Source of the DNA: Cohnella faecalis | GTDB taxonomy: Bacteria > Bacillota > Bacilli > Paenibacillales > Paenibacillaceae | Length of the DNA: 64,000 bases | Direction of reading: 5' to 3' | Assembly: GCF_003570905.1 (NCBI RefSeq) | Contig: NZ_QXJM01000040.1 | Location: forward strand, 496,001-560,000 | Shown here: piece by piece, positions 1 through 64,000 of the stretch | How positions within the stretch are numbered: position 1 is the first letter of the stretch | How the letters are laid out: each line of letters starts with the position of its first letter | The notes under the pieces: model-generated | Database searches by the model: none | Told to the model about the DNA's origin: nothing | Seen by the model: the letters and a program-made list of their open reading frames with translations, nothing else | Translations under genes and position numbers: made by a program

Positions 1-520
1 ATTGCGCGGTGCACACACTCTCTCGACGCTCGTAACCGGCTGTGGGCGCGCTATTGGGCGGTGCACACACTCTATCGGCGCTCGTAACCGGCTGTGGGCG
101 CGCTATTGCGGTACACACACTCACTCGACGCTCGTAACCCGCTGCGGGCGCGCTATTGGCGGTGCACACTCTCTATCGGCGCTCGTAACCGGCTGCAGGC
201 GCGCTATTGGCGGCGCACAACACTCACTCGACGCTCGTAACCGGCTGTGGGCGCGCTATTGAGTGGTGCACACACTCTATCGGCGCTCGTAACCGGCTGT
301 GGGCGCGCTATTGCGGTACACACACTCACTCGACGCTCGTAACCGGCTGTGGGCGCGCTATTGAGTGGTGCACACACTCTATCGGCGCTCGTAACCGGAT
401 GTGGGCGCGCTATTGGGCGGTGCACACACTCACTCGACGCTCGTAACCGGCTGCGGGCGCGCTATTGGCGGTACACACACTCTCTCGGCGCTTGTAACCG
501 GCTGCGGGCGCGCTATTGCG
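1..520. repeat. 51-bp minisatellite array A (about 10 copies)
   Basis: Tandem, slightly degenerate units of 50-52 bp. The core CGTAACCGGCTGTGGGCGCG recurs at about 31, 83, 133, 184, 236, 288, 338, 390, 441 and 493. Units alternate between a CTCGACGCTCG and a CTATCGGCGCTCG version, giving a partial 102-bp higher-order repeat. The array begins at or before the window edge. Reading frames stay open on both strands because the period is close to 17 codons, but there is no ribosome site or codon signal, so I treat it as non-coding. The same family reappears at 54866-55165. Confidence 0.95.
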
Positions 521-540
521 GGGCTTACGCCGCTACATTT

Positions 541-1641
541 TTACGTCCGGGCTTCGCGGATGAGTACGCAGACCGGTTTGCGAACCGCTATTTCTGTGCC
601 GGCAAAAATCGGGAGGCCGGAATTTGGCTCAATCCGGTACAGAACAACGTTGTCGGAATCCTGGTTGGCGGCGATGAGCCAGCATCCATCCGGCGTCAGC
701 GCGAAGTTCCTCGGATTGCTTCCACGAGTCGATACGTGGCCGGCAGCTTCGATCCGACCCGTAGCATCGTCGATCCGGAATATCGCAATGCTGTCATGGC
801 CGCGATTGGAAGCATAGACGAATCGGCCGTCGGGAGAAACGACGATTTCGGCGCACGTGTTGTCACCCTTGAAAGAAGACGGCAATGTCGTAATCGATTC
901 CTGGCGCCCAAGCGCCCCTTCTTTCTCATCGTAGGTGAATCGGGTTACCGTGCAGCTTAGCTCGTTCACAACAAACGCGGCTCGGCCGGAAGGATGGAAC
1001 GCGAAGTGTCTCGGTCCGTCGCCTGGCGCCATCGAAATCGCCTCGTGTCCGGACCATTCGTTGGCTTCCGGTCCGCGAGCGTAAACCATTACTCGATCGA
1101 GCCCGAGATCGGGAACGAACATATAGTTGCCGTCCGGACTGAATACGGCCGCATGCGGGTGCGGCGCTTCCTGCCGTTGCTCGTTCGGACCCGAGCCCGT
1201 ATGACAAAGCCGAATAACCGCCGGGCTTGGGCGCGAGTCGGGGGTTATCATGAACAAAGTAACCGAAGCTCCATTGTAGTTGGACACAGCGAGCCAATCC
1301 TCCTCTGGAGCAAGGGAAAGATGACAAGGGTGAGCGCCGTAGGTTCGATGAAACTGCACGGGGCCCAGCTTAAGCGTGTCCGGCTCTATCGGGAAAGACG
1401 CAAGCTGGCCGCCTTCCTCGCCGTCGGTTTCAAGCGTTTCGCTAACGGCGTACAGTCGGGTGCCGGACCGGTTCATACGGAGAAACGAGGCGTCCTCTAT
1501 TCCTGCATATTCGGCCGCTTTGACTAGCTCGGCCGTATCGGAAAAAAGCTGCAATCTTGTAAGCGTGACCTCGTCCTTGGCGCCGTATGCGCCGATCCAT
1601 ATTTCAAAGGCGGATGCTTGCGAGTTTTCGGGGGTAGTCAT
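541..1641 (-). CDS. lactonase family protein (6-phosphogluconolactonase-like beta-propeller)
   Basis: Protein of 366 aa resembling the YkgB/Pgl cycloisomerase-type family of seven-bladed propellers, which hydrolyse 6-phosphogluconolactone in the oxidative pentose phosphate pathway. Visible family signatures are the opening WIGAYG, repeated blades ending in SPDG or TPDG (FSPDGNYMFV, VSPDGRFVYASNRGHDSIA, LTPDGCWLIAANQDSDNV) and the central HPHAAVFSPDG. I start at the ATG at 1641 because GAGGAGG lies seven bases upstream; the frame can be read from a TTG at 1656, but that would put the ribosome site inside the gene. Probably cytoplasmic; no signal peptide. The gene stands alone next to the minisatellite. 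The exact substrate lactone cannot be proven from sequence. Confidence 0.88.
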   Translation of the reverse strand: MTTPENSQASAFEIWIGAYGAKDEVTLTRLQLFSDTAELVKAAEYAGIEDASFLRMNRSGTRLYAVSETLETDGEEGGQLASFPIEPDTLKLGPVQFHRTYGAHPCHLSLAPEEDWLAVSNYNGASVTLFMITPDSRPSPAVIRLCHTGSGPNEQRQEAPHPHAAVFSPDGNYMFVPDLGLDRVMVYARGPEANEWSGHEAISMAPGDGPRHFAFHPSGRAAFVVNELSCTVTRFTYDEKEGALGRQESITTLPSSFKGDNTCAEIVVSPDGRFVYASNRGHDSIAIFRIDDATGRIEAAGHVSTRGSNPRNFALTPDGCWLIAANQDSDNVVLYRIEPNSGLPIFAGTEIAVRKPVCVLIREART

Positions 1642-1910
1642 GTAGCGCCTCCTCAAATGTCAAACGGTCGGTTGCTATTCCGTCTATTGTAGCCCAAGGA
1701 GGGGGGGCAGGCTAGCCGAGCTAACTCTATCTGTCAGCAGTTACATTGCGATCCTCCGACTGTCTCAACGCAGTCTCGGCCATTCCACTAGAGTGCTGTC
1801 AGTCTCCCTGCTACTGTCGGGTTAAGCACTCTTGTACACTCGACCGCGCAGCGCATTGTCACAGCCTGCGATAGCGCCGGAAAACAGCCTATTGCGCAGC
1901 ATGAACGCGA

Positions 1911-2903
1911 TCAGCTTGGGCGCTTTCGTCTTTTACGGCTTCTTTGCCGACGACGGCCTCGCGCAGGGCTTGCTCTGCCCGCACGGCGGCGCTTCGCAGG
2001 CGACCTCTTCTTCTTTCTGTTCTTGCCGCTATGAATCAATCGTTGTTGTTTTTCGCGTAAAGGTTGCGGCTCCGGGGCGGGTTCGATTGCCGGAATCAAA
2101 TCTGTCGGAGCCGCTGCCAGGGAAGGGATAGGAATTCGTTCCATTTCACACCGCTTCTTTATCAGCATTCCGTAATGGATCGGACAAATACCGAGAGCTT
2201 GAATAGTCAACCCGACGGAAGGATGGCAGAAGACAGCTTGCTCCGCCTCTCTCACATTCGCCCATTCGGATAATTCGCGCAGAATATCGTCCGCATAACC
2301 GGGATGGCACATGATTTCGGTCGTTCCATCCGGAAGATTGTGCAGGCAGCGCAGCAGACGCAGCAAGCCGTCCTCCTCGTGATACGTATCCAGCCATATA
2401 TAATCCGTCGTCCATGCCTGCTGCCCGTTCGGTTCGATCGGCGTCTGGGAACGTCTCATCGGAATGCCTTCCCGCTCGGCCCATGAAGCCATTACGTTGA
2501 AAACGGAAGGAATGTTCTGGTGCAGCAAATGGTGGGAATCGAGATGGGTCGGCCGTAAGCCTGTCGATACGAATCGGTTCCACTGCGCCGCAAGCTCCGT
2601 CGCAATGTCCTTATCCGTCCATGCAGCCGCGCTGCGGATGCCGAGATAAGCCCCGCTGGAGTTAACAAGCGAAGGCACAAGACGAGGCTCGGACAACGGC
2701 TTGCCATAAGTAAGATTGAAATGGAGACCCACTCCGAGGAAGGGATTCAACCGAGCCAGCCTGACCGCATCCTGAAAACCCGGCATGTTGACCATCATGG
2801 AGGCGCTCGTAATGCCGCCAGCGGCAAAGGCTTCCGCAATACCCCGATTCACGCCGGGAGATAAGCCGAAATCGTCGGCGTTCACGATCAAAAATTTCGT
2901 CAT
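1911..2903 (-). CDS. YdjC/ChbG-family carbohydrate deacetylase with a basic C-terminal tail
   Basis: Protein of 330 aa. Family members remove acetyl groups from N-acetylated disaccharides such as chitobiose or cellobiose-type diacetyl sugars using a divalent metal. The metal-site signatures are present: NADDFGLSPGVN at residues 8-19, the GVGLHFNLT histidine near 61, and THLDSHHLLHQ. The catalytic part ends around residue 260; the last 40 or so residues are almost all Lys, Arg, Ser, Pro and Ala, which is not part of the family fold. GGAGGG precedes the ATG at 2903. Base composition of the tail is low-complexity, so it may be a repeat-derived extension rather than a domain. No chitobiose operon partner is visible. 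Confidence 0.9.
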   Translation of the reverse strand: MTKFLIVNADDFGLSPGVNRGIAEAFAAGGITSASMMVNMPGFQDAVRLARLNPFLGVGLHFNLTYGKPLSEPRLVPSLVNSSGAYLGIRSAAAWTDKDIATELAAQWNRFVSTGLRPTHLDSHHLLHQNIPSVFNVMASWAEREGIPMRRSQTPIEPNGQQAWTTDYIWLDTYHEEDGLLRLLRCLHNLPDGTTEIMCHPGYADDILRELSEWANVREAEQAVFCHPSVGLTIQALGICPIHYGMLIKKRCEMERIPIPSLAAAPTDLIPAIEPAPEPQPLREKQQRLIHSGKNRKKKRSPAKRRRAGRASPARGRRRQRSRKRRKRPS

Positions 2904-3101
2904 CCGTCACCCTCCACTGAATAATGGCTATTTATCAGCAGATGCGGGGACGCCGATTTCGGACAGGGGCAAACGTTTGCTCTTTGCAGCTTAACTTGCG
3001 TCTCTTATTCGTTCATACCTTCGAACGGCTGCCGTATAACCCCTTCCGATCTGCCAATACTATCCGCGATCCCATCATGCTACGGTCAAAGGGGGAACGA
3101 A

Positions 3102-3485
3102 ATGCGCCGTATAGCGGTTGGAATCGTCCTGGCGCTCTGTATATTCGGACAAGCCGCATCCATACAAGCATCCGCGATCGAGCAGCCTAACGGAACGTCC
3201 GAAAGCGTCCCGACCATGAAAGAGGAGGATAACTCCGTTCAATCGAAAGCTTTTCGATCAGGCAGAAGAACGTACCGCGCTCCTCGAAGCGGCTACACCG
3301 GAGGGAATCGGACCGGGGTCGCTCCCGGAACCAATACAGGGCGAACGACAAGGACGCCCGCTGCGGGCACGACGGGAAGGTTTGGCGGTTTTTTCGGCGG
3401 ACTGACTGCCGGCTCCTTGCTTGGAGGCTTGCTGAATCCTTTCGGATTCGGAGGCTGGGGCGGCGGCACCGGGGCTTCTCCCTGA
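3102..3485 (+). CDS. exported Gly/Arg-rich protein, C-terminal membrane segment lost by frameshift
   Basis: Opens with a signal peptide or membrane anchor (MRRIAVGIVLALCIFGQAAS), followed by an Arg/Thr/Gly-rich linker and a glycine-rich stretch (GRFGGFFGGLTAGSLLGGLL). The layout resembles the short Firmicute proteins often labelled Tim44-like, which end in a hydrophobic helix. In this frame the protein stops at 127 aa, but the -1 frame from 3473 continues without stop to 3565 and encodes exactly such a helix (GVLFWGVLLYVAFRF) and a basic end. One extra G in the GGGG run at 3471-3474 would join them into a 154-aa protein. One of few plus-strand genes here. Function unknown. Confidence 0.6.
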   Translation: MRRIAVGIVLALCIFGQAASIQASAIEQPNGTSESVPTMKEEDNSVQSKAFRSGRRTYRAPRSGYTGGNRTGVAPGTNTGRTTRTPAAGTTGRFGGFFGGLTAGSLLGGLLNPFGFGGWGGGTGASP

Positions 3486-3579
3486 TCGGCGTGCTGTTCT
3501 GGGGCGTTCTGCTTTATGTCGCCTTCCGGTTTGTCCGCCGTTTGTGGAGCGGCAGACGGCATTAATCGGCCGCAATCGC

Positions 3580-3620
3580 AACAAAGGCATCCAAACCGCT
3601 AACGGTTGGATGCCTTTGTT
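3580..3620. terminator. bidirectional terminator between the exported protein gene and rqcP
   Basis: Near-perfect inverted repeat, AACAAAGGCATCCAAACCG against CGGTTGGATGCCTTTGTT with a four-base loop. It sits between convergent genes and can serve both. Confidence 0.9.
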
Positions 3621-3635
3621 AAACATGACGGATGT

Positions 3636-3923
3636 CTAGCCTTGCAGAAAATCCGCGGAATCCTCCCGCTTGCGAATCTCTTCCTTCACAATCGTATAGA
3701 GCTCTTCCGCGTCTTCCTTGCGCGCCGACTCCGCCAACCGTTCGATGCGCACCGTCAGAATGCGCTGTCCGAACTGAACCTCCAGCGTATCCCCGGGCTT
3801 CACGACGCTGCCCGGTTTGGCTTCCTTACCGTTGAGAAGGACGCGCCCTTGATCGGACACGTCCTTCGCGACGGTGCGGCGCTTAATAAGCCGCGACACC
3901 TTCAAAAACTTATCGAGTCGCAT
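3636..3923 (-). CDS. rqcP: RqcP, S4-domain ribosome quality-control protein
   Basis: A 95-aa S4 RNA-binding protein (MRLDKFLKVSRLIKRRTVAK, then the GRVLLNG and KPG turns of the S4 fold) matching B. subtilis YabO/RqcP, which works with RqcH to add alanine tails to peptides stuck on split 50S subunits. It follows hup by three bases, and mazG and yabM lie upstream, as in other Firmicutes. The acidic/basic C-terminus (residues 60-95) is usual for the family. In relatives yabP, yabQ and divIC come next; here a terminator and unrelated genes follow. Confidence 0.92.
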   Translation of the reverse strand: MRLDKFLKVSRLIKRRTVAKDVSDQGRVLLNGKEAKPGSVVKPGDTLEVQFGQRILTVRIERLAESARKEDAEELYTIVKEEIRKREDSADFLQG

Positions 3924-3926
3924 GAA

Positions 3927-4199
3927 TTACTTAACGGCGTCTTTCAGTTTGTTGCCCGCTTTGAAAGCAGGAACCTTGGAAGCCGGAATTTCGATCGATT
4001 TACCCGTTTGCGGGTTGCGTCCTACGCGACCGGAACGAGCGCGAGTCTCGAACGTGCCGAAGCCGATAAGTTGAACTTTGTCGCCGCCGGCCAATGCGCC
4101 GGATACTTCATCCAGGAAGCCGTTCAATACGGACTCCACATCTTTCTTAGTAAGGCCGCTTTTTTCTGCGATGTTGTTGATCAGGTCGGTTTTGTTCAT
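3927..4199 (-). CDS. hup: HU-family nucleoid protein
   Basis: A 90-aa HU protein with the whole family pattern: [20 protein letters not shown] helices, the [21 protein letters not shown] beta-arm start, and the [13 protein letters not shown] end. HU dimers bend and compact DNA without sequence specificity. It is preceded by GGGAGG and a gap of about 195 bp after mazG, so it probably has its own promoter. Placement next to rqcP and mazG is the common Paenibacillus arrangement. No residue is unusual. Confidence 0.97.
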
Positions 4200-4394
4200 G
4201 TTTCGAATTTCCTCCCGTTATCTTCGTTTCCAGCTTGTGAAAACGTTTGTTTGATAAAGCACCATGATAACTATTCGGTCCCCTGCTAAAAAAATCCTGC
4301 CGCCAAACCAAAAAAAATTCTCGAAACAAGTAGAAATTGCGAGAAAGTTGCCGAAAACTCTGGAAATGGACAAATTTAGTGTGCAATTTGGAAG

Positions 4395-5882
4395 CTAATT
4401 AGTCAATTTCGCTTCCTGCCACCACTCTTCCATCTCTACTAAACCAGTCTCGTCAAAAGTTCGTCCTCTTATACGCAGTTGTTGTTCGATATATTCAAAC
4501 CGGCTTCTGAACTTGCGATTCGTCCCCGCAAGCGCTTCCTCCGGATCGGCCTTAATGAATCTGGCGGCGTTGACGACGGCGAACAGCAAGTCTCCGAGCT
4601 CGTCCTTCTGACGTTCGGGCGACTCGTCGGATGCAGCTTGGCGAAGCTCGGCCAGCTCTTCTTCGATTTTATCGAATACGCCGGACAGATCGGGCCAGTC
4701 GAAGCCGACGCGGGAAGCCTTCTTCTGCAGCTTGTACGCCCTTGGCAGGGCGGGCAAGTCCTTCGGAATGCCGTCCAGAACCGACTGGCGTTCCTCCACC
4801 CCTTTGCGGCGCTTCTCCTCGGCTTTCATTTGCTCCCAATTTTTCAGAGCCTCCTCCGCATTCCGGGCATCCTCTCCTCCGAAAACATGAGGATGGCGGA
4901 AAATAAGCTTGTCGTTCAGCTCGGCCAGAACGTCGTAGACGTCGAACGCGCCGTTCTCCTCTTCCATCTGGCTGTGCAGAAGCACCTGGAGAATGACATC
5001 GCCGAACTCTTCCTTCATATTATCGGGGTCGTCGTTGTCGATCGCTTCGATCGCTTCGTACGTTTCTTCGATGAAATTTTTGCGGATCGATTGATGCGTC
5101 TGCTCCTGATCCCAAGGGCAGCCGCCCGGACCGCGCAGGATGGAGACGATCTCGTGCAGCCGCTCGAAGGAACGGCGGCGCAAAGATTCGGACGAGTCAG
5201 CCGGGATATAGACGAGCGTCAGATTGCCGTAGACGTCCAATCGATCCAGCTCGTGAAGCGGAACCGTCAAAATTCGCTCTTGGCCCGGAACGCCCAGCGC
5301 TTGGCCCACGGTGACCGGATATTCGTCCGGATAGACGCTCATTAGCGCAAGCTTCACGTCGGATGCGGTGAACGCATCGTACACTTGCCCAATGATCGTA
5401 TGAAGGCGAGGGCGAAGGTGCTCGCGCGTAAGTTCCGAGGCATCCAGCAGTTGGAAACCTTCGATCGGGTCGAATCCGAGCCTGACGAAGGCTTGGTCGA
5501 GAAAGCTTTCGCCGCCGAGTAGCTGCAGCTCGATTCCTTCCTGTACGGCGCGCTCCCTTAACAGCTGCACTGCCCGCTCGGCGACCATCGGATGACCGGG
5601 AACGGCGTAGACAATCGATTCGCCGGGGTGATCGGCGGCCGCCGACAGCAGCGTCTTCGCGATCGCTTCGTACACCTCTTCGAAGCGGCCGTAGCTCTCG
5701 TACAACGAATCGAACGAGACGAACTCGATGCCTCGCGCAGACAGATCGGCTACCGCAGGATGGTCGACGGTCCTCACGTAGCGATGCGTCGCTTGCTCAA
5801 GCTTCTTAAGTATGCCAAGCGTTAATTGGTTTTCTCCGCCGGAGCCTAATCCGACGATGGTAATGGTGCCATGCATAGTCAA
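4395..5882 (-). CDS. mazG: MazG/YabN: tetrapyrrole methylase-like domain fused to NTP pyrophosphohydrolase
   Basis: 495 aa. Residues 5-215 form a SAM-dependent tetrapyrrole (corrin/porphyrin) methylase-like domain (TIVGLGSGGENQLTLG, YAVPGHPMVAERAVQLL). Residues about 245-490 hold MazG nucleoside triphosphate pyrophosphohydrolase repeats with the metal-binding acidic motifs FIEETYEAIEAID and EEFGDVILQVLLH and a second set near DELGDLLFAVVNAARF. The fusion is the normal YabN form in Bacilli and is thought to clean up aberrant nucleotides; the role of the methylase half is not established. It starts four bases after yabM ends, so the two are co-transcribed. Confidence 0.95.
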   Translation of the reverse strand: MTMHGTITIVGLGSGGENQLTLGILKKLEQATHRYVRTVDHPAVADLSARGIEFVSFDSLYESYGRFEEVYEAIAKTLLSAAADHPGESIVYAVPGHPMVAERAVQLLRERAVQEGIELQLLGGESFLDQAFVRLGFDPIEGFQLLDASELTREHLRPRLHTIIGQVYDAFTASDVKLALMSVYPDEYPVTVGQALGVPGQERILTVPLHELDRLDVYGNLTLVYIPADSSESLRRRSFERLHEIVSILRGPGGCPWDQEQTHQSIRKNFIEETYEAIEAIDNDDPDNMKEEFGDVILQVLLHSQMEEENGAFDVYDVLAELNDKLIFRHPHVFGGEDARNAEEALKNWEQMKAEEKRRKGVEERQSVLDGIPKDLPALPRAYKLQKKASRVGFDWPDLSGVFDKIEEELAELRQAASDESPERQKDELGDLLFAVVNAARFIKADPEEALAGTNRKFRSRFEYIEQQLRIRGRTFDETGLVEMEEWWQEAKLTN

Positions 5883-5885
5883 CGA

Positions 5886-7739
5886 TCATCCTTTCCAGGG
5901 TTGCTCCGCTTCTGCGGAGCGATGTATGCGAATCGACGCGCCGAATAGGCGCGTGAATGCTCGGTCTGGCCGCGAACCGGCCGACAAGCCGGGCAGCGCC
6001 CGCCACTGCTGCGGCGACAAGGCGCCGAACGCGACGAGGCTCGCCGCGAAAGCGGCCGCGCCGACGGCAACGCCGGGCAGCGCGGTGAGCAGCGCGGCGG
6101 CGCGGTCCGGCAGGGCGCGGGCGAGCGCCGCGATTAGCGCCGCGGCGAGTGCGGTGAGCGCGGCCATGGCGGTTAGAGCTGCCGCCGGGCGCCACATAGT
6201 GGCGGCGCGAGGCGCAGGAATGGCAATGCGCTGGCGCAGCGACAGCGCATTAAGCAGTGCGGCGGCGGCGAACGCGAGCGTCATGGCGGCCGCCGCGCCG
6301 TTGATGCCGTAAGCGGGCACTAGCAGCGCGTTAAGCGTGAGCTTTAAGATGGCGGCGGCAGCGAGGTTAACGGCCGGCGCGCGCAGCTCGCCGAGCCCTT
6401 GCAGCAAGCCGCCGCTCACCGCTTGAAGCGTACCGCCGACAGCGGCGAACGCGATGATCGCAAGCGCTGCGGAGCCGCTGTTGTCCGAGAACAGCGCGAT
6501 ATTGACCGGCGACGCGAGCAGAGCGAGGCCGATGGCTGCCGCGCAGCCGATCCACCAGGCGAGCCGGATCGTGAAGGCGGCGCGCATCGCCGCTTCCTCG
6601 CCTCCGCCTTCGCCCCGCGCGCGTGCAGCGGTCAGTGCCGGCACGAGCGCCGCCGCCGCGCCGCTGGCCGCCATTAGAATGAGCTGCAGCAAGGCGACTC
6701 CCCGGTTATACACCCCGAAGCTCGCCATGGCCGATGAAGAAGTTACTTGCGGGTCGTGCTGCAGCAGGCGCGGCACCGAGAAAGCGTCGATCAAGCCAAG
6801 CAACGGCGCCGCGACGGACGCAATAGCGACCGGAATGGCCACGACGGCGATGCGCTTGACGAGAGCCAGCCTCGTTTCCGGCATCCTGACCTTCTTCGGG
6901 CGGGCGAAGCCGGCTGCCGGTGCCGAGCCCGATGATGACGCCGACTTTGCCGCGTTCGCCGTCGGCTCCTCAACCGGGTCTGCCGACGTGGATTCAACGG
7001 CAGTTGCCCCGCTGCTCCCGTATTTCTTGCGAGCTCCTCTGGCCGCGACCGTTAGAGCAATCGGCTCCCGCCTTTTGCGAGCCGGCCAAAGCATAGCCGC
7101 AAGGCCCGCCGATGCTCCCGCCGCCAAGCCGCCGTGAAGCGACGCCGCGGTTGAAGACGGGGACCAGCCAGCCTCAATGGCCCATACGAGCATGACCAGC
7201 ATGAACGCCACTCTGGCCGACTGCTCCACGATCTGTGATACGGCAGGCCGCAGCATCTTCATTTGCCCTTGCCGGAAGCCTCTCATCGCGGCCGTTGCCG
7301 GGGCGAACAGCAGCGCGATGGACGATGTACGAATCGCCGAAGCCGCATCCTTCGCGCCCATCCAGGCCGCGAGAGTATCGGCGAATGCCTGCGCCAGCCC
7401 AAATGCAATCAATCCGCTCAAGCCAAGCAGCACGATCGACCATCGCAATACCCTTTGAGCGTCCTCGTCCTCGCCATCGGCGCTTCTCTCGGCGACGAGC
7501 ACGCTGACGGCCGTCGGCACCCCTGCCGCAGCCAGCGTAATCCACATGACCGCCAACGCGTATACGGCGCTGTACAACCCGAATACTTCGTCTCCGGCAA
7601 CGTTCTGCAGCGGTATTTTTTGCAGCGTTCCGATCAGCTTGGATAGAAGCGCCGCTCCCCCTAGCAGCGCGGCTCCCTTCAGCAGCGTCCCTTGCGCGGA
7701 ATCCCCCGGAATTCCAATTTCCTTCCGTTCCGTCGACAT
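5886..7739 (-). CDS. MATE/MOP-type flippase of the SpoVB/YabM polysaccharide family
   Basis: 617 aa with about 14 predicted membrane helices, starting with GAALLGGAALLSKLIGTLQKIPLQN, the hallmark of the SpoVB/MurJ/RfbX export family. Such proteins flip lipid-linked sugars or peptidoglycan precursors; YabM sits at this position in Bacilli. It is longer than the usual 500-540 aa because of a hydrophilic Ser/Ala-rich insert at about 235-285 between the two halves, and the C-terminal half is strongly Ala-rich. The GTG/ATG choice is settled by ATG at 7739. Lies between spoVT and mazG and probably shares a transcript with mazG. Confidence 0.9.
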   Translation of the reverse strand: MSTERKEIGIPGDSAQGTLLKGAALLGGAALLSKLIGTLQKIPLQNVAGDEVFGLYSAVYALAVMWITLAAAGVPTAVSVLVAERSADGEDEDAQRVLRWSIVLLGLSGLIAFGLAQAFADTLAAWMGAKDAASAIRTSSIALLFAPATAAMRGFRQGQMKMLRPAVSQIVEQSARVAFMLVMLVWAIEAGWSPSSTAASLHGGLAAGASAGLAAMLWPARKRREPIALTVAARGARKKYGSSGATAVESTSADPVEEPTANAAKSASSSGSAPAAGFARPKKVRMPETRLALVKRIAVVAIPVAIASVAAPLLGLIDAFSVPRLLQHDPQVTSSSAMASFGVYNRGVALLQLILMAASGAAAALVPALTAARARGEGGGEEAAMRAAFTIRLAWWIGCAAAIGLALLASPVNIALFSDNSGSAALAIIAFAAVGGTLQAVSGGLLQGLGELRAPAVNLAAAAILKLTLNALLVPAYGINGAAAAMTLAFAAAALLNALSLRQRIAIPAPRAATMWRPAAALTAMAALTALAAALIAALARALPDRAAALLTALPGVAVGAAAFAASLVAFGALSPQQWRALPGLSAGSRPDRAFTRLFGASIRIHRSAEAEQPWKG

Positions 7740-7804
7740 GGCGGTGCTCTCTTCCCCTCTTATCTATCCCACGGTTATCTGTTCCATAACCCAAATTATA
7801 ACCG

Positions 7805-7851
7805 AAAAAAGCTCCCCGCACCGCCTTTCCGGAAGGCTGGGAAGCTTTTTC
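7805..7851 (-). terminator. terminator downstream of spoVT
   Basis: On the minus strand, AAGCTTCCCAGCCTTCC pairs with GGTGCGGGGAGCTT (imperfect) and is followed by a run of six T. It separates spoVT from yabM. Confidence 0.75.
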
Positions 7852-7873
7852 TTTCTTATTCTCCGCTATCGTC

Positions 7874-8416
7874 TTATTGCTCCATCTGCTTCGCAAGAAA
7901 CCCGGCCGCCGTCTCGACCATTTTGCTCTCCATGTCTCCCATCGAGACGCCTTCTTCTTTGCTGAGCAGAACGACCGTTCCGATCGGATCGCCGCCCGCT
8001 ACAATAGGAGCCACCGCAACCGAACTGTAAGTCTCGGCGATGTCCTTTAGGATTTCGTAGCTTCCCGGACCCGGCTCCAAAGCGATTTTCCGATTTTCCA
8101 TGATGTTCTCCAGCAAGTTTCCAACCGATTTTTCGAGAAATTCCTTCTTGGATGCACCCGCCACGGCAATGACCGTATCGCGGTCCGTGATGATGGCGAT
8201 ATGTCCGGTGCTTTCGAACAATGACTCGGCGTATTCCTTGGCGAAGTCGCCCAGCTCGCCGATCGGGGAATATTTCTTCAGAATGACTTCTCCGTCCCGA
8301 TCCACGAAAATTTCAAGCGGATCCCCTTCGCGGATTCGAAGCGTGCGGCGGATTTCCTTCGGAATGACCACCCGGCCGAGGTCATCGATGCGGCGTACAA
8401 TCCCGGTTGCTTTCAT
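7874..8416 (-). CDS. spoVT: stage V sporulation protein T
   Basis: 180 aa. An N-terminal AbrB-type swapped-hairpin DNA-binding domain (residues 1-50, MKATGIVRRIDDLGRVVIPK) is joined to a C-terminal GAF-like domain (about 58-178). SpoVT is made in the forespore under sigma-G and tunes other sigma-G genes. The N-terminal half is closely related to the AbrB at 44588-44842, as expected for this paralogue pair. In B. subtilis spoVT follows mfd closely; here about 14 kb of extra DNA separates it from prsA-mfd. Gap 8417-8599 upstream must contain its promoter; I could not fix the exact sigma-G boxes. Confidence 0.97.
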   Translation of the reverse strand: MKATGIVRRIDDLGRVVIPKEIRRTLRIREGDPLEIFVDRDGEVILKKYSPIGELGDFAKEYAESLFESTGHIAIITDRDTVIAVAGASKKEFLEKSVGNLLENIMENRKIALEPGPGSYEILKDIAETYSSVAVAPIVAGGDPIGTVVLLSKEEGVSMGDMESKMVETAAGFLAKQMEQ

Positions 8417-8599
8417 GGCTCATGTTGCCCCACTTTCGTTGGTGTTTTATGCCTTGGCTGCTTGCCGGTGCGAGATGGGACCGGCCTGTATGGCGAAGCA
8501 AGAGCACTCGGAAAAAGGTGACATTGAATCGTAGGTGTAGTATTCAACCCCTCCCATTTTCTTATGCGTTCACCCTGAGCTGGCGGAATTCGGCAATAA

Positions 8600-8640
8600 G
8601 AAAGGCCTTCTTGCGGATCGCTCCGCCCGAAGGCCTTCCC
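8600..8640 (-). terminator. terminator after metQ
   Basis: Long hairpin on the minus strand, GAAGGCCTTCGGGCGGA paired with TCCGCAAGAAGGCCTTTC. It closes the metNIQ operon. Confidence 0.85.
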
Positions 8641-8658
8641 ATTCGATTGTACGGCTTC

Positions 8659-9563
8659 CTAGAAGGCCGGAACGACCGCTACGCCGTATTTGTCCTCGAT
8701 GAATTTCTTCACTTCCGGCGTCGTCAGCGCCGCGTTCAGCTTCTTGATCTCTTCGCGGTTCTCGTCGCCCTTGCGAATCGTAATGATATTCGCATACGGC
8801 GAGTTGGCGTCCTCGCGGAACAGCGCGGTTTTCGGATCGATCTTCGCTTCCAGCACCAGGTTCGTGTTGATGATGGCTCCATCCAGATCCGGCAAAGCTC
8901 GCGGCAGCGTTGCCGAGTCAGCTTCGACGAAGGTCAGCTTTTTCGGATTGTCCACGATGTCCTTCGGAGTCGCCTCGTACGTGGTCAGACCGTCCTTCAG
9001 CTTGATCAAGCCTTGCTGCTGGAGCAGGACGAGCGCCCGGTATTCGTTCGATGGGTTGTTCGGAATGCCGATCTTGGCGCCGTCCGGCAGCTCGTCCTTC
9101 GATTTGTGCTTATTGGAATAAAAACCGATCGGCTCTACGTGAACCTTCGCCCCGACGACGAAATCGTAGCCTTTTTCCCCTTTGACCGAATCGAGGTAGG
9201 GCACATGTTGAAAATAGTTTGCGTCGATCTGGCCGTCCTTGAGAGCCGGATTCAGTTGGCCTTCGTCGTCCAGGATGACGACCTCCAGATTGACGCCCTG
9301 CGCTTTCAGCGCCGGCTTGATGAATTCCAGAATTTCGGCATGCGGCACCGGAGCCGCGCCAACCTTCAATGTCACTTCCGGTGACGGCGAAGGCGACGGC
9401 GATTCCGAAGCCGGGGGCTGCTCGAAGCGCTGGGACTTGCCGCAACGGACGCTTTCGGCGAAGCCGAATCGGCTTTGTTGTTCTTGCTCGAGCCGCAGCC
9501 CGAAACAATCAAAGCAAAGACAACGAACAGGGATACAAGTGCAAATACCGACTTTTTAGACAT
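8659..9563 (-). pseudogene. metQ: metQ, methionine-binding lipoprotein, split by a frameshift
   Basis: Two reading frames together encode a complete 301-aa NlpA/MetQ lipoprotein. The first (from ATG 9563) carries a lipoprotein signal peptide with lipobox IVSGC (Cys23) and a Ser/Ala/Pro linker. The second, from about 9412 down to 8659, continues the linker (PPASESPSPSPSP) and has the whole binding domain: KVGAAPVPHAEIL, NYFQHVPYLDSVKGEKGYDF, then the TNL and ANSPYANIITIRKG regions. The switch falls at the GGGGG run 9413-9417; one additional base restores a single frame. Downstream of metI as in other MetNIQ operons. Either a sequencing error or a true lesion. Confidence 0.88.
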
Positions 9564-9620
9564 GGTTAACTCCTACCCTTCTTTTTATATATGAAACCAT
9601 GCGCTGTTGGCGCGTAAAAC

Positions 9621-10289
9621 CTATTCCGGCTTGAACCGCTTGCGTTCGATGGATTTGGCGGCGGCGTTGCCCGACCATTGGATCGTCTGCACGAGCGCCA
9701 GAATGACGAAGACGGTCGCGAACAGAATATCTTCCCGGAATCGCTGGTAGCCGAACCGGATAGCCAAGCTTCCGAGCCCTCCCGCTCCGATCGCACCCGC
9801 TACGGCTGTGAACTCCGTAATGGCGATGACGGCAATCGTCATGCTGCGGATCAGCGCAGGCAGCGCTTCCGGCAGCAGCACCCGCCAGACGATGGCGAAG
9901 GAGGAGGCGCCGACGGATTTTGCCGCTTCGATCTTGCCTCCTCCGACCTCCTTCAAGGAGTTCTCTATCATGCGCCCCAGGAAGGGCGCAGCGGCGATGG
10001 ACAGCGATACGATCGCGGCTGTCGGGCCTAGCGTCGTGCCGACGATCCATCTTGCGACAGGAAGCAGCAGCACAATCAGGATGATGTACGGCATGGACCG
10101 TACAACGTTGATGAAGAAGCCGGTCAACCGGTGAACGGCCGGAAACGGCCGAATGCTGCCCTTATCCGTGACGACCAGGGCGATGCCGAGCGCCAGCCCG
10201 AGCGTGAGCGCGAATATCGACGACCAGAACACCATGTACAGCGTTTCTCGCAGCCCTTCCCACAGCAGCTCGATCAAGTCGTCCTTCAT
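9621..10289 (-). CDS. metI: MetI, methionine ABC transporter permease
   Basis: 222 aa, five predicted membrane helices, with the permease coupling loop in the second half (EAAKSVGASSFAIVWRVLLPEALP, the EAA motif). The start is the ATG at 10289, which overlaps the metN stop by four bases (ATGA); an in-frame extension upstream lies inside metN and is rejected. MetI forms the membrane channel of the D/L-methionine importer with MetN and MetQ. Codon use matches the neighbours. Confidence 0.95.
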   Translation of the reverse strand: MKDDLIELLWEGLRETLYMVFWSSIFALTLGLALGIALVVTDKGSIRPFPAVHRLTGFFINVVRSMPYIILIVLLLPVARWIVGTTLGPTAAIVSLSIAAAPFLGRMIENSLKEVGGGKIEAAKSVGASSFAIVWRVLLPEALPALIRSMTIAVIAITEFTAVAGAIGAGGLGSLAIRFGYQRFREDILFATVFVILALVQTIQWSGNAAAKSIERKRFKPE

Positions 10290-11071
10290 ATGCCCGCCCC
10301 CGCTCCGTCCACGGCGAATCTTCGCCTGCGATAATTGTCCGTAATGTTGACGAAGCGCCGCGCCGTATCGCTCTCCGGATGAAGAAACAGCTTGTCGACG
10401 GAGCCGCTCTCCACGATCCGTCCGTTCTCCAGAACGGCCATGTGACGGCAAATATGCTGAAGAACGTCGAGCTCGTGCGTGATGAGCACAATCGTCAGTC
10501 CCAATTGACGGTTGATGTCCGCCAGAAGCTCGAGAATCGAATAAGTCGTATGCGGATCAAGGGCGGAGGTTGCCTCGTCGCTGAGGAGCACATCAGGCTC
10601 GCCTACGAGCGCCCGGGCGATGCCGACTCTCTGCTTCTGTCCGCCGCTGAGCTGCGACGGATACGCGTTCGCCTTATCCGCAAGCCCGACGAGCGCCAGC
10701 ATCTCCTCGACCCGAGGGCGAATATCCTTCTTCGCGCAACCCGCCACGGCGAGCGGGAAGGCAACGTTCTGAAATACCGTCTTGGCATCGAGCAGATTAA
10801 AATGCTGGAAGATCATGCCAATTTTGCGTCTGGCGTTCCGCAGCTCATTCTTGCCCAAATCCGTAATGACGCTGTCCCCGATGACGATGGTGCCGGAATC
10901 GGGCTCCTCCAGTCGGTTCAGGCAGCGGATCAACGTCGACTTGCCCGCGCCGCTGAAGCCGATGATGCCGAAGATGTCGCCTTTTTCTACCCGCAGATTG
11001 ATGTCGTCCAGCGCCTTTACCGTCTGGGTGGGCGTTCGATATGTTTTGTTGATGTTGTTAACGACGATCAT
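10286..11071 (-). CDS. metN: MetN, methionine ABC transporter ATPase, short form
   Basis: 261 aa. Walker A GFSGAGKST near residue 40, signature LSGGQKQRVGIARAL, and Walker B-like VLLSDEATSALD, the SDEATSALD form being typical of MetN. Full-length MetN (about 340 aa) carries a C-terminal NIL/ACT-like domain that binds methionine and shuts the transporter down; here the protein ends shortly after the ATPase domain and metI begins at its stop codon, so that sensor is absent. Operon metN-metI-metQ. I see no SAM-I (S-box) riboswitch in the leader. Confidence 0.93.
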   Translation of the reverse strand: MIVVNNINKTYRTPTQTVKALDDINLRVEKGDIFGIIGFSGAGKSTLIRCLNRLEEPDSGTIVIGDSVITDLGKNELRNARRKIGMIFQHFNLLDAKTVFQNVAFPLAVAGCAKKDIRPRVEEMLALVGLADKANAYPSQLSGGQKQRVGIARALVGEPDVLLSDEATSALDPHTTYSILELLADINRQLGLTIVLITHELDVLQHICRHMAVLENGRIVESGSVDKLFLHPESDTARRFVNITDNYRRRRFAVDGAGAGI

Positions 11072-11206
11072 GAAGCATCACTCGCTTTTCCTGTCTGATA
11101 AACAAAAAAAACAGAGTTCCTGCGCCCCATGTTCCGACGCAAAATCTCCGTTTCCAGCTACCTGGTCAACTTTAGATATATCTTATAAATCCGATTTGTT
11201 TAGTAA

Positions 11207-11235
11207 ACATTAAATCAAATTCCAGTCGTTGTCAA
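11207..11235 (-). promoter_or_regulatory. likely sigma-A promoter of metNIQ
   Basis: Minus strand: TTGACA at 11235-11230, a 17-bp spacer, and TAATGT at 11212-11207. The transcript would have an approximately 130-base leader before metN containing an imperfect hairpin and a T run (about 11102-11150), so attenuation is possible. Confidence 0.5.
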
Positions 11236-11339
11236 TAGACTCATTGCCTTAGTGAAGCTATTTACAGTAGCTTAGACTTAATATACGGATTAAAATTGGC
11301 ATTAATGAAAAAGACCGTAGCTTAAGCTTCCCCCTGAAG

Positions 11340-11419
11340 CTCTCCCCTTCCACCCGACGCAAATTGTAACTGTGGGTGCCTTATTTCTGCCGCTCCCCCA
11401 CCCTCCGACGCAAATTGTA
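11340..11419. repeat. minisatellite array B, left part
   Basis: One and a half units of the 50-51 bp repeat (GTAACTGTGGGTGCCTTATT... CCGACGCAAATT) lying immediately left of the IS element. It continues at 12640, so the IS inserted into the array. Confidence 0.9.
11417..11419. repeat. 3-bp target-site duplication, left copy
   Basis: GTA immediately left of the IS; the right copy is at 12640-12642. Array units read ATTGTAACTG, so removing the IS and one GTA restores a normal unit. Confidence 0.85.
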
Positions 11420-11492
11420 TGGATCGGCTACACTAAGTTGGACAGAAAAAAAGAGGGGGTAGTAAAATACAAGAAAGAGCCGAAGGAGCGGA

Positions 11493-11780
11493 TTGCTGTT
11501 GTCGCAGTCAAGACGAACGTTTACACCCGAGTTTAAGAACCAAATGGTGCAGTTGTACGAGAGCGGGAAGTCCAGAGCGAGCCTCGTGAAAGAGTATGAT
11601 TTGACCGCATCCGCATTGGACCGTTGGATCAGCCAAAGTCAGCGGACAGGCTCATTCGCGGCCAAAGACAATCGCACACCCGAAGAGAACGAAATGTTGG
11701 AATTGCGTAAGGAAAATCAGCGGCTGAAGATGGAGAACGATATTTTAAAGCAAGCCGCGCTGATTATGGGACGAAAGTAA
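11493..11780 (+). CDS. IS3-family transposase OrfA
   Basis: 95 aa helix-turn-helix protein (FTPEFKNQMVQLYESGKS, LTASALDRWISQ) with a C-terminal leucine-zipper-like heptad region (ENEMLELRKENQRLKMENDI). It binds the IS ends. Start is TTG at 11493, preceded at five bases by AAGGAG. Its frame ends at the TAA at 11778, just before orfB; the sequence CGAAAG at the end could allow a -1 shift to make the OrfAB fusion that is the active transposase in this family. Confidence 0.92.
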   Translation: MLLSQSRRTFTPEFKNQMVQLYESGKSRASLVKEYDLTASALDRWISQSQRTGSFAAKDNRTPEENEMLELRKENQRLKMENDILKQAALIMGRK

Positions 11781-11782
11781 AT

Positions 11783-12610
11783 GTGATTCGCAATAATGCG
11801 CACAAGTACTCGGTATCAGCAATGTGTAGCGTCCTGCAACTGCCCCGAAGCACGTATTATTACGAGCCTGTGCCTTCACCCGACCCACAAGAGCAACAAC
11901 TGGAAGAAGTAGTGATAGAGATCTTCAAGAGCAGTCGTAACAATTATGGCACGCGCAAAATCAAGGTGGAACTGGCCAGAAAGTCGCTTCAAGTCTCCCG
12001 TCGTAAGATCGGACGTGTGATGAAGAGGCACGGGTTGGTTTCCACTTACACGGTAGCGCAGTACAAGCCCCACAAAGCCGCGCCAAACGAAGCGGAGATC
12101 GGCAATGCCCTGCAGCGGGAGTTCAGTCAAGAGAAGCCCCTTGCCGTTGTCGTAAGCGACCTGACCTATGTACGGGTGGACGCCAAATGGAATTACGTCT
12201 GCTTATTTGTTGACCTCTTTAACCGTGAAATTATCGGTCACAGTTGCGGTGTAAACAAAACCGCCCAGCTCGTTTACGATGCCATAGCAAGCGTCTCCGT
12301 GCGCCTTGATCGTATCCAGATGTTCCATACAGACCGCGGCAGCGAGTTCGATAATAAACTCATTTCCGAGGCACTGGAGACCTTTGAAATTGAGCGTTCG
12401 CTGAGTAATAAAGGTTGCCCCTACGATAACGCGGTTGCCGAAGCGACGTTTAAGATTTTTAAGACGGAGTTTGTCAAACAAAGGCACTTCCATAATCTGC
12501 AACAATTACAATTGGAGCTTGACGATTACGTACACTGGTTCAATCATCACCGCATTCACGGGACTCTCGGTTATCGTACACCCGTTGAAGCTAGGCAGTG
12601 GCCCTCATAA
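11783..12610 (+). CDS. IS3-family transposase OrfB (DDE integrase core)
   Basis: 275 aa with an HTH_21 region (NYGTRKIKVELARK) and an integrase core whose acidic triad is visible in VVSDLTYVRV, MFHTDRGSEFDN and NAVAEATFKIFKTEF. Ends with the usual HWFNHHRIHGTLGYRTPVE motif. It lies in the -1 frame relative to orfA, beginning with GTG at 11783, so it is made either by frameshifting from orfA or by reinitiation. Resembles the IS150-type branch of IS3. Confidence 0.94.
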   Translation: MIRNNAHKYSVSAMCSVLQLPRSTYYYEPVPSPDPQEQQLEEVVIEIFKSSRNNYGTRKIKVELARKSLQVSRRKIGRVMKRHGLVSTYTVAQYKPHKAAPNEAEIGNALQREFSQEKPLAVVVSDLTYVRVDAKWNYVCLFVDLFNREIIGHSCGVNKTAQLVYDAIASVSVRLDRIQMFHTDRGSEFDNKLISEALETFEIERSLSNKGCPYDNAVAEATFKIFKTEFVKQRHFHNLQQLQLELDDYVHWFNHHRIHGTLGYRTPVEARQWPS

Positions 12611-12639
12611 TATCTGTCCAGTTTCGTGTTGACAATCCA

Positions 12640-13032
12640 GTAACTGTGAGTGCCTTATTTCAGCCGCTCCCGCCCCTCCGACGCGAATTGTAACTGTGAG
12701 GGCCTTATTTCAGCCGCTCCCCCGCCCTCCGACGCAAATTGTAACTGTGAGGGCCTTATTTCAGCCGCTCCCTCACCCTCCGACGCGAATTGTAACTGTG
12801 AGGGCCTTATTTCAGCCGCTCCCCCGCCATCCGACGCAAATTGTAACTGTGAGGGCCTTATTTCAACCGCTCCCCCGCCCTCCGACGCAAATTGTAACTG
12901 TGAGGGCCTTATTTCAACCGCTCCCCGCCCTCCGACGCAAATTGTAACTGTGAGTGCCTTATTTCAGCCGCTCCCCCACCCTCCGACGCGAATTGTAACT
13001 GTGAGTGCCTTATTTCAACCGCTCCCCCGATC
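12640..13032. repeat. minisatellite array B, right part (about 7.7 copies of 50-51 bp)
   Basis: Units begin GTAACTGTGAGGGCCTTATT and end TCCGACGCAAATT; starts at 12640, 12690, 12741, 12792, 12843, 12894, 12944 and 12995. Differences are few (gGgcc/gTgcc, cAgcc/cAacc, caaatt/cgaatt). It stands just upstream of the first DUF4183 gene, so its edge may touch that gene's promoter. Confidence 0.95.
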
Positions 13033-13136
13033 GCCGCTTTACTTAGATGATTCTTCGTCAGAGGACAAACAAACAAGCGACTCTCTCAATCCTCTCATAG
13101 AATACGCAGAAGGACGCGCAACGAGGAGGGAAGGAC

Positions 13137-13559
13137 ATGAGCGGTTCCGCCAAAGACGACCGGGACATCCGTATCGAAATTTTGATCAAGCCGCACATCG
13201 AGATCGGCACCGTTATTATTATGCCGTGTCCCGATCCGGTTCCCACCCCGCCGCCCTGCCGCGTCATCCCTACCGTGAGACGTTATTTCCACATTGCCGT
13301 TCGCCCTATTCATCTCGCGGCTCCCGCCATCATCCCCGCCTCCCGGTTCGCGGACGATGCGGGAAATCCTGCCGACAAGTTGCCGAACTACGGCGAATAC
13401 GGCTATTGCAACTGCTTCATCAACGGGGTGATGCAAGAAGGCGATCTCTATCACACTCATTCGCTCGGCCTCGTTATCGCGGCAACCGGACAGACGATTC
13501 CGGCCGGTACCCCGATCATTCTTGAGTTCGTCAAGCTCGATGTCGAGCATTCCTCTTAA
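13137..13559 (+). CDS. DUF4183 domain protein
   Basis: 140 aa. The C-terminal 80 residues match DUF4183 (YGYCNCFINGVMQEGDLYH ... IPAGTPIILEFVKLD). The N-terminal 60 residues are Pro/Ile-rich with no signal peptide. DUF4183 proteins are common in Paenibacillus and Bacillus, often in multiple copies; their function is not established. Start ATG 13137 follows GAGGAGGGAAGG. A second, shorter DUF4183 gene follows 83 bp downstream in the same direction, probably in one transcript. Confidence 0.8.
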   Translation: MSGSAKDDRDIRIEILIKPHIEIGTVIIMPCPDPVPTPPPCRVIPTVRRYFHIAVRPIHLAAPAIIPASRFADDAGNPADKLPNYGEYGYCNCFINGVMQEGDLYHTHSLGLVIAATGQTIPAGTPIILEFVKLDVEHSS

Positions 13560-13642
13560 AGTTAGTGCAACTCTATCAGGAAAACCGCCCTATCGTTTCG
13601 CCTCCGTCATGCATTAACTACTAGTAGATTGGAGGTGATTCA

Positions 13643-13963
13643 ATGCCGCTCTCGATCATCAATATTCACGTCAACGTCTCTGGCGACTCCACTCGTTTCT
13701 TTAATGTCTTGGCCGCGCCTCTAGCGATAACGGACGGAACAACCGTCGCCGCTACAACCTTCACGACGGATGCCGGAGCTGCAGCCACAGCGTTCCCGGT
13801 CGTCTCGAACGGGTACTACAATCTGTACATCAACGGAGTGCTGCAGGAAGGAGACGCGTACACCGTCTCGGCCACCGAGCTTACGTTCAATGGCGTTACA
13901 GGTACACTTAGCGCCGGTACGCCTCTTATTGTGGAAGCCGTCGAATTGACGACCGTCATCTGA
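13643..13963 (+). CDS. DUF4183 domain protein, compact paralogue
   Basis: 106 aa, essentially one DUF4183 unit: FFNVLAAPLAITDGTTVAAT, then YYNLYINGVLQEGDAYTVSA and LSAGTPLIVEAVEL. It is the better match to the family of the two neighbours and lacks the Pro-rich leader. TTGGAGGTGATTCA provides a strong ribosome site. Very low Lys/Arg content and many Thr/Ala/Val suggest a beta-rich, possibly surface or spore-layer protein, but that is inference. Confidence 0.85.
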   Translation: MPLSIINIHVNVSGDSTRFFNVLAAPLAITDGTTVAATTFTTDAGAAATAFPVVSNGYYNLYINGVLQEGDAYTVSATELTFNGVTGTLSAGTPLIVEAVELTTVI

Positions 13964-13987
13964 TCGGTCCTATTAAATGCAACAATA

Positions 13988-14022
13988 CAAGCCCGAAGAG
14001 CATCGAGCTCTTCGGGCTTGTT
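13988..14022. terminator. terminator of the DUF4183 pair
   Basis: Perfect 14-bp stem ACAAGCCCGAAGAG / CTCTTCGGGCTTGT with a short loop; lies between convergent transcripts. Confidence 0.88.
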
Positions 14023-14068
14023 GTCGGGCTGGAAACCATGGCAATCCGAAATTACTGTCGCCTCTGCG

Positions 14069-14285
14069 GTCTGGCAGGCCAGTTGATTAACTGTACCACA
14101 TACATCTATCCTTCCCGTAGAGCCGCGCCGATGGGAATGACCTGCAAAAAGTACCGTTATTTTTCATCATTCCGGAGCTGGGCGCTAAAAGAACCCCCAA
14201 TACATGTACCTTTTGCCGATAATGTCACTAGAGTGCCAATCTATCCTCAAAATAAAGGTATGTTTTACAGTTGAACATCAGGCCA
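14069..14285 (+). repeat. dispersed AACTGTA element, copy 1
   Basis: About 215 bp shared with 30490-30737 and 46776-47026. Landmarks in order: GTCTGGCAGG, CAGTTGATTAACTG (itself a palindrome), the dyad AACTGTA-N5-TACA, CAAAAAGTACCGTTATTTTT, ATACATGTAC, and the best-conserved end AAAATAAAGGTATGTTTTAC followed by AGTTGAAC. No open frame is conserved among copies. This copy sits between convergent gene ends. Confidence 0.9.
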
Positions 14286-14398
14286 GCTCCCGCGCTGCTG
14301 TTTGCCATACGCACACGAGCTTTTTACACAGCGCCTTGATCGGCACTGGCGGAAATAAAGCCCAAATAACGGAATGCCGCCCGGCCGGGCTGGCTCCG

Positions 14399-15181
14399 CT
14401 ATTCCTCCCGGTGTTTCAACAGCGAGGCCAGCTCCCGCTTCAGCTTCATAAAGTCCGGATGCTCCCTTACTTCCGGAGTCCGCTCGGCAGGGAGCTCGAC
14501 GCGATATTCGCGCAAAACCCTCCCCGGCCCCGCCGCCATCACGACGATTCGCTGAGAGAGGAAGATGGCTTCGTCGATGTCGTGAGTAATAAACAGGACG
14601 GTCGTCTTCTCCTTGTCCCACACCTCAAGCAGCGCTTCCTGCATTTCCAGCTTCGTCTGCGCATCGAGCGCCCCGAACGGTTCGTCCATCAGAAGCACCT
14701 TCGGCCCGTTCGCCAAAGCACGAGCGATAGCGACGCGCTGCTTCATCCCGCCGGAAAGCTGCTTTGGGAAGTGGTTCGCGAACGATTCCAGTCTCGTAAT
14801 CCTCAAATAATGGTTCGATATTTTGCGTCTATCCAGTATCGGCACTCCGCGCAGCTTCGGTCCGTATTCGATATTCTGCCTGACGGTAAGCCACGGAAAC
14901 AGCGTATACCCTTGAAAAACCATGCCGCGATCCGCGCCGGGACCGACTATCGATTCCGCGTCCACAGACAGTTCCCCTTCGCTCGCTTCCTCCAGCCCCG
15001 CCACAATGCGAAGCAGCGTCGACTTCCCGCAGCCGGAGGGCCCGAGAATCGTGACGAATTCGTTCGCGCCGATCGTCAGATCAATCTCGTCCAAGGCGCG
15101 GAATACCGATTTGCCTGTCCGATAGGTTTTGCCAACGCCCTTGATCTCAATCTCGCCCGCTTTGGCAGCCGATTCGATCAT
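14399..15181 (-). CDS. ABC transporter ATPase, SsuB/TauB/NrtD type, in the guanidine-riboswitch operon
   Basis: 260 aa. Walker A GPSGCGKST, signature LSGGMKQRVAIARAL, Walker B VLLMDEPFGALD and the switch histidine in LFITHDIDEA. The family powers uptake of nitrate, sulfonates, taurine and related small anions or cations. I start at ATG 15181, with GAGGAGG nine bases upstream, rather than at an in-frame TTG at 15190. Third gene of the operon headed by the solute-binding lipoprotein; substrate is inferred from the riboswitch, not from this protein. Confidence 0.93.
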   Translation of the reverse strand: MIESAAKAGEIEIKGVGKTYRTGKSVFRALDEIDLTIGANEFVTILGPSGCGKSTLLRIVAGLEEASEGELSVDAESIVGPGADRGMVFQGYTLFPWLTVRQNIEYGPKLRGVPILDRRKISNHYLRITRLESFANHFPKQLSGGMKQRVAIARALANGPKVLLMDEPFGALDAQTKLEMQEALLEVWDKEKTTVLFITHDIDEAIFLSQRIVVMAAGPGRVLREYRVELPAERTPEVREHPDFMKLKRELASLLKHREE

Positions 15182-15205
15182 TCGGTTCAACCTCCTCTCA
15201 ATCGA

Positions 15206-16063
15206 TTACGCCCATGGAAAGAAACGGCGGTTCAAAAATGCGAAAATGCGGTCGCTGACGAGCCCCAACAAGCCGATGACAATAATGCCGACGAATATTT
15301 GATCCGTGTTCAGAAACCTCTGCGCCTTCATGATCGCGTAGCCAAGACCGCTGTTGACGGCGACGAGCTCGGCGACGACGAGATACGTCCAGGCCCAACC
15401 GAGCATAAGCCGCAGCGTATTGAGCAGACGAGGCTGAACGGCCGGGATAACGACCGTCTGGATCGCCTGCCAGCGGCTCGCTCCGAGCGTGAACGAGGCC
15501 TGCACGAGATCTTTGCTCACAAGCCGCGTATCCGCCGCCACCATCAACGTAAGCTGGAAAAAGCACCCGATGAAAATAAGCAATATTTTCGCCCATTCCC
15601 CGATTCCTGCCCATACCATGATAAGCGGGATGAAGGCGACAGCCGGCATGTATCGGATGAATTCCATCGGAGGCTCGACGAATGCTTCGCCGTATCGGTA
15701 CGTACCGGCCAACAAGCCGATGGGGATTGCAATGACGCAAGCAAGCACGAAGCCCGCCGACACCCTGAAAATACTGATTCCGATATGATGCCAGTACGCG
15801 CTCGTACCGAGAAGGTCGAAGAACGTCGCAAGCACCCGGTCCGGCGTCGGAAGAAAAATCGGATTGACGAACTCCCCGTAGCTAAGGACAGACCAACCCG
15901 CCAGCAGCAGCAAGAACGAGAAGGCTGCCGTCATCCCGAAGCCTTTCCTGGAAATATCCTCGAAAATTTGCATCCGATGACGCCTTTTGCGGACGGCGGC
16001 TTGCCGGTAGGAGGGCGCCCCCGTCTTCGGCGGCCCCTCCTTCACTTCGGTTGCTTGAGTCAT
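15206..16063 (-). CDS. ABC transporter permease, SsuC/TauC type, in the guanidine-riboswitch operon
   Basis: 285 aa. A basic N-terminal tail of about 40 residues precedes six predicted membrane helices; the coupling motif is DLVQASFTLGASRWQAIQTV. Matches the nitrate/sulfonate/bicarbonate-family permeases. It lies six bases after the binding-protein gene and 24 bases before the ATPase gene, so all three are one transcript. Confidence 0.93.
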   Translation of the reverse strand: MTQATEVKEGPPKTGAPSYRQAAVRKRRHRMQIFEDISRKGFGMTAAFSFLLLLAGWSVLSYGEFVNPIFLPTPDRVLATFFDLLGTSAYWHHIGISIFRVSAGFVLACVIAIPIGLLAGTYRYGEAFVEPPMEFIRYMPAVAFIPLIMVWAGIGEWAKILLIFIGCFFQLTLMVAADTRLVSKDLVQASFTLGASRWQAIQTVVIPAVQPRLLNTLRLMLGWAWTYLVVAELVAVNSGLGYAIMKAQRFLNTDQIFVGIIVIGLLGLVSDRIFAFLNRRFFPWA

Positions 16064-16069
16064 TAAGTT

Positions 16070-17095
16070 TTACCCCCCGGCTGCTTTTTGCACGAACTTC
16101 GGCTCTAGGAGCGCATCGATATCGGGAATGTCGGAGATCATATCGAGCTTTTTCAAAAATTCGGCCGTTTTGTTGCCCGTATAGGAAAGCGATGTGTAGT
16201 CGTCCTTCTTCTCGAACGCGGCGACGTTGTCTTGAGCGGTAAACAGCTTGATGCTTTCAAGACCCAGCTTGAAATCCTCGGGCGACGTCTCGGCATGCTT
16301 AGCCAACAGCTCGATCGATTCCTGTTCATGCTCCTTGAAGTAATTCAGCGCATCGAACCAAGCGTCGACGATCTTCTGCACGTCTTCGGGACGGTTTTTC
16401 ACGACCGATTCCTTGAAGACAAGCAGATCGGGAATAAGACCCGGCGTTTCTTTGGAGGAGAACAGGATTTTGCCCTTGCCCTCCTTGACGGCGGTCGTCT
16501 GGAACGGCTCCCACAGAACGGAAGCGTCAGTCTTGCCGGTAATAAAAGCCGGACCCGCGTCGTTGACCGTCATGTTCGTATAGTTGATATCGTTCTCGCT
16601 CATGCCGTTCTTCTCCAGCGCGGTCAGCAGCAGCAGGTGGTCGACGGTGCCTAGCTCGGTAGCGACCGTCTTGCCCTTCAAATCCTTGATGCTGTTGAAC
16701 TCCTGCTTGCTGACGATGGCATCGCCGCCGTCGGAGTTGTCGTTGACGAGAACAGCCCTCAGCTTGATCCCTTTGGAAGCCGGAGCGAGAGTATCCGACA
16801 ACGTCTGGCTGTTCGCGTCCACCTTGCCTGTCGACAGAGCCTGGAGCGAATCGCTGTAGACCGGAAACCATTCGAGTTTGACGTCGACGTCATGCTTGTC
16901 GAAGAACCCTTTCTCTTCGACCAAATACCAGAAAAACCAGCCCGGCCACGGACTAAGCGCAATCTTGATCGGCTCGTCCGTTCCTCCGGAAGCCGCTTCA
17001 TTCTTGCCGCAGGCGGTCATGACGGCAGCAAGCAGCGCAGCGGCGACAAGCGCAGTAACGACAGTCTTGCGAACGCGGAACAATCCTGGTTTCAT
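16070..17095 (-). CDS. ABC transporter solute-binding lipoprotein, probable guanidine-linked substrate
   Basis: 341 aa. Signal peptide with lipobox AVMTAC (Cys29), then a SsuA/THI5-like NMT1 fold (IKIALSPWPGWFFWYLVEEKG, LKGKTVATELGTVDHLLL, DASVLWEPFQTTAV). Start is ATG 17095 behind AAGGAGTGGAGAG; a longer frame to 17194 runs through the riboswitch terminator and is rejected. It is the first gene after a guanidine-I riboswitch, and homologues in this context are thought to import guanidine or a guanidine-derived compound. Substrate specificity within the NMT1 family cannot be read from sequence. Confidence 0.9.
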   Translation of the reverse strand: MKPGLFRVRKTVVTALVAAALLAAVMTACGKNEAASGGTDEPIKIALSPWPGWFFWYLVEEKGFFDKHDVDVKLEWFPVYSDSLQALSTGKVDANSQTLSDTLAPASKGIKLRAVLVNDNSDGGDAIVSKQEFNSIKDLKGKTVATELGTVDHLLLLTALEKNGMSENDINYTNMTVNDAGPAFITGKTDASVLWEPFQTTAVKEGKGKILFSSKETPGLIPDLLVFKESVVKNRPEDVQKIVDAWFDALNYFKEHEQESIELLAKHAETSPEDFKLGLESIKLFTAQDNVAAFEKKDDYTSLSYTGNKTAEFLKKLDMISDIPDIDALLEPKFVQKAAGG

Positions 17096-17136
17096 CTCTC
17101 TCCACTCCTTTTTGATGGTTAAAAATAAACAGAAAA

Positions 17137-17160
17137 AGCCTGAGAGAGATCTCCCAGGCT
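17137..17160 (-). terminator. riboswitch-controlled terminator
   Basis: AGCCTGGGAGA pairs with TCTCTCAGGCT and is followed by TTTTTCTG. The left arm is also the conserved 3' end of the guanidine-I aptamer, so ligand binding should prevent this hairpin and turn the operon on. Confidence 0.88.
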
Positions 17161-17325
17161 TTTGTCCTTCCGTGTTATATGAGCGCCGCAGCAAGCCGTT
17201 GTGCCGTCTGATGCCGCATGCGTCATACGCCGACTCTTGGACCAGCTTGAGCCGCGCAACGCGCGATCAACGGAACCCTAGACGGCTTTGTCGTTCCCCT
17301 TCGGGGCGGAACCTTTATGAATTTG
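17150..17325 (-). promoter_or_regulatory. guanidine-I (ykkC) riboswitch
   Basis: Read on the minus strand, it has the class-I landmarks in order: CTAGGGTTCCG (17281-17271), CTGGTCCAAGAG (17245-17234) and, at the 3' end (17175-17150), ACACGGAAGGACAAAAGCC followed by TGGGAGA. The variable stems lie between. Established: this class binds free guanidinium and commonly controls guanidine carboxylases, exporters and SsuABC-like transporters. Here it precedes a three-gene ABC transporter. Confidence 0.93.
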
Positions 17326-17339
17326 TAAGATTTGTTAAC

Positions 17340-17392
17340 ATTATAGGGTCGATCGCCTGAGCGTGTCAACCTTTATGTTAGTTTACATAACA
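17340..17392 (-). promoter_or_regulatory. sigma-A promoter and GlnR/TnrA-type box of the guanidine transporter operon
   Basis: Minus strand: TTGACA (17369-17364), 18-bp spacer, TATAAT (17345-17340). The 17-mer TGTTATGTAAACTAACA (17392-17376) matches TGTNAN7TNACA fully and is centred about 51 bp upstream of the expected start, the position at which B. subtilis TnrA activates. Nitrogen limitation should therefore gate the riboswitch transcript. Confidence 0.85.
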
Positions 17393-17401
17393 TAAATAAA
17401 T

Positions 17402-18109
17402 TTACACCGTCAAATATCGCATGACCGCAGGGTCGTCGAGGTCGTCTTTTCCGCCTTCCCAGACGATAGAACCCTTCTCCATGATATAAATCTTGTCACA
17501 CACGCTCCGAACGAACTCCAAGCTTTGCTCCACAAGCAAAATAGCGGTCTTCCCTTCGTCGCGGATCGAACGGATAACGTCGCGGATGTCGTCGACGATC
17601 GAAGGCTGAATCCCCTCCGTCGGCTCGTCGAGCACGAGCAGCTCCGGCTCGGAGATGAGCGCACGCGCGAACGCGAGCTGCTGCTGCTGCCCGCCGCTCA
17701 GGTCGCCGCCCCTGCGGCCGTACATCGCCGGAAGCACGGGGAACTTCTCCACCGCTTCGGGCGGAATGACGCGGCTTCTCCGCTTAGTCTTATCGCGAAC
17801 CGCTTCAAGCCCGATCCTCAAGTTCTCGTATACCGACAATTGGGAGAAAATCTCGCGCCCTTGCGGAACGTAGCCGATTCCCTTCTTGGCGCGAATGCCC
17901 GGCGCTTTCTTCGTTACGTCCGACCCTTTGAATTCAACCGACCCTTTGCGCGCTTTCAACAGTCCCATGATGCTCTTGATGAGCGTCGTCTTGCCTACCC
18001 CGTTGCGGCCCATGATGCAGACGACCTGCCCCGGCTCGACCGACAGCGTAACGCCCCGCAGAATGACGCTTTCCCCGTAGCCCGCTTCAAGCTGTTGAAC
18101 CGACAACAT
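17402..18109 (-). CDS. urtE: UrtE, urea ABC transporter ATPase
   Basis: 235 aa, LivF-like. Walker A GRNGVGKTT, signature LSGGQQQQLAFARAL (the QQQQ run is typical of UrtE), Walker B LLVLDEPTEGIQPSI. Last gene of urtABCDE; it starts 23 bp inside the end of urtD. With UrtD it drives high-affinity urea uptake. No urease, urea carboxylase or allophanate hydrolase gene is in the window, so catabolism must be encoded elsewhere. Confidence 0.95.
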   Translation of the reverse strand: MLSVQQLEAGYGESVILRGVTLSVEPGQVVCIMGRNGVGKTTLIKSIMGLLKARKGSVEFKGSDVTKKAPGIRAKKGIGYVPQGREIFSQLSVYENLRIGLEAVRDKTKRRSRVIPPEAVEKFPVLPAMYGRRGGDLSGGQQQQLAFARALISEPELLVLDEPTEGIQPSIVDDIRDVIRSIRDEGKTAILLVEQSLEFVRSVCDKIYIMEKGSIVWEGGKDDLDDPAVMRYLTV

Positions 18110-18872
18110 CGCTATCCCGCCTTTTGCCCAGGTACACTTCCGCCACCCGGTCGTCTTTTTGAACGTCGTCCATCGAGCCTTCCTTCAGCAGCTTGCCTTC
18201 ATGCATAACCGTCACTTTGCTGGCGAAATTGCGCACGAACTCCATATCGTGCTCCACGACGACAACAGTCCGCTTCTGCACGATCTGTTGGAGCAACTCG
18301 CCCGTCTTATCTGTCTCCTTGTCGGTCATGCCGGCCACCGGCTCGTCGAGCAGCAGAATTTCGGGCTCCTGAAGCAGCATCATGCCGATTTCGAGCCACT
18401 GCTTCTGGCCGTGGGAGAGCAGCCCCGCCCTCAAAGCTCGATGATCCTGCAGCCCGATCAGCTCAAGCTCCGCTTCGATCCGTTCGCTCTCCGTCTTCGA
18501 CATCGACGCCCTCAGCGTCGCCCATACGCTGCGATTCTGCGACATGGCGATTTCCAAATTCTCTCCTACCGTAAGCCCAGCGAAAATGGAAGGCGCCTGG
18601 AACTTCCGCCCGATGCCTAGCTCGGCGATCTTGTGCTCCTTGCGGCGGGTAATGTCGATCGTACCGGAACGGCTCTCGAACGCCACCTTGCCGGACACCG
18701 GCTTCACCTTCCCGCAGATCACGTCGAGCATCGTCGTCTTGCCCGCTCCGTTCGGGCCGATCAGGAAGCGAAGCTCTCCTTTTTCCAGCTTTAAATCCAT
18801 CCCCTGCACCGCTTTGAAGCCGTCAAACGCTACGGTTACTTTTTCGCAGGACAGAATGGCCGATGAACTCAT
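18087..18872 (-). CDS. urtD: UrtD, urea ABC transporter ATPase
   Basis: 261 aa, LivG-like. Walker A GPNGAGKTT, the family-specific LLSHGQKQWLEIGMML in place of the usual LSGGQ signature, and Walker B ILLLDEPVAGMTDKETD. The SHGQKQWLEI form is diagnostic of UrtD. It overlaps urtC by 50 bp and urtE by 23 bp, showing tight translational coupling. Confidence 0.96.
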   Translation of the reverse strand: MSSSAILSCEKVTVAFDGFKAVQGMDLKLEKGELRFLIGPNGAGKTTMLDVICGKVKPVSGKVAFESRSGTIDITRRKEHKIAELGIGRKFQAPSIFAGLTVGENLEIAMSQNRSVWATLRASMSKTESERIEAELELIGLQDHRALRAGLLSHGQKQWLEIGMMLLQEPEILLLDEPVAGMTDKETDKTGELLQQIVQKRTVVVVEHDMEFVRNFASKVTVMHEGKLLKEGSMDDVQKDDRVAEVYLGKRRDSDVVGSTA

Positions 18873-19926
18873 GGGAATCCCTCCTTCGGGTCATTCGTTC
18901 GCTCAACGAGCGGAATAGGCCGACGATGCCGCCCGGCAAGAAGACCGTCACGACAATGAACAATGCGCCGAGGAAAAACGTCCAAATATCCGGGTACGAT
19001 TCGCTGAGCCCGCTTTTGGCGGAATTCATGACGACTGCCCCGATAACCGCGCCGATAACCGTCCCTCTGCCTCCGATGGCTACCCATAGCACCATCTCGA
19101 TGGAAGGCACGATAGCCATCATGGAAGGGGAAATAATGCCGACGTGAAGGACGAACAGCATGCCCGCAAGACCCGCAAGACCGGCCGATATCGCGAATGC
19201 CGCCATTTGATACATCGCCGGATCGAAGCCGAGAAACCGAACGCGGTTCTCGCCGTCGCGGATCGCTCGAAGCACCTTGCCGAAGCGGCTCTTCACGAGA
19301 TAGCGGCAAACGAGAAAAGCGAGAATCAGGATGACGACGGTCGCCAGATACAAGCCCGTCTTCGTGGACGACGACTTCAACGAATAGCCGAACAGCGTCG
19401 TATAGCCCGTCAGCCCGTTCGTGCCGCCCGTATAAGCCTGTTGACCGATGAATAACGTGACCGTGATAATAACGAGCGCTTGCGTCAGAATCGTAAAGTA
19501 GACGCCCCGAATCCGGTTGCGGAACGTGAAGAAACCGAGAAACAGGGCGAGCGCCGCCGGGATGACGATCCCCATCGCGACAGCTATTCCGAAATACTTG
19601 AACGGCTCCCAGAACCAAGGGAGCTGCGTCAGCCCGCTCCAATCCATAAAATCGGGCAGGCGGCCCCCGCTGGCCGTCAGCTTGAGGTGCATCGCCATGG
19701 CGTAAGCGCCAAGACCGAAGAACACACCGTGACCGAGGCTGAGAATGCCGGTATAACCCCAAATAAGATCAAGGCCCATCGCCACGATAGCGAAAGCCAA
19801 AAATTTCGCCAGCAAATTCAGCCGAAAATCGCTGAGATAGAGAGGCGCGCAGAACAGCACGGCGGCCGCGGCCGCGTAGCCGATAAGCATCCAAGTGCGC
19901 CGGGAAAACGGGATTGCTTGCAGCAT
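18823..19926 (-). CDS. urtC: UrtC, urea ABC transporter permease
   Basis: 367 aa, LivM-like, about ten predicted helices; typical stretches are LIWGYTGILSLGHGVFFGLGAYAMAMHL and TGGTNGLTGYTTLFGYSL. Start ATG 19926 is preceded by GAAGGTG; an upstream extension to 20052 lies inside urtB and has no ribosome site. Basic C-terminal 25 residues overlap urtD. Confidence 0.94.
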   Translation of the reverse strand: MLQAIPFSRRTWMLIGYAAAAAVLFCAPLYLSDFRLNLLAKFLAFAIVAMGLDLIWGYTGILSLGHGVFFGLGAYAMAMHLKLTASGGRLPDFMDWSGLTQLPWFWEPFKYFGIAVAMGIVIPAALALFLGFFTFRNRIRGVYFTILTQALVIITVTLFIGQQAYTGGTNGLTGYTTLFGYSLKSSSTKTGLYLATVVILILAFLVCRYLVKSRFGKVLRAIRDGENRVRFLGFDPAMYQMAAFAISAGLAGLAGMLFVLHVGIISPSMMAIVPSIEMVLWVAIGGRGTVIGAVIGAVVMNSAKSGLSESYPDIWTFFLGALFIVVTVFLPGGIVGLFRSLSERMTRRRDSHEFIGHSVLRKSNRSV

Positions 19927-19951
19927 GATCGGTTCACCTTCTTTCCCTTCA

Positions 19952-20857
19952 TTAGTCCAGCGAGCGCGTCCGTACCGCGAACAGCCCCATCGGCTTCCAC
20001 TGCAAGAAAGCGACGATGCCGAGGAACACGAGCACTTTGCCCAGCGAAGCATCGGTCCACCACTCGAACAGCGAATTGAACATACCGATTCCGAGAGCTC
20101 CCGCTACGGTGCCGACCAGCTTGCCGACTCCGCCGAGAACGACGACCATGAAGGCGTCAATAATGTAATACGTTCCGATATTGGGACCGATCGGCCCGAT
20201 AAGCGTCAGCGCGCAACCGGCGATACCGGCAATTCCGGAGCCTATCGCAAAAGTAACGGCGTCCACGCGCCGGGTCGAGATGCCCAGACACGCAGCCATC
20301 TCCCGGTTCTGCATAACGGCCCGCATGCGGCGGCCGGCGTTGCTCCGATAAATATACAAGTACATAGCGAACAAGCAAAGCGCGACAAGAGCGATAATGA
20401 ACAGCCTCTTGTAGGGAAGCACGACATCCTCCATAATCGTCCAGCCTCCATCCAGCCATTTCGGACTGGATACGGCGACGTTCGGCGCGCCGAAAATCGT
20501 ACGGGCAAGCTGCTGAAGAATAAGGCCGACGCCCCAGGTGGCCAGCAAGCTGTCGAGCGGCCGTCCGTACAAGAACCGGATGAGCGTCCCTTCAAGCAAA
20601 TAACCGAACGCGAATGCAACGACGAAGCTGAATAAGATCGCTACCGGGAAGTACACCCCGAACATTCCGTCCGGAAGAGATTTCTGAAAAAACTGCTGGG
20701 TCACGTAAGCCGAATAACTGCCGATCATGATGAATTCGCCATGAGCCATGTTAATGACGCGCATAAGGCCGAACGTAATAGCCAGCCCCAGGGCGATCAG
20801 CAGAAGAATCGAGCTGACGCTAATCCCGTTGAATAATTGCGATATCCAAATTTCCAT
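19952..20857 (-). CDS. urtB: UrtB, urea ABC transporter permease
   Basis: 301 aa, LivH-like, about eight helices ([27 protein letters not shown] near the start, then [25 protein letters not shown]). Start ATG 20857 follows GGGGAACGGGTT and begins [11 protein letters not shown]. Actinobacterial and Gram-negative UrtB often carry a large periplasmic N-terminal domain; this Firmicute form lacks it. Follows urtA by about 136 bp, in which I see no strong terminator. Confidence 0.94.
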
Positions 20858-20993
20858 AACCCGTTCCCCTTTCCGCCGGGACCGGCCTGGCGGCCTTTGT
20901 AGCAACGGAGGGAAGCACCGGCTGTTCGCCGGACACTTCCCTCGTTTGCTGGTGAGACTTTGAGTTTGAACGTTGGTTTGAACCTCTTGACTA

Positions 20994-22268
20994 TTACGAG
21001 CCCGAGCTTAGACCCTTCGCCCAATCGTATGTTTTGAGATACGGATCCGGCTTGACCGGGCTTCCGGAATTCCATAGCTCCGTAATTTGGCCGTCCGCCT
21101 GGATTTCGCCGATCCGAACCGTTTTGTAAATATGTTGATTGTCGCCATCGATTGTGACTTTGCCTTCAGGCGCATTCCACTCGATGCCTTTGGAAGCTTC
21201 TTTCACCTTATCGACTTCGAAGGAGCCCGCCTTCTCAACCGCTGCTTTCCACAGATACACGGCCGTATAGCCCGCTTCCATCGGATCGCTCGTGACACGG
21301 TCCGCGCCGTATTCCTTCTTGAAGTTCTCGACGAACTTCTTGTTCTCCGGCGTATCGGTCGTTTGGTAATAGTTCCAGGCAACCAGATGACCGACCAGGT
21401 AATCCGCGCCGATCCCTTTCACTTCTTCCTCGGCGATACTGACGGATACCGTCATCAGATCCTTGGAGGAAATGCCCGCATCCTTCAATTGCTTGAAGAA
21501 GGCAACGTTGCTGTCTCCGTTAAGAGTGTTGTACACGACGTCCGGCTTCGCTTGCTTGATCTTAGCGATAATGGTCGTGTAATCCGTATGTCCGAGCTGG
21601 GTGTACTCTTCTGCGATCGTCTCCGCGCCTTTGGCTGCGAGCTGCGCCTTGATGATCTTGTTCGCGGTACGCGGGAACACGTAGTCGGAACCGAGCAGGA
21701 AGAACTTCTTCTTCCCTTTCTCCAGCAAATAGTCGACCGAAGGTACGATTTGCTGATTCGTCGTTGCGCCGGTATAGAAAATATTAGGGGAAGATTCCAA
21801 GCCTTCGTATTGAACCGGGTACCAGAGCAGCCCTTTCAGCTCTTCGAATACCGGAAGCATCGCTTTGCGGCTCGCGGACGTCCATCCGCCGAACACCGTC
21901 GCGACTTTATCTTCCGAGAGGAGCTTGCGAGCTTTCTCCGCAAACGTCGGCCAGTCGGACGCGCCGTCCTCGATGACCGGTTCGATCTGCTTGCCGAGCA
22001 CTCCGCCTGCGGCATTGATCTCTTTAATAGCCATCAGCTCCGAGTCTCTAACCGTAACCTCGCTGATTGCCATTGTGCCGCTAAGCGAATGAAGAATACC
22101 CACTTTGACCTTCTCGCCTCCGGACGCCGTCGGCGATGACGACGATGATGATGGCGATGCGGAAGACGATGCCCCCGAGTTCTCGTTGTTGTCCTTGCCG
22201 CAAGCCGCCAGTACCAAGCTTGCCGTCATTGCCAATACGAAACCTTTGAGCCAATTGCTTTTCTTCAT
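20994..22268 (-). CDS. urtA: UrtA, urea-binding lipoprotein
   Basis: 424 aa. Lipoprotein signal peptide with LVLAAC (Cys23), a Ser-rich linker (about 27-50), then a type-I periplasmic-binding fold: [45 protein letters not shown] [19 protein letters not shown], and [15 protein letters not shown], all standard UrtA blocks. ATG 22268 with GGGGAGTGG upstream. Heads the operon and has its own nitrogen-type promoter. Confidence 0.95.
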
Positions 22269-22349
22269 TGCTCCACTCCCCATCCTAGTGTTGGTTCTCT
22301 CTAAAATCCGAACGTTCGACTCTATTCGGCGTCTATCGTTCGTTAACCC

Positions 22350-22390
22350 ATTATATGGCTATGTAAGATTTGGTGTCAATATACATAACA
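22350..22390 (-). promoter_or_regulatory. sigma-A promoter with overlapping GlnR/TnrA-type box, urt operon
   Basis: Minus strand TTGACA (22379-22374), 18-bp spacer, TATAAT (22355-22350). The 17-mer TGTCAATATACATAACA (plus strand 22374-22390) fits TGTNAN7TNACA perfectly and overlaps the -35 box, a geometry different from that at 17376-17392. Confidence 0.85.
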
Positions 22391-22558
22391 TAATTTTGTT
22401 AAATGATGTTTATTTGGCAACTTTCCAGTATATTAATGTAATGTTTATGTCATTTATTAATTGTTGTGATGCTACAACCAGACAAAATTGCAATCATTTA
22501 TGTAATATTTTTTCACCTTTTGTTTTAGAACATTTGAAAAATACGAATGTAGTGCGGA

Positions 22559-22738
22559 GTTAGGCAGCAGAGCGATATTTGCGGGATCAGTTCGGTGACG
22601 TGGCCCGGGTAGGTAATCTAGCGTTACTAATCCGGACAATTCGGAGGCATGATGCTGAGTTAGGCAGCCGGGCGTTACTTAGCGGCACGATTCGGCGGCA
22701 TGGGACGGGGTTAAGTAGTCGGGCGTTAGTTAATGGTG
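22559..22738. repeat. minisatellite array D (about 3.5 copies, 50-51 bp)
   Basis: Units start at about 22559, 22609, 22659 and 22710 with GTTAGGCAGCCGGGCGTTAC or a variant and contain GATTCGGCGGCATGG. More diverged than the other arrays. It lies between the urt promoter region and the prsA-like gene terminator. Confidence 0.8.
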
Positions 22739-22745
22739 CTCCGCG

Positions 22746-22786
22746 AAAAAAAGCCGTTCTCGAAATGAATCGAGAACGGCCTTTTT
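22746..22786 (-). terminator. terminator of the prsA-like gene
   Basis: AAGGCCGTTCTCG / CGAGAACGGCTTTTTT on the minus strand, T-rich on both sides. Confidence 0.9.
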
Positions 22787-22798
22787 GACATTAAGTTA

Positions 22799-23887
22799 TT
22801 ATTTGGCCGCCGACGGCGATGCCGAAGGGGACGCTGGTGCCGATGCCGATGGAGAAGCGGAAGGAGACGCTGTTTCTTCGGCAGGCAGCGTAACTTTAAT
22901 TTCCAGCTTCTCTTGTTCCTTCTGAATGAAATCCGACATCTTAGGCGAGATAAGAGTTTGGACGATGGCGTCCTTGTCGGTTTGGGACAGCTTGTCATAT
23001 GCGGTCGGCTCGCGGCTCTCGACCTTCATAACGTGATAGCCGTAATCGGTTTTGACCGGATCGCCGATTTTGCCGATTTCCTGCTTATTGGCAGCGTCCT
23101 TGAATTCGGCTACCCATTCTTTTGCTTGTTTTTTCTCATACAGGCCGCCTGTTTCCTTAGAGCCTGTATCGTCGGAATACTCCTTCGCGAGCGCAGTCCA
23201 ATCGCCGCCTTTGTCAAGCTTGTCCTTGACTTCCTTGGCGATTTTCAGCGCCTCCTCATCCGTATGCTTAGCCTCGCCTGTCGCCGGGTCGGAGGTCGCG
23301 ATCAGAATGTGACGCACGGTAACGATATTATAATCGGCGGACGTTTTATCGAACTCCGCTTTGATTTCTTCGTCTTTGACCGCTTTGATGAACTCGTCTT
23401 GCTTCGTCTTCATTACCGCGCTGGCGTCGGAAACGATCTTGGCGATTTGGACCAGCTCGTCAACGGTGATCTTTTTCTCATCCAACTGTTTCTTCAGATC
23501 TTCTTGCGTCTTCAAAGCATCTTCCAACTGCGATTTGAACGTGTCGATCTGCGCCTTGCTCTCTTTGAGCTGAGCGTCCGTCGCTTGTGCGGCGAATGCC
23601 TTTTGAGAAATGTACTGCTGAACGAATTGCTCCTTGAATTGAGGGATGGACAAATACATCGCGGTTTGCGGATCGGTGATCGCTACGAAATCCGCGTACT
23701 TGTTGAATTCTCCCTCGGTCAGTTTTCCGCCGTCTTTGTAAGTGGCGATAACCGTACCTTCTCCTTCTCCCGGAAGGCTCGTTCCTTTTTCCTTTTTGCC
23801 GCAGCCGGCCAGTAGGGCGGCAAGCAGTACCGTCGCCATCACGATCATAGCCAGTCGGCGATACGGTCTGCGATTAAGGTGCAACAT
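22799..23887 (-). CDS. PrsA-like lipoprotein, peptidyl-prolyl isomerase (parvulin)
   Basis: 362 aa. Lipobox LLAGC (Cys29), an N-terminal chaperone-like helical region (about 50-185), then a parvulin domain (about 188-300: TVRHILIATSDPATGEAKH, DWTALAKEYSDDTGSKETGGL, DPVKTDYGYHVMKV). The last 30 residues are low-complexity Ser/Pro/Ala. Such proteins help exported proteins fold at the outer face of the membrane. ATG 23887 lies 14 bp inside mfd, so it is translationally coupled to it; this mfd-foldase pairing is common in Paenibacillus. Confidence 0.92.
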   Translation of the reverse strand: MLHLNRRPYRRLAMIVMATVLLAALLAGCGKKEKGTSLPGEGEGTVIATYKDGGKLTEGEFNKYADFVAITDPQTAMYLSIPQFKEQFVQQYISQKAFAAQATDAQLKESKAQIDTFKSQLEDALKTQEDLKKQLDEKKITVDELVQIAKIVSDASAVMKTKQDEFIKAVKDEEIKAEFDKTSADYNIVTVRHILIATSDPATGEAKHTDEEALKIAKEVKDKLDKGGDWTALAKEYSDDTGSKETGGLYEKKQAKEWVAEFKDAANKQEIGKIGDPVKTDYGYHVMKVESREPTAYDKLSQTDKDAIVQTLISPKMSDFIQKEQEKLEIKVTLPAEETASPSASPSASAPASPSASPSAAK

Positions 23888-26800
23888 CTTGTAGTTCTCC
23901 CTTCGATTTTAGGACTTCCTTGTATTGTACCAGAAACTCTTCCACCAGCGCGAGTGTAGCGTTTTCATCAAGCCCCCGCGACCGTAGTCGAACGTTCAAT
24001 TGCTGGGCGGAAACGGTGCAAGTCAGCCGCCCTTGGAACTTGCTCTCCATGTCCTTCAGCTTCGAAGCCTCAACGTCGATTGCCCGACCGTCCTCGAATT
24101 TCAGCTGCGTATCGTCGGCGCGGCGGACGATGGACTCGACCCCGTAACGCCGTCCGTACACTTTGAGGCGTCCGACGGCGAGCAGATTAAGAACCGCTTT
24201 CGGCGGATCGCCGAACCGGTCGGTGAGCTCCTCGAACAAATCAGCGATATCCTCCATCGAAGACGCTGCAGCCACTTTTTTGTAAATTTCGATTTTCTGA
24301 ATGCTGTCATAGATGTACTCGGGCGGAAGATAGGCGTCCACGCCCAAATCAAGCTGAGTGTTGACCGCGCGCGGAGGAATGTCGGCCTTGCCGAACCATT
24401 CGAGCTTGCGCTTCTGAACCTCGTCTGCCAGCATCTGCGAGTACAGGTCGAAGCCGACGGAAGCGATGAACCCGTGCTGTTCCGCTCCGAGCAAGTTGCC
24501 GGCTCCGCGAATAGACAAGTCCCGCATCGCAATCTTGAAGCCCGAGCCTAGCTCCGTGAACTCCTTGATCGATTGGAGCCGCTTCTCGGCCACTTCGGTC
24601 AGCACTTTGTCCCGCTGATAAGTGAAGTATGCGTAAGCTATTCGATTGGATCGGCCAACCCGCCCCCGCAATTGATAGAGCTGCGACAGGCCCATTTTAT
24701 CCGCATCGTGAACGATTAACGTGTTGACGTTAGGAATATCCACGCCGGTCTCGATAATGCTCGTACTGACGAGCACGTCATACTCCCCGTCTAGAAAGTC
24801 GAGAATGGTGCGCTCAAGCTCTTGCTCGGACATCTGCCCGTGGCCGACGGCTACGCGAGCTTCCGGGCACAAAGCGCTGATCTGCTCCGCCATCTGATAA
24901 ATTCCTTGTACGCGATTGAATAAATAGTACACTTGACCGTCCCGGGCAAGCTCGCGTTCGATCGCTTCCCGCATCAGCGTCGGGCTGTGTTCGACAACAT
25001 ACGTCTGCACCGGGAACCGATTTTCCGGCGGTGTCTCAATGACGGATAAATCGCGTACGCCGAGCATCGACATATGAAGAGTTCGGGGAATCGGCGTTGC
25101 AGTCAAGGTGAGCACGTCCACGTTTGTTTTCAGCCTTTTCAGCTTCTCTTTGTGGGACACGCCGAACCGCTGCTCCTCGTCCACGATGAGCAGACCCAAA
25201 TCCTTGAACACAACATCCTGCGACAACAGACGGTGCGTTCCGATAATAACGTCTACGGTTCCCGCCTTCAGTCCTTTGAGCGCATCGGTCTGCTCCTTGC
25301 GGGAACGGAACCGGCTCAGCACCCGGATGTTGAAAGGATAGCCGGAAAAGCGTTCCCGGAACGTCTCGTAATGCTGCTGGGCAAGAATCGTCGTCGGCAC
25401 GAGAACGGCAACCTGCTTGCCCTCGATAGCAGCCTTGAACGCTGCGCGAACGGCCACCTCCGTCTTTCCGTAGCCGACGTCGCCGCATAGGAGCCGATCC
25501 ATCGGGCGCGGCGTCTGCATATCCGCCTTGATTTCCCGAATGGCGCGAAGCTGATCGGCCGTCTCGTCGTAGGGAAACATCTCTTCGAATTCGTTCTGAT
25601 ACGGTGTATCCTCGCCGAAGCCGAAGCCGCTCGTCGCTTGCCGCTCCGCGTACAGCTTGATCAGATCGTCGGCGATATCCTTGACGGACGACTGCACCTT
25701 CGATTTGACGCGGTTCCAGTCCGCCCCGCCGAGCTTGCTGACCTTCGGCTCCTTCTCCTCAGAGCCGACGTACTTCTGGATCAGATCGAACTGCTCCACC
25801 GGCACGGAAAGGCGATCGCCCCCCGAATATACGATGTGCAGATAGTCTTTGTGAATGCCGGCGACTTCAAGCGTGCCTATTCCGAGGTATTTGCCGATAC
25901 CATGATTTTGGTGAACGACGTAATCGCCCACCTTGAGCTCCGTATAGCTCTTGATCCGCTCGGCGTTATCCAGATGGCGGTCGACGCGACGCGCCTTGCG
26001 CTGCTTTTGGGTGAACATCTCGCCTTCCGTAATAACGACGAGCTTTACGGACGGCAGCTCAAAGCCGCTTTGCAGGTTGCCTTGCAAAATTTCGGGAGAC
26101 TCGATCTGGTAGTCTTCCAGCACGCGCCTCATCCGATCGGCCCGTTCGGCATTGCCGGCCAGCATCAGAATGCGGGAGCCGCTCTTGCGCCACCGCTCCA
26201 TCTCCGCCTTGAGCACGTTCATTTGTCCATGAAAGCTCTGCATCGCGCGGCAGACGAAATTGACGATATTTTGCGGCTGCGTATGGGGAACCTGGCGAAC
26301 GAAGAGCGACAAATAGATGGTCTGAAATCCTTTGGGATACAACGCCTGCTCGGCGGGAACGGCAAGCACGAAGCCGGGCAGCGACTTGCCCTGCGACAGC
26401 AGATGAGTCGACCATTCAACCTCGTCCCGCTCCAGCTGGCGCGCCGTCTCCGCAAGCCGATTCGGCTCGTCCATGAACAATACCGTATCTTTCGGCATGT
26501 AGTCGATCAACGTCTGGCGTTCCGGATAGAGCAGTGAAATATATTTGTAGATTTCGGAAAAATAGACATTTTGACGCAAAAGATCGACTTCCCGGGAAAT
26601 TTCGGACCGGAGCCGATCCTTCGCTTGTTTATCCGACATCTTCTCAAGCTGCTTCTCCAACAAGTCGCTCGCGTGCTGCGCGGCGTTCTTGAAGCGGCGG
26701 TCGTTCGCGATCCACTCCCGGCAAGGACGCACCGTATACGCCTCCAACTTGTCTACCGAACGCTGGTCGGCCGGATCGAATGTGCGAATGGAATCGATCT

Positions 26801-27398
26801 CGTCATCGAACCATTCCACGCGATACGCAACCGGGGATGCGAGCGGAAAAAAATCGACAATGCCGCCCCGGACGCTCAAATGCCCTTTTTGCTCGACGCG
26901 ATCCACGCGCTCATAACCCATCTCGATCATCGTGCGAAGGAAACCGTCCATCGGACGAGTATCCCCAACCTTCAGATCTAGACGGGCTTCTGCCATCGTA
27001 TGACGGTCGGGCTGGAACCGTCGAACACCGGCGAAAGGCACGATGACGACACCACGGAACCCTTCCGCGAGCTTCAGCAGCACTTCGAGACGTTGAGCCG
27101 AGGTTTCCGGACTCGAGATGGCGGTTTCGGCGGCGATCAGCTCATTGGCCGGATACAGCAGCACCTCTTCGGTAGACAGGCACTCTTGCAAGTCTTCCGC
27201 CATCTTCTGCGCGGCGAACATGTTGTGGGTAAGGATAAGCATTGGACGCTGCAGTTCCCGGTAAAAGGACGCAAGCATGACCTGGCGGGCGGAGCCGGAC
27301 AAGCCGGCAACCAGCTGTTCCCGCATGCCGCCCCGCACGCCGGTCATTACACTGACCAGTTCGGGATCCGTGACGAACGATTGGATAAGCGGCTTCAT
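23874..27398 (-). CDS. mfd: Mfd, transcription-repair coupling factor
   Basis: 1174 aa, full length. UvrB-like N-terminal domain (1-350), RNA polymerase interaction domain (about 490-560, KVGDYVVHQNHGIGKYLGI), and a RecG-like superfamily-2 translocase (about 620-960) with Walker A CGDVGYGKTEVA, DEEQ box LLIVDEEQRFGV and LTATPIPRTLHM. The C-terminal TRCF domain (about 1010-1150) follows. Mfd removes stalled RNA polymerase and recruits UvrA. Fin lies upstream as in Bacillus. Confidence 0.98.
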   Translation of the reverse strand: MKPLIQSFVTDPELVSVMTGVRGGMREQLVAGLSGSARQVMLASFYRELQRPMLILTHNMFAAQKMAEDLQECLSTEEVLLYPANELIAAETAISSPETSAQRLEVLLKLAEGFRGVVIVPFAGVRRFQPDRHTMAEARLDLKVGDTRPMDGFLRTMIEMGYERVDRVEQKGHLSVRGGIVDFFPLASPVAYRVEWFDDEIDSIRTFDPADQRSVDKLEAYTVRPCREWIANDRRFKNAAQHASDLLEKQLEKMSDKQAKDRLRSEISREVDLLRQNVYFSEIYKYISLLYPERQTLIDYMPKDTVLFMDEPNRLAETARQLERDEVEWSTHLLSQGKSLPGFVLAVPAEQALYPKGFQTIYLSLFVRQVPHTQPQNIVNFVCRAMQSFHGQMNVLKAEMERWRKSGSRILMLAGNAERADRMRRVLEDYQIESPEILQGNLQSGFELPSVKLVVITEGEMFTQKQRKARRVDRHLDNAERIKSYTELKVGDYVVHQNHGIGKYLGIGTLEVAGIHKDYLHIVYSGGDRLSVPVEQFDLIQKYVGSEEKEPKVSKLGGADWNRVKSKVQSSVKDIADDLIKLYAERQATSGFGFGEDTPYQNEFEEMFPYDETADQLRAIREIKADMQTPRPMDRLLCGDVGYGKTEVAVRAAFKAAIEGKQVAVLVPTTILAQQHYETFRERFSGYPFNIRVLSRFRSRKEQTDALKGLKAGTVDVIIGTHRLLSQDVVFKDLGLLIVDEEQRFGVSHKEKLKRLKTNVDVLTLTATPIPRTLHMSMLGVRDLSVIETPPENRFPVQTYVVEHSPTLMREAIERELARDGQVYYLFNRVQGIYQMAEQISALCPEARVAVGHGQMSEQELERTILDFLDGEYDVLVSTSIIETGVDIPNVNTLIVHDADKMGLSQLYQLRGRVGRSNRIAYAYFTYQRDKVLTEVAEKRLQSIKEFTELGSGFKIAMRDLSIRGAGNLLGAEQHGFIASVGFDLYSQMLADEVQKRKLEWFGKADIPPRAVNTQLDLGVDAYLPPEYIYDSIQKIEIYKKVAAASSMEDIADLFEELTDRFGDPPKAVLNLLAVGRLKVYGRRYGVESIVRRADDTQLKFEDGRAIDVEASKLKDMESKFQGRLTCTVSAQQLNVRLRSRGLDENATLALVEEFLVQYKEVLKSKGELQDVAP

Positions 27399-27494
27399 GA
27401 CGTTTCCCCTTTTGCGTCCTCAATAGGACGACATTCCATTTATGCAAGACGTTCCGATAGGCGCCGGCGCAAAAACCGAACCATTCGGAATCAT

Positions 27495-27525
27495 AAAAAA
27501 GCCCCGGCACGAGCCAAGGCCTCTT
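27495..27525 (-). terminator. terminator of fin
   Basis: Minus strand AAGAGGCCTTGG...CCGGGGCTTTTTT; stem with a few mismatches and a six-T tail. Confidence 0.7.
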
Positions 27526-27564
27526 GTTTCACGAGAGTGCGCGATGGGGATAAAAAGCGACGGT

Positions 27565-27795
27565 CTATTGCAGCGGATTCGAGAGAAGCGACAGCTCCGG
27601 GTAAGAATCCAACGTCTGGCTGCAATACTCGCAAATAACATTAATCGTGACATCCCCATTGGAATTATACGCTATTATACGCTTTCGCTCCGCAGGGGTC
27701 AAGAAATGCAAACCGAGCCGATATTCGGGTACTTCCGAGTTCTCGAACCGGCCAAGCGGCGTCCGGCAATGTCGGCACACGTAATCGACGGCCAT
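27565..27795 (-). CDS. fin: Fin, anti-sigma-F factor (YabK)
   Basis: 76 aa with two CxxC zinc pairs (YVCRHCRTPLG and VICEYCSQTLD). Matches Fin/DUF2757, which is made in the forespore and inhibits sigma-F so that sigma-G takes over. It sits between pth and mfd, its place in B. subtilis. Together with csfB at 53964 the window holds two forespore anti-sigma factors. Confidence 0.93.
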   Translation of the reverse strand: MAVDYVCRHCRTPLGRFENSEVPEYRLGLHFLTPAERKRIIAYNSNGDVTINVICEYCSQTLDSYPELSLLSNPLQ

Positions 27796-27884
27796 AGGAT
27801 GTGTATGCCTCCCGAAGGTGGATTATTCGGCCTTAACGGCCGCATTTCCTTCAGTATGTCCGGATACGAGCGGTTTTATTGCTC

Positions 27885-28457
27885 TTATTCTCCTGTTCGT
27901 CCATTAAACTTTGCCATCGCTTGCTCGAATGGGTGCTGCAGAGCGAACTCGATCGCATCGCACGCTTCCTCGACCATTCGGCTTACATCCTGCTGTTCGG
28001 CTTTGGCGAACGTCGAAAGCACGTAATCGGAAATAACCATTCCCGTCTTGGGACGAGACACTCCCAGTCGAACCCGATTGAACGTCTGCGTACCCGTATG
28101 CTGAATGATCGACTTGATCCCGTTATGGCCGCCCGCGCTTCCTTGATAGCGCAGACGGATTCGGCCAACCTCGGTATCGAGATCGTCATAGACGACGATG
28201 GCGTCCTCCAGCTTCACCTTGAAGAAGTCCATGTAGGCGCGAAGCGACTCGCCGGACAAATTCATATACGTCATCGGCTTCAATAGCCCCACCTTGACTC
28301 CTTGTACGCGGGCTTCCCCGATCAATCCTTTACATTTATTTTGACCCACCTGAACGCCCCACCTTCGAGCCAGTTCGTCGATAACGAACCATCCCGCGTT
28401 ATGCCGCGTTTTTTCGTAAGCGGCGCCCGGATTTCCCAATCCGACAATCCATCTCAT
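27885..28457 (-). CDS. pth: peptidyl-tRNA hydrolase
   Basis: 190 aa with the full Pth pattern: WIVGLGNPGAAYEKTRHNAGW (catalytic His near 20 in TRHNAG), LLKPMTYMNLSGES, YDDLDTEVGRIRLRYQGSAGGHNGIKS. Releases peptides from tRNA. Called spoVC in B. subtilis. Start ATG 28457; an upstream extension to 28529 has no support. Confidence 0.97.
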   Translation of the reverse strand: MRWIVGLGNPGAAYEKTRHNAGWFVIDELARRWGVQVGQNKCKGLIGEARVQGVKVGLLKPMTYMNLSGESLRAYMDFFKVKLEDAIVVYDDLDTEVGRIRLRYQGSAGGHNGIKSIIQHTGTQTFNRVRLGVSRPKTGMVISDYVLSTFAKAEQQDVSRMVEEACDAIEFALQHPFEQAMAKFNGRTGE

Positions 28458-28570
28458 GACTGCAATCCCCTTCGACAGTATTTTTTGTAAAAAAATCTCG
28501 GATGCCATGCAACGAATCGAACCCGACAAATGTCATACCCAATAGAAAACAAAAACGGAAAGAAGGTGAA

Positions 28571-28774
28571 ATGATGTACATGAACGGCCAAATGATATTC
28601 GACGATAATCACTTCATGGACCATATGGTGTCCGAAGTGCCGATTCAAGTGTATTGCGGTCGAATGCACAGCGACGTCGGTTTCATCGAATATTATGGCA
28701 AAGAATTCGTGAAGGTCAACAATATATTCTACAGCCGGAAGCAGTTCACCTTTGTGTCCAGACCGGGCTATTGA
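28571..28774 (+). CDS. small conserved-looking protein of unknown function
   Basis: 67 aa (MMYMNGQMIFDDNHFMDHM ... GFIEYYGKEFVKVNNIFYSR). Start ATG 28571 is preceded by AAAGAAGGTG; a terminator hairpin follows at 28807. It is divergent from pth. Rich in Met, Phe, Tyr and Asp at the start; one Cys. No signal peptide or membrane helix. The good ribosome site, codon use and terminator argue it is real. I do not recognise the family; spore-coat or small regulatory protein are guesses only. Confidence 0.7.
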   Translation: MMYMNGQMIFDDNHFMDHMVSEVPIQVYCGRMHSDVGFIEYYGKEFVKVNNIFYSRKQFTFVSRPGY

Positions 28775-28806
28775 GAGAACCCCCGCTGCTAGAATCCGTT
28801 CCGCGA

Positions 28807-28857
28807 ACAAAGCCTTCCTCGGCGAAACCCTCCCTTTCGCCGGCGAGGGCTTTGTTC
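28807..28857 (+). terminator. terminator after the small gene
   Basis: AACAAAGCCTTCCTCGGCGAA pairs with TTCGCCGGCGAGGGCTTTGTT; TCTTTT follows. Confidence 0.85.
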
Positions 28858-28923
28858 TTTTAAAGGCAAAACAACCCGGCCGTCGTATCGCACTCGCGGC
28901 TCGGGTTGCAGTTAGTTGTCGCG

Positions 28924-29394
28924 TTATTCGGCTTCCGTGGCAATGGGGCGGCGCAGCGTCGGCGCTTCCCGCCACTTGCTCTCGATAAGATGGGCGCAAG
29001 CGAGCACGAGAATGAGACCGAGAAGAGAAAGGCTGACCGATGCGGGAATTAACCAGACGTTCGTCTGCGGTACGAAGAAAGGGACAATCGATACGGCCAA
29101 AATCGGCGGCGCGTTCCAGTGGAACCGCTTGATAAGCCATGCGACGATCAGTACGTTGGCGAACAAGCTGATGGCGCTAGGGTATAGCTGATGAAGCCAA
29201 GAGCCGATGATCGAGGAGATTGTCGCCCCGATCAGAATGCGTCCGACATCTCTGGCATCGAATGTACGCGACGCGAACAGAAAGCAGAAGGCACCAAGTG
29301 TCGGATAGAAAAGAGCATGCAGCGCCGGTTCCTGCGAGGACAACCAATAAATAAAAACAATATACAAGCCAATGAGCACGAATTTGTAGTTCAT
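28924..29394 (-). CDS. integral membrane protein, HPP-like, function unknown
   Basis: 156 aa with four or five predicted helices (FVLIGLYIVFIYWLS, LGAFCFLFAS, ILIGATISSIIGSWLHQLYP, LAVSIVPFFVP, SVSLSLLGLILVLACAHL). Size and helix layout recall HPP-family membrane proteins, but the diagnostic HPP motif is absent, so the family is uncertain. Not part of the B. subtilis block; flanked by divergent/convergent genes. Promoter presumably in 29395-29550, shared with the HAD gene. Confidence 0.65.
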   Translation of the reverse strand: MNYKFVLIGLYIVFIYWLSSQEPALHALFYPTLGAFCFLFASRTFDARDVGRILIGATISSIIGSWLHQLYPSAISLFANVLIVAWLIKRFHWNAPPILAVSIVPFFVPQTNVWLIPASVSLSLLGLILVLACAHLIESKWREAPTLRRPIATEAE

Positions 29395-29554
29395 AACTTT
29401 ACATATCCACCGCTTTTAATATTTAGTTAGTATTCCTAAAATAAATTGTATAACTCCCCTCCTTCTTGGTCAATAGCCAACAAATGACTAGTCAACCCGC
29501 TGCGGAATCGGTATGATGGGAAAAACCTTGCGCACAGACAGGAGACAGGAAGGC

Positions 29555-30322
29555 ATGACTTACAAGATTGCTTTTTTCGACATCGACGGCACGCTGGTGA
29601 ATGAAGAAAAACAAATTCCGGACGACACCGTTGCAGCCATTCGAGAACTGCAGCAAAGCGGCGTCACGGCAGTCATCGCAACGGGCCGAGCCCCCTACTT
29701 CTTTCGGCCGATCGCCGAGCAGCTCGGCATCGATTCCTTCGTTAGCCTGAACGGCGGGTATGTCGTCTACAAAGGCGAGCCCATCTACCGATATTCGATT
29801 CCTCGGGACCGAATGGAAGATTTAGTCGCCCAAGCGTCGAAAAACAATCACTCTCTCGTATTCGAGGGCGAAGAAGCTTATTTCGCCAATACCGATTCGC
29901 ACCCTCATATGATCTCTTCGGTCTCTTCCCTTCGAGTCGAGCTTCCGGGATTCGATCCCGACTACTGGCAGAAGGCGGATGTCTATCAGGCATTCCTGCA
30001 TTGCGAAGTCCACGAGGAGCACTTATACGACTTCCCCGGCCTTCGCATGGTCCGGTGGCATTCTTCGGCTATGGACGTTCTTCCCAACGACGGCTCCAAG
30101 GCTCGGGGCATTCTGGAGCTTCTGAAGCGCCTTAATTTGACCCCCGAAGAAGCTGTTGCGTTCGGAGACGGCCTGAACGACAAAGAAATGCTCTCTTGCG
30201 TAGGTCTCGGTATCGCGATGGGCAACTCGCATCCCGATCTGCTTCCGTTCGCCGATTATGTGACCAAGTCCGTAGACGAAGGCGGAATCCGCAGCGGACT
30301 TCAGCACGCCGGCCTTCTCTAG
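29555..30322 (+). CDS. Cof-type HAD phosphatase
   Basis: 255 aa. HAD motif I FFDIDGTLV, motif II ATGRAPYF, motif III/IV KARGILELLKRL and FGDGLNDKEMLSCVGLGIAMGN, with a C2B cap (about 85-185). Family members dephosphorylate sugar phosphates, FMN or pyridoxal phosphate; substrate not predictable. ATG 29555 preceded by AGGAAGG. Plus-strand single gene with its own terminator. Confidence 0.93.
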   Translation: MTYKIAFFDIDGTLVNEEKQIPDDTVAAIRELQQSGVTAVIATGRAPYFFRPIAEQLGIDSFVSLNGGYVVYKGEPIYRYSIPRDRMEDLVAQASKNNHSLVFEGEEAYFANTDSHPHMISSVSSLRVELPGFDPDYWQKADVYQAFLHCEVHEEHLYDFPGLRMVRWHSSAMDVLPNDGSKARGILELLKRLNLTPEEAVAFGDGLNDKEMLSCVGLGIAMGNSHPDLLPFADYVTKSVDEGGIRSGLQHAGLL

Positions 30323-30365
30323 CCCAACAATCGGGCAAAATCAGACTTCAGAAGTTCCCCACAAA

Positions 30366-30409
30366 AGCAAAACGCCTTCGGTGCTCTAGACGTCGAAGGC
30401 GTTTTGCTT
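30366..30409 (+). terminator. terminator of the HAD gene
   Basis: AGCAAAACGCCTTCG / CGAAGGCGTTTTGCT with TCGG after; strong 15-bp stem. Confidence 0.9.
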
Positions 30410-30489
30410 CGGTATCGGTTGGATATAAGGGGTTGAAAGCTTATCCTTTCCGTTATTTCAAGAAAATCCGCGTCTCTTTCGCCCCTGAT

Positions 30490-30737
30490 GTCTGACGGGC
30501 AGTTGATTAACTGTAATAGATACAACTATCCACCCTGTAGATCCACGCCGCTGGAATTGAACTGTAAAAGTAACCGTTATTTTTTGTCATTTCCGAGCTT
30601 GACGCTAAAAACGCCCTACATACATGTATATCTTTTGCAGATAATATTTTAGAAGTACCGCTCTATCATCAAAATAAAGGTATGTTTTACAGTTGAACGT
30701 CGGGCCAGATGCGGATCGTCGGTCATTCGGCTTTAGG
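30490..30737 (+). repeat. dispersed AACTGTA element, copy 2
   Basis: Same landmarks as copy 1, including AACTGTAATAGATACAACTA and the end AAAATAAAGGTATGTTTTAC; extends about 35 bp further, sharing GATCGTC.GYCATTCGGC with copy 3. Lies between convergent gene ends. The remaining 30738-30925 shows nothing I can identify. Confidence 0.92.
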
Positions 30738-30925
30738 CGGTCACGCGCACCTTCAAGAAAAGCCGGCTCCAAGCACCTCTCCTATGTCGGATGGCTTTTT
30801 TGAAAAAGTGACTTTGAGTTGCTAAAATGTCCTTGACATAGTACGCCCGTATCCCAAGCAAACCGGCATCGGCGCCCGCCCTCTGGACGTCAAAGAAACT
30901 TTGCGTCGGTATCGGATGGGTATTC

Positions 30926-30972
30926 GAAAAAAAGGCTATTCCCGCGCCCATACGCCGGGAATAGCCTTTTTT
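30926..30972 (-). terminator. terminator of ctc
   Basis: AAAAAAGGCTATTCCCGGCG / CGCGGGAATAGCCTTTTTTT, minus strand. Confidence 0.92.
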
Positions 30973-30989
30973 GCCGCGCTGCCTGCCCC

Positions 30990-31634
30990 TTAATCCTTCT
31001 CGACAGCAACCGCAGCCTTGCGATGGTTCTCGTTTTCCTCTTCCTCGTCATCCAGTGCGTCCAGCTCATCCGCGGTCCGCTCTTTCTGAGGCGCGAGCAC
31101 GGAGACGACGACGGCTTCCGCATCCGCTACAGCTTGTACGCTGTCAGGCAGCTTCAAGTCGGCTATCGTCAGATTGTCGCCTAATTGCAGCCCCGAGACA
31201 TCGACATGAATAACATCGGGAAAATCCTTCGGGTAACATTCGACTTCCAGCTCGTGCATGACGAATTGCAGCATGCCGCCCTCCTGCTCGCCAGGAGACT
31301 TGCCCGAAGCGTCCAGCCGAACCGGCGCTTTGATCTTCCGATTCATATCGATTTGATGGAAGTCAATATGAAGAACCTTATGGCTCATCGGGTCGCGCTG
31401 AACGTCCGTCATCATAACCGGTTGATTGCCAAGCCCCGGTACATTCATATCCACTACCGCATGCGGATGGCTTCTAAGAATGGCCAGCAGCTCCTTGGCT
31501 TCCACAGCGATCGCTGTCGGCTTCGCGATTCCGGCACCGTAGATGACGCCCGGAACTTTGCCCGATTCCCGAACGCCTCTCAATTGTCCGCTCGTTTTCG
31601 TATCCCGAAGCTCGGCTTGCAGCACTTGATTCAT
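30990..31634 (-). CDS. ctc: ribosomal protein bL25 / general stress protein Ctc
   Basis: 214 aa. N-terminal L25 5S-rRNA-binding domain (about 5-95, LRGVRESGKVPGVIYG, HPHAVVDMNV) and C-terminal TL5 domain (about 100-185, VECYPKDFPDVIHVDVSGLQLGD). The end is acidic then basic. Start ATG 31634. Located between prs and pth, its place in B. subtilis, where it is sigma-B controlled; no clear sigma-B promoter seen. Confidence 0.95.
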   Translation of the reverse strand: MNQVLQAELRDTKTSGQLRGVRESGKVPGVIYGAGIAKPTAIAVEAKELLAILRSHPHAVVDMNVPGLGNQPVMMTDVQRDPMSHKVLHIDFHQIDMNRKIKAPVRLDASGKSPGEQEGGMLQFVMHELEVECYPKDFPDVIHVDVSGLQLGDNLTIADLKLPDSVQAVADAEAVVVSVLAPQKERTADELDALDDEEEENENHRKAAVAVEKD

Positions 31635-31694
31635 GGGTGAACCACCCCTCCAGTCCAAAAGGTATACCCTATTGTTACCCGAGGGGCATTCCGG

Positions 31695-32657
31695 CTAAAC
31701 ATGAGGCTCGAACAGTTTGCTTATGGACTTCTGCTCATGAATGCGGACGATGGCTTCGCCGATGAGCGAGGCGACCGACAGCACCCGAATTTTGCCTGTA
31801 GATTGCAGTATCGACGGATTCAGCGGAATGGTGTCTGTCACGACGATTTCTTTAAGAGGGGAGGCTTCAAGCCGTTCAATGGCGGGTCCGGACAAGACGG
31901 GATGCGTGCAGCATGCGTACAGCTCTTTCGCTCCCGCTTCTTGAAGAGCCTTGGCCGCAAGCGCGATCGTTCCCGCCGTGTCGATAATATCGTCGATCAG
32001 AATGGCCGATTTGCCCGCCACGTCGCCGATAATGTTCATAACCTCCACCACGTTCGGTTCCGGCCTGCGCTTATCGATGATCGCAAGCGGCGCCTGCAGC
32101 GTGTCGGCTAATCTTCGCGCTCTCACGACGCCCCCATGATCGGGAGATACGACGACGGGTGACGAAATGTTCTTGCTGCCGAAGTAGTCGCCGAGAATTG
32201 GAACCCCTAGCAGATGATCGACCGGAATATCAAAAAAGCCCTGAATCTGCATCGCATGCAGATCCATGGCTATAACGCGGTGAGCCCCCGCGGTCTCGAT
32301 CAGATTGGCGACGAGCTTCGCCGTAATCGGATCGCGCGAACGAGCTTTCCTGTCCTGACGAGCGTAACCGTAGTAAGGGATGACAACGTTGATCGTCTTT
32401 GCCGAAGCTCGCTTGAGAGCATCGACCATCACGAGAAGCTCCATCAAATTCTCGTTGACGGGCGCGCACGTAGACTGCACGACGAACACATCGCTGCCGC
32501 GCACGCTGTCGTCCAGGCGGACGTGAATCTCCCCATCGCTGAACCGATTCATCTGGGCAGCGCCTACCCGAACGCCGATATAGCGGGCGATCGCTTCCGC
32601 AAGCTGAGGATTGGAGCTGCCCGCGAACAGCTTTAAGCTCGAGTCGGGGTACGCCAT
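31695..32657 (-). CDS. prs: ribose-phosphate pyrophosphokinase (PRPP synthetase)
   Basis: 320 aa, class I. ATP/metal region [25 protein letters not shown], flexible loop [17 protein letters not shown], pyrophosphate loop and PRPP-binding motif [15 protein letters not shown]. Makes PRPP for purines, pyrimidines, His, Trp and NAD. Follows glmU by 27 bp in the usual glmU-prs-ctc order. Confidence 0.98.
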
Positions 32658-32684
32658 CGTTTGTTCCCGCCTTCCTTCGCAAGA

Positions 32685-34091
32685 TCAGGAATTGTTTTTC
32701 GTTTCTCGCTCTTTCTTGGCTTTGGCGCGTGCGCGAATCTTATCCGCATAACCCGTCTTGTTGACTTGCCGTTCGCGCGCGATCGCCACGTCATTATCCG
32801 GAACGTCGTGCGTAATCGTCGATCCGGCGACGACATAAGCGCCGCTGCCGACTTTGACCGGAGCAATCAGGTTCGAGTTGCTGCCTATGAACACGTTGTC
32901 GCCAATTTCCGTCTTTGATTTATTATACCCGTCGTAGTTAGCCGTAATCGCGCCGCAGCCGATATTGACGTTCGTTCCGACAATAGCGTCTCCGACATAG
33001 CTAAGATGCGGCACTTTGCTGTGCTCCCCGATAACGGCATTCTTGATCTCGACGAAATCTCCGATCTTGACATGCCGCCCCAGCTTCGTGCCCGGACGCA
33101 AATAAGCGAAAGGACCGACGCTGCAGTCGTCCCCAACTTCGGCGCTTTCCACGACGGTCTGACGAATCGTCGTCCCGCTGCCGACCTTCGCGTCCAGCAG
33201 GTCGGCGGAAGGGCCGATTACGCAATCGCTGCCGATAGTCGTAAGCCCGCGCAGCACCGACCCCGGATAGACGACCGTATCCGCTCCGATAACCACTTCA
33301 GCTTCAATGTACGTACTATCCGGGTCGATGATCGTCACGCCGTTTACTTGATGCCGAGTATTAATGCGTTTGCGCATAAGCTTCTCGGCTTCGCCCAATG
33401 CGATCCGGTCGTTGACCCCGATCGCTTCCGACGGGTCGGTCGCGAGAGAAGCGGCGATCCGCTCGCCTTGCCGCTGCAGAATGCCGATAACGTCCGTCAA
33501 GTAATATTCGCCTTGCGCATTGCTGTTCGTCACTTCGGCCAATGCCTGGAACAGCTTCCGGTTATCGAAGCAGTACGTTCCGGTATTAATTTCGCGAATT
33601 GCGTCTTCCTCCGAGGAACAGTCTTTCTGCTCGACGATTCGAAGCACGCCGCCGTCATCTCCCCGAACGATACGTCCGTAGCCGGCCGGAACGGCCAACT
33701 CCGCCGTCAGCACCGTAGCCGCAGCCTGATCTTTGGCGTGCAGGGCAAGCATCTCCTCGATCGTCGCGGTGGAAACCAGGGGAGTGTCTCCGCAAATAAC
33801 GATCGTAACTCCTTCTTCGTCTCCCAGAAGCCGTTCCGCTTGCCGGACGGCGTGCCCCGTTCCCAACTGCTCCGCCTGAATAGCGTACTCCACCGATTCT
33901 CCCAGAGTCGCCTGCACGGCTTCCGCGCCGTGTCCGACGATAACGACCGCTCTCTCGCAAGATGCCGCACGCACCGTGTCGAGCACATGGCTGACCATCG
34001 GTTTGCCGCAAACCGGGTGCAGCACTTTATATAATTTGGACTTCATTCGCTTGCCTTGTCCGGCAGCGAGTACAATGGCCATCGTCTTCAT
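32685..34091 (-). CDS. glmU: GlmU, bifunctional GlcNAc-1-P uridyltransferase / GlcN-1-P acetyltransferase
   Basis: 468 aa. N-terminal nucleotidyltransferase domain (1-230: VLAAGQGKRMKSKLYKVLHP, GDTPLVS, GTGHAV) and C-terminal left-handed beta-helix acetyltransferase (about 250-460: hexapeptide repeats, GYNKSKTEIGDNVFIGSNSN). Makes UDP-GlcNAc for peptidoglycan. Start ATG 34091 (MKTMAIVLAAG); an upstream ATG gives an unlikely 12-aa extension. Confidence 0.98.
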   Translation of the reverse strand: MKTMAIVLAAGQGKRMKSKLYKVLHPVCGKPMVSHVLDTVRAASCERAVVIVGHGAEAVQATLGESVEYAIQAEQLGTGHAVRQAERLLGDEEGVTIVICGDTPLVSTATIEEMLALHAKDQAAATVLTAELAVPAGYGRIVRGDDGGVLRIVEQKDCSSEEDAIREINTGTYCFDNRKLFQALAEVTNSNAQGEYYLTDVIGILQRQGERIAASLATDPSEAIGVNDRIALGEAEKLMRKRINTRHQVNGVTIIDPDSTYIEAEVVIGADTVVYPGSVLRGLTTIGSDCVIGPSADLLDAKVGSGTTIRQTVVESAEVGDDCSVGPFAYLRPGTKLGRHVKIGDFVEIKNAVIGEHSKVPHLSYVGDAIVGTNVNIGCGAITANYDGYNKSKTEIGDNVFIGSNSNLIAPVKVGSGAYVVAGSTITHDVPDNDVAIARERQVNKTGYADKIRARAKAKKERETKNNS

Positions 34092-34161
34092 AAACCTATA
34101 AAAACCCCTTTCCGCACAGGTCTTCAACCTCTACAGAATCATAGCTTATTCACTGGAAAAT

Positions 34162-34191
34162 GAAAAGAGAGCCGCACAGGGCCCTCTTCTC
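34162..34191 (-). terminator. terminator of spoVG
   Basis: Minus strand GAGAAGAGGGCCC...GGCTCTCTTTTCATTTTCC. Confidence 0.75.
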
Positions 34192-34202
34192 CGCAATCAT
34201 TA

Positions 34203-34487
34203 TTATGCCCCTTCGACCATGACATCTTCTTCCTGCGCTGCCCGCTCGTATTCAGCCAGAACAGCAGCTTGAATCTTTTCCCGGGTACCGGAAGAAATCG
34301 GGTGAGCAATGTCCCGGAACTCTCCGTCCGGAGTACGCTTGCTCGGCATTGCCACGAACATCCCATTGTTTCCGTCGATGACCCGTATGTCATGTACGAC
34401 GAACTCATTGTCAATGGTGATCGAGGCGATCGCTTTCATGCGCCCCTCCGAATTGACGCGGCGGAGTCTCACATCTGTAATTTGCAC
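34203..34487 (-). CDS. spoVG: SpoVG regulator
   Basis: 94 aa, matching the conserved septation/RNA-binding regulator SpoVG ([64 protein letters not shown]). Required for normal asymmetric septation and cortex formation in Bacillus. Precedes glmU, follows ridA. Confidence 0.98.
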
Positions 34488-34596
34488 TTGTGCTCACCAC
34501 CTTTTGCCTTCTAGAAGACTTGGTGTAATATTCCACACAAGCAACCGAAATCCTTCTTTTATCTGGTAAAAACCGCCTGAGATTAGAAGAATATTT

Positions 34597-34995
34597 TTAG
34601 TTTTTGGGACTTTCGACAGGGATCGCCGCAATCAGTTCAATTTCGACAAAAACATCCCTCGGCAGGCGCGCCACCTCTACAGTCGATCGTGCCGGCGTAT
34701 GGTCTCCGAAGTAAGATGCGTATATCGTATTGAACTCGGCGAACTGGTTCATGTCCTTCAAGAACACCGTCGTCTTGACGACATCGGAGAACCCGGCTCC
34801 CTCTGCCGACAGAACGGCTTTCAAGTTAGCTAGCACCTGATGAGTCTGCTCGGCGATTCCTCCGGCTGCGAGCTCTCCGGCTGCGGTAAGCGGGATTTGG
34901 CCCGACGTGAACAAGAGGTCGCCGATACGAACCGCTTGCGCATAAGGACCAATGGCCGCAGGAGCGGAGGGGGTGGATATGATTTTTAGAGACAT
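34597..34995 (-). CDS. ridA: RidA family enamine/imine deaminase (YabJ)
   Basis: 132 aa with RidA signatures (PSAPAAIGPYAQAVRIGDLLFTSGQIPL, KTTVFLKDMNQFAEFN, ARSTVEVARLPRDVFVEIE, conserved Arg near 108). Destroys reactive enamines from PLP enzymes; in B. subtilis affects purine regulation with PurR, its neighbour here. Confidence 0.97.
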   Translation of the reverse strand: MSLKIISTPSAPAAIGPYAQAVRIGDLLFTSGQIPLTAAGELAAGGIAEQTHQVLANLKAVLSAEGAGFSDVVKTTVFLKDMNQFAEFNTIYASYFGDHTPARSTVEVARLPRDVFVEIELIAAIPVESPKN

Positions 34996-35030
34996 GGGTA
35001 ATGCGCCTCCCGAATAGTGGTTTGGGTTCG

Positions 35031-35861
35031 TTATTGGTTATGAAAAAAATTGCCCGGCTGTACGGTAATATGGCGAGATTTCAAATCTACCTCAGTCAAC
35101 CGCGCAAGCGAAACGTAGTCGTGCAACAGCCGCTCGTCGCTCTCGATCTCCCCGGACTCGACGAATACGCCGACTCCCGCCACGAGTGCCCGGAATTCAT
35201 GCAGCAGGTCGACCATCCCTTGGATCGTTCCTCCCGCTTTCATGAAGTCGTCAATGATGAGCACTCGGGATTCTTCCTTCAAAGCGCGGCGCGCCAGAGA
35301 CATCGTCTGAATCCGCTTGGTGGAACCGGATACATAATTGATGCTCACAGCAGAGCCTTCCGTTACTTTGTGATCCCTGCGCACGATGACGACCGGCAAA
35401 TTCAAATAGTGAGCCGTAGCATGAGCAAGCGGAATCCCCTTCGTCTCTACCGTCATGATAACGTCGATATTGCGATTGGCGAACGCGGACGCGAACATGC
35501 GGCCGACTTCCTGCATCATGCCCGGAACTCCGAGCAGATCGGTCATATACAAGTAACCGCCGGGCAGCAGTCGATCCGGCTGCTCCAGTTCGCGGCAGAT
35601 GTCAACGATCTTACCCAGCGCGATATCCTTGCGGACCTTCGGAACGAACCGAACGCCGCCCGCCGCTCCCGCAAGCGTATGCAGCTCTCCAACGCCCTCG
35701 TCCTCGAACACTTCTTTGATGATTGCCAAATCCTCGCTAATAGACGACTTCGCCGATTGATATCGCTCGGCGAAAGCTGTAAGAGAAATTAACGTATGGG
35801 GACGGGACAACAAATATTGTGTCATTTCCACGAGGCGCGCGCTACGTTTTAACTTCTTCAC
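35031..35861 (-). CDS. purR: PurR, purine operon repressor
   Basis: 276 aa. Winged-helix N-terminus (MKKLKRSARLVEMTQYLLSRP) and a phosphoribosyltransferase-like effector domain with the PRPP-binding motif VLIIDDFMKAGGT. Represses purine synthesis genes and is released by PRPP. Gap of 35 bp to ridA. Confidence 0.97.
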   Translation of the reverse strand: MKKLKRSARLVEMTQYLLSRPHTLISLTAFAERYQSAKSSISEDLAIIKEVFEDEGVGELHTLAGAAGGVRFVPKVRKDIALGKIVDICRELEQPDRLLPGGYLYMTDLLGVPGMMQEVGRMFASAFANRNIDVIMTVETKGIPLAHATAHYLNLPVVIVRRDHKVTEGSAVSINYVSGSTKRIQTMSLARRALKEESRVLIIDDFMKAGGTIQGMVDLLHEFRALVAGVGVFVESGEIESDERLLHDYVSLARLTEVDLKSRHITVQPGNFFHNQ

Positions 35862-35942
35862 GATTCCTCTCTCCCGTCAAAACCCGAATATTTTATCGAC
35901 ATCATACCATTTTTATACGTTTTTCATCAACTTCATTCCGAA

Positions 35943-35980
35943 GGGAAGAGCCCTCGGTTTGCACACGGGGCTCCTCGTCT
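35943..35980 (-). terminator. terminator of ispE
   Basis: GAGGAGCCCCGTG...CGAGGGCTCTTCCCTTC on the minus strand; modest stem and no pure T run. Confidence 0.5.
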
Positions 35981-35984
35981 TTAA

Positions 35985-36842
35985 CTATGTAAGCAATCTT
36001 ACCACATACACTTCCTTGCAGAAGCCTCGAAGCCCATTGTACACTCGCGCGACTTTCGCTTCCTTGGACACCAGTCCGAAGACGGTAGGCCCGCTGCCGG
36101 ACATTAGAACGCCATCAGCTCCGAGCTTTATCATGCATTCCTTGATTTGGCGAACTTCTGGGTACCGATCGAGCGTGACATCCTCCAGAACGTTGCCCAG
36201 CTCCCCGCACATATCCGGGAACGATTGCCTGGCGATTGCGTCCAGCATTCGCGGAACGGACGGATGCTTCGCGATCTGGGAAGCTCTCAGCTTCCCGTAC
36301 ACGTCGGCGGTCGACACATTGATGGGCGGCTTGGCCAGAATGACCCAGCATTGAGGCGGCGGAGAAATCGACTCCAGCTTCTCTCCGCGTCCTCTCGCGA
36401 TAGCCGTCCCTCCTCGAACGCAGAATGGAACGTCCGAGCCAAGCTCGGCTCCCAGCAGCTCAAGCTCCGACACCGACAGCCCGAGACCCCACAGCTTGTT
36501 CAGCCCCTTCAACGTCGCCGCAGCATCGCTGCTGCCGCCGGCCAGTCCTGCCGCAACGGGAATCCGTTTGACCAGATGAATGTACACGCCGCGACGGACG
36601 TCATACCGCTCCTTAAGAAGCCTGGCCGCCTGAAAAGCCAGGTTCTTCTCGTCAAGAGGAATGAAGCCGGCCTGACTCGTCAGCACGATTTGATCGCGCG
36701 GCAATTCTTCCATCTCCAGACGATCGGCGAGATCCACCATCGTCATGATCATTTCCACTTCATGAAAGCCGTCGTCCCTCTTGCGAAGCACGTCGAGCAG
36801 CAGATTTATTTTGGCCGGAGCCTTTTCGAATATCTTCGTCAT
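35985..36842 (-). CDS. ispE: IspE, 4-diphosphocytidyl-2-C-methylerythritol kinase
   Basis: 285 aa GHMP kinase: substrate motif [25 protein letters not shown] loop [17 protein letters not shown], and C-terminal [12 protein letters not shown]. Fourth enzyme of the MEP isoprenoid pathway. Adjacent to sspF as in Bacillus. Confidence 0.98.
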
Positions 36843-36915
36843 GTCATCACCACTCCGCGCAAAAAAGCTTTACATATTATAACAAACCCCAAGTGTAAAT
36901 GCATTTTTCCCCGCG

Positions 36916-36960
36916 CAAAAAGAAAGAACGGGCTATTCGTCGCCGAAAAAACCCGTTCCG
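36916..36960 (-). terminator. terminator of sspF
   Basis: GGAACGGGTTTT...GCCCGTTCTTTCTTTTT, minus strand. Confidence 0.75.
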
Positions 36961-36971
36961 ACGCAGCAGCT

Positions 36972-37148
36972 TTACGGCTTGCGAGCCGCTTGCTGCTCTG
37001 CAATTTGAATGGCGCGCTTCACCATATTTCCCGCGTCCTTCGCCCGTATGCCCCCCCAGCCTTCGCGCTGGACTGTTTCGTAGAATCCGAGGTCTTTGGC
37101 AAGCTCGGCTTTGAACGTTTCCGACATGACGCTTCTTCTTCGGCTCAA
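36972..37148 (-). CDS. sspF: SspF-type small acid-soluble spore protein
   Basis: 58 aa, alpha/beta SASP relative ([44 protein letters not shown] split across the chain, with the [14 protein letters not shown] germination-protease region). I choose the TTG at 37148: AAGGAGG lies six bases upstream, and the SRRRSVMSE start then aligns with the Bacillus protein, which begins with a similar RRR segment. The ATG at 37127 would lack both. Expressed in the forespore. Confidence 0.9.
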
Positions 37149-37218
37149 ATCCTCGCCTCCTTGGAGTTGTCTTCGACGTTCCCTCTTAGGATGCCTCGAC
37201 GAGTCGGCGCGCATGCAA

Positions 37219-37274
37219 AGCGGGCAGCCCCTTCATCGCTCTTCTCATCGAAGAAAACGATCGGGACTGCCCGC
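37219..37274 (-). terminator. possible terminator of veg
   Basis: GCGGGCAGTCCC and GGGGCTGCCCGC form the outer stem of a long hairpin; no T run. Confidence 0.45.
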
Positions 37275-37293
37275 GCAATTTGAATCCGATGGG

Positions 37294-37566
37294 TCAGTGC
37301 GTCAATTGAATGCGCACTTCGCCTTCGTCATTACACACCATCACTTCGACGGACTCGGTCAAAATATCCGCATAGCTGTAGGAAACCCGCTTGAAATGAT
37401 GCTGTTCCTGATCAAGCTTGACGATAAATACCGACGGGTAGATCTCTTCCAGCACCCCGGTCCTCTCGATGGTCTTACGTCGACCACCGTTGGCGCGGAG
37501 CATGATCTTTGATCCGACATGCGGTTCAAGGCTTCGTTTGATTTCCAGGAGCGCATTTTTGCCCAT
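37294..37566 (-). CDS. veg: Veg protein
   Basis: 90 aa, matching Veg ([58 protein letters not shown]). In B. subtilis it is highly expressed and promotes biofilm by counteracting SinR; it has an Sm-like fold. Located between yabG and sspF. Confidence 0.97.
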
Positions 37567-37726
37567 GATCCACTACCACCTCTTTCCCTGTAAATTATAG
37601 CTAAAAAGAGGGGGGCATGTCAAATGAGCTGAATATTATATCAGCGCTCCTAAAAAGTTGTCAACGGTCAATTTCCTTGTTCGGCGCGGGTTTTCACCGT
37701 TTAGTCAAATTAGACTGCGCAAAAAG

Positions 37727-38623
37727 TCACAGAACGTTCACATTTGAACCCGTTATTGTCGAGGGAGCAATCGTCGGCGGCTTCATATTGGGTACCCCAA
37801 TCCGATATTTGCCTACCGTCTCGATGCCTCCGACCCCTTGCATCCCGCTAATCGTATGAGCGATGACGTCGGCGATGTTAATCGTCTCGCGGAAGGGAGT
37901 GAACGCAGCCCTGACGGCGACGTATACAGGATCCAGCGCATGAATCATGATGCGTCCGGGGGAGCTTGCAAAATTGGCTCCGGCCTGCAGCAGAGCCTCG
38001 AAATGCGACTGGCACGCTCCGGCTACGACAACGAGAGAATCCCGATTGCGTTCGTATTCCCTCGCCACGTTCACGGAGTGAACGAAATTGAGCGAATTCT
38101 TATAGCTTCCGATATGCTGCAGGTCTTCCCGTTGTTTCAACACGCCGTCGTGCCCGGTAATAACGACAATATCGGGGCGAACGTGCGGCAGCAGCCTCTG
38201 AAGAACAAGCGGCATCTGGGATTCGAGACAATGAGCCCCTTCCGCCGGAACGTGCAGCTGATTGTATACCTGCATGCTCTTCTTCAAATAGTTGGCGTCG
38301 CCGTCCAAATGAAGCACCTTTCCCGGCAGCTCGAAAAAAGGCTGTCTCCGGTAATCCGAGTCGTTCGGCTGTCTGCTCAAGCTCGCTGTCCGAACCCGCT
38401 CTTCCCTCATCCGTCTAAGCGACTCATTCGTATGAATCCGAGCCGTACGCGTTCCTCCGAGCTCGTCCGGATACCGCACCGCTTGAAGATCTTGGATCGG
38501 CGCATCCGCGAGCAGCCGGTAATCCATCCCTCGCAGCAGCGCGTCTTTGCCGCCGACCGCCGCAATTCGGAACAGCATATCCCCGCCATAGGATTTACGG
38601 ACGACCAGGTCCCCCTGCTTCAT
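37727..38623 (-). CDS. yabG: YabG sporulation-specific protease
   Basis: 298 aa, peptidase U57 family (KQGDLVVRKSYGGDMLFRI, VLHLDGDANYLKKSMQVY, DIVVITGHDGVLK, ACQSHFEALLQAGANFASSPGRI). Trims spore coat proteins; made in the mother cell under sigma-K in Bacillus. GAGGTG precedes ATG 38623. Confidence 0.96.
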   Translation of the reverse strand: MKQGDLVVRKSYGGDMLFRIAAVGGKDALLRGMDYRLLADAPIQDLQAVRYPDELGGTRTARIHTNESLRRMREERVRTASLSRQPNDSDYRRQPFFELPGKVLHLDGDANYLKKSMQVYNQLHVPAEGAHCLESQMPLVLQRLLPHVRPDIVVITGHDGVLKQREDLQHIGSYKNSLNFVHSVNVAREYERNRDSLVVVAGACQSHFEALLQAGANFASSPGRIMIHALDPVYVAVRAAFTPFRETINIADVIAHTISGMQGVGGIETVGKYRIGVPNMKPPTIAPSTITGSNVNVL

Positions 38624-38688
38624 GGGCTAATCACCTCTTCGTCTATCCTATGGGAAGCCGGGGCGCAAGGTGCGCGTCTTGCTTAACG

Positions 38689-39603
38689 TTAATTAATCAT
38701 TCCGGCATTGGCCAACGCCTCGGTTACCGAGGCGAATTCGGTCAGCGAGAGTGTCTCGGCCCGGCGTTCCGGCTCGACTCCGCAGCCTCGAAGGAGATCT
38801 GCAAGCTCCGCTTTCCGTTCTTTGCCGGACAAGGCCGTCAAATTGTTGGAAATCGTCTTGCGCCGCTGCGCGAATGACGTTTGCACGATCTTGAAGAACA
38901 GCTCCGCGCTCCTCACTTCTACCGGAGGCTTATCTCTGCGCGTCAGCTTGATAACGGCCGAATCCACATTAGGAGCCGGTATGAAGGCTCCCGAGGGCAC
39001 CTTGCAGACGATTTGCGGCTCGCAGTAATATTGCACGGCAATGCTCAGACTCCCGTATTCCTTGCCGCCCGGAGAAGCGGCCATCCGCTCCGCTACTTCC
39101 TTCTGCACCATAACTACGATATGCTCGACGGGCAAATTCTCCTCGAGAAGCTTCATGATGATCGGAGTCGTTACGTAATACGGCAGATTGGCGACCACGC
39201 TAACTTTTTCGCATCCGGCGAACTTCTGTTCCCAAAGCTCATGGAGATCGGTCTTCAATACGTCCGCCTGGACGACACTGACGTTCTCGTAAGGTGACAG
39301 CACGTCCTGGAGAATCGGAATGAGCCTTCTGTCGATCTCGACAGCGGCGACCTTGCCTGCGGCTTGGGCAAGCCTCTCCGTCAGCGCGCCGATGCCCGGT
39401 CCTATCTCAAGCGCTCCCCGCGTTTCGTCCAATCCGGCCGCCTCTATGATGCGATCAAGCACGTTCTGATCGATGAGAAAGTTTTGTCCAAGGCTTTTCT
39501 TGAAAGTAAAGCCGTGCTTGCGAATAATATCCCGCGTCCGGCCCGATGCCGCGATTCCAACCGCTTCGCCTTTGCCTGCTTGCCCTGATGCTTTCTTGTT
39601 CAT
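38689..39603 (-). CDS. rsmA: RsmA/KsgA 16S rRNA dimethyladenosine transferase
   Basis: 304 aa. SAM motif ALEIGPGIGALTERL, catalytic VVANLPYYVTTPI (NLPY), and a C-terminal helical domain. Dimethylates two adjacent adenines near the 3' end of 16S rRNA. Start 39603 lies four bases after rnmV. The N-terminal 25 residues (Gly/Ala/Lys) exceed the usual start. Confidence 0.97.
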   Translation of the reverse strand: MNKKASGQAGKGEAVGIAASGRTRDIIRKHGFTFKKSLGQNFLIDQNVLDRIIEAAGLDETRGALEIGPGIGALTERLAQAAGKVAAVEIDRRLIPILQDVLSPYENVSVVQADVLKTDLHELWEQKFAGCEKVSVVANLPYYVTTPIIMKLLEENLPVEHIVVMVQKEVAERMAASPGGKEYGSLSIAVQYYCEPQIVCKVPSGAFIPAPNVDSAVIKLTRRDKPPVEVRSAELFFKIVQTSFAQRRKTISNNLTALSGKERKAELADLLRGCGVEPERRAETLSLTEFASVTEALANAGMIN

Positions 39604-39607
39604 CGTC

Positions 39608-40171
39608 TTACAACCCTTCCCGCTCCAGCTGTTCCAGCGCCGCGACGAATTCCTCGCGCGTAATACGGAACATCACGATTCGTTTATATAGCGTCTTGCC
39701 GTTCGCATATCCGATTCCAAGCAGCTCTCCGATCCGCTCCCTGCGGCGAGCGGAGGAGGCGTGCACGATGAGTCCTGCGTCCAGCAGGTCGCTCCACTCC
39801 AACTCGGGCTCACGGGTGGACACGCTTGCTCCTTGAGCTTCCGGCTCTCTAACGCGGTCCAGAGCCCTTCTAATCGCTTCATCGGAAGCATGCTCCACAC
39901 CAATACCGTCTTTGCCTCGCGCCTCGTCGCGTGTCAGGAACGCATGCTTGACGCCCGGTACCCGCTCGGCGACGATTTTACGGATGCGCTCGCCCGGCGA
40001 ATCGGGATCCGTGAAAACAATAACGCCTCGGCGCTCGAATGCAAGCTCCACTCGGCGCAGCACATCCTCGCCTACGGCGGAGCCCCCCGTTTCGATCGTA
40101 TCGGCCCCGACCGCCCGGCGGATCGCCGCGGTATCCTCTTTGCCCTCCACCACGATCATTTCTCGTATCAT
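39608..40171 (-). CDS. rnmV: ribonuclease M5
   Basis: 187 aa. TOPRIM domain with the acidic residues in IVVEGKEDTAAIRRA and VIVFTDPDSPGERIRK, then a C-terminal domain of about 80 residues. Matures 5S rRNA. Upstream partner of rsmA as in Bacillus. Confidence 0.97.
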   Translation of the reverse strand: MIREMIVVEGKEDTAAIRRAVGADTIETGGSAVGEDVLRRVELAFERRGVIVFTDPDSPGERIRKIVAERVPGVKHAFLTRDEARGKDGIGVEHASDEAIRRALDRVREPEAQGASVSTREPELEWSDLLDAGLIVHASSARRRERIGELLGIGYANGKTLYKRIVMFRITREEFVAALEQLEREGL

Positions 40172-40259
40172 TGCAATATTCCTCTTCCTTTAGCCCGCTT
40201 ATCTAATCAGCGTATCCGACTTTTCGCCGCACTTCAACTTCGGAGCGCGCAAAAAACGC

Positions 40260-40302
40260 AAAAATCGGGAAGAAGCCCTATGCAGGAAGCTTCTCCCCGA
40301 TC
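40260..40302 (-). terminator. terminator of yabE
   Basis: GATCGGGGAGAAGCTTCC...GGCTTCTTCCCGATTTT, minus strand. Confidence 0.85.
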
Positions 40303-40397
40303 ATTCAATTCGCCGCTTCATAACCAAATCCGTACCTCGATGCATTCGAGCGGGTGGCATCCCCGGACATTCGATTGAACGAATGCATCTTCCAGCG

Positions 40398-41552
40398 TCA
40401 ATCCGCGGACGGCTTGACGGGTCCGATCACGTAGACGGTGTACCCCTTCTTCGTGCCGAATCGGTTGGCATGCTTCTCGTTGTCGTAATAGACATCGATT
40501 TTTTTGCCTTTTACCGCGCTTCCCGTATCTTCGGCCCGTCGGAATCCGACGCCGTCGATATAGACCCACCAGCCCATCGGAATAACCTTCGGATCGACCG
40601 CGATCGTGCGGCCCTCCGAGACGGTTGTGCCGGATGCTGTAATGCCATAACCGGAATCGCCTTTGGATTTGCCCGTGGACTCCAGTCCCGCCGAATACGC
40701 CGTCAACGTTACATTGTTCAGCAGACGACGGACTTTGACCGTCTTGCCGTTCAACTTCAACGTGCGGTTCTCGTCTTTCTTCGGATCTTCGTAAGCGAGC
40801 GTAACAACTTTCGCTTTCTTCTTCGTACCGATAGCCACGACTTGCTGAACGGCCGGCTGAGACACCGCATTGCCGACGATTCGCTCGCTCACGAGCTTGC
40901 CGTCTTCGAAGACGCGTTCCGTCTTCTTGACGAGTACGCCTTCTTTGCCTGTCGTAACTACCTTCTGCTTGCCGCTCTCCAGATTGTCGTCCTTCTTGTT
41001 GACGACCGTATACGCGATCGGGTGCTTCGTCTCGACGACTTCGCTGCGTACCCGAACGACGGTCACCTTCATTCCATCCTGAAGCTGTTCCTCAGGCGAC
41101 GGAATTACCCGATCATCCGCTTGCACCGTGACGTTCATCGCAGCAAGCGCTTCGCCTACCGTATCCGCAGTTGTATGTGTGGCGGCTTCCTTGCCGTCCG
41201 CTTGCAGTGTAATGCCGACCGCGCGATCGATAACCACTGTGCTCCCCTGTTCCAAGGAAGCTGTCAGCGGCATGGATACGCTGTCGAATGGCCCTACGAC
41301 GATATTCTGTTCTTTCAACAGCCCCGTAACGTCGTCCTTCAGGGTCTGGATGACGGACGATGAAGACCCGTCTACGATGGTCACGCTCTTGGCGGACGCA
41401 TCCTGCAGCAATGATATAAACATGGTAATCATAGCAAAAGAGAGAATTGCGCCGATTAATATCATGCGCAAATGCTCATGCCTCCACTTCGCTGCGAAAA
41501 GCCTGGTAGTCGGCCGTGGATCATGGGTTTCCTGAACAGGTACAACACCCAC
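40398..41552 (-). CDS. yabE: YabE, resuscitation-promoting-factor-like cell-wall protein (DUF348, G5, 3D)
   Basis: 384 aa. N-terminal membrane anchor (about 30-50), two DUF348 repeats (about 55-150), a G5 domain (about 160-238, KHPIAYTVVNKKDDNLESGK), and a C-terminal 3D domain (about 285-370, TAYSAGLESTGKSKGDSGYG, DPKVIPMGWWVYIDGVG, KKIDVYY) containing the three conserved Asp of the lytic transglycosylase-like fold. Likely cleaves peptidoglycan. Starts with GTG 41552 behind GAAGGAGG. Controlled by the upstream cyclic-di-AMP riboswitch. Confidence 0.93.
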   Translation of the reverse strand: MGVVPVQETHDPRPTTRLFAAKWRHEHLRMILIGAILSFAMITMFISLLQDASAKSVTIVDGSSSSVIQTLKDDVTGLLKEQNIVVGPFDSVSMPLTASLEQGSTVVIDRAVGITLQADGKEAATHTTADTVGEALAAMNVTVQADDRVIPSPEEQLQDGMKVTVVRVRSEVVETKHPIAYTVVNKKDDNLESGKQKVVTTGKEGVLVKKTERVFEDGKLVSERIVGNAVSQPAVQQVVAIGTKKKAKVVTLAYEDPKKDENRTLKLNGKTVKVRRLLNNVTLTAYSAGLESTGKSKGDSGYGITASGTTVSEGRTIAVDPKVIPMGWWVYIDGVGFRRAEDTGSAVKGKKIDVYYDNEKHANRFGTKKGYTVYVIGPVKPSAD

Positions 41553-41743
41553 TATCTCGTTCCTCCTTCATAGCCCCGCCGTCGACAGTAATGCATGATC
41601 TTGTCAGACGCGACTAATAAATTTGATAACGGCGCAAAAATCCGTTCGCGTTAGCGGCGTAACACGCGAACGACGCGCCGCCTTGCCCAGCTATATCGGT
41701 CTTCCATACGCGCTGTACAAGCCGCAACCCGAATTTGACCAAC

Positions 41744-41778
41744 AAAAAAAGCCTACGACAGAGGATCTGTTCGTGGCT
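41744..41778 (-). terminator. terminator in the yabE leader
   Basis: AGCCACGAACAGA / TCTGTCGTAGGCT followed by seven T; the expression platform of the riboswitch. Confidence 0.85.
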
Positions 41779-41832
41779 CCGCTTGAGGACGTCAAAAGTG
41801 GGATTGGGCAGCACGAGGTTGACCTCTCTCTG

Positions 41833-42012
41833 TAACGCTTGCGAGGTTAGCTGTCGGGTTCGGACAAAGAGAGTTGCCCTATTCGCATGCCGGCTTCATG
41901 AGCCGCTTCCGCGTAATTCACCCCAAGATTGCTCGGACCGCTGCGTCGTCCTGGAATCGGATCATACGCAGTTGTTGGGTCCCCCGCTCTTCCGTATTGG
42001 AAGATTAAGCGT
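41833..42012 (-). promoter_or_regulatory. cyclic-di-AMP (ydaO/yuaA) riboswitch
   Basis: Conserved ydaO blocks on the minus strand in order: CGCTTAATCTTCC near 42011, GGGGGACCC (41985-41977), CTTGGGGTGAATTACG (41927-41912), CTCTTTGTCCGAACCCGACA and AGCTAACCTCG (41870-41842). Ligand binding turns expression off through the terminator in this class. Between here and tatD (42013-42199) I see nothing further than a presumed promoter. Confidence 0.94.
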
Positions 42013-42199
42013 ACTGGAAAAGGGATGCCATATTCAAACTACTGAGTCTGATAATAACCTCTGGATACCGAACGTGTAAAGACGGGTCAATGGGCGAATT
42101 TGCCCAATTTCGAGTAAATTAGGCCTTGGTTTCGGATTTTTTGGCGACGATGCTAGTTTTTTCTGTATCCTATTCCGTTTTTCTCGGGATGTTACCGTT

Positions 42200-42973
42200 T
42201 TATCTCGAAAGCGACAGACAGCGCCGGGCGTTATCGCTCGTAATAATTGAAATTTCTTCCAGAGTTACTCCTTTGATGGAAGCTGCTTCTTCCGCTACCA
42301 AGCGGACGAAAGCGGACTCGTTTCGCTTCCCGCGATGGGGGTGAGGAGTCAAATATGGCGCATCTGTCTCAAGCAATAGTCGGTCCATCGGAACCCGTTC
42401 CAGCACCTCTTTGGGTACCCTTGCATTTTTGAAAGTAACCGGTCCGCCAAATGAAATGTAGAAGTTCATATCCAGACATTTCCGGGCCGTCTCCCAGCTT
42501 CCGGAGAAGCAATGCATAATACCGCCTACCTCGCTGGCGTTCTCCTCCTTCAACAAACGAAGAATATCCTCGTGAGCGTCGCGATTATGAATGACGATCG
42601 GCTTGCCGAGCTTGCGCGCCAGTCGAATTTGTTCGCGGAACACCGTCTGCTGCAGCTCTTTGGGCGAAGTATCCCAATAATAATCCAGCCCTATTTCGCC
42701 GATGGCAACAACTTTGGGGTGATTGCACAGCGATTCGATCCAGGCAAGATCCTCTTCGAGCTTCATATCGACCGCATCCGTCGGGTGCCATCCTACAACG
42801 GCGTAAATGAACGGATATTTTTCGGCCAATGCCATCGTCGTCGGAATCGTCTCCCGGTTAAAGCCGATATTGACGATCGTATCGATTCCGGCTTCTCTCG
42901 CGCGGGCGATGACTTCCTCTCGATCGTTGTCGAATTTGGGGGAGTCGAGGTGTGCGTGCGTGTCAATAATCAT
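42200..42973 (-). CDS. tatD: TatD-family metal-dependent deoxyribonuclease
   Basis: 257 aa. DTHAHLDSPKFD (HxH metal site), GEIGLDYYWD, IVIHNRDA, GIMHCFSGSWE, and LLLETDAPYLTP. 3'-exonuclease-like TIM-barrel. Called yabD in Bacillus, where metS lies upstream; here an HD hydrolase does instead. Confidence 0.96.
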   Translation of the reverse strand: MIIDTHAHLDSPKFDNDREEVIARAREAGIDTIVNIGFNRETIPTTMALAEKYPFIYAVVGWHPTDAVDMKLEEDLAWIESLCNHPKVVAIGEIGLDYYWDTSPKELQQTVFREQIRLARKLGKPIVIHNRDAHEDILRLLKEENASEVGGIMHCFSGSWETARKCLDMNFYISFGGPVTFKNARVPKEVLERVPMDRLLLETDAPYLTPHPHRGKRNESAFVRLVAEEAASIKGVTLEEISIITSDNARRCLSLSR

Positions 42974-42996
42974 GTCGAAATTTCGTCTCCCTTCTA

Positions 42997-44283
42997 TTAT
43001 AAAGACAATCTTTCCCGAGTTAACCGGCTCAGCTTTGAAGCGTGCGGACGAACCAAGTCTTCCGGGTAATATAGAAAATATTTGCCGCGGTGAAGACCTG
43101 TGATCGATTGAATGATTTCGGACTTGGAAGCAATTTCGGTAAGCCCCTCGCGGTCGTCCAACAGCAGGATCGGCGGCTTCTCCGGACTGTCCTCCCCAGG
43201 CTTGTACACATCATAAGGAAGATCGATCGGCGTGTCCACTTCCATATGGTAGTCCGGGTGCAGCCCTATGCTTTTCCACTCGTCTCTAAGCCCGTTCAAC
43301 CACGTCTCGTCCCGCTGTTCCAAGGGTATGTATTTATACAACACGCGATTCAAAAATCGACGGCAAAAATCCGACAACAGCTCGTCCTTCTCCTCCATCC
43401 ACTGCCCGAAGGCCGTCTGTACGAGAGCTTCGTCCAACTGCAAATAACCTTCCACCGACAATGTCCCCTGGAGCAATTGCCGGAGCGGTGGCAGCATGAA
43501 ACCGAACTCGTAGCCTTCGGCGTAGAGCTCGCGCGCCCGACGGAAAATTTGCCTGAGTACGATTTCGGAGCTGCGGGTCACCGGGTGAAAATAGATTTGC
43601 CAATACATCTGGTAACGCGACATCAAGTAATCTTCCACCGCATGCATGCCGCTTTCTTTCACCACAATCTTGTCCTTGTACGGCCGCAGCACGCGAAGAA
43701 TTCTTTCCAAATCGAACGTGCCGTAATGAACTCCGGTAAAATAGGCGTCCCGCAGCAAGTAATCCATCCGATCCGCGTCCATCTGGCTCGACACCAGGCT
43801 AATAACGATCGGTTTGTCGTACGTCTTGCGAATGACGGAAGCAACCTTATCGGGAAAATCGGCTGACACCTCCCGTAGTACGCGGTTGACCCCGGTATTT
43901 CCAAGAATAACCTCGCAGGTCCAATCTTCGTGGTCGGTATCGAATACTTGTTCAATTGAATGGGAAAACGGACCATGCCCGACATCGTGAAGAAGAGCGG
44001 CGCACAGGCTCACCAATTTTTCTTGTTGCGGCCAATCGGAATATCCGTTACGCTCGAATTGCGAAATTATTTTCCTCGTAATTTCATAGACTCCCAAAGA
44101 ATGGGAAAATCGACTGTGCTCCGCTCCATGAAAGGTTAGATAAGAGGTGCCCAATTGACGAATTCGCCGTAACCTCTGGAACTCCGGCGTATTAATCAAC
44201 TTCCAAATCGTCGCATCTTGAACGTAAATCGATTGATGTACCGGGTCCTTGAATACTTTCTCTTCCTCCAGCTGCCTAAACAT
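42997..44283 (-). CDS. HD-domain phosphohydrolase (YwfO/dGTPase-like)
   Basis: 428 aa. HD metal site: HSRFSHSLGVYEITRK (first His), LLHDVGHGPFSHSIEQV (HD), and MDADRMDYLLRDAYFTG (final Asp). Related to nucleoside triphosphate hydrolases such as YwfO. The C-terminal 180 residues include TRSSEIVLRQIFRRARELY typical of this subgroup. Likely housecleaning of dNTPs. Separated from tatD by 23 bp. Confidence 0.92.
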   Translation of the reverse strand: MFRQLEEEKVFKDPVHQSIYVQDATIWKLINTPEFQRLRRIRQLGTSYLTFHGAEHSRFSHSLGVYEITRKIISQFERNGYSDWPQQEKLVSLCAALLHDVGHGPFSHSIEQVFDTDHEDWTCEVILGNTGVNRVLREVSADFPDKVASVIRKTYDKPIVISLVSSQMDADRMDYLLRDAYFTGVHYGTFDLERILRVLRPYKDKIVVKESGMHAVEDYLMSRYQMYWQIYFHPVTRSSEIVLRQIFRRARELYAEGYEFGFMLPPLRQLLQGTLSVEGYLQLDEALVQTAFGQWMEEKDELLSDFCRRFLNRVLYKYIPLEQRDETWLNGLRDEWKSIGLHPDYHMEVDTPIDLPYDVYKPGEDSPEKPPILLLDDREGLTEIASKSEIIQSITGLHRGKYFLYYPEDLVRPHASKLSRLTRERLSL

Positions 44284-44450
44284 TCGTCCACCTCATCCTC
44301 TCTTTTTTCGACAAACGTCTACCTTTTTGTCGAATCGTGTCGATATATGACATTCCCTTAATTCCATCCAAATGACTGAATGTTTGCTGAAACATCCTTT
44401 ATTTATAACGCTTTTCACCGAATTGACCCAAATAACGAGTCAAAACTAGG

Positions 44451-44479
44451 TTGACTTTTTTGGGAATCGTTGGTACGAT
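44451..44479 (+). promoter_or_regulatory. sigma-A promoter of abrB
   Basis: TTGACT (44451-44456), 17-bp spacer, TACGAT (44474-44479). Leaves an approximately 100-base leader before abrB. Confidence 0.75.
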
Positions 44480-44587
44480 AGATAGCGGAAAAACAAGAAC
44501 TTTGTCGAATGTTGGCGAAACAGCGGACTAGCCACTATCAACCGTCCGTTTGAAATTATTTTAACCTGAGGAGAGGGGTATTTCCAA

Positions 44588-44842
44588 ATGATGAAATCTA
44601 CGGGAATCGTAAGGAAAGTCGATGAGTTAGGACGGGTAGTCATCCCAATTGAGCTTCGACGTACTCTCGGCATCGGAGAGAAAGACGCGCTTGAAATTTA
44701 TGTGGACGGCGAGCGGATCATGCTGAAGAAATACGAGCCTGCATGCATCTTCTGCGGCAATGCGGAGAACGTTACTTACTTCAAAGGAAAAATTGTTTGC
44801 AGAGAATGTTTGAACGATTTGCCTTCACCTGTGACAAATTAA
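44588..44842 (+). CDS. abrB: AbrB transition-state regulator
   Basis: 84 aa. N-terminal swapped-hairpin DNA-binding domain (KSTGIVRKVDELGRVVIPIE) and the AbrB C-terminal dimer domain with the CxxC...CxxC-like ACIFCGNAENVTYFKGKIVC. Represses stationary-phase genes during growth. GAGGAGAGG precedes the start. Oriented opposite to its neighbours, as in Bacillus. Confidence 0.97.
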   Translation: MMKSTGIVRKVDELGRVVIPIELRRTLGIGEKDALEIYVDGERIMLKKYEPACIFCGNAENVTYFKGKIVCRECLNDLPSPVTN

Positions 44843-44911
44843 AGAATATGAGTTATAATAGAAAACAAAGCCAATCAAATTGTTAATTCTAACCTTTTTA
44901 TATCTCCTTGA

Positions 44912-44948
44912 ACCCTCCCGACCCTAGGTCCGGGAGGGCCTTTTTTTC
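44912..44948 (+). terminator. terminator of abrB
   Basis: CCCTCCCGGACC-type stem (ACCCTCCCGACCC / GGTCCGGGAGGGC) followed by eight T. Confidence 0.92.
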
Positions 44949-45882
44949 TATTGGTCCTCCTGAAGCAATCGCTGATAGACATCTCGGCGGGATAGACCGC
45001 GGTCCTGTGCCGCCTGCTTCATCGCTTCTTTGCGGTTGCCCGTCCGGGACTCGTAATGGCCGACATGCTGATCAAGCGATAGCACGCTCCACCATGGCGC
45101 TCCCGACTCCGCTTCCGCCTGCGCTATGTCTTCCTCGGATGCCCCCGAACGACCAAGCAGCATTCTCCCAGAGGAGGATTCGCTTCCACATAGGCCAGAC
45201 AAGCCTCCACCGAGCCTCTAATTGCTTCCTCATGCCGCTTCGTCAATTCCCGGACGACTGCCATCTGGCGTCCCGCCCACTTCTGAGCCAAGGTTGCAAG
45301 CGTCTTGGCTACCCGATGCGGCGACTCGTAGAACAGAATCGTTCCCGACTCCTTCGCCAGCTCGGCCAGCAGGCGTTCCAACGCTTTGCGATCTCTGGGA
45401 GGAAAGCCGACGAACAAAAACCGATCCGTCGGAAGCCCTGAAATAATTAACGCGGACAATGCCGCGTTCGCTCCTGGAATCGGAACGACGGGAATGGCAT
45501 GGGCCACGGCCAGCGCAACCAAGTCGGCGCCCGGGTCGGAAATTGCCGGAATCCCCGCATCGGTGACGAGCGCAATACTCGTTCCCTCTTTCAGCAGCTT
45601 GATCAATTCGGGCCCGCTTGCTTCTTTATTATGCTCGTGATAACTGACCAACCGATTTTGGATATCAAAGTGCGTGAGCAGCTTGCGGGTTTGACGGGTA
45701 TCCTCGGCAGCAATAAGCCCCGCCTCCTTGAGAGTACGAATCGCCCTGAAGGTCATATCCTCCAGATTGCCGATCGGCGTCGCGACCAAGTACAAGGTGC
45801 CAAGCTTCTCCCTGGCTGCAAAGCTGCGCTGCACTTGCGCGGTGGTATCGCCAACCGTGCCTTGCTTCTCGTCTTCTCTCAT
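44948..45882 (-). pseudogene. rsmI: rsmI, 16S rRNA 2'-O-methyltransferase, C-terminus out of frame
   Basis: The frame from ATG 45882 to 45124 (252 aa) holds the whole catalytic domain: LYLVATPIGNLEDMTFRA, AAEDTRQTRKLL, LVTDAGIPAISDPG, IPGANAALSALIISG. It stops right after GECCLVVRG. The normal RsmI tail (KEAMKQAAQDRGLSRRDVYQ) is present in the next frame down to 44948. Adding one G to the run at 45142-45146 joins them into a 311-aa protein. rsmI overlaps the yabB-type gene by four bases (ATGA). Methylates C1402 of 16S rRNA. Confidence 0.88.
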
Positions 45883-46676
45883 CGTTGCTCCTCCTGTTTT
45901 CCCGTTGAATCCGCAAGCTCCGTTCTTCGTCCGTAAAAAATATCAAGGAGTTCTTCCGTGTATGTTCGTCCGTCGCCCTTATAGACGATAATCGGCGGCA
46001 GTAACCGTACCTCCGGACGGCCGCCCTTCAGCGCATCGATCAGCACCATGTTCGCTTCCGCATCCGAACGCGGATGAACGAACCGCATCCTCTTAGGCTC
46101 AAGACGGTGGCGGCGCATCGCTTCGGTTATTTCGACAAGCCGCGACGGCCGGTGAACCATCGATACCCGACCGCCCGTCTTCACGCAGCGAGCGCAAGCG
46201 GCCACTACGTCTTCGAGCGTGCAGCCGATCTCGTGGCGCGCCATCGCTTGATGGATGTTTTCTTTGCGGTCTCCACTTTGCAGCGGCATATACGGCGGAT
46301 TAACCGTAACCGCATCGTATTCCCCATTTGGCGGCGTCCACGCCCGCAAGTCGTCCTCAATGACGGATATCCGTTCTTCAAGTCCGTTCAATCGGATGCT
46401 TCGCCGCGCCATATCCGCCAGCCTCGGTTGAATTTCGACCGCATCGACGCAAGCGGACGTACGGGTCGTCAACAATAGAGGAATGACGCCGTTGCCGGTG
46501 CACAAATCGAGTATCCTTCCTCGCGGAGGAAGTGCTGCAAATCGAGCCAGCAAAACCGCATCCAACGAGAAGCTGAATACTTCCGAGCTCTGGATAATTC
46601 TCATATCGTAAGAGAGAAGGTCGTCCAACCGCTCCCCTGGCTGAAGAATAGCGTCCGTATTTGCGGTTTCCGCCAT
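45879..46676 (-). CDS. TrmN6-like tRNA1(Val) adenine-37 N6-methyltransferase (YabB)
   Basis: 265 aa. SAM motif ILDLCTGNGVIPLLL and the adenine-N6 catalytic motif VNPPYMPL (NPPY). Follows yabA in Bacillus; here the dispersed repeat copy 3 and about 480 bp lie between. Stop overlaps rsmI start. Confidence 0.92.
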   Translation of the reverse strand: MAETANTDAILQPGERLDDLLSYDMRIIQSSEVFSFSLDAVLLARFAALPPRGRILDLCTGNGVIPLLLTTRTSACVDAVEIQPRLADMARRSIRLNGLEERISVIEDDLRAWTPPNGEYDAVTVNPPYMPLQSGDRKENIHQAMARHEIGCTLEDVVAACARCVKTGGRVSMVHRPSRLVEITEAMRRHRLEPKRMRFVHPRSDAEANMVLIDALKGGRPEVRLLPPIIVYKGDGRTYTEELLDIFYGRRTELADSTGKQEEQR

Positions 46677-46775
46677 TTTCGCTTACCCCCGTTCTTTCAT
46701 GCTCACGCCCACTAGCTTACTTGATTTCCTTGCTCTCGGCAAACAAACCTCCCCACCTTATTCTCCGCCTCCATG

Positions 46776-47026
46776 GTCTGACAGGCAGTTGGGTGAACTG
46801 TAATAGATACAGCTATTCGTTCTGTTGAGCCACGCCGCTGGGATTGAACTGCAAAAAGTACAGTTATTTTTTTCCATTTCAGAACTTGGCGCTAAAATCG
46901 CCCTAGATACATGTACCTTCTGCAGATAATATCGTTAGAATATCGATTTACCATCAAAATAAAGGTATGTTTTACAGTTGAACGTCGGGCTCGGCGCTGA
47001 TCGTCAGCCATTCGGCGTTAGATTCG
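46776..47026 (+). repeat. dispersed AACTGTA element, copy 3
   Basis: Landmarks AACTGTAATAGATACAGCTA, AACTGCAAAAAGTACAGTTA, GATACATGTACC and AAAATAAAGGTATGTTTTAC. Here both internal dyads are the most symmetrical of the three copies (AACTGTA-N5-TACAGCT; AACTG-N9-CAGTT). Lies upstream of the yabB-type gene, interrupting the yabA-yabB spacing. Confidence 0.92.
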
Positions 47027-47104
47027 GCTTGAAAATCGGGCTCGGTTCGGCGGCACGCGCAGCTTTGGGTTCGTTCTTGGGATACTTTCTTTTATTCGAA
47101 CAAA

Positions 47105-47130
47105 ATGCCGCTCCCCGAAAGGAGCGGCAT
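47105..47130 (-). terminator. terminator of yabA
   Basis: ATGCCGCTCC / GGAGCGGCAT hairpin followed by TTTG on the minus strand. Confidence 0.8.
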
Positions 47131-47158
47131 GTTCTTCATGCAACGCGCGCGTTATTCG

Positions 47159-47527
47159 TCACTTACTCAAGAAAGATAAGCAGAACAAGCAATCGCCTTC
47201 CATGCGCAAATGTCCGTAGTACACATTGCATATATGGAAGCCTTCGTGGTACAGGCGGGCCAGATTATCGTACCCTTCCCCTACTCCCGGCAATGAGACG
47301 GGCTTGTCTTCTTTGCTTAATACGACCGGTTCCTTCGCCGCCTCCGCGCGGGCGATATTGGAATCCGTTTCTCTTTTCAGCACTTTCCGCAGCTGTTGGT
47401 TCTCGATTCGAAGCCTCTGGTTCTCTTCGAGCAGCTCCTTGATCTTCAGCTTGAGCTCTCCGAAATCCGCATGCACGGTGCCGAGATGCGATTCAAGTTC
47501 ATCCATGCGAAGGTAAATGTCTTTCAT
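47159..47527 (-). CDS. yabA: YabA, DNA replication initiation control protein
   Basis: 122 aa. N-terminal coiled coil (about 1-55, [22 protein letters not shown]) for tetramer formation, a variable linker, and a C-terminal zinc-binding end ([20 protein letters not shown] then LFC). Binds DnaA and DnaN and limits initiation. Start ATG 47527 beginning [12 protein letters not shown]. Confidence 0.95.
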
Positions 47528-47569
47528 GAACGGCTTCCACCTCAAAGCATCAGGTTGTGCATACTAAGC

Positions 47570-48370
47570 TTATTTGAGGACGACGTCGTCAAAAGGCAGC
47601 TCTTTCACTTTGCCAATTTCGAACACTTGCACGTGAACGGTACGGCTGCCAGGATTGATTCCGACTACTTTGCCATCGCCCATCGAAGTAACGACGAATC
47701 GGCCTACGGCCGGCAATTCTTCTTTAGCACTCTCGTAATTATCGTGCTCGTATTTCAAACAGCACATGAGTCGGCCGCAGAGCCCCGATATTTTCGTCGG
47801 ATTGAGCGACAAGTTCTGGTCTTTAGCCATCTTGATGGAGACCGGTTCAAAGTCGCCAAGCCACGAGGAACAACAGAGCACGCGCCCGCACGGACCAATT
47901 CCGCCGAGCATCTTAGCTTCGTCCCTAACGCCGATCTGCCGCAGTTCAATGCGAGTCCGGAACACGCCGGCCAAATCCTTGACCAGTTCCCGAAAGTCGA
48001 CGCGGCCTTCAGCCGTGAAGTAAAAGATAATTTTGTTCCGGTCGAACGTGTATTCCACGTCCACGAGCTTCATCTTAAGCCCATGATCCTTGATTTTCTG
48101 CAGTCCCACGGTAAAGGCGTTCTTAGCGGCGCTGCGGTTCTCGTCTACCGCGCGTGCGTCGGTATCCCCCGCTATGCGAATCACTTTCTTGAGCGGAAGA
48201 ACGACGTCGGATTCGCCGACCGTCTTCGGTCCGACGACAACTTTGCCGTATTCCACACCTCGCGCCGTCTCTACAATGACATGCTGATCTCTGGATACCG
48301 GATGCTCGGCGGGGTCGAAGTAATAGATTTTGCCCGCTTTCTTGAAGCGAACGCCGACAACTTCGTACAA
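47570..48370 (-). CDS. ricT: RicT (YaaT), PSP1-domain protein of the RicAFT complex
   Basis: 266 aa with the PSP1 domain and clustered cysteines (GIGPCGRVLCCSSW, ISGLCGRLMCCLKYE) that ligate an iron-sulfur cluster with RicA/RicF. The complex aids mRNA processing by RNase Y, biofilm and sporulation. Start is TTG 48370, five bases after GGGAGGGG. Two bases separate it from holB. Confidence 0.96.
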   Translation of the reverse strand: MYEVVGVRFKKAGKIYYFDPAEHPVSRDQHVIVETARGVEYGKVVVGPKTVGESDVVLPLKKVIRIAGDTDARAVDENRSAAKNAFTVGLQKIKDHGLKMKLVDVEYTFDRNKIIFYFTAEGRVDFRELVKDLAGVFRTRIELRQIGVRDEAKMLGGIGPCGRVLCCSSWLGDFEPVSIKMAKDQNLSLNPTKISGLCGRLMCCLKYEHDNYESAKEELPAVGRFVVTSMGDGKVVGINPGSRTVHVQVFEIGKVKELPFDDVVLK

Positions 48371-48372
48371 TT

Positions 48373-49350
48373 CTACCCCTCCCGCACGTTCACCAATAAT
48401 TGCTCGATAACGAGCTGAGGCTGCACATGCGCTTTAATACGCCGCGCAGCCGTCAGCGCCGCTTCCATGGCCGACACCCACGCATCGACGGAACGGCTCC
48501 AAGCGTGCTTGGAAATCCAGTCCCCCTGATCGGGAAAAACCATCTGATTCTGGCGTCCGGTCATGGCGTAAATCATATCTCTATACCACAAAGCCATCAT
48601 TTGCAGCAAAAGTTCAACATGTTCGGCGAGCTCCGTCTTAAAAACCAGCTGCTGCGCGGTTAGCAAGCTGCCAGGAAATCGGGACGGATTCTCCCTGCCT
48701 AATTGTATCACTACGTTTCGGATTTCTGCAAACCAATTCTCTTCTACCAGCTTGCGGCTCGAATCCAATCCGGAAGCGAGATGTACCGCGGTTCTAGCGA
48801 GAATAGGCGGTTTCCCTTCCACGACGAGAGCCGTTTCCAGCGCTTCCCGGTCTCCCGGCACGAAGGCGATGAGCTGGGACCGCGACAAGATGGTCGGCAG
48901 CACCGACTGCGGACCGGGAGCAAGCAGAATCGCTACGACAGGAGATGAAGGCTCTTCCAAAAATTTAAGCAGGCTGTTAGCCGCCTGCACCGTCATCGTC
49001 TCGGAATCTTCTATAATATAAATTTTGTAGCCCGCTCCCGCGCTTCGATAAGACAGCTCCCGCTGAAGCTCTCTAATCTGTTCAATCTTCACGGTCGCGC
49101 CGCTTGGCGATATGACATGGAAATCGGGATGGTTGCCGTGCTCAAGCTTGCGGCATGACAGGCATTCTCCGCAAGCGTCGTCGCCGCCGCGTTCGCAGAA
49201 CAATGCTTGCGCGAACGCTTGCGCCGTTTGGCGTCTTCCTGAGCCCGCCGGCCCCGCGAACAAGTAGGCGTGTGCGATTTTGCGGGAACGCAGAGCGTTC
49301 TGCAACAGAGCCTTAGCCCGCTCCTGACCGGTAATGTGACGAAAAGCCAT
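48373..49350 (-). CDS. holB: DNA polymerase III delta-prime subunit
   Basis: 325 aa clamp-loader AAA+ fold. HAYLFAGPAGSGRRQTAQAFA (P-loop-like), zinc-binding CGECLSCRKLEHGNHPDF, and sensor region EEPSSPVVAILLAPGP. I start at ATG 49350 (MAFRHI) because GAGGTG precedes it; an in-frame ATG at 49374 has no ribosome site. Confidence 0.95.
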   Translation of the reverse strand: MAFRHITGQERAKALLQNALRSRKIAHAYLFAGPAGSGRRQTAQAFAQALFCERGGDDACGECLSCRKLEHGNHPDFHVISPSGATVKIEQIRELQRELSYRSAGAGYKIYIIEDSETMTVQAANSLLKFLEEPSSPVVAILLAPGPQSVLPTILSRSQLIAFVPGDREALETALVVEGKPPILARTAVHLASGLDSSRKLVEENWFAEIRNVVIQLGRENPSRFPGSLLTAQQLVFKTELAEHVELLLQMMALWYRDMIYAMTGRQNQMVFPDQGDWISKHAWSRSVDAWVSAMEAALTAARRIKAHVQPQLVIEQLLVNVREG

Positions 49351-49378
49351 ACTGCGCACCTCGAAATCGTCCATTCAA

Positions 49379-49822
49379 TTAGAAAACGAAGTTAATTAAT
49401 ATGCCCCGTATCTCGCCTACTTTATTCAGCAAGTCGATTCGGCCTTCCTCCGTCTGAAGCAGCTCCTCGCCCATGGCGACAAGCATTTCGTCCACTTCCT
49501 CGAGCAGCTTGTACCGTTTGCCTCGGCCGCGACGATCCCAGCCTCTCGTTTCCTTGAGACCGACCCCTCTGCGCACCGTATCCTCGAGGAAAGACTTGAC
49601 CATATTGCGGTACAGCTTGAGCTCCCGGACGGTCATCGACCTAGCCAGCCGATCGCCCTGCATCCGGATGTCCTCCAGCTTGCGCTGCAGCTCCTCGTTC
49701 GACCGCTGCTCGTCGTTCTGATGCATGAAGTCGCCGAAATTTTGCGCGGGAGCCGGCCTGCTGGACGTCTCGCCCCGCTGCAGCGTCTTGCCAAGCGGAA
49801 AATATCCCGGTTGGATCTTCAT
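49379..49822 (-). CDS. yaaR: YaaR family protein (DUF327)
   Basis: 147 aa, matching YaaR (SMTVRELKLYRNMVKSFLEDTV, GRGKRYKLLEEVDEMLVAMGEEL, INFVF end). Mostly helical; function unknown. Between darA and holB as in Bacillus. Confidence 0.94.
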   Translation of the reverse strand: MKIQPGYFPLGKTLQRGETSSRPAPAQNFGDFMHQNDEQRSNEELQRKLEDIRMQGDRLARSMTVRELKLYRNMVKSFLEDTVRRGVGLKETRGWDRRGRGKRYKLLEEVDEMLVAMGEELLQTEEGRIDLLNKVGEIRGILINFVF

Positions 49823-49846
49823 CGCCGTTCACCGCCAGGTTCTCGA

Positions 49847-50892
<1,046 letters not shown>

Positions 50893-50899
50893 GCCCCTT

Positions 50900-52375
50900 T
50901 CATGCTTGCACCCTCCGAGGCGCCGTCAATTTCACGAGGAAAAAGGCAAGAGCCGTTACCGCGCTTACTACCATCATATCAAAGCAGACATTAAACATAA
51001 ACAAATGCTTGCTTAAATCCGCTTCCCCGTCTCCAATGAGAGGTATGCATGCGGCAAAAACGCCGATTATCGCAACCGCAGCGAGCGTTTCGGCCATGAA
51101 TTTCTGTCGCAGCGAGACTGTTCGAAATCTCCATACCGCTATCGCCGCCATGTAGAGCCCGATGAACCCGGCGAACCAGCCGAAATAACGCGGAATATGC
51201 TTCGCCTTCCATTCGCTCCAGCCGCTGTAGGCATAAGAAATTTGTCCTCTCGGCTTTCCTGCCGTTTTATCGTAATTACCCAGGTAATAAGGCCTGACAA
51301 ACACGGCGTTATCCGATGCTCGTTCCAGCTTTTGAATAAACCGCGAAGGGTGCCGCAAATAATACATCGCGATATCCTTATGACTTAACGTCTCCAATAC
51401 TTCTTTCCGCAGCGTCGGATCGTTCTGAGGGATAGCTGTGTCGTGCTGAAAAAAGTTCGTTCCCGCGTTTACCCGGTACTTCTCCGGAATTCGCAATTCC
51501 CGCATATCCTCTGCCACATGCGGCGAATCCTTCAACACTCCGTAAAAAATGGACTGATACAAATTAATATGCCTCAGCTTATCAGGCGCCGCAACGAGCA
51601 TGATCGTCGCACCCGCCACGAGTACCGCGATTCCGATCAATACTTGACGATGCCATCTGCGATTGCCGCTTATACCAAACATTCTCCAGCCAAGCAACGC
51701 GAAGGCGAAACCCAGCGGCGCATTCTGAATTTTGGAGGAGGCAAGCGCGAGGGATGCCACAATGAACAACGTGAGTAGACCACCGGACGGGCGATCTCGC
51801 GAAGCGAGTGCGAACGCTGCCGCCGTTGCTAGCAGCATAGCAAGCATAGCGAACGGCTCGCCGAAGAACGATTGGTAATAAGCAGAATAGCCAACATCTG
51901 CGAATACAAACAAAAGTGCCGTTCCAAGGACGACGGCAACCGCAAATCCGCCCCAGCGCCTCGCCCCCTTAGGGACCGGAACATAACGAACGAGAAGTAT
52001 TACAGCCGCCAGGAACAGTCCGATATAAGCCGCTCCTAGCCAGCGGATATCAAAGACGAGCCCATTAAATATCCGAGCGATTAAACCGATTGCTGCAACC
52101 AAGATCACATGCGTCGACACATAGCCGCCGGAATGAAAATCTCCATAGCCGAATCGGGCGTGGGAGAAAGCGAAATAATGATCCTCGTACGTCTCCTTCC
52201 CGTTCAAAGGAGCTATACCCGAAGCGCCCATTACTCTATTAAAATCCCCGTTATCGGCAACTCCTATAACTGGCGGAATCATGAGCAGCCAAATGAGGAG
52301 CGCCGCACCCGCAATCCCGAAAAACCATGCGATCGGCTTGCGCCAATCATCTATTTTCAACAATCGCTTAAACAT
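50900..52375 (-). CDS. polytopic membrane protein, possibly WsfD-like hexosyltransferase
   Basis: 491 aa with about 11 predicted helices and an early [15 protein letters not shown] loop, reminiscent of Bacillales proteins annotated as glycan hexose transferase WsfD. A large loop (about 270-370) holds [20 protein letters not shown] and [22 protein letters not shown] 52375 follows GAGGTCC; an upstream frame runs into yaaO. Not in the B. subtilis tmk-yaaO order, so an insertion. Enzymatic activity is inferred only. Confidence 0.6.
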
Positions 52376-52383
52376 ACTGGACC

Positions 52384-53834
52384 TCATTTCTCCAATACTC
52401 TGACCCGACAGAGGGACGAATCTTCCGCTCCTTGGATTTGAGCGCCTTTGGCCCTCCATTGAATCAACTGATTCACGGCGGAAGGTTGGATTTCCTCCCC
52501 GGGAAACAAGACTGGAATACCCGGCGGATAAGGAATAACCCACTCGGCTGCAATGCGTCCAGCGCTCTCTTCGAGCGGAATAGCCTCGGATGGGGGCATT
52601 TTTCTGCGAAAAACGATCGGGGCCGGAATTTCCTCGGACAAACGATACTCCTCGCTGCGGACCTTTGAGGCTCTTACCGTTGTTATCTTGAAGCTGCCAG
52701 CGATATCGAATAGAGCCTGAATGAGAGCATCTCCATCTTCCGGGATCGAACCGGTCCCGAAAGCGAGCACGACATACCGGGAATCGGCCATTTCCGCAAC
52801 GCAGCCCCTTTTACCCAATTCGTCCCTCAGCGAAAACCCGTCAAGCATCCCCGTCTCGTCAAACAACACAAGCTTAAGCGGGTCATATGCCACTGCTTTG
52901 TTTCGATATTTACCGGCTCCGAGATTGCGAAACGGCGTCTCGGCCAGCTTGTCCAATACCGTATCGAGCGCCCGAAGGGCTTGGCTGAACGCCTCGGCTC
53001 CTTCCACTTGAAGTTGACGGCGAGCCAAATCGAGTGAGGCCAATATCGGAAAAGACGGACTGGAGCTCTGCACCATTCGAAGCGCCTGGCGGATCGATTC
53101 CCGATCGAGAAGATCGCCTTGCATATGTATCATTGCCCCCATCGTCATGGCCGACAACATCTTATGGGCGGAATGGATGACGACATCTGCTCCCGATCTT
53201 AACGCAGAGCTTGGAAATCTCGGATGGAAGCCGAAATGGGGCCATGCGCCTCATCGACCATTACAGGAATCGATCGTTCGTGAACGAGCCGAACAAGCGG
53301 AGCTAAATCTCCCGTCATGCCATAATAATTAGGATTCGTTAAAATAACCCCTCTCGCTTCCGGATACTGCTCCAACGCTCGGTCGAGACGTTCCGGATGA
53401 GGCAACAAACCGAGACCCGATATCGGATCGATCTCCGGCGATAAAAGTACAGCTCGCGCACCCGCCAGCATTAACCCATGAATGACCGATTTATGTACAT
53501 TGCGTTGGACGATTACGAGATCGCCCGGCTCGCATTGGCCCAGTATCATCGCCAAATTGCCCGCCGTACTGCCCCCGACCAGAAATCTCGTCTCGTCCGT
53601 TCCATAACAATCTGCCGCAAGCTGTTGTGCTTCAAGAAGGCTGCCGATCGGATGATGCAAATCATCGGTATCGGGCAGCTCCGTTACATCGAGAGCAGCG
53701 ATACTATCGTAATAAACAGCTGCTTCCTCATGGCTGAAGCTGGCACGCTGCTTGTGTCCCGGTACGTGAAAAGCGCGGCCTCCCGCACGGGAATGCTCCG
53801 CCAGCGCTTCGAACATAGGCGCCCGATGTAGCAT
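52384..53834 (-). pseudogene. yaaO: yaaO, Orn/Lys/Arg decarboxylase family, split by a frameshift
   Basis: Frame 1 (from 53834 to 53199) carries the first half (FHVPGHKQ, ALDVTELPDTDDLHHP, LVGGSTAGNLAMIL, VMVDEAHG). The second half (to 52384) is in another frame and includes SAHKMLSAMTMGAM, with the PLP-binding lysine, followed by the decarboxylase C-terminal domain. One extra base at GGGG 53238-53241 restores VDEAHG-P-HFGFHPRFPSSAL and one 483-aa protein. Aminotransferase-fold decarboxylase, possibly agmatine or cadaverine forming. Next to tmk as in Bacillus. Confidence 0.9.
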
Positions 53835-53913
53835 TTCAACGAATCCTCCGATCCATTAATTCGATTATTCTCCCATTTTACCAACCGTCCCTACTTATGC
53901 CAAACCAAGATAC

Positions 53914-53943
53914 AAAAAAACCGAAACCTCCTCGGCTCCGGCC
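53914..53943 (-). terminator. terminator of csfB
   Basis: CCGGAGCC...GGTTTCGGTTTTTTT, minus strand. Confidence 0.75.
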
Positions 53944-53963
53944 TGATCTGTCATTCGCTGGTC

Positions 53964-54155
53964 TCATACGTGGAAACGAACCCACACTTGCTTCAATTGC
54001 TGAACGAAAAACGGATATTTGCGATCTTCCACCTTCGTGCTTACCATCTCCCTCTCACAGGAGACGCATATAAATTCCGTTACAACCTTAATGCCTTCTT
54101 CTTTTTGTTCTCCGCATATGATGCAGGTTTTCCGTTCGATCGGCTCCATGGACAT
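53964..54155 (-). CDS. csfB: CsfB/Gin, anti-sigma-G factor
   Basis: 63 aa with two CxxC pairs (KTCIICGEQKEEGIKV and FICVSCEREM). Binds and inhibits sigma-G (and sigma-E) until engulfment is complete. Lies upstream of yaaO, near rrn, as in B. subtilis. Confidence 0.92.
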   Translation of the reverse strand: MSMEPIERKTCIICGEQKEEGIKVVTEFICVSCEREMVSTKVEDRKYPFFVQQLKQVWVRFHV

Positions 54156-54312
54156 CCCAGCCTTTAAGTATGATAGCTATCAGTCTGCCCATATTCTATG
54201 AAAAAATACGTCTTTCATAGCTTTATTGAGCAAATCTCCCCATAACATTCTAGGCTTATCAAGCCGATAGTAAATTCAGAAGAACCCCTACTTAACAAGG
54301 GAGTGAACGTCC

Positions 54313-54846
54313 ATGTCTCCAAGCTCGCCTTCCGTCGTTAGCGAGCCGACTATCTACCATTATAGACTCATTCGCAAAATTACACTCCGGCCCGAGTCCA
54401 AATATAGCTATATGGCAACCGCCTTGCTCGGCACCGCCGCTTTAACCGTAGTCTACGGCCAATTCGGCTTGGCCGTAGCGGCCGCGTCCTCCGTTATTAT
54501 GCTGGTAGTGCACGCTATCGTACTTAGACTAACCTTGAGAAGAGTCGACGAGCCCTCCGAAAAAAAATGGACCTTCCGAAGCGATTGGCCCTGGATCGGG
54601 CCGCTCCCCATCCTCGATTCGAACCTCGGATTGTTTCGGCGGCTTCACTTTCATTTGATCCTCGTAGGCTGCTGCGTAACCGGGCTGTTCTATCCTTGGG
54701 CGTCATCCGCGTGGGTAATTGCCTTGTTGTACTGGCACTTCTGGCTGCTCTCCCCGCGAGTCCGTCTATTGTGGTCGCTAAGACGCGAAAAAGGAGACGG
54801 CGTCATCCGTCTGGATGGACACGAAATATACTACTACCACAGGTAA
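54313..54846 (+). CDS. membrane protein of unknown function
   Basis: 177 aa, four predicted helices in two pairs (YMATALLGTAALTVVYG, AAASSVIMLVVHAIVL, LILVGCCVTGLFYPW, WVIALLYWHFWLLSP). Soluble basic loop of about 45 residues between the pairs. GGGAGTGAACGTCC precedes ATG 54313. It ends directly against the minisatellite, so its terminator is not obvious. Divergent from csfB. Family not recognised. Confidence 0.75.
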   Translation: MSPSSPSVVSEPTIYHYRLIRKITLRPESKYSYMATALLGTAALTVVYGQFGLAVAAASSVIMLVVHAIVLRLTLRRVDEPSEKKWTFRSDWPWIGPLPILDSNLGLFRRLHFHLILVGCCVTGLFYPWASSAWVIALLYWHFWLLSPRVRLLWSLRREKGDGVIRLDGHEIYYYHR

Positions 54847-54865
54847 GCGCCCCTTTGCGCTTCTT

Positions 54866-55165
54866 TGACCCTTTTTCCGCTCACGTAACCGTTCGACGCA
54901 CGGCTATTGAGCTTCCACACTCTCATTCCGCTTACGTAACCGGCTGAGGCATGGCTATTGAGCTTCCACACTTTCGCTCCTCTCGCATAACCGGCTGACG
55001 CATGGCTATTGGGCTTCCATACTCTCATTCTGCCCACGTAACCGTTCGAGGCACGGCTATTGGGCTTCCACACTCTCGTTCCGCTCGCGCAACCGGCTGA
55101 GGCATGGCTATTGGGCTTTGCATATCTTCTTTACGCCCGCGTAACCGGCTGATTCCCGGTTAACG
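54866..55165. repeat. 51-bp minisatellite array E (about six copies)
   Basis: CGTAACCGGCTGAGGCATGG-type cores at 54884, 54935, 54986, 55037, 55088 and 55140, followed by CTATTGGGCTTCCACACTCT. Shares order and sequence with array A. Stays open as a 17-aa repeat frame on the minus strand, which I reject as a gene. Confidence 0.95.
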
Positions 55166-55206
55166 AGGATACTCTCGGCGAAATCACTAACAAACATTGT
55201 ATATAG

Positions 55207-55237
55207 AAAAAGACACCCTCCTAAGAAGGTGTCTTTT
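55207..55237 (-). terminator. rrn operon terminator
   Basis: AAAAGACACC / GGTGTCTTTT hairpin just downstream of 5S, T-rich. Confidence 0.9.
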
Positions 55238-55241
55238 CGTT

Positions 55242-55360
55242 TGCCTGGCGACGTCCTACTCTCCCAGGACCCTGCGGTCCAAGTACCATTGGCGCTGGAG
55301 GGCTTAACGGTCGTGTTCGGGATGGGTACGCGTGGAACCCCTCCGCAATCATCACCAGAC
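55242..55360 (-). rRNA. 5S ribosomal RNA
   Basis: Minus-strand sequence starts GTCTGGTGATGATTGCGGAG and ends GGACGTCGCCAGGC; about 118 nt, with matching ends. Third gene of the rrn operon. Confidence 0.97.
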
Positions 55361-55511
55361 CGATCGTGCGACGAAGTCGTCACGAGCCGCATGGCTGCAG
55401 GCTGTATAGCTGTGCTATACGTTGCAGTCGTGCGTTGTTTCAAGGCTTGCGCCCTGAAAACCGGATGCGAAAACGAAATGAGCGATTAACATCGTCTTAC
55501 CTGTGTTTGTT

Positions 55512-58439
<2,928 letters not shown>

Positions 58440-58688
58440 TGTTGCAACTGTTAGCGTTAGCCAAAGGCTAATGCTCCGTTGTCAACTTCTTGATTCACAA
58501 CTTCCGTTGCAAACCAACAGCAAGTAAGGCGAATGATGTCTTTCGCGCATTTCGTTTTCGCTATCCGGTTTTCAAGGTACAAGATGATACCTAATTGAAG
58601 GAATTGATCCTTCAAAACTGAACTCGAGCGCAATACGGATTGCCACCTCGCTGACGCGAGCTGTGGACTTTGTTAGCCCTTGCGGGCT

Positions 58689-60247
<1,559 letters not shown>

Positions 60248-60433
60248 AAGTGTTACACTTTATTGAAGAACCTCGATGGCTCTTTCAAAGCTGGTCTTAC
60301 TTTTTGGTCCTTCCGACTCGGCCTAAGCCTTGTCTTCAGGGATCCGTATTACGCTCGATGTTCAGTTTTCAAGGAGCAATCGCTTGGCTTCTCAGCCTCG
60401 CTTTTTTTCGTATCGCTCAGCGGCGACTTAAAT

Positions 60434-60462
60434 AATATATCACGCTCAGATATCGAATGCAA
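60434..60462 (-). promoter_or_regulatory. rrn promoter
   Basis: Minus strand TTGCAT (60462-60457), 17-bp spacer, TATATT (60439-60434), about 190 bp upstream of 16S. Other promoters in the leader are possible. Confidence 0.7.
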
Positions 60463-60601
60463 CTGTTTTTTTAACTTATTTTGAATTCTTTTTTCTAGCC
60501 GCTTACTATACCCTATTGACCGCCCGTCCGCACTAGTACACAAAGAAGAAATCTGTGAGTATGTCGACTTGTAACGAAAGTAGTTAAAGGAATTCCTATA
60601 G

Positions 60602-60647
60602 AAAAGAAAAGACCGAATCAAGCGCTATGACCCGCCTGATTCGGTCT
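60602..60647 (-). terminator. terminator of the HD-GYP gene
   Basis: GACCGAATCA / TGATTCGGTC stem followed by TTTTCTTTTC. Confidence 0.9.
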
Positions 60648-60660
60648 AAAGATATGCCTC

Positions 60661-61740
60661 TTAATTCGAAGTAAATACTTCGCAGATAAACAACTTTCGG
60701 TCTTGAGCCAAATTCACGATCTGTCCGTGAATCGACACCATCGGCCTCGTCGGATGATTCCGATCGCTAAAGACGATCTCGCCCAAACGACCGTCGTTCA
60801 GCCTAACGAACAATCCGTTATGGAACTGGGTCGTCCTCTCGATGAAAGTCTGCACGTATACCGGATCCAATTTTCCAAAAGAACCGGCATGCAGCTCTTC
60901 GAGTACGAGATAAGGCGACTCGGCTTTTCGATAGTGACGGTTGGACGTCATAGCGTGATACATATCGGCGATGGCGACGATTTTGGCGTAGGGGTGAATC
61001 TTATCGCCCTTAAGCTTCATCGGATAGCCGCTGCCGTCGATCCGCTCGTGATGCTGAAGCGCCGATAGCCAGATGCCTTGATTGAGAGAAGTTACGTTCT
61101 CAAGCAGTCGGAAGCCGTGAAGGGTATGCTGCCTCATTTCAAGCATCTCGTCGTTGGTCAAACGAGACGGCTTGTGCAGAACTGCGGAATCGACCTTGGT
61201 ATTGCCGATGTCGTGAAGCAAGCCGGCCATAGCAATCGGAAACAAGTCCTTCTCCGGGAACTTGTTCCACTTGGCAAGCGTGTAGGAAGTCATCGCGCAC
61301 AACACGCTATTCCGAATGAGGACGTCCGTCTTTCCTTCCGATGGCGGAAGGTAGAAGGTCAGTATATTATACTCGTCTATTCGGCTGAGCAGAGCGCTGA
61401 GCCCGTTGCGCACGTCCAGGACCGGGATTTTCAAGCCGGACTGGACCATGGAGAACACTCGTTTCAGCAACAGCTCCATATGAACGAATTGTTGCTGAAG
61501 CGGAGTCTGCTTGATGTCCGAAGCGTTCGCTGCAAGCTCGTCCGCAGGCAGGTCCATTTCGTTCTCATCCAGACCGCTCCGTGATACCTCCACGCTAGCG
61601 ATGAGGTACGCTTGCAAGATTTCCAGATCGCGCTCGGACAGCGCCCTTCCTTTTTGCAGAAGGATGCTGCCCAAAGCCGTTTGAACATCGCTCCCAAGCC
61701 GATCTCCGGCCTGAACCTGGGAAGTGGGGATGATTGGCAT
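60661..61740 (-). CDS. HD-GYP domain cyclic-di-nucleotide phosphodiesterase
   Basis: 359 aa. C-terminal HD-GYP domain (about 150-320) with LLHDIGNTKVDSAVL, LQHHERIDGSGYP (HHExxDGxGYP) and IVAIADMYHAMTSNR. The metal and GYP residues are intact, suggesting active hydrolysis of cyclic-di-GMP or a related molecule. The N-terminal 120 residues have no recognised sensor. ATG 61740. Placed between gyrA and rrn, ten bases after gyrA, so co-transcribed. Confidence 0.92.
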   Translation of the reverse strand: MPIIPTSQVQAGDRLGSDVQTALGSILLQKGRALSERDLEILQAYLIASVEVSRSGLDENEMDLPADELAANASDIKQTPLQQQFVHMELLLKRVFSMVQSGLKIPVLDVRNGLSALLSRIDEYNILTFYLPPSEGKTDVLIRNSVLCAMTSYTLAKWNKFPEKDLFPIAMAGLLHDIGNTKVDSAVLHKPSRLTNDEMLEMRQHTLHGFRLLENVTSLNQGIWLSALQHHERIDGSGYPMKLKGDKIHPYAKIVAIADMYHAMTSNRHYRKAESPYLVLEELHAGSFGKLDPVYVQTFIERTTQFHNGLFVRLNDGRLGEIVFSDRNHPTRPMVSIHGQIVNLAQDRKLFICEVFTSN

Positions 61741-61750
61741 GCTATCCCTC

Positions 61751-64000
61751 CTATTCCGTCTCTCCTTCGATGCTGTCTTCCGATTCGTCTTGGTCGTCGT
61801 CTTCGCTGCGAGGCGCGCGAGTGACCGTTGCCACGGCATCCTCGTCGCGAATATTAATGAGCTTCACGCCTTGCGTGATACGTCCCATCGAGTTAATGCC
61901 GGACATGCTTGTCCGAATAAGCGTTCCGGAGGTCGTCATAATCATCAAATCCTCATCGTCATGAACGACCTTCAGGCTGACGATATCGCCGTTCTTCTCC
62001 GTCACGTTCAACGTCTTAATGCCTTTGCCGCCGCGCGTTTGGATGCGGTATTCGGTCATCGGAGTCCGCTTGCCGTAGCCTTTGGCGGTTACGATCAGCA
62101 CATCCTCGTTCGGTTCGACGACGTCCATATCGATAACGTTATCGTCATCGTCAAGCTGAATGCCCTTGACGCCCGTAGCGGAACGTCCCATCGAGCGGAC
62201 ATCCTTCTCAGGGAAACGAATGGACATCCCTTGACGCGTTCCCATAATGATCTCTTGCTCGCCGTCCGTCAGCTTAACTCCGATCAGATCGTCGTCTTCG
62301 CGCAAGGAAATGGCGATCAGACCGACTCTTCGGATGTTGGAATAATCGTCGAGCGGCGTTTTCTTCACAATCCCGTTACGGGTAGCGAAGAACAAGTATT
62401 TGTTCGGCTCGAACGCTTCGACCGGAATGACCGCGTTGATCGTCTCTCCCTGTTCGATCTGAATCAGGTTAATGATCGGCGTTCCCTTGGCCGTACGGCT
62501 AAGATCCGGAATTTCGTAAGCCTTCAGACGGAACACGCGGCCTTTGTTCGTAAAGAACAACAAGTAATGGTGCGTATTGGAAATGAATAGGTTCTCGACG
62601 AAATCCTCGTCCTTCGTTCCCATTCCCGTTACGCCCCGTCCGCCCCTCTTCTGGCTGCGATACGTCGAAACCGGAAGACGCTTGATATAACCGGAATGGC
62701 TCATCGTAATAACGACGTCATCGCGCGGTATCAAGTCTTCGTCCAGAATCTCTTCGTCGCTATGCGTAATTTCCGTACGTCTCTCGTCTCCGAACTTGAG
62801 CTTGATCTCTTCGAGCTCGTCGTAAATGATGTCCAGCACGAGCGCCTCATCTCCGAGAATCGCTTTGTATTCGGCGATCTTCTGCATCAACTCGGCATAT
62901 TCCTGCTCGATCTTGTCGCGTTCCAGTCCGGTCAGACGCTGAAGCCGCATATCAAGAATGGCTTGCGCTTGATCATGCGACAGACCGAATCGGGTAATCA
63001 AGCCTTCGCGGGCAATTTCAGCGGTTTGGGATGCGCGGATCAAGGCGATAACCTCGTCCAGATGATCAAGCGCGATCCGCAACCCTTGCAGGATATGCGC
63101 GCGCGCTTCGGCTTTCTTCAGATCGAACTCGGTCCGTCTGCGGATAACTTCGATCTGATGCTCGATGTAGTAATACAACGCATCGCGCAAGTTAAGCAGC
63201 TTTGGCTCCTTGTTCACGATCGCAAGCATGTTAACGCCGAACGTGGATTGCATCGCTGTTTGTTTGTATAGATTGTTCAGCACAACGCTCGGATTGGCAT
63301 CGCGCCGAAGCTCGATGACGACCCGCATTCCGTTGCGGTCGGATTCATCGCGCAGGTCGGTAATGCCTTCAAGCTTCTTATCCCGAACGAGCTCGGCGAT
63401 CTTCTCGACAAGCCGGGCTTTGATTACTTGGTAAGGAAGCTCGTGAACGATAATCCGGGCTTTGCCGCCAACCTCTTCGATCTCGGCGCGGGCTCTCATC
63501 GTGACGGAGCCTCGACCTGTCGTGTAAGCTTGACGAATTCCTTGGCGACCGAGTATGAGGCCGGCCGTCGGAAAATCCGGACCCGAAATAAACTCCATCA
63601 AATCGGCAGCGGTCAATTCCGGGTTGCGAATCAGCGCCTGCGTGCCGTTAATGACTTCGCGCAAATTATGCGGCGGGATATTCGTCGCCATCCCAACGGC
63701 AATACCGGTATTGCCGTTAACAAGTAAATTCGGATATCGAGCCGGAAGTACGGACGGCTCTTGCTCTTCGCCGTCGTAGTTCGGAATAAAATCGACGGTT
63801 TCCTTGTTGATGTCCCGCAGCATCTCCAATGCGATCTTGGACATCCGCGCTTCGGTATATCGCATAGCGGCAGCAAAATCGCCGTCGATCGAGCCAAAGT
63901 TGCCATGACCGTCGACAAGCATGTAACGAAGCGAGAAGTCTTGCGCCATCCGCACCATGGCTTCATAAATCGATGAATCCCCGTGAGGATGGTATTTGCC
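61751..64000 (-). CDS. gyrA: DNA gyrase subunit A (partial, N-terminus beyond window)
   Basis: At least 749 residues; about the first 75 are outside. The visible part begins [18 protein letters not shown], with Ser and Glu at the quinolone-resistance positions 84 and 88, i.e. wild-type. Catalytic Tyr in [10 protein letters not shown]; GyrA box near [11 protein letters not shown]-terminal beta-pinwheel blades follow; acidic tail. Introduces negative supercoils with GyrB. Marks closeness to oriC. Confidence 0.98.

Follow-up and report, generated by a model that had tools for sequence, protein, structure and literature searches.

A guanidine-I riboswitch leader with paired GlnR/TnrA boxes before a predicted guanidine importer operon in Cohnella

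Introduction

The locus described here raises the question of what decides whether a transporter operon that stands behind both a nitrogen-type promoter and a candidate guanidine riboswitch is transcribed, and of what that transporter carries. On the minus strand of the window (the whole 64-kb stretch of DNA analysed), a box of the GlnR/TnrA type, a promoter, a second box, an aptamer and a terminator follow one another within 270 nt of the end of urtE, and after the terminator come genes for an SsuA/NMT1-type protein, predicted to be a lipoprotein, and for a permease and an ATPase (Table 1). The use of guanidine as a nutrient has been studied for a short time only. Nitrate/sulfate/bicarbonate transporters and urea carboxylases are named among ykkC-linked genes in the available text of PMC7266159, and guanidine ABC importers of enterobacteria and Synechocystis are described in the accessible part of PMC12186494.

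Table 1. Features of the leader and its flanking operons, in coordinates of the window.
Feature	Position	Strand	Basis or remark
GlnR/TnrA box I (TGTTATGTAAACTAACA)	17376..17392	-	exact TGTNAN7TNACA; centre -51 from predicted +1
-35 hexamer TTGACA	17364..17369	-	sequence
-10 hexamer TATAAT	17340..17345	-	sequence; 18-nt spacer from -35
GlnR/TnrA box II (TGTTAACAAATCTTACA)	17324..17340	-	exact TGTNAN7TNACA; centre +1
Guanidine-I (ykkC subtype 1) riboswitch aptamer	17149..17292	-	RF00442 match, covariation
Diagnostic A (A46 position; pyrimidine in ppGpp/PRPP subtypes)	17235	-	sequence and the rule in the available text of PMC6031431
Intrinsic terminator	17134..17163	-	left arm formed by the aptamer's 3' end
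Substrate-binding protein (SBP; predicted lipoprotein), SsuA/NMT1 family	16070..17095	-	TIGR01728, PF09084
ABC permease of the transporter	15206..16063	-	PF00528
ABC ATPase of the transporter	14399..15190	-	PF00005
urtABCDE urea ABC transporter operon	17402..22283	-	TIGR03407-03411, all five above cut-off
GlnR/TnrA box at urtA	22374..22390	-	exact motif; 3' half holds -35 of a TTGACA-18-TATAAT promoter

Results

A consensus promoter lies between two exact boxes

The promoter of the leader, TTGACA-18-TATAAT at 17369-17340 on the minus strand, has 12/12 consensus bases. Box I is placed 23 nt before its -35 hexamer, which is the commonest place among Bacillota leaders, and box II starts 52 nt after box I, its first base being the last base of the -10 hexamer (17340); the same spacing is found in the Cohnella loci L126-L128. 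The initial annotation had described one TnrA/GlnR-type 17-mer centred about -51 from a consensus promoter. It can be seen that this box is exact and the promoter perfect, but that a second exact box, at +1, had been missed. Three exact boxes occur in the window, against 0.27 expected, and the only one besides boxes I and II is that at urtA, where the overlap of box and -35 hexamer is a layout of the repressor type before the urea transporter operon.

The aptamer has the features of guanidine-I riboswitches

When searched as 371 nt, the leader matched RF00442 over the full length of the model (positions 1-107) with 61.9 bits (E 8e-11). The covariance check suggested by the initial annotation thus gave a full-length match, although one that falls short of the gathering score of 63 by 1.1 bits, and because of this shortfall the aptamer is absent from a whole-window scan at the gathering score. 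The P2 arm holds a stretch of 40 nt in place of the 10 nt of the model, and this long arm is a likely reason for the sub-threshold score. Twelve of 13 orthologous leaders in relatives pass 63 bits, the remaining one scoring 58.9. The aptamer folds better than each of 200 shuffles (z -3.4), and in an alignment of 14 sequences 16 of the 26 consensus pairs are kept by one or more sequences in which both paired bases have changed; the core strings are invariant across these 14 leaders.

The accessible part of PMC6031431 gives a base that separates guanidine-I aptamers (A46) from the ppGpp and PRPP subtypes of the ykkC fold, which have a pyrimidine. We placed the equivalent of A46 by inference from the GGUCC-R-AG-A-G core and from leaders of the xpt type, and the diagnostic base so defined is A in the window and in 72/72 of the SBP leaders collected below. 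Three xpt-pbuX leaders of relatives that were found with the same model (L092, L094 and L097; one over and two under the gathering score) have C at this base and a purine aptamer ahead of it. They are probably guanine-PRPP tandems, and they provide a built-in contrast for the call of ligand type. Subtype 2 of ykkC (ppGpp, PRPP) was also considered for the window leader and was ruled out by the diagnostic A together with the gene context. The full-length match, the diagnostic A and the covariation uphold the class-I ykkC landmarks that had been claimed for the leader of the 16070-17095 gene.

A terminator that shares its left arm with the 3' end of the aptamer had likewise been claimed, and the hairpin at 17163-17134 indeed takes in the final 15 nt of the aptamer. 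The same sharing is present in 68 of the 70 leaders that have the motif, 73 having been examined with a fold-based finder; L137, L156 and L183 gave no motif match, and L195 and L199, both from Pseudomonadota, are without a hairpin by this test. A stricter finder gave 32/73 leaders and was judged too strict. Sharing of this kind is consistent with an aptamer that would bind guanidinium and act as an ON switch.

Nitrogen boxes follow the class of the downstream gene

We collected 76 of the 78 RF00442 matches from 60 genomes, leaving out two of 37.4 bits; 44/60 genomes have a match. The leaders were sorted by their first downstream gene, with family names taken from scans of a few members per class and the rest assigned by similarity. 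An exact box lies within 200 nt upstream in all 16 leaders of SBP transporters, in the single ATPase-first leader, in 11 of the 14 that precede a UAAP1/UAAP2-carboxylase operon and in all four of APC permeases. Among the remaining classes it was found in one of 37 leaders of small multidrug-type exporters (leader 45), in none of the three xpt leaders and not in the one unassigned leader. Import and assimilation leaders are therefore boxed in 32/35 cases versus 1/37 for exporter leaders (Fisher's p 9e-16, a test that treats leaders as independent, though those of related species are not), and with one mismatch allowed the figures are 33/35 versus 5/37. Boxed leaders have a GC content of 38% versus 57% for exporter leaders; shuffles, which allow for composition, produced a box in 0.5-1.5% of cases when made from the boxed classes.

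Among the unboxed carboxylase leaders, leader 4 has two single-mismatch boxes, and leaders 16 (L119) and 61 (L116) lie behind transporter genes with no promoter of their own by scan. Each of these latter two is the second guanidine-I aptamer of its locus, placed between the transporter genes and UAAP1. Thirteen genomes have leaders of both kinds, and in 11 of them boxes are present at every assimilation leader and at none of the exporter leaders, the two exceptions being the holders of leaders 4 and 61. The genome of the window is one of the 11: its leader here and that of a carboxylase operon on contig 30 are boxed, and the exporter leader on contig 33 is not. We conclude that the nitrogen boxes track the downstream genes and not the aptamer.

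Boxes are conserved at related SBP loci

A second set of 77 loci was obtained from a collection of 84,980 species with two peptide patterns derived from 14 aligned SBPs, and so does not cover all such loci; nine of the loci repeat the 60-genome set and 68 are new. The aptamer core is found within 700 nt upstream in 72/77 loci, the others being L176, L190, L192, L194 and L201, of which L176 still has two boxes. An exact box lies within 260 nt in 67 of the 72 aptamer-bearing loci, and 39 have two or more; at L191 the only exact box is 252 nt off. L147 lacks an exact box and has two single-mismatch boxes at the usual places. The four other unboxed loci are labelled Tepidiphilus, Thiobacillus or Thiobacillaceae, which are Pseudomonadota and use other nitrogen regulators, so that exact boxes are present in 67/68 Bacillota leaders and in 0/4 of those from Pseudomonadota. 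The reversed motif occurs in 5/68 Bacillota leaders, which is more often than the true motif in shuffles (31/3400), and outside the leaders 21 boxes were counted in 723,445 nt.

When genomes of the order were scanned for a box 31-91 nt ahead of CTAGGGTTCC, a pattern that misses boxes farther off, 51/296 matched, versus 0/296 for the reversed motif; a control in which the scan was read backwards matched one genome, G113. A box by chance is ruled out by the shuffles and by the reversed-motif scan. Among the matches listed, 30 loci contain 39 boxed leaders, of which 20 precede an SBP gene, 10 an APC permease gene, eight UAAP1, one an unassigned gene and none an exporter gene.

Some of these loci have an arrangement of their own. 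At L217, L218, L219, L221 and L226-L229, genes for an APC permease and UAAP1 diverge from one intergenic region, and each of the two genes has a guanidine-I core to itself, with an exact GlnR box no more than 130 nt away; an SBP gene and an APC permease gene are paired divergently in the same manner at L206. At two more distant boxed SBP loci there is an amidohydrolase gene (N-ethylammeline chlorohydrolase-like; L066, 2835-4274) and a RutB/biuret hydrolase-like gene (L068, 3427-4044), both matches being below curated cut-offs. The transporters of these two loci are perhaps for other guanidino or triazine compounds.

The regulator and the sign of control

The genome of the window has one clear GlnR-like MerR gene, which lies directly before glnA and whose product we take to be GlnR from this context. 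No clear TnrA was found in the genome, other MerR matches being weak (the best 39% over 81 residues). Of the two names in the initial annotation, TnrA/GlnR, the second is thus likely to be that of the regulator that would bind the boxes of the window.

Box positions were measured from the predicted +1 in 69 loci including the window (L189 had no promoter call). The centres of exact boxes fall at -50 to -52 (36 boxes), -38/-39 (27), -89/-90 (17), +1 (four) and +11 (18), with eight elsewhere. In an alternative layout, found in a Paenibacillus group that includes P. alginolyticus (L167), boxes are at -89 and over the -35 hexamer. Exact pairs are spaced by 51-52 nt (20 pairs), 61-62 nt (15), 49 nt (three), 100 nt (three) and, once each, 54, 63, 72, 73 and 75 nt. 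Helical phasing of the pairs is a lead to follow: a vector test did not favour a period of about 10.4 over 10.0 or 11.0, and the clades are not independent.

An upstream site near -51 is where an activator would be expected, as with TnrA. By position, box I would therefore be read as an activator site and box II as a repressor site. A precedent for such a pair is the nif promoter of P. polymyxa, where GlnR activates from an upstream site 58 bp before the -35 hexamer and represses from a downstream one 24 bp after the start, according to the available text of PMC6191146. For B. subtilis, GlnR is described as purely a repressor and TnrA as the activator (accessible part of PMC3412718), so that the case for activation from box I comes from the GlnR of Paenibacillus. 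Since the boxes flank the promoter at -51 and +1, the gate is as likely to include repression when nitrogen is in excess as it is to include activation.

The reading that we favour, and that we consider reasonably probable, is a two-stage gate on a guanidine importer, with initiation controlled by GlnR and elongation by guanidine-dependent antitermination. At the first stage GlnR would act on a strong sigma-A promoter through a box at an activator position (-51) and a box at a repressor position over the start, and transcription would begin mainly under nitrogen limitation. At the second, the nascent leader would fold the guanidine-I aptamer. Were guanidine absent, the 3' end of the aptamer would pair into the terminator and transcription would stop; were it present, the aptamer would retain this strand and polymerase would run on into the three transporter genes. 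The importer would then supply guanidine to a guanidine carboxylase, to UAAP1/UAAP2 (of the carboxyguanidine deiminase type) and to an allophanate hydrolase encoded elsewhere in the genome. The binding of GlnR, the sign of its effect, the ligand of the aptamer, antitermination and the transport substrate are all predicted elements of this scheme, and an AND logic of nitrogen limitation plus guanidine is what the anatomy of the leader would suggest.

The same gate could operate with GlnR as a repressor only, both boxes closing the promoter in nitrogen excess and no activation being needed, a possibility that we regard as rather unlikely. It would agree with the B. subtilis protein as described in PMC3412718 (in the part available), with a 12/12 promoter that is strong unaided, with a box II that covers the start site, and with the other Paenibacillus group, in which the box holds the -35 hexamer itself as it does at urtA in the window. 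However, box I is where an activator would be expected in loci of the type of the window, as the 36 exact boxes at -50 to -52 indicate, and P. polymyxa GlnR does activate nif from an upstream site (PMC6191146, available text).

We think it improbable that readthrough from the urt operon is the main source of transcript, with the riboswitch gating it and the local promoter being minor. The operon lies directly upstream of the leader on the same strand, with the urtE stop at 17402, and the stretch of about 10 nt from there to box I showed no terminator; moreover, guanidine-I leaders 16 and 61, which lie inside gene runs, do without a promoter and box of their own. At the locus of the window, however, a perfect promoter with two conserved boxes intervenes, and the boxed promoter is also kept in relatives whose upstream region showed no urtE (the gene is there in 19/77 loci).

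The transporter and the guanidine assimilation genes

The three products were called an SsuABC-like transporter in the initial annotation, and profile searches agree: the SBP scores 204 bits with TIGR01728 (SsuA-type), above the curated cut-off of 163.5, and matches PF09084, and the permease and ATPase match PF00528 and PF00005. The scores of the SBP with TIGR03427 (urea-carboxylase-linked SBP; 134.7 bits, cut-off 333.9), TIGR01729 (taurine; 57.5 bits, cut-off 304.25) and NF008588 (aliphatic sulfonate; 71.3 bits, cut-off 299) are below the respective cut-offs. An AlphaFold model of the SBP has a pLDDT of 90.6 with a 45-row alignment (a 14-row alignment gave a poor model, at 60), and the predicted fold is nearest SsuA/TauA.

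Among the 77 SBP neighbourhoods, a guanidine/urea carboxylase is found in 26, UAAP1/2 in 23 and urtE upstream in 19. In the genome of the window, contig 30 carries a boxed guanidine-I leader followed by genes for guanidine carboxylase, UAAP1, UAAP2 and allophanate hydrolase, the carboxylase gene (L061) being split over overlapping frames at 6957-8087 and 7808-10591 by a frame break. The assembly is rated 92% complete with 6.9% contamination, and so the carboxylase contig may not belong to the genome. A search with the agmatinase model for a guanidinase route gave four unassigned matches, one of them a fragment, on the contig of the window.

On the basis of gene context, the SBP is predicted to bind guanidinium. 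The earlier proposal of an importer for guanidine or a guanidine-derived nitrogen source gains support, as regards guanidine, from the carboxylase and UAAP1/2 genes beside the relatives' SBP genes, and it suggests a substrate for a protein clade whose nearest named model is sulfonate-binding. Import of urea, a sulfonate or another guanidino compound, with guanidine merely a signal, seems to us highly improbable; the SBP is in the SsuA/TauA fold group and a urea transporter adjoins, yet that same adjoining operon means that a separate urea transporter is already there, the SBP recurs beside carboxylase or UAAP1/2 genes at the frequencies given above, and it is far under the cut-offs of the taurine model and of one named sulfonate model. 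An aptamer ligand other than guanidine, whether methylguanidine or another ykkC ligand, is hardly credible, for even though the ykkC fold switches ligand with few changes (PMC6031431, accessible part), the diagnostic A is constant in the 72 SBP leaders against C in the three xpt-pbuX leaders behind a purine aptamer, and the gene context is guanidine/urea carboxylase.

Discussion

The two-stage gate that we favour is built of known parts. The leader is like the known guanidine-I leaders (RF00442) of importers and carboxylases in its aptamer core, diagnostic A, ON-type sharing of the terminator and gene context, and differs from them in that initiation would also be under paired GlnR boxes and in its long P2 arm. 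As at P. polymyxa nif, two GlnR sites flank the -35/-10 region, the upstream nif site activating and the downstream one repressing; the sites of the window, however, start 52 nt apart whereas those of nif are 118 bp apart, and no riboswitch is mentioned for nif in the available text (PMC6191146).

A two-input gate with a ykkC-fold aptamer also exists in the guanine-PRPP tandem riboswitch, in which a purine aptamer precedes the ykkC-fold aptamer (PMC5912903, accessible part). Unlike at the window, both of its inputs are RNA aptamers, and the three xpt-pbuX cases of relatives are without an exact GlnR box.

The B. subtilis exporter gene ykkC, which presumably has a guanidine-I leader, is like the window in having a nitrogen regulator site at its promoter. 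This site is a TnrA box in a genome-wide TnrA binding map, and a tnrA mutation was without effect on ykkC expression under the conditions used there (PMC4475385, in the part available). In view of this box we do not claim a split between exporters and importers for all Bacilli; exporter leader 45 of the present set is boxed as well.

The aptamers called 'guanidine' at ilv-leu operons we take to be probably of the ppGpp subtype. In Bacillota the ilv-leu operon is described with TnrA and CcpA at its promoter, a T-box and, in some cases, a 'guanidine' riboswitch, and T-box plus 'guanidine' aptamers are described at branched-chain amino acid operons (PMC12452182, available text). As in the layout of the window, a nitrogen regulator is followed at these operons by control of transcription through RNA, which in some of them includes a ykkC-fold aptamer; they differ in that their genes are for amino acid synthesis, and no GlnR-guanidine gate is described in the available text of that paper.

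In the open-access literature, no link between GlnR and a guanidine riboswitch was found among the matches listed, and the only cases found there of a nitrogen regulator tied to a guanidine riboswitch are B. subtilis ykkC and ilv-leu. The word guanidine is absent from the main text of a GlnR map of P. polymyxa (PMC9948412) by term search. While the parts are known, then, our open-access search did not find in print their conserved combination or its near-restriction to assimilation genes.

For the Paenibacillus-Cohnella kin we put forward a broader proposal, whose chances we judge to be evenly balanced. The guanidine-I leaders of import and breakdown genes would be wired into the GlnR regulon and those of exporters left ungated, guanidine being food only under nitrogen shortage and a toxin always; paired boxes about 52 or 62 nt apart, two spacings that differ by one helical turn, would be in keeping with GlnR dimers that co-operate. 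Within the same genomes the boxes occur at assimilation genes and hardly ever at export genes, and a conserved serial gate would explain how a toxic compound comes to be imported only when nitrogen is needed.

Other features of the window

No tRNA gene was detected when the window was scanned for them. A c-di-AMP (ydaO) riboswitch is present at 41821-42021 on the minus strand (92.6 bits). An insertion element at 11493-12610 has two transposase frames and is presumably of the IS3 type from its domain make-up, and after it, at about 12650-12950, short direct repeats can be seen in translation.
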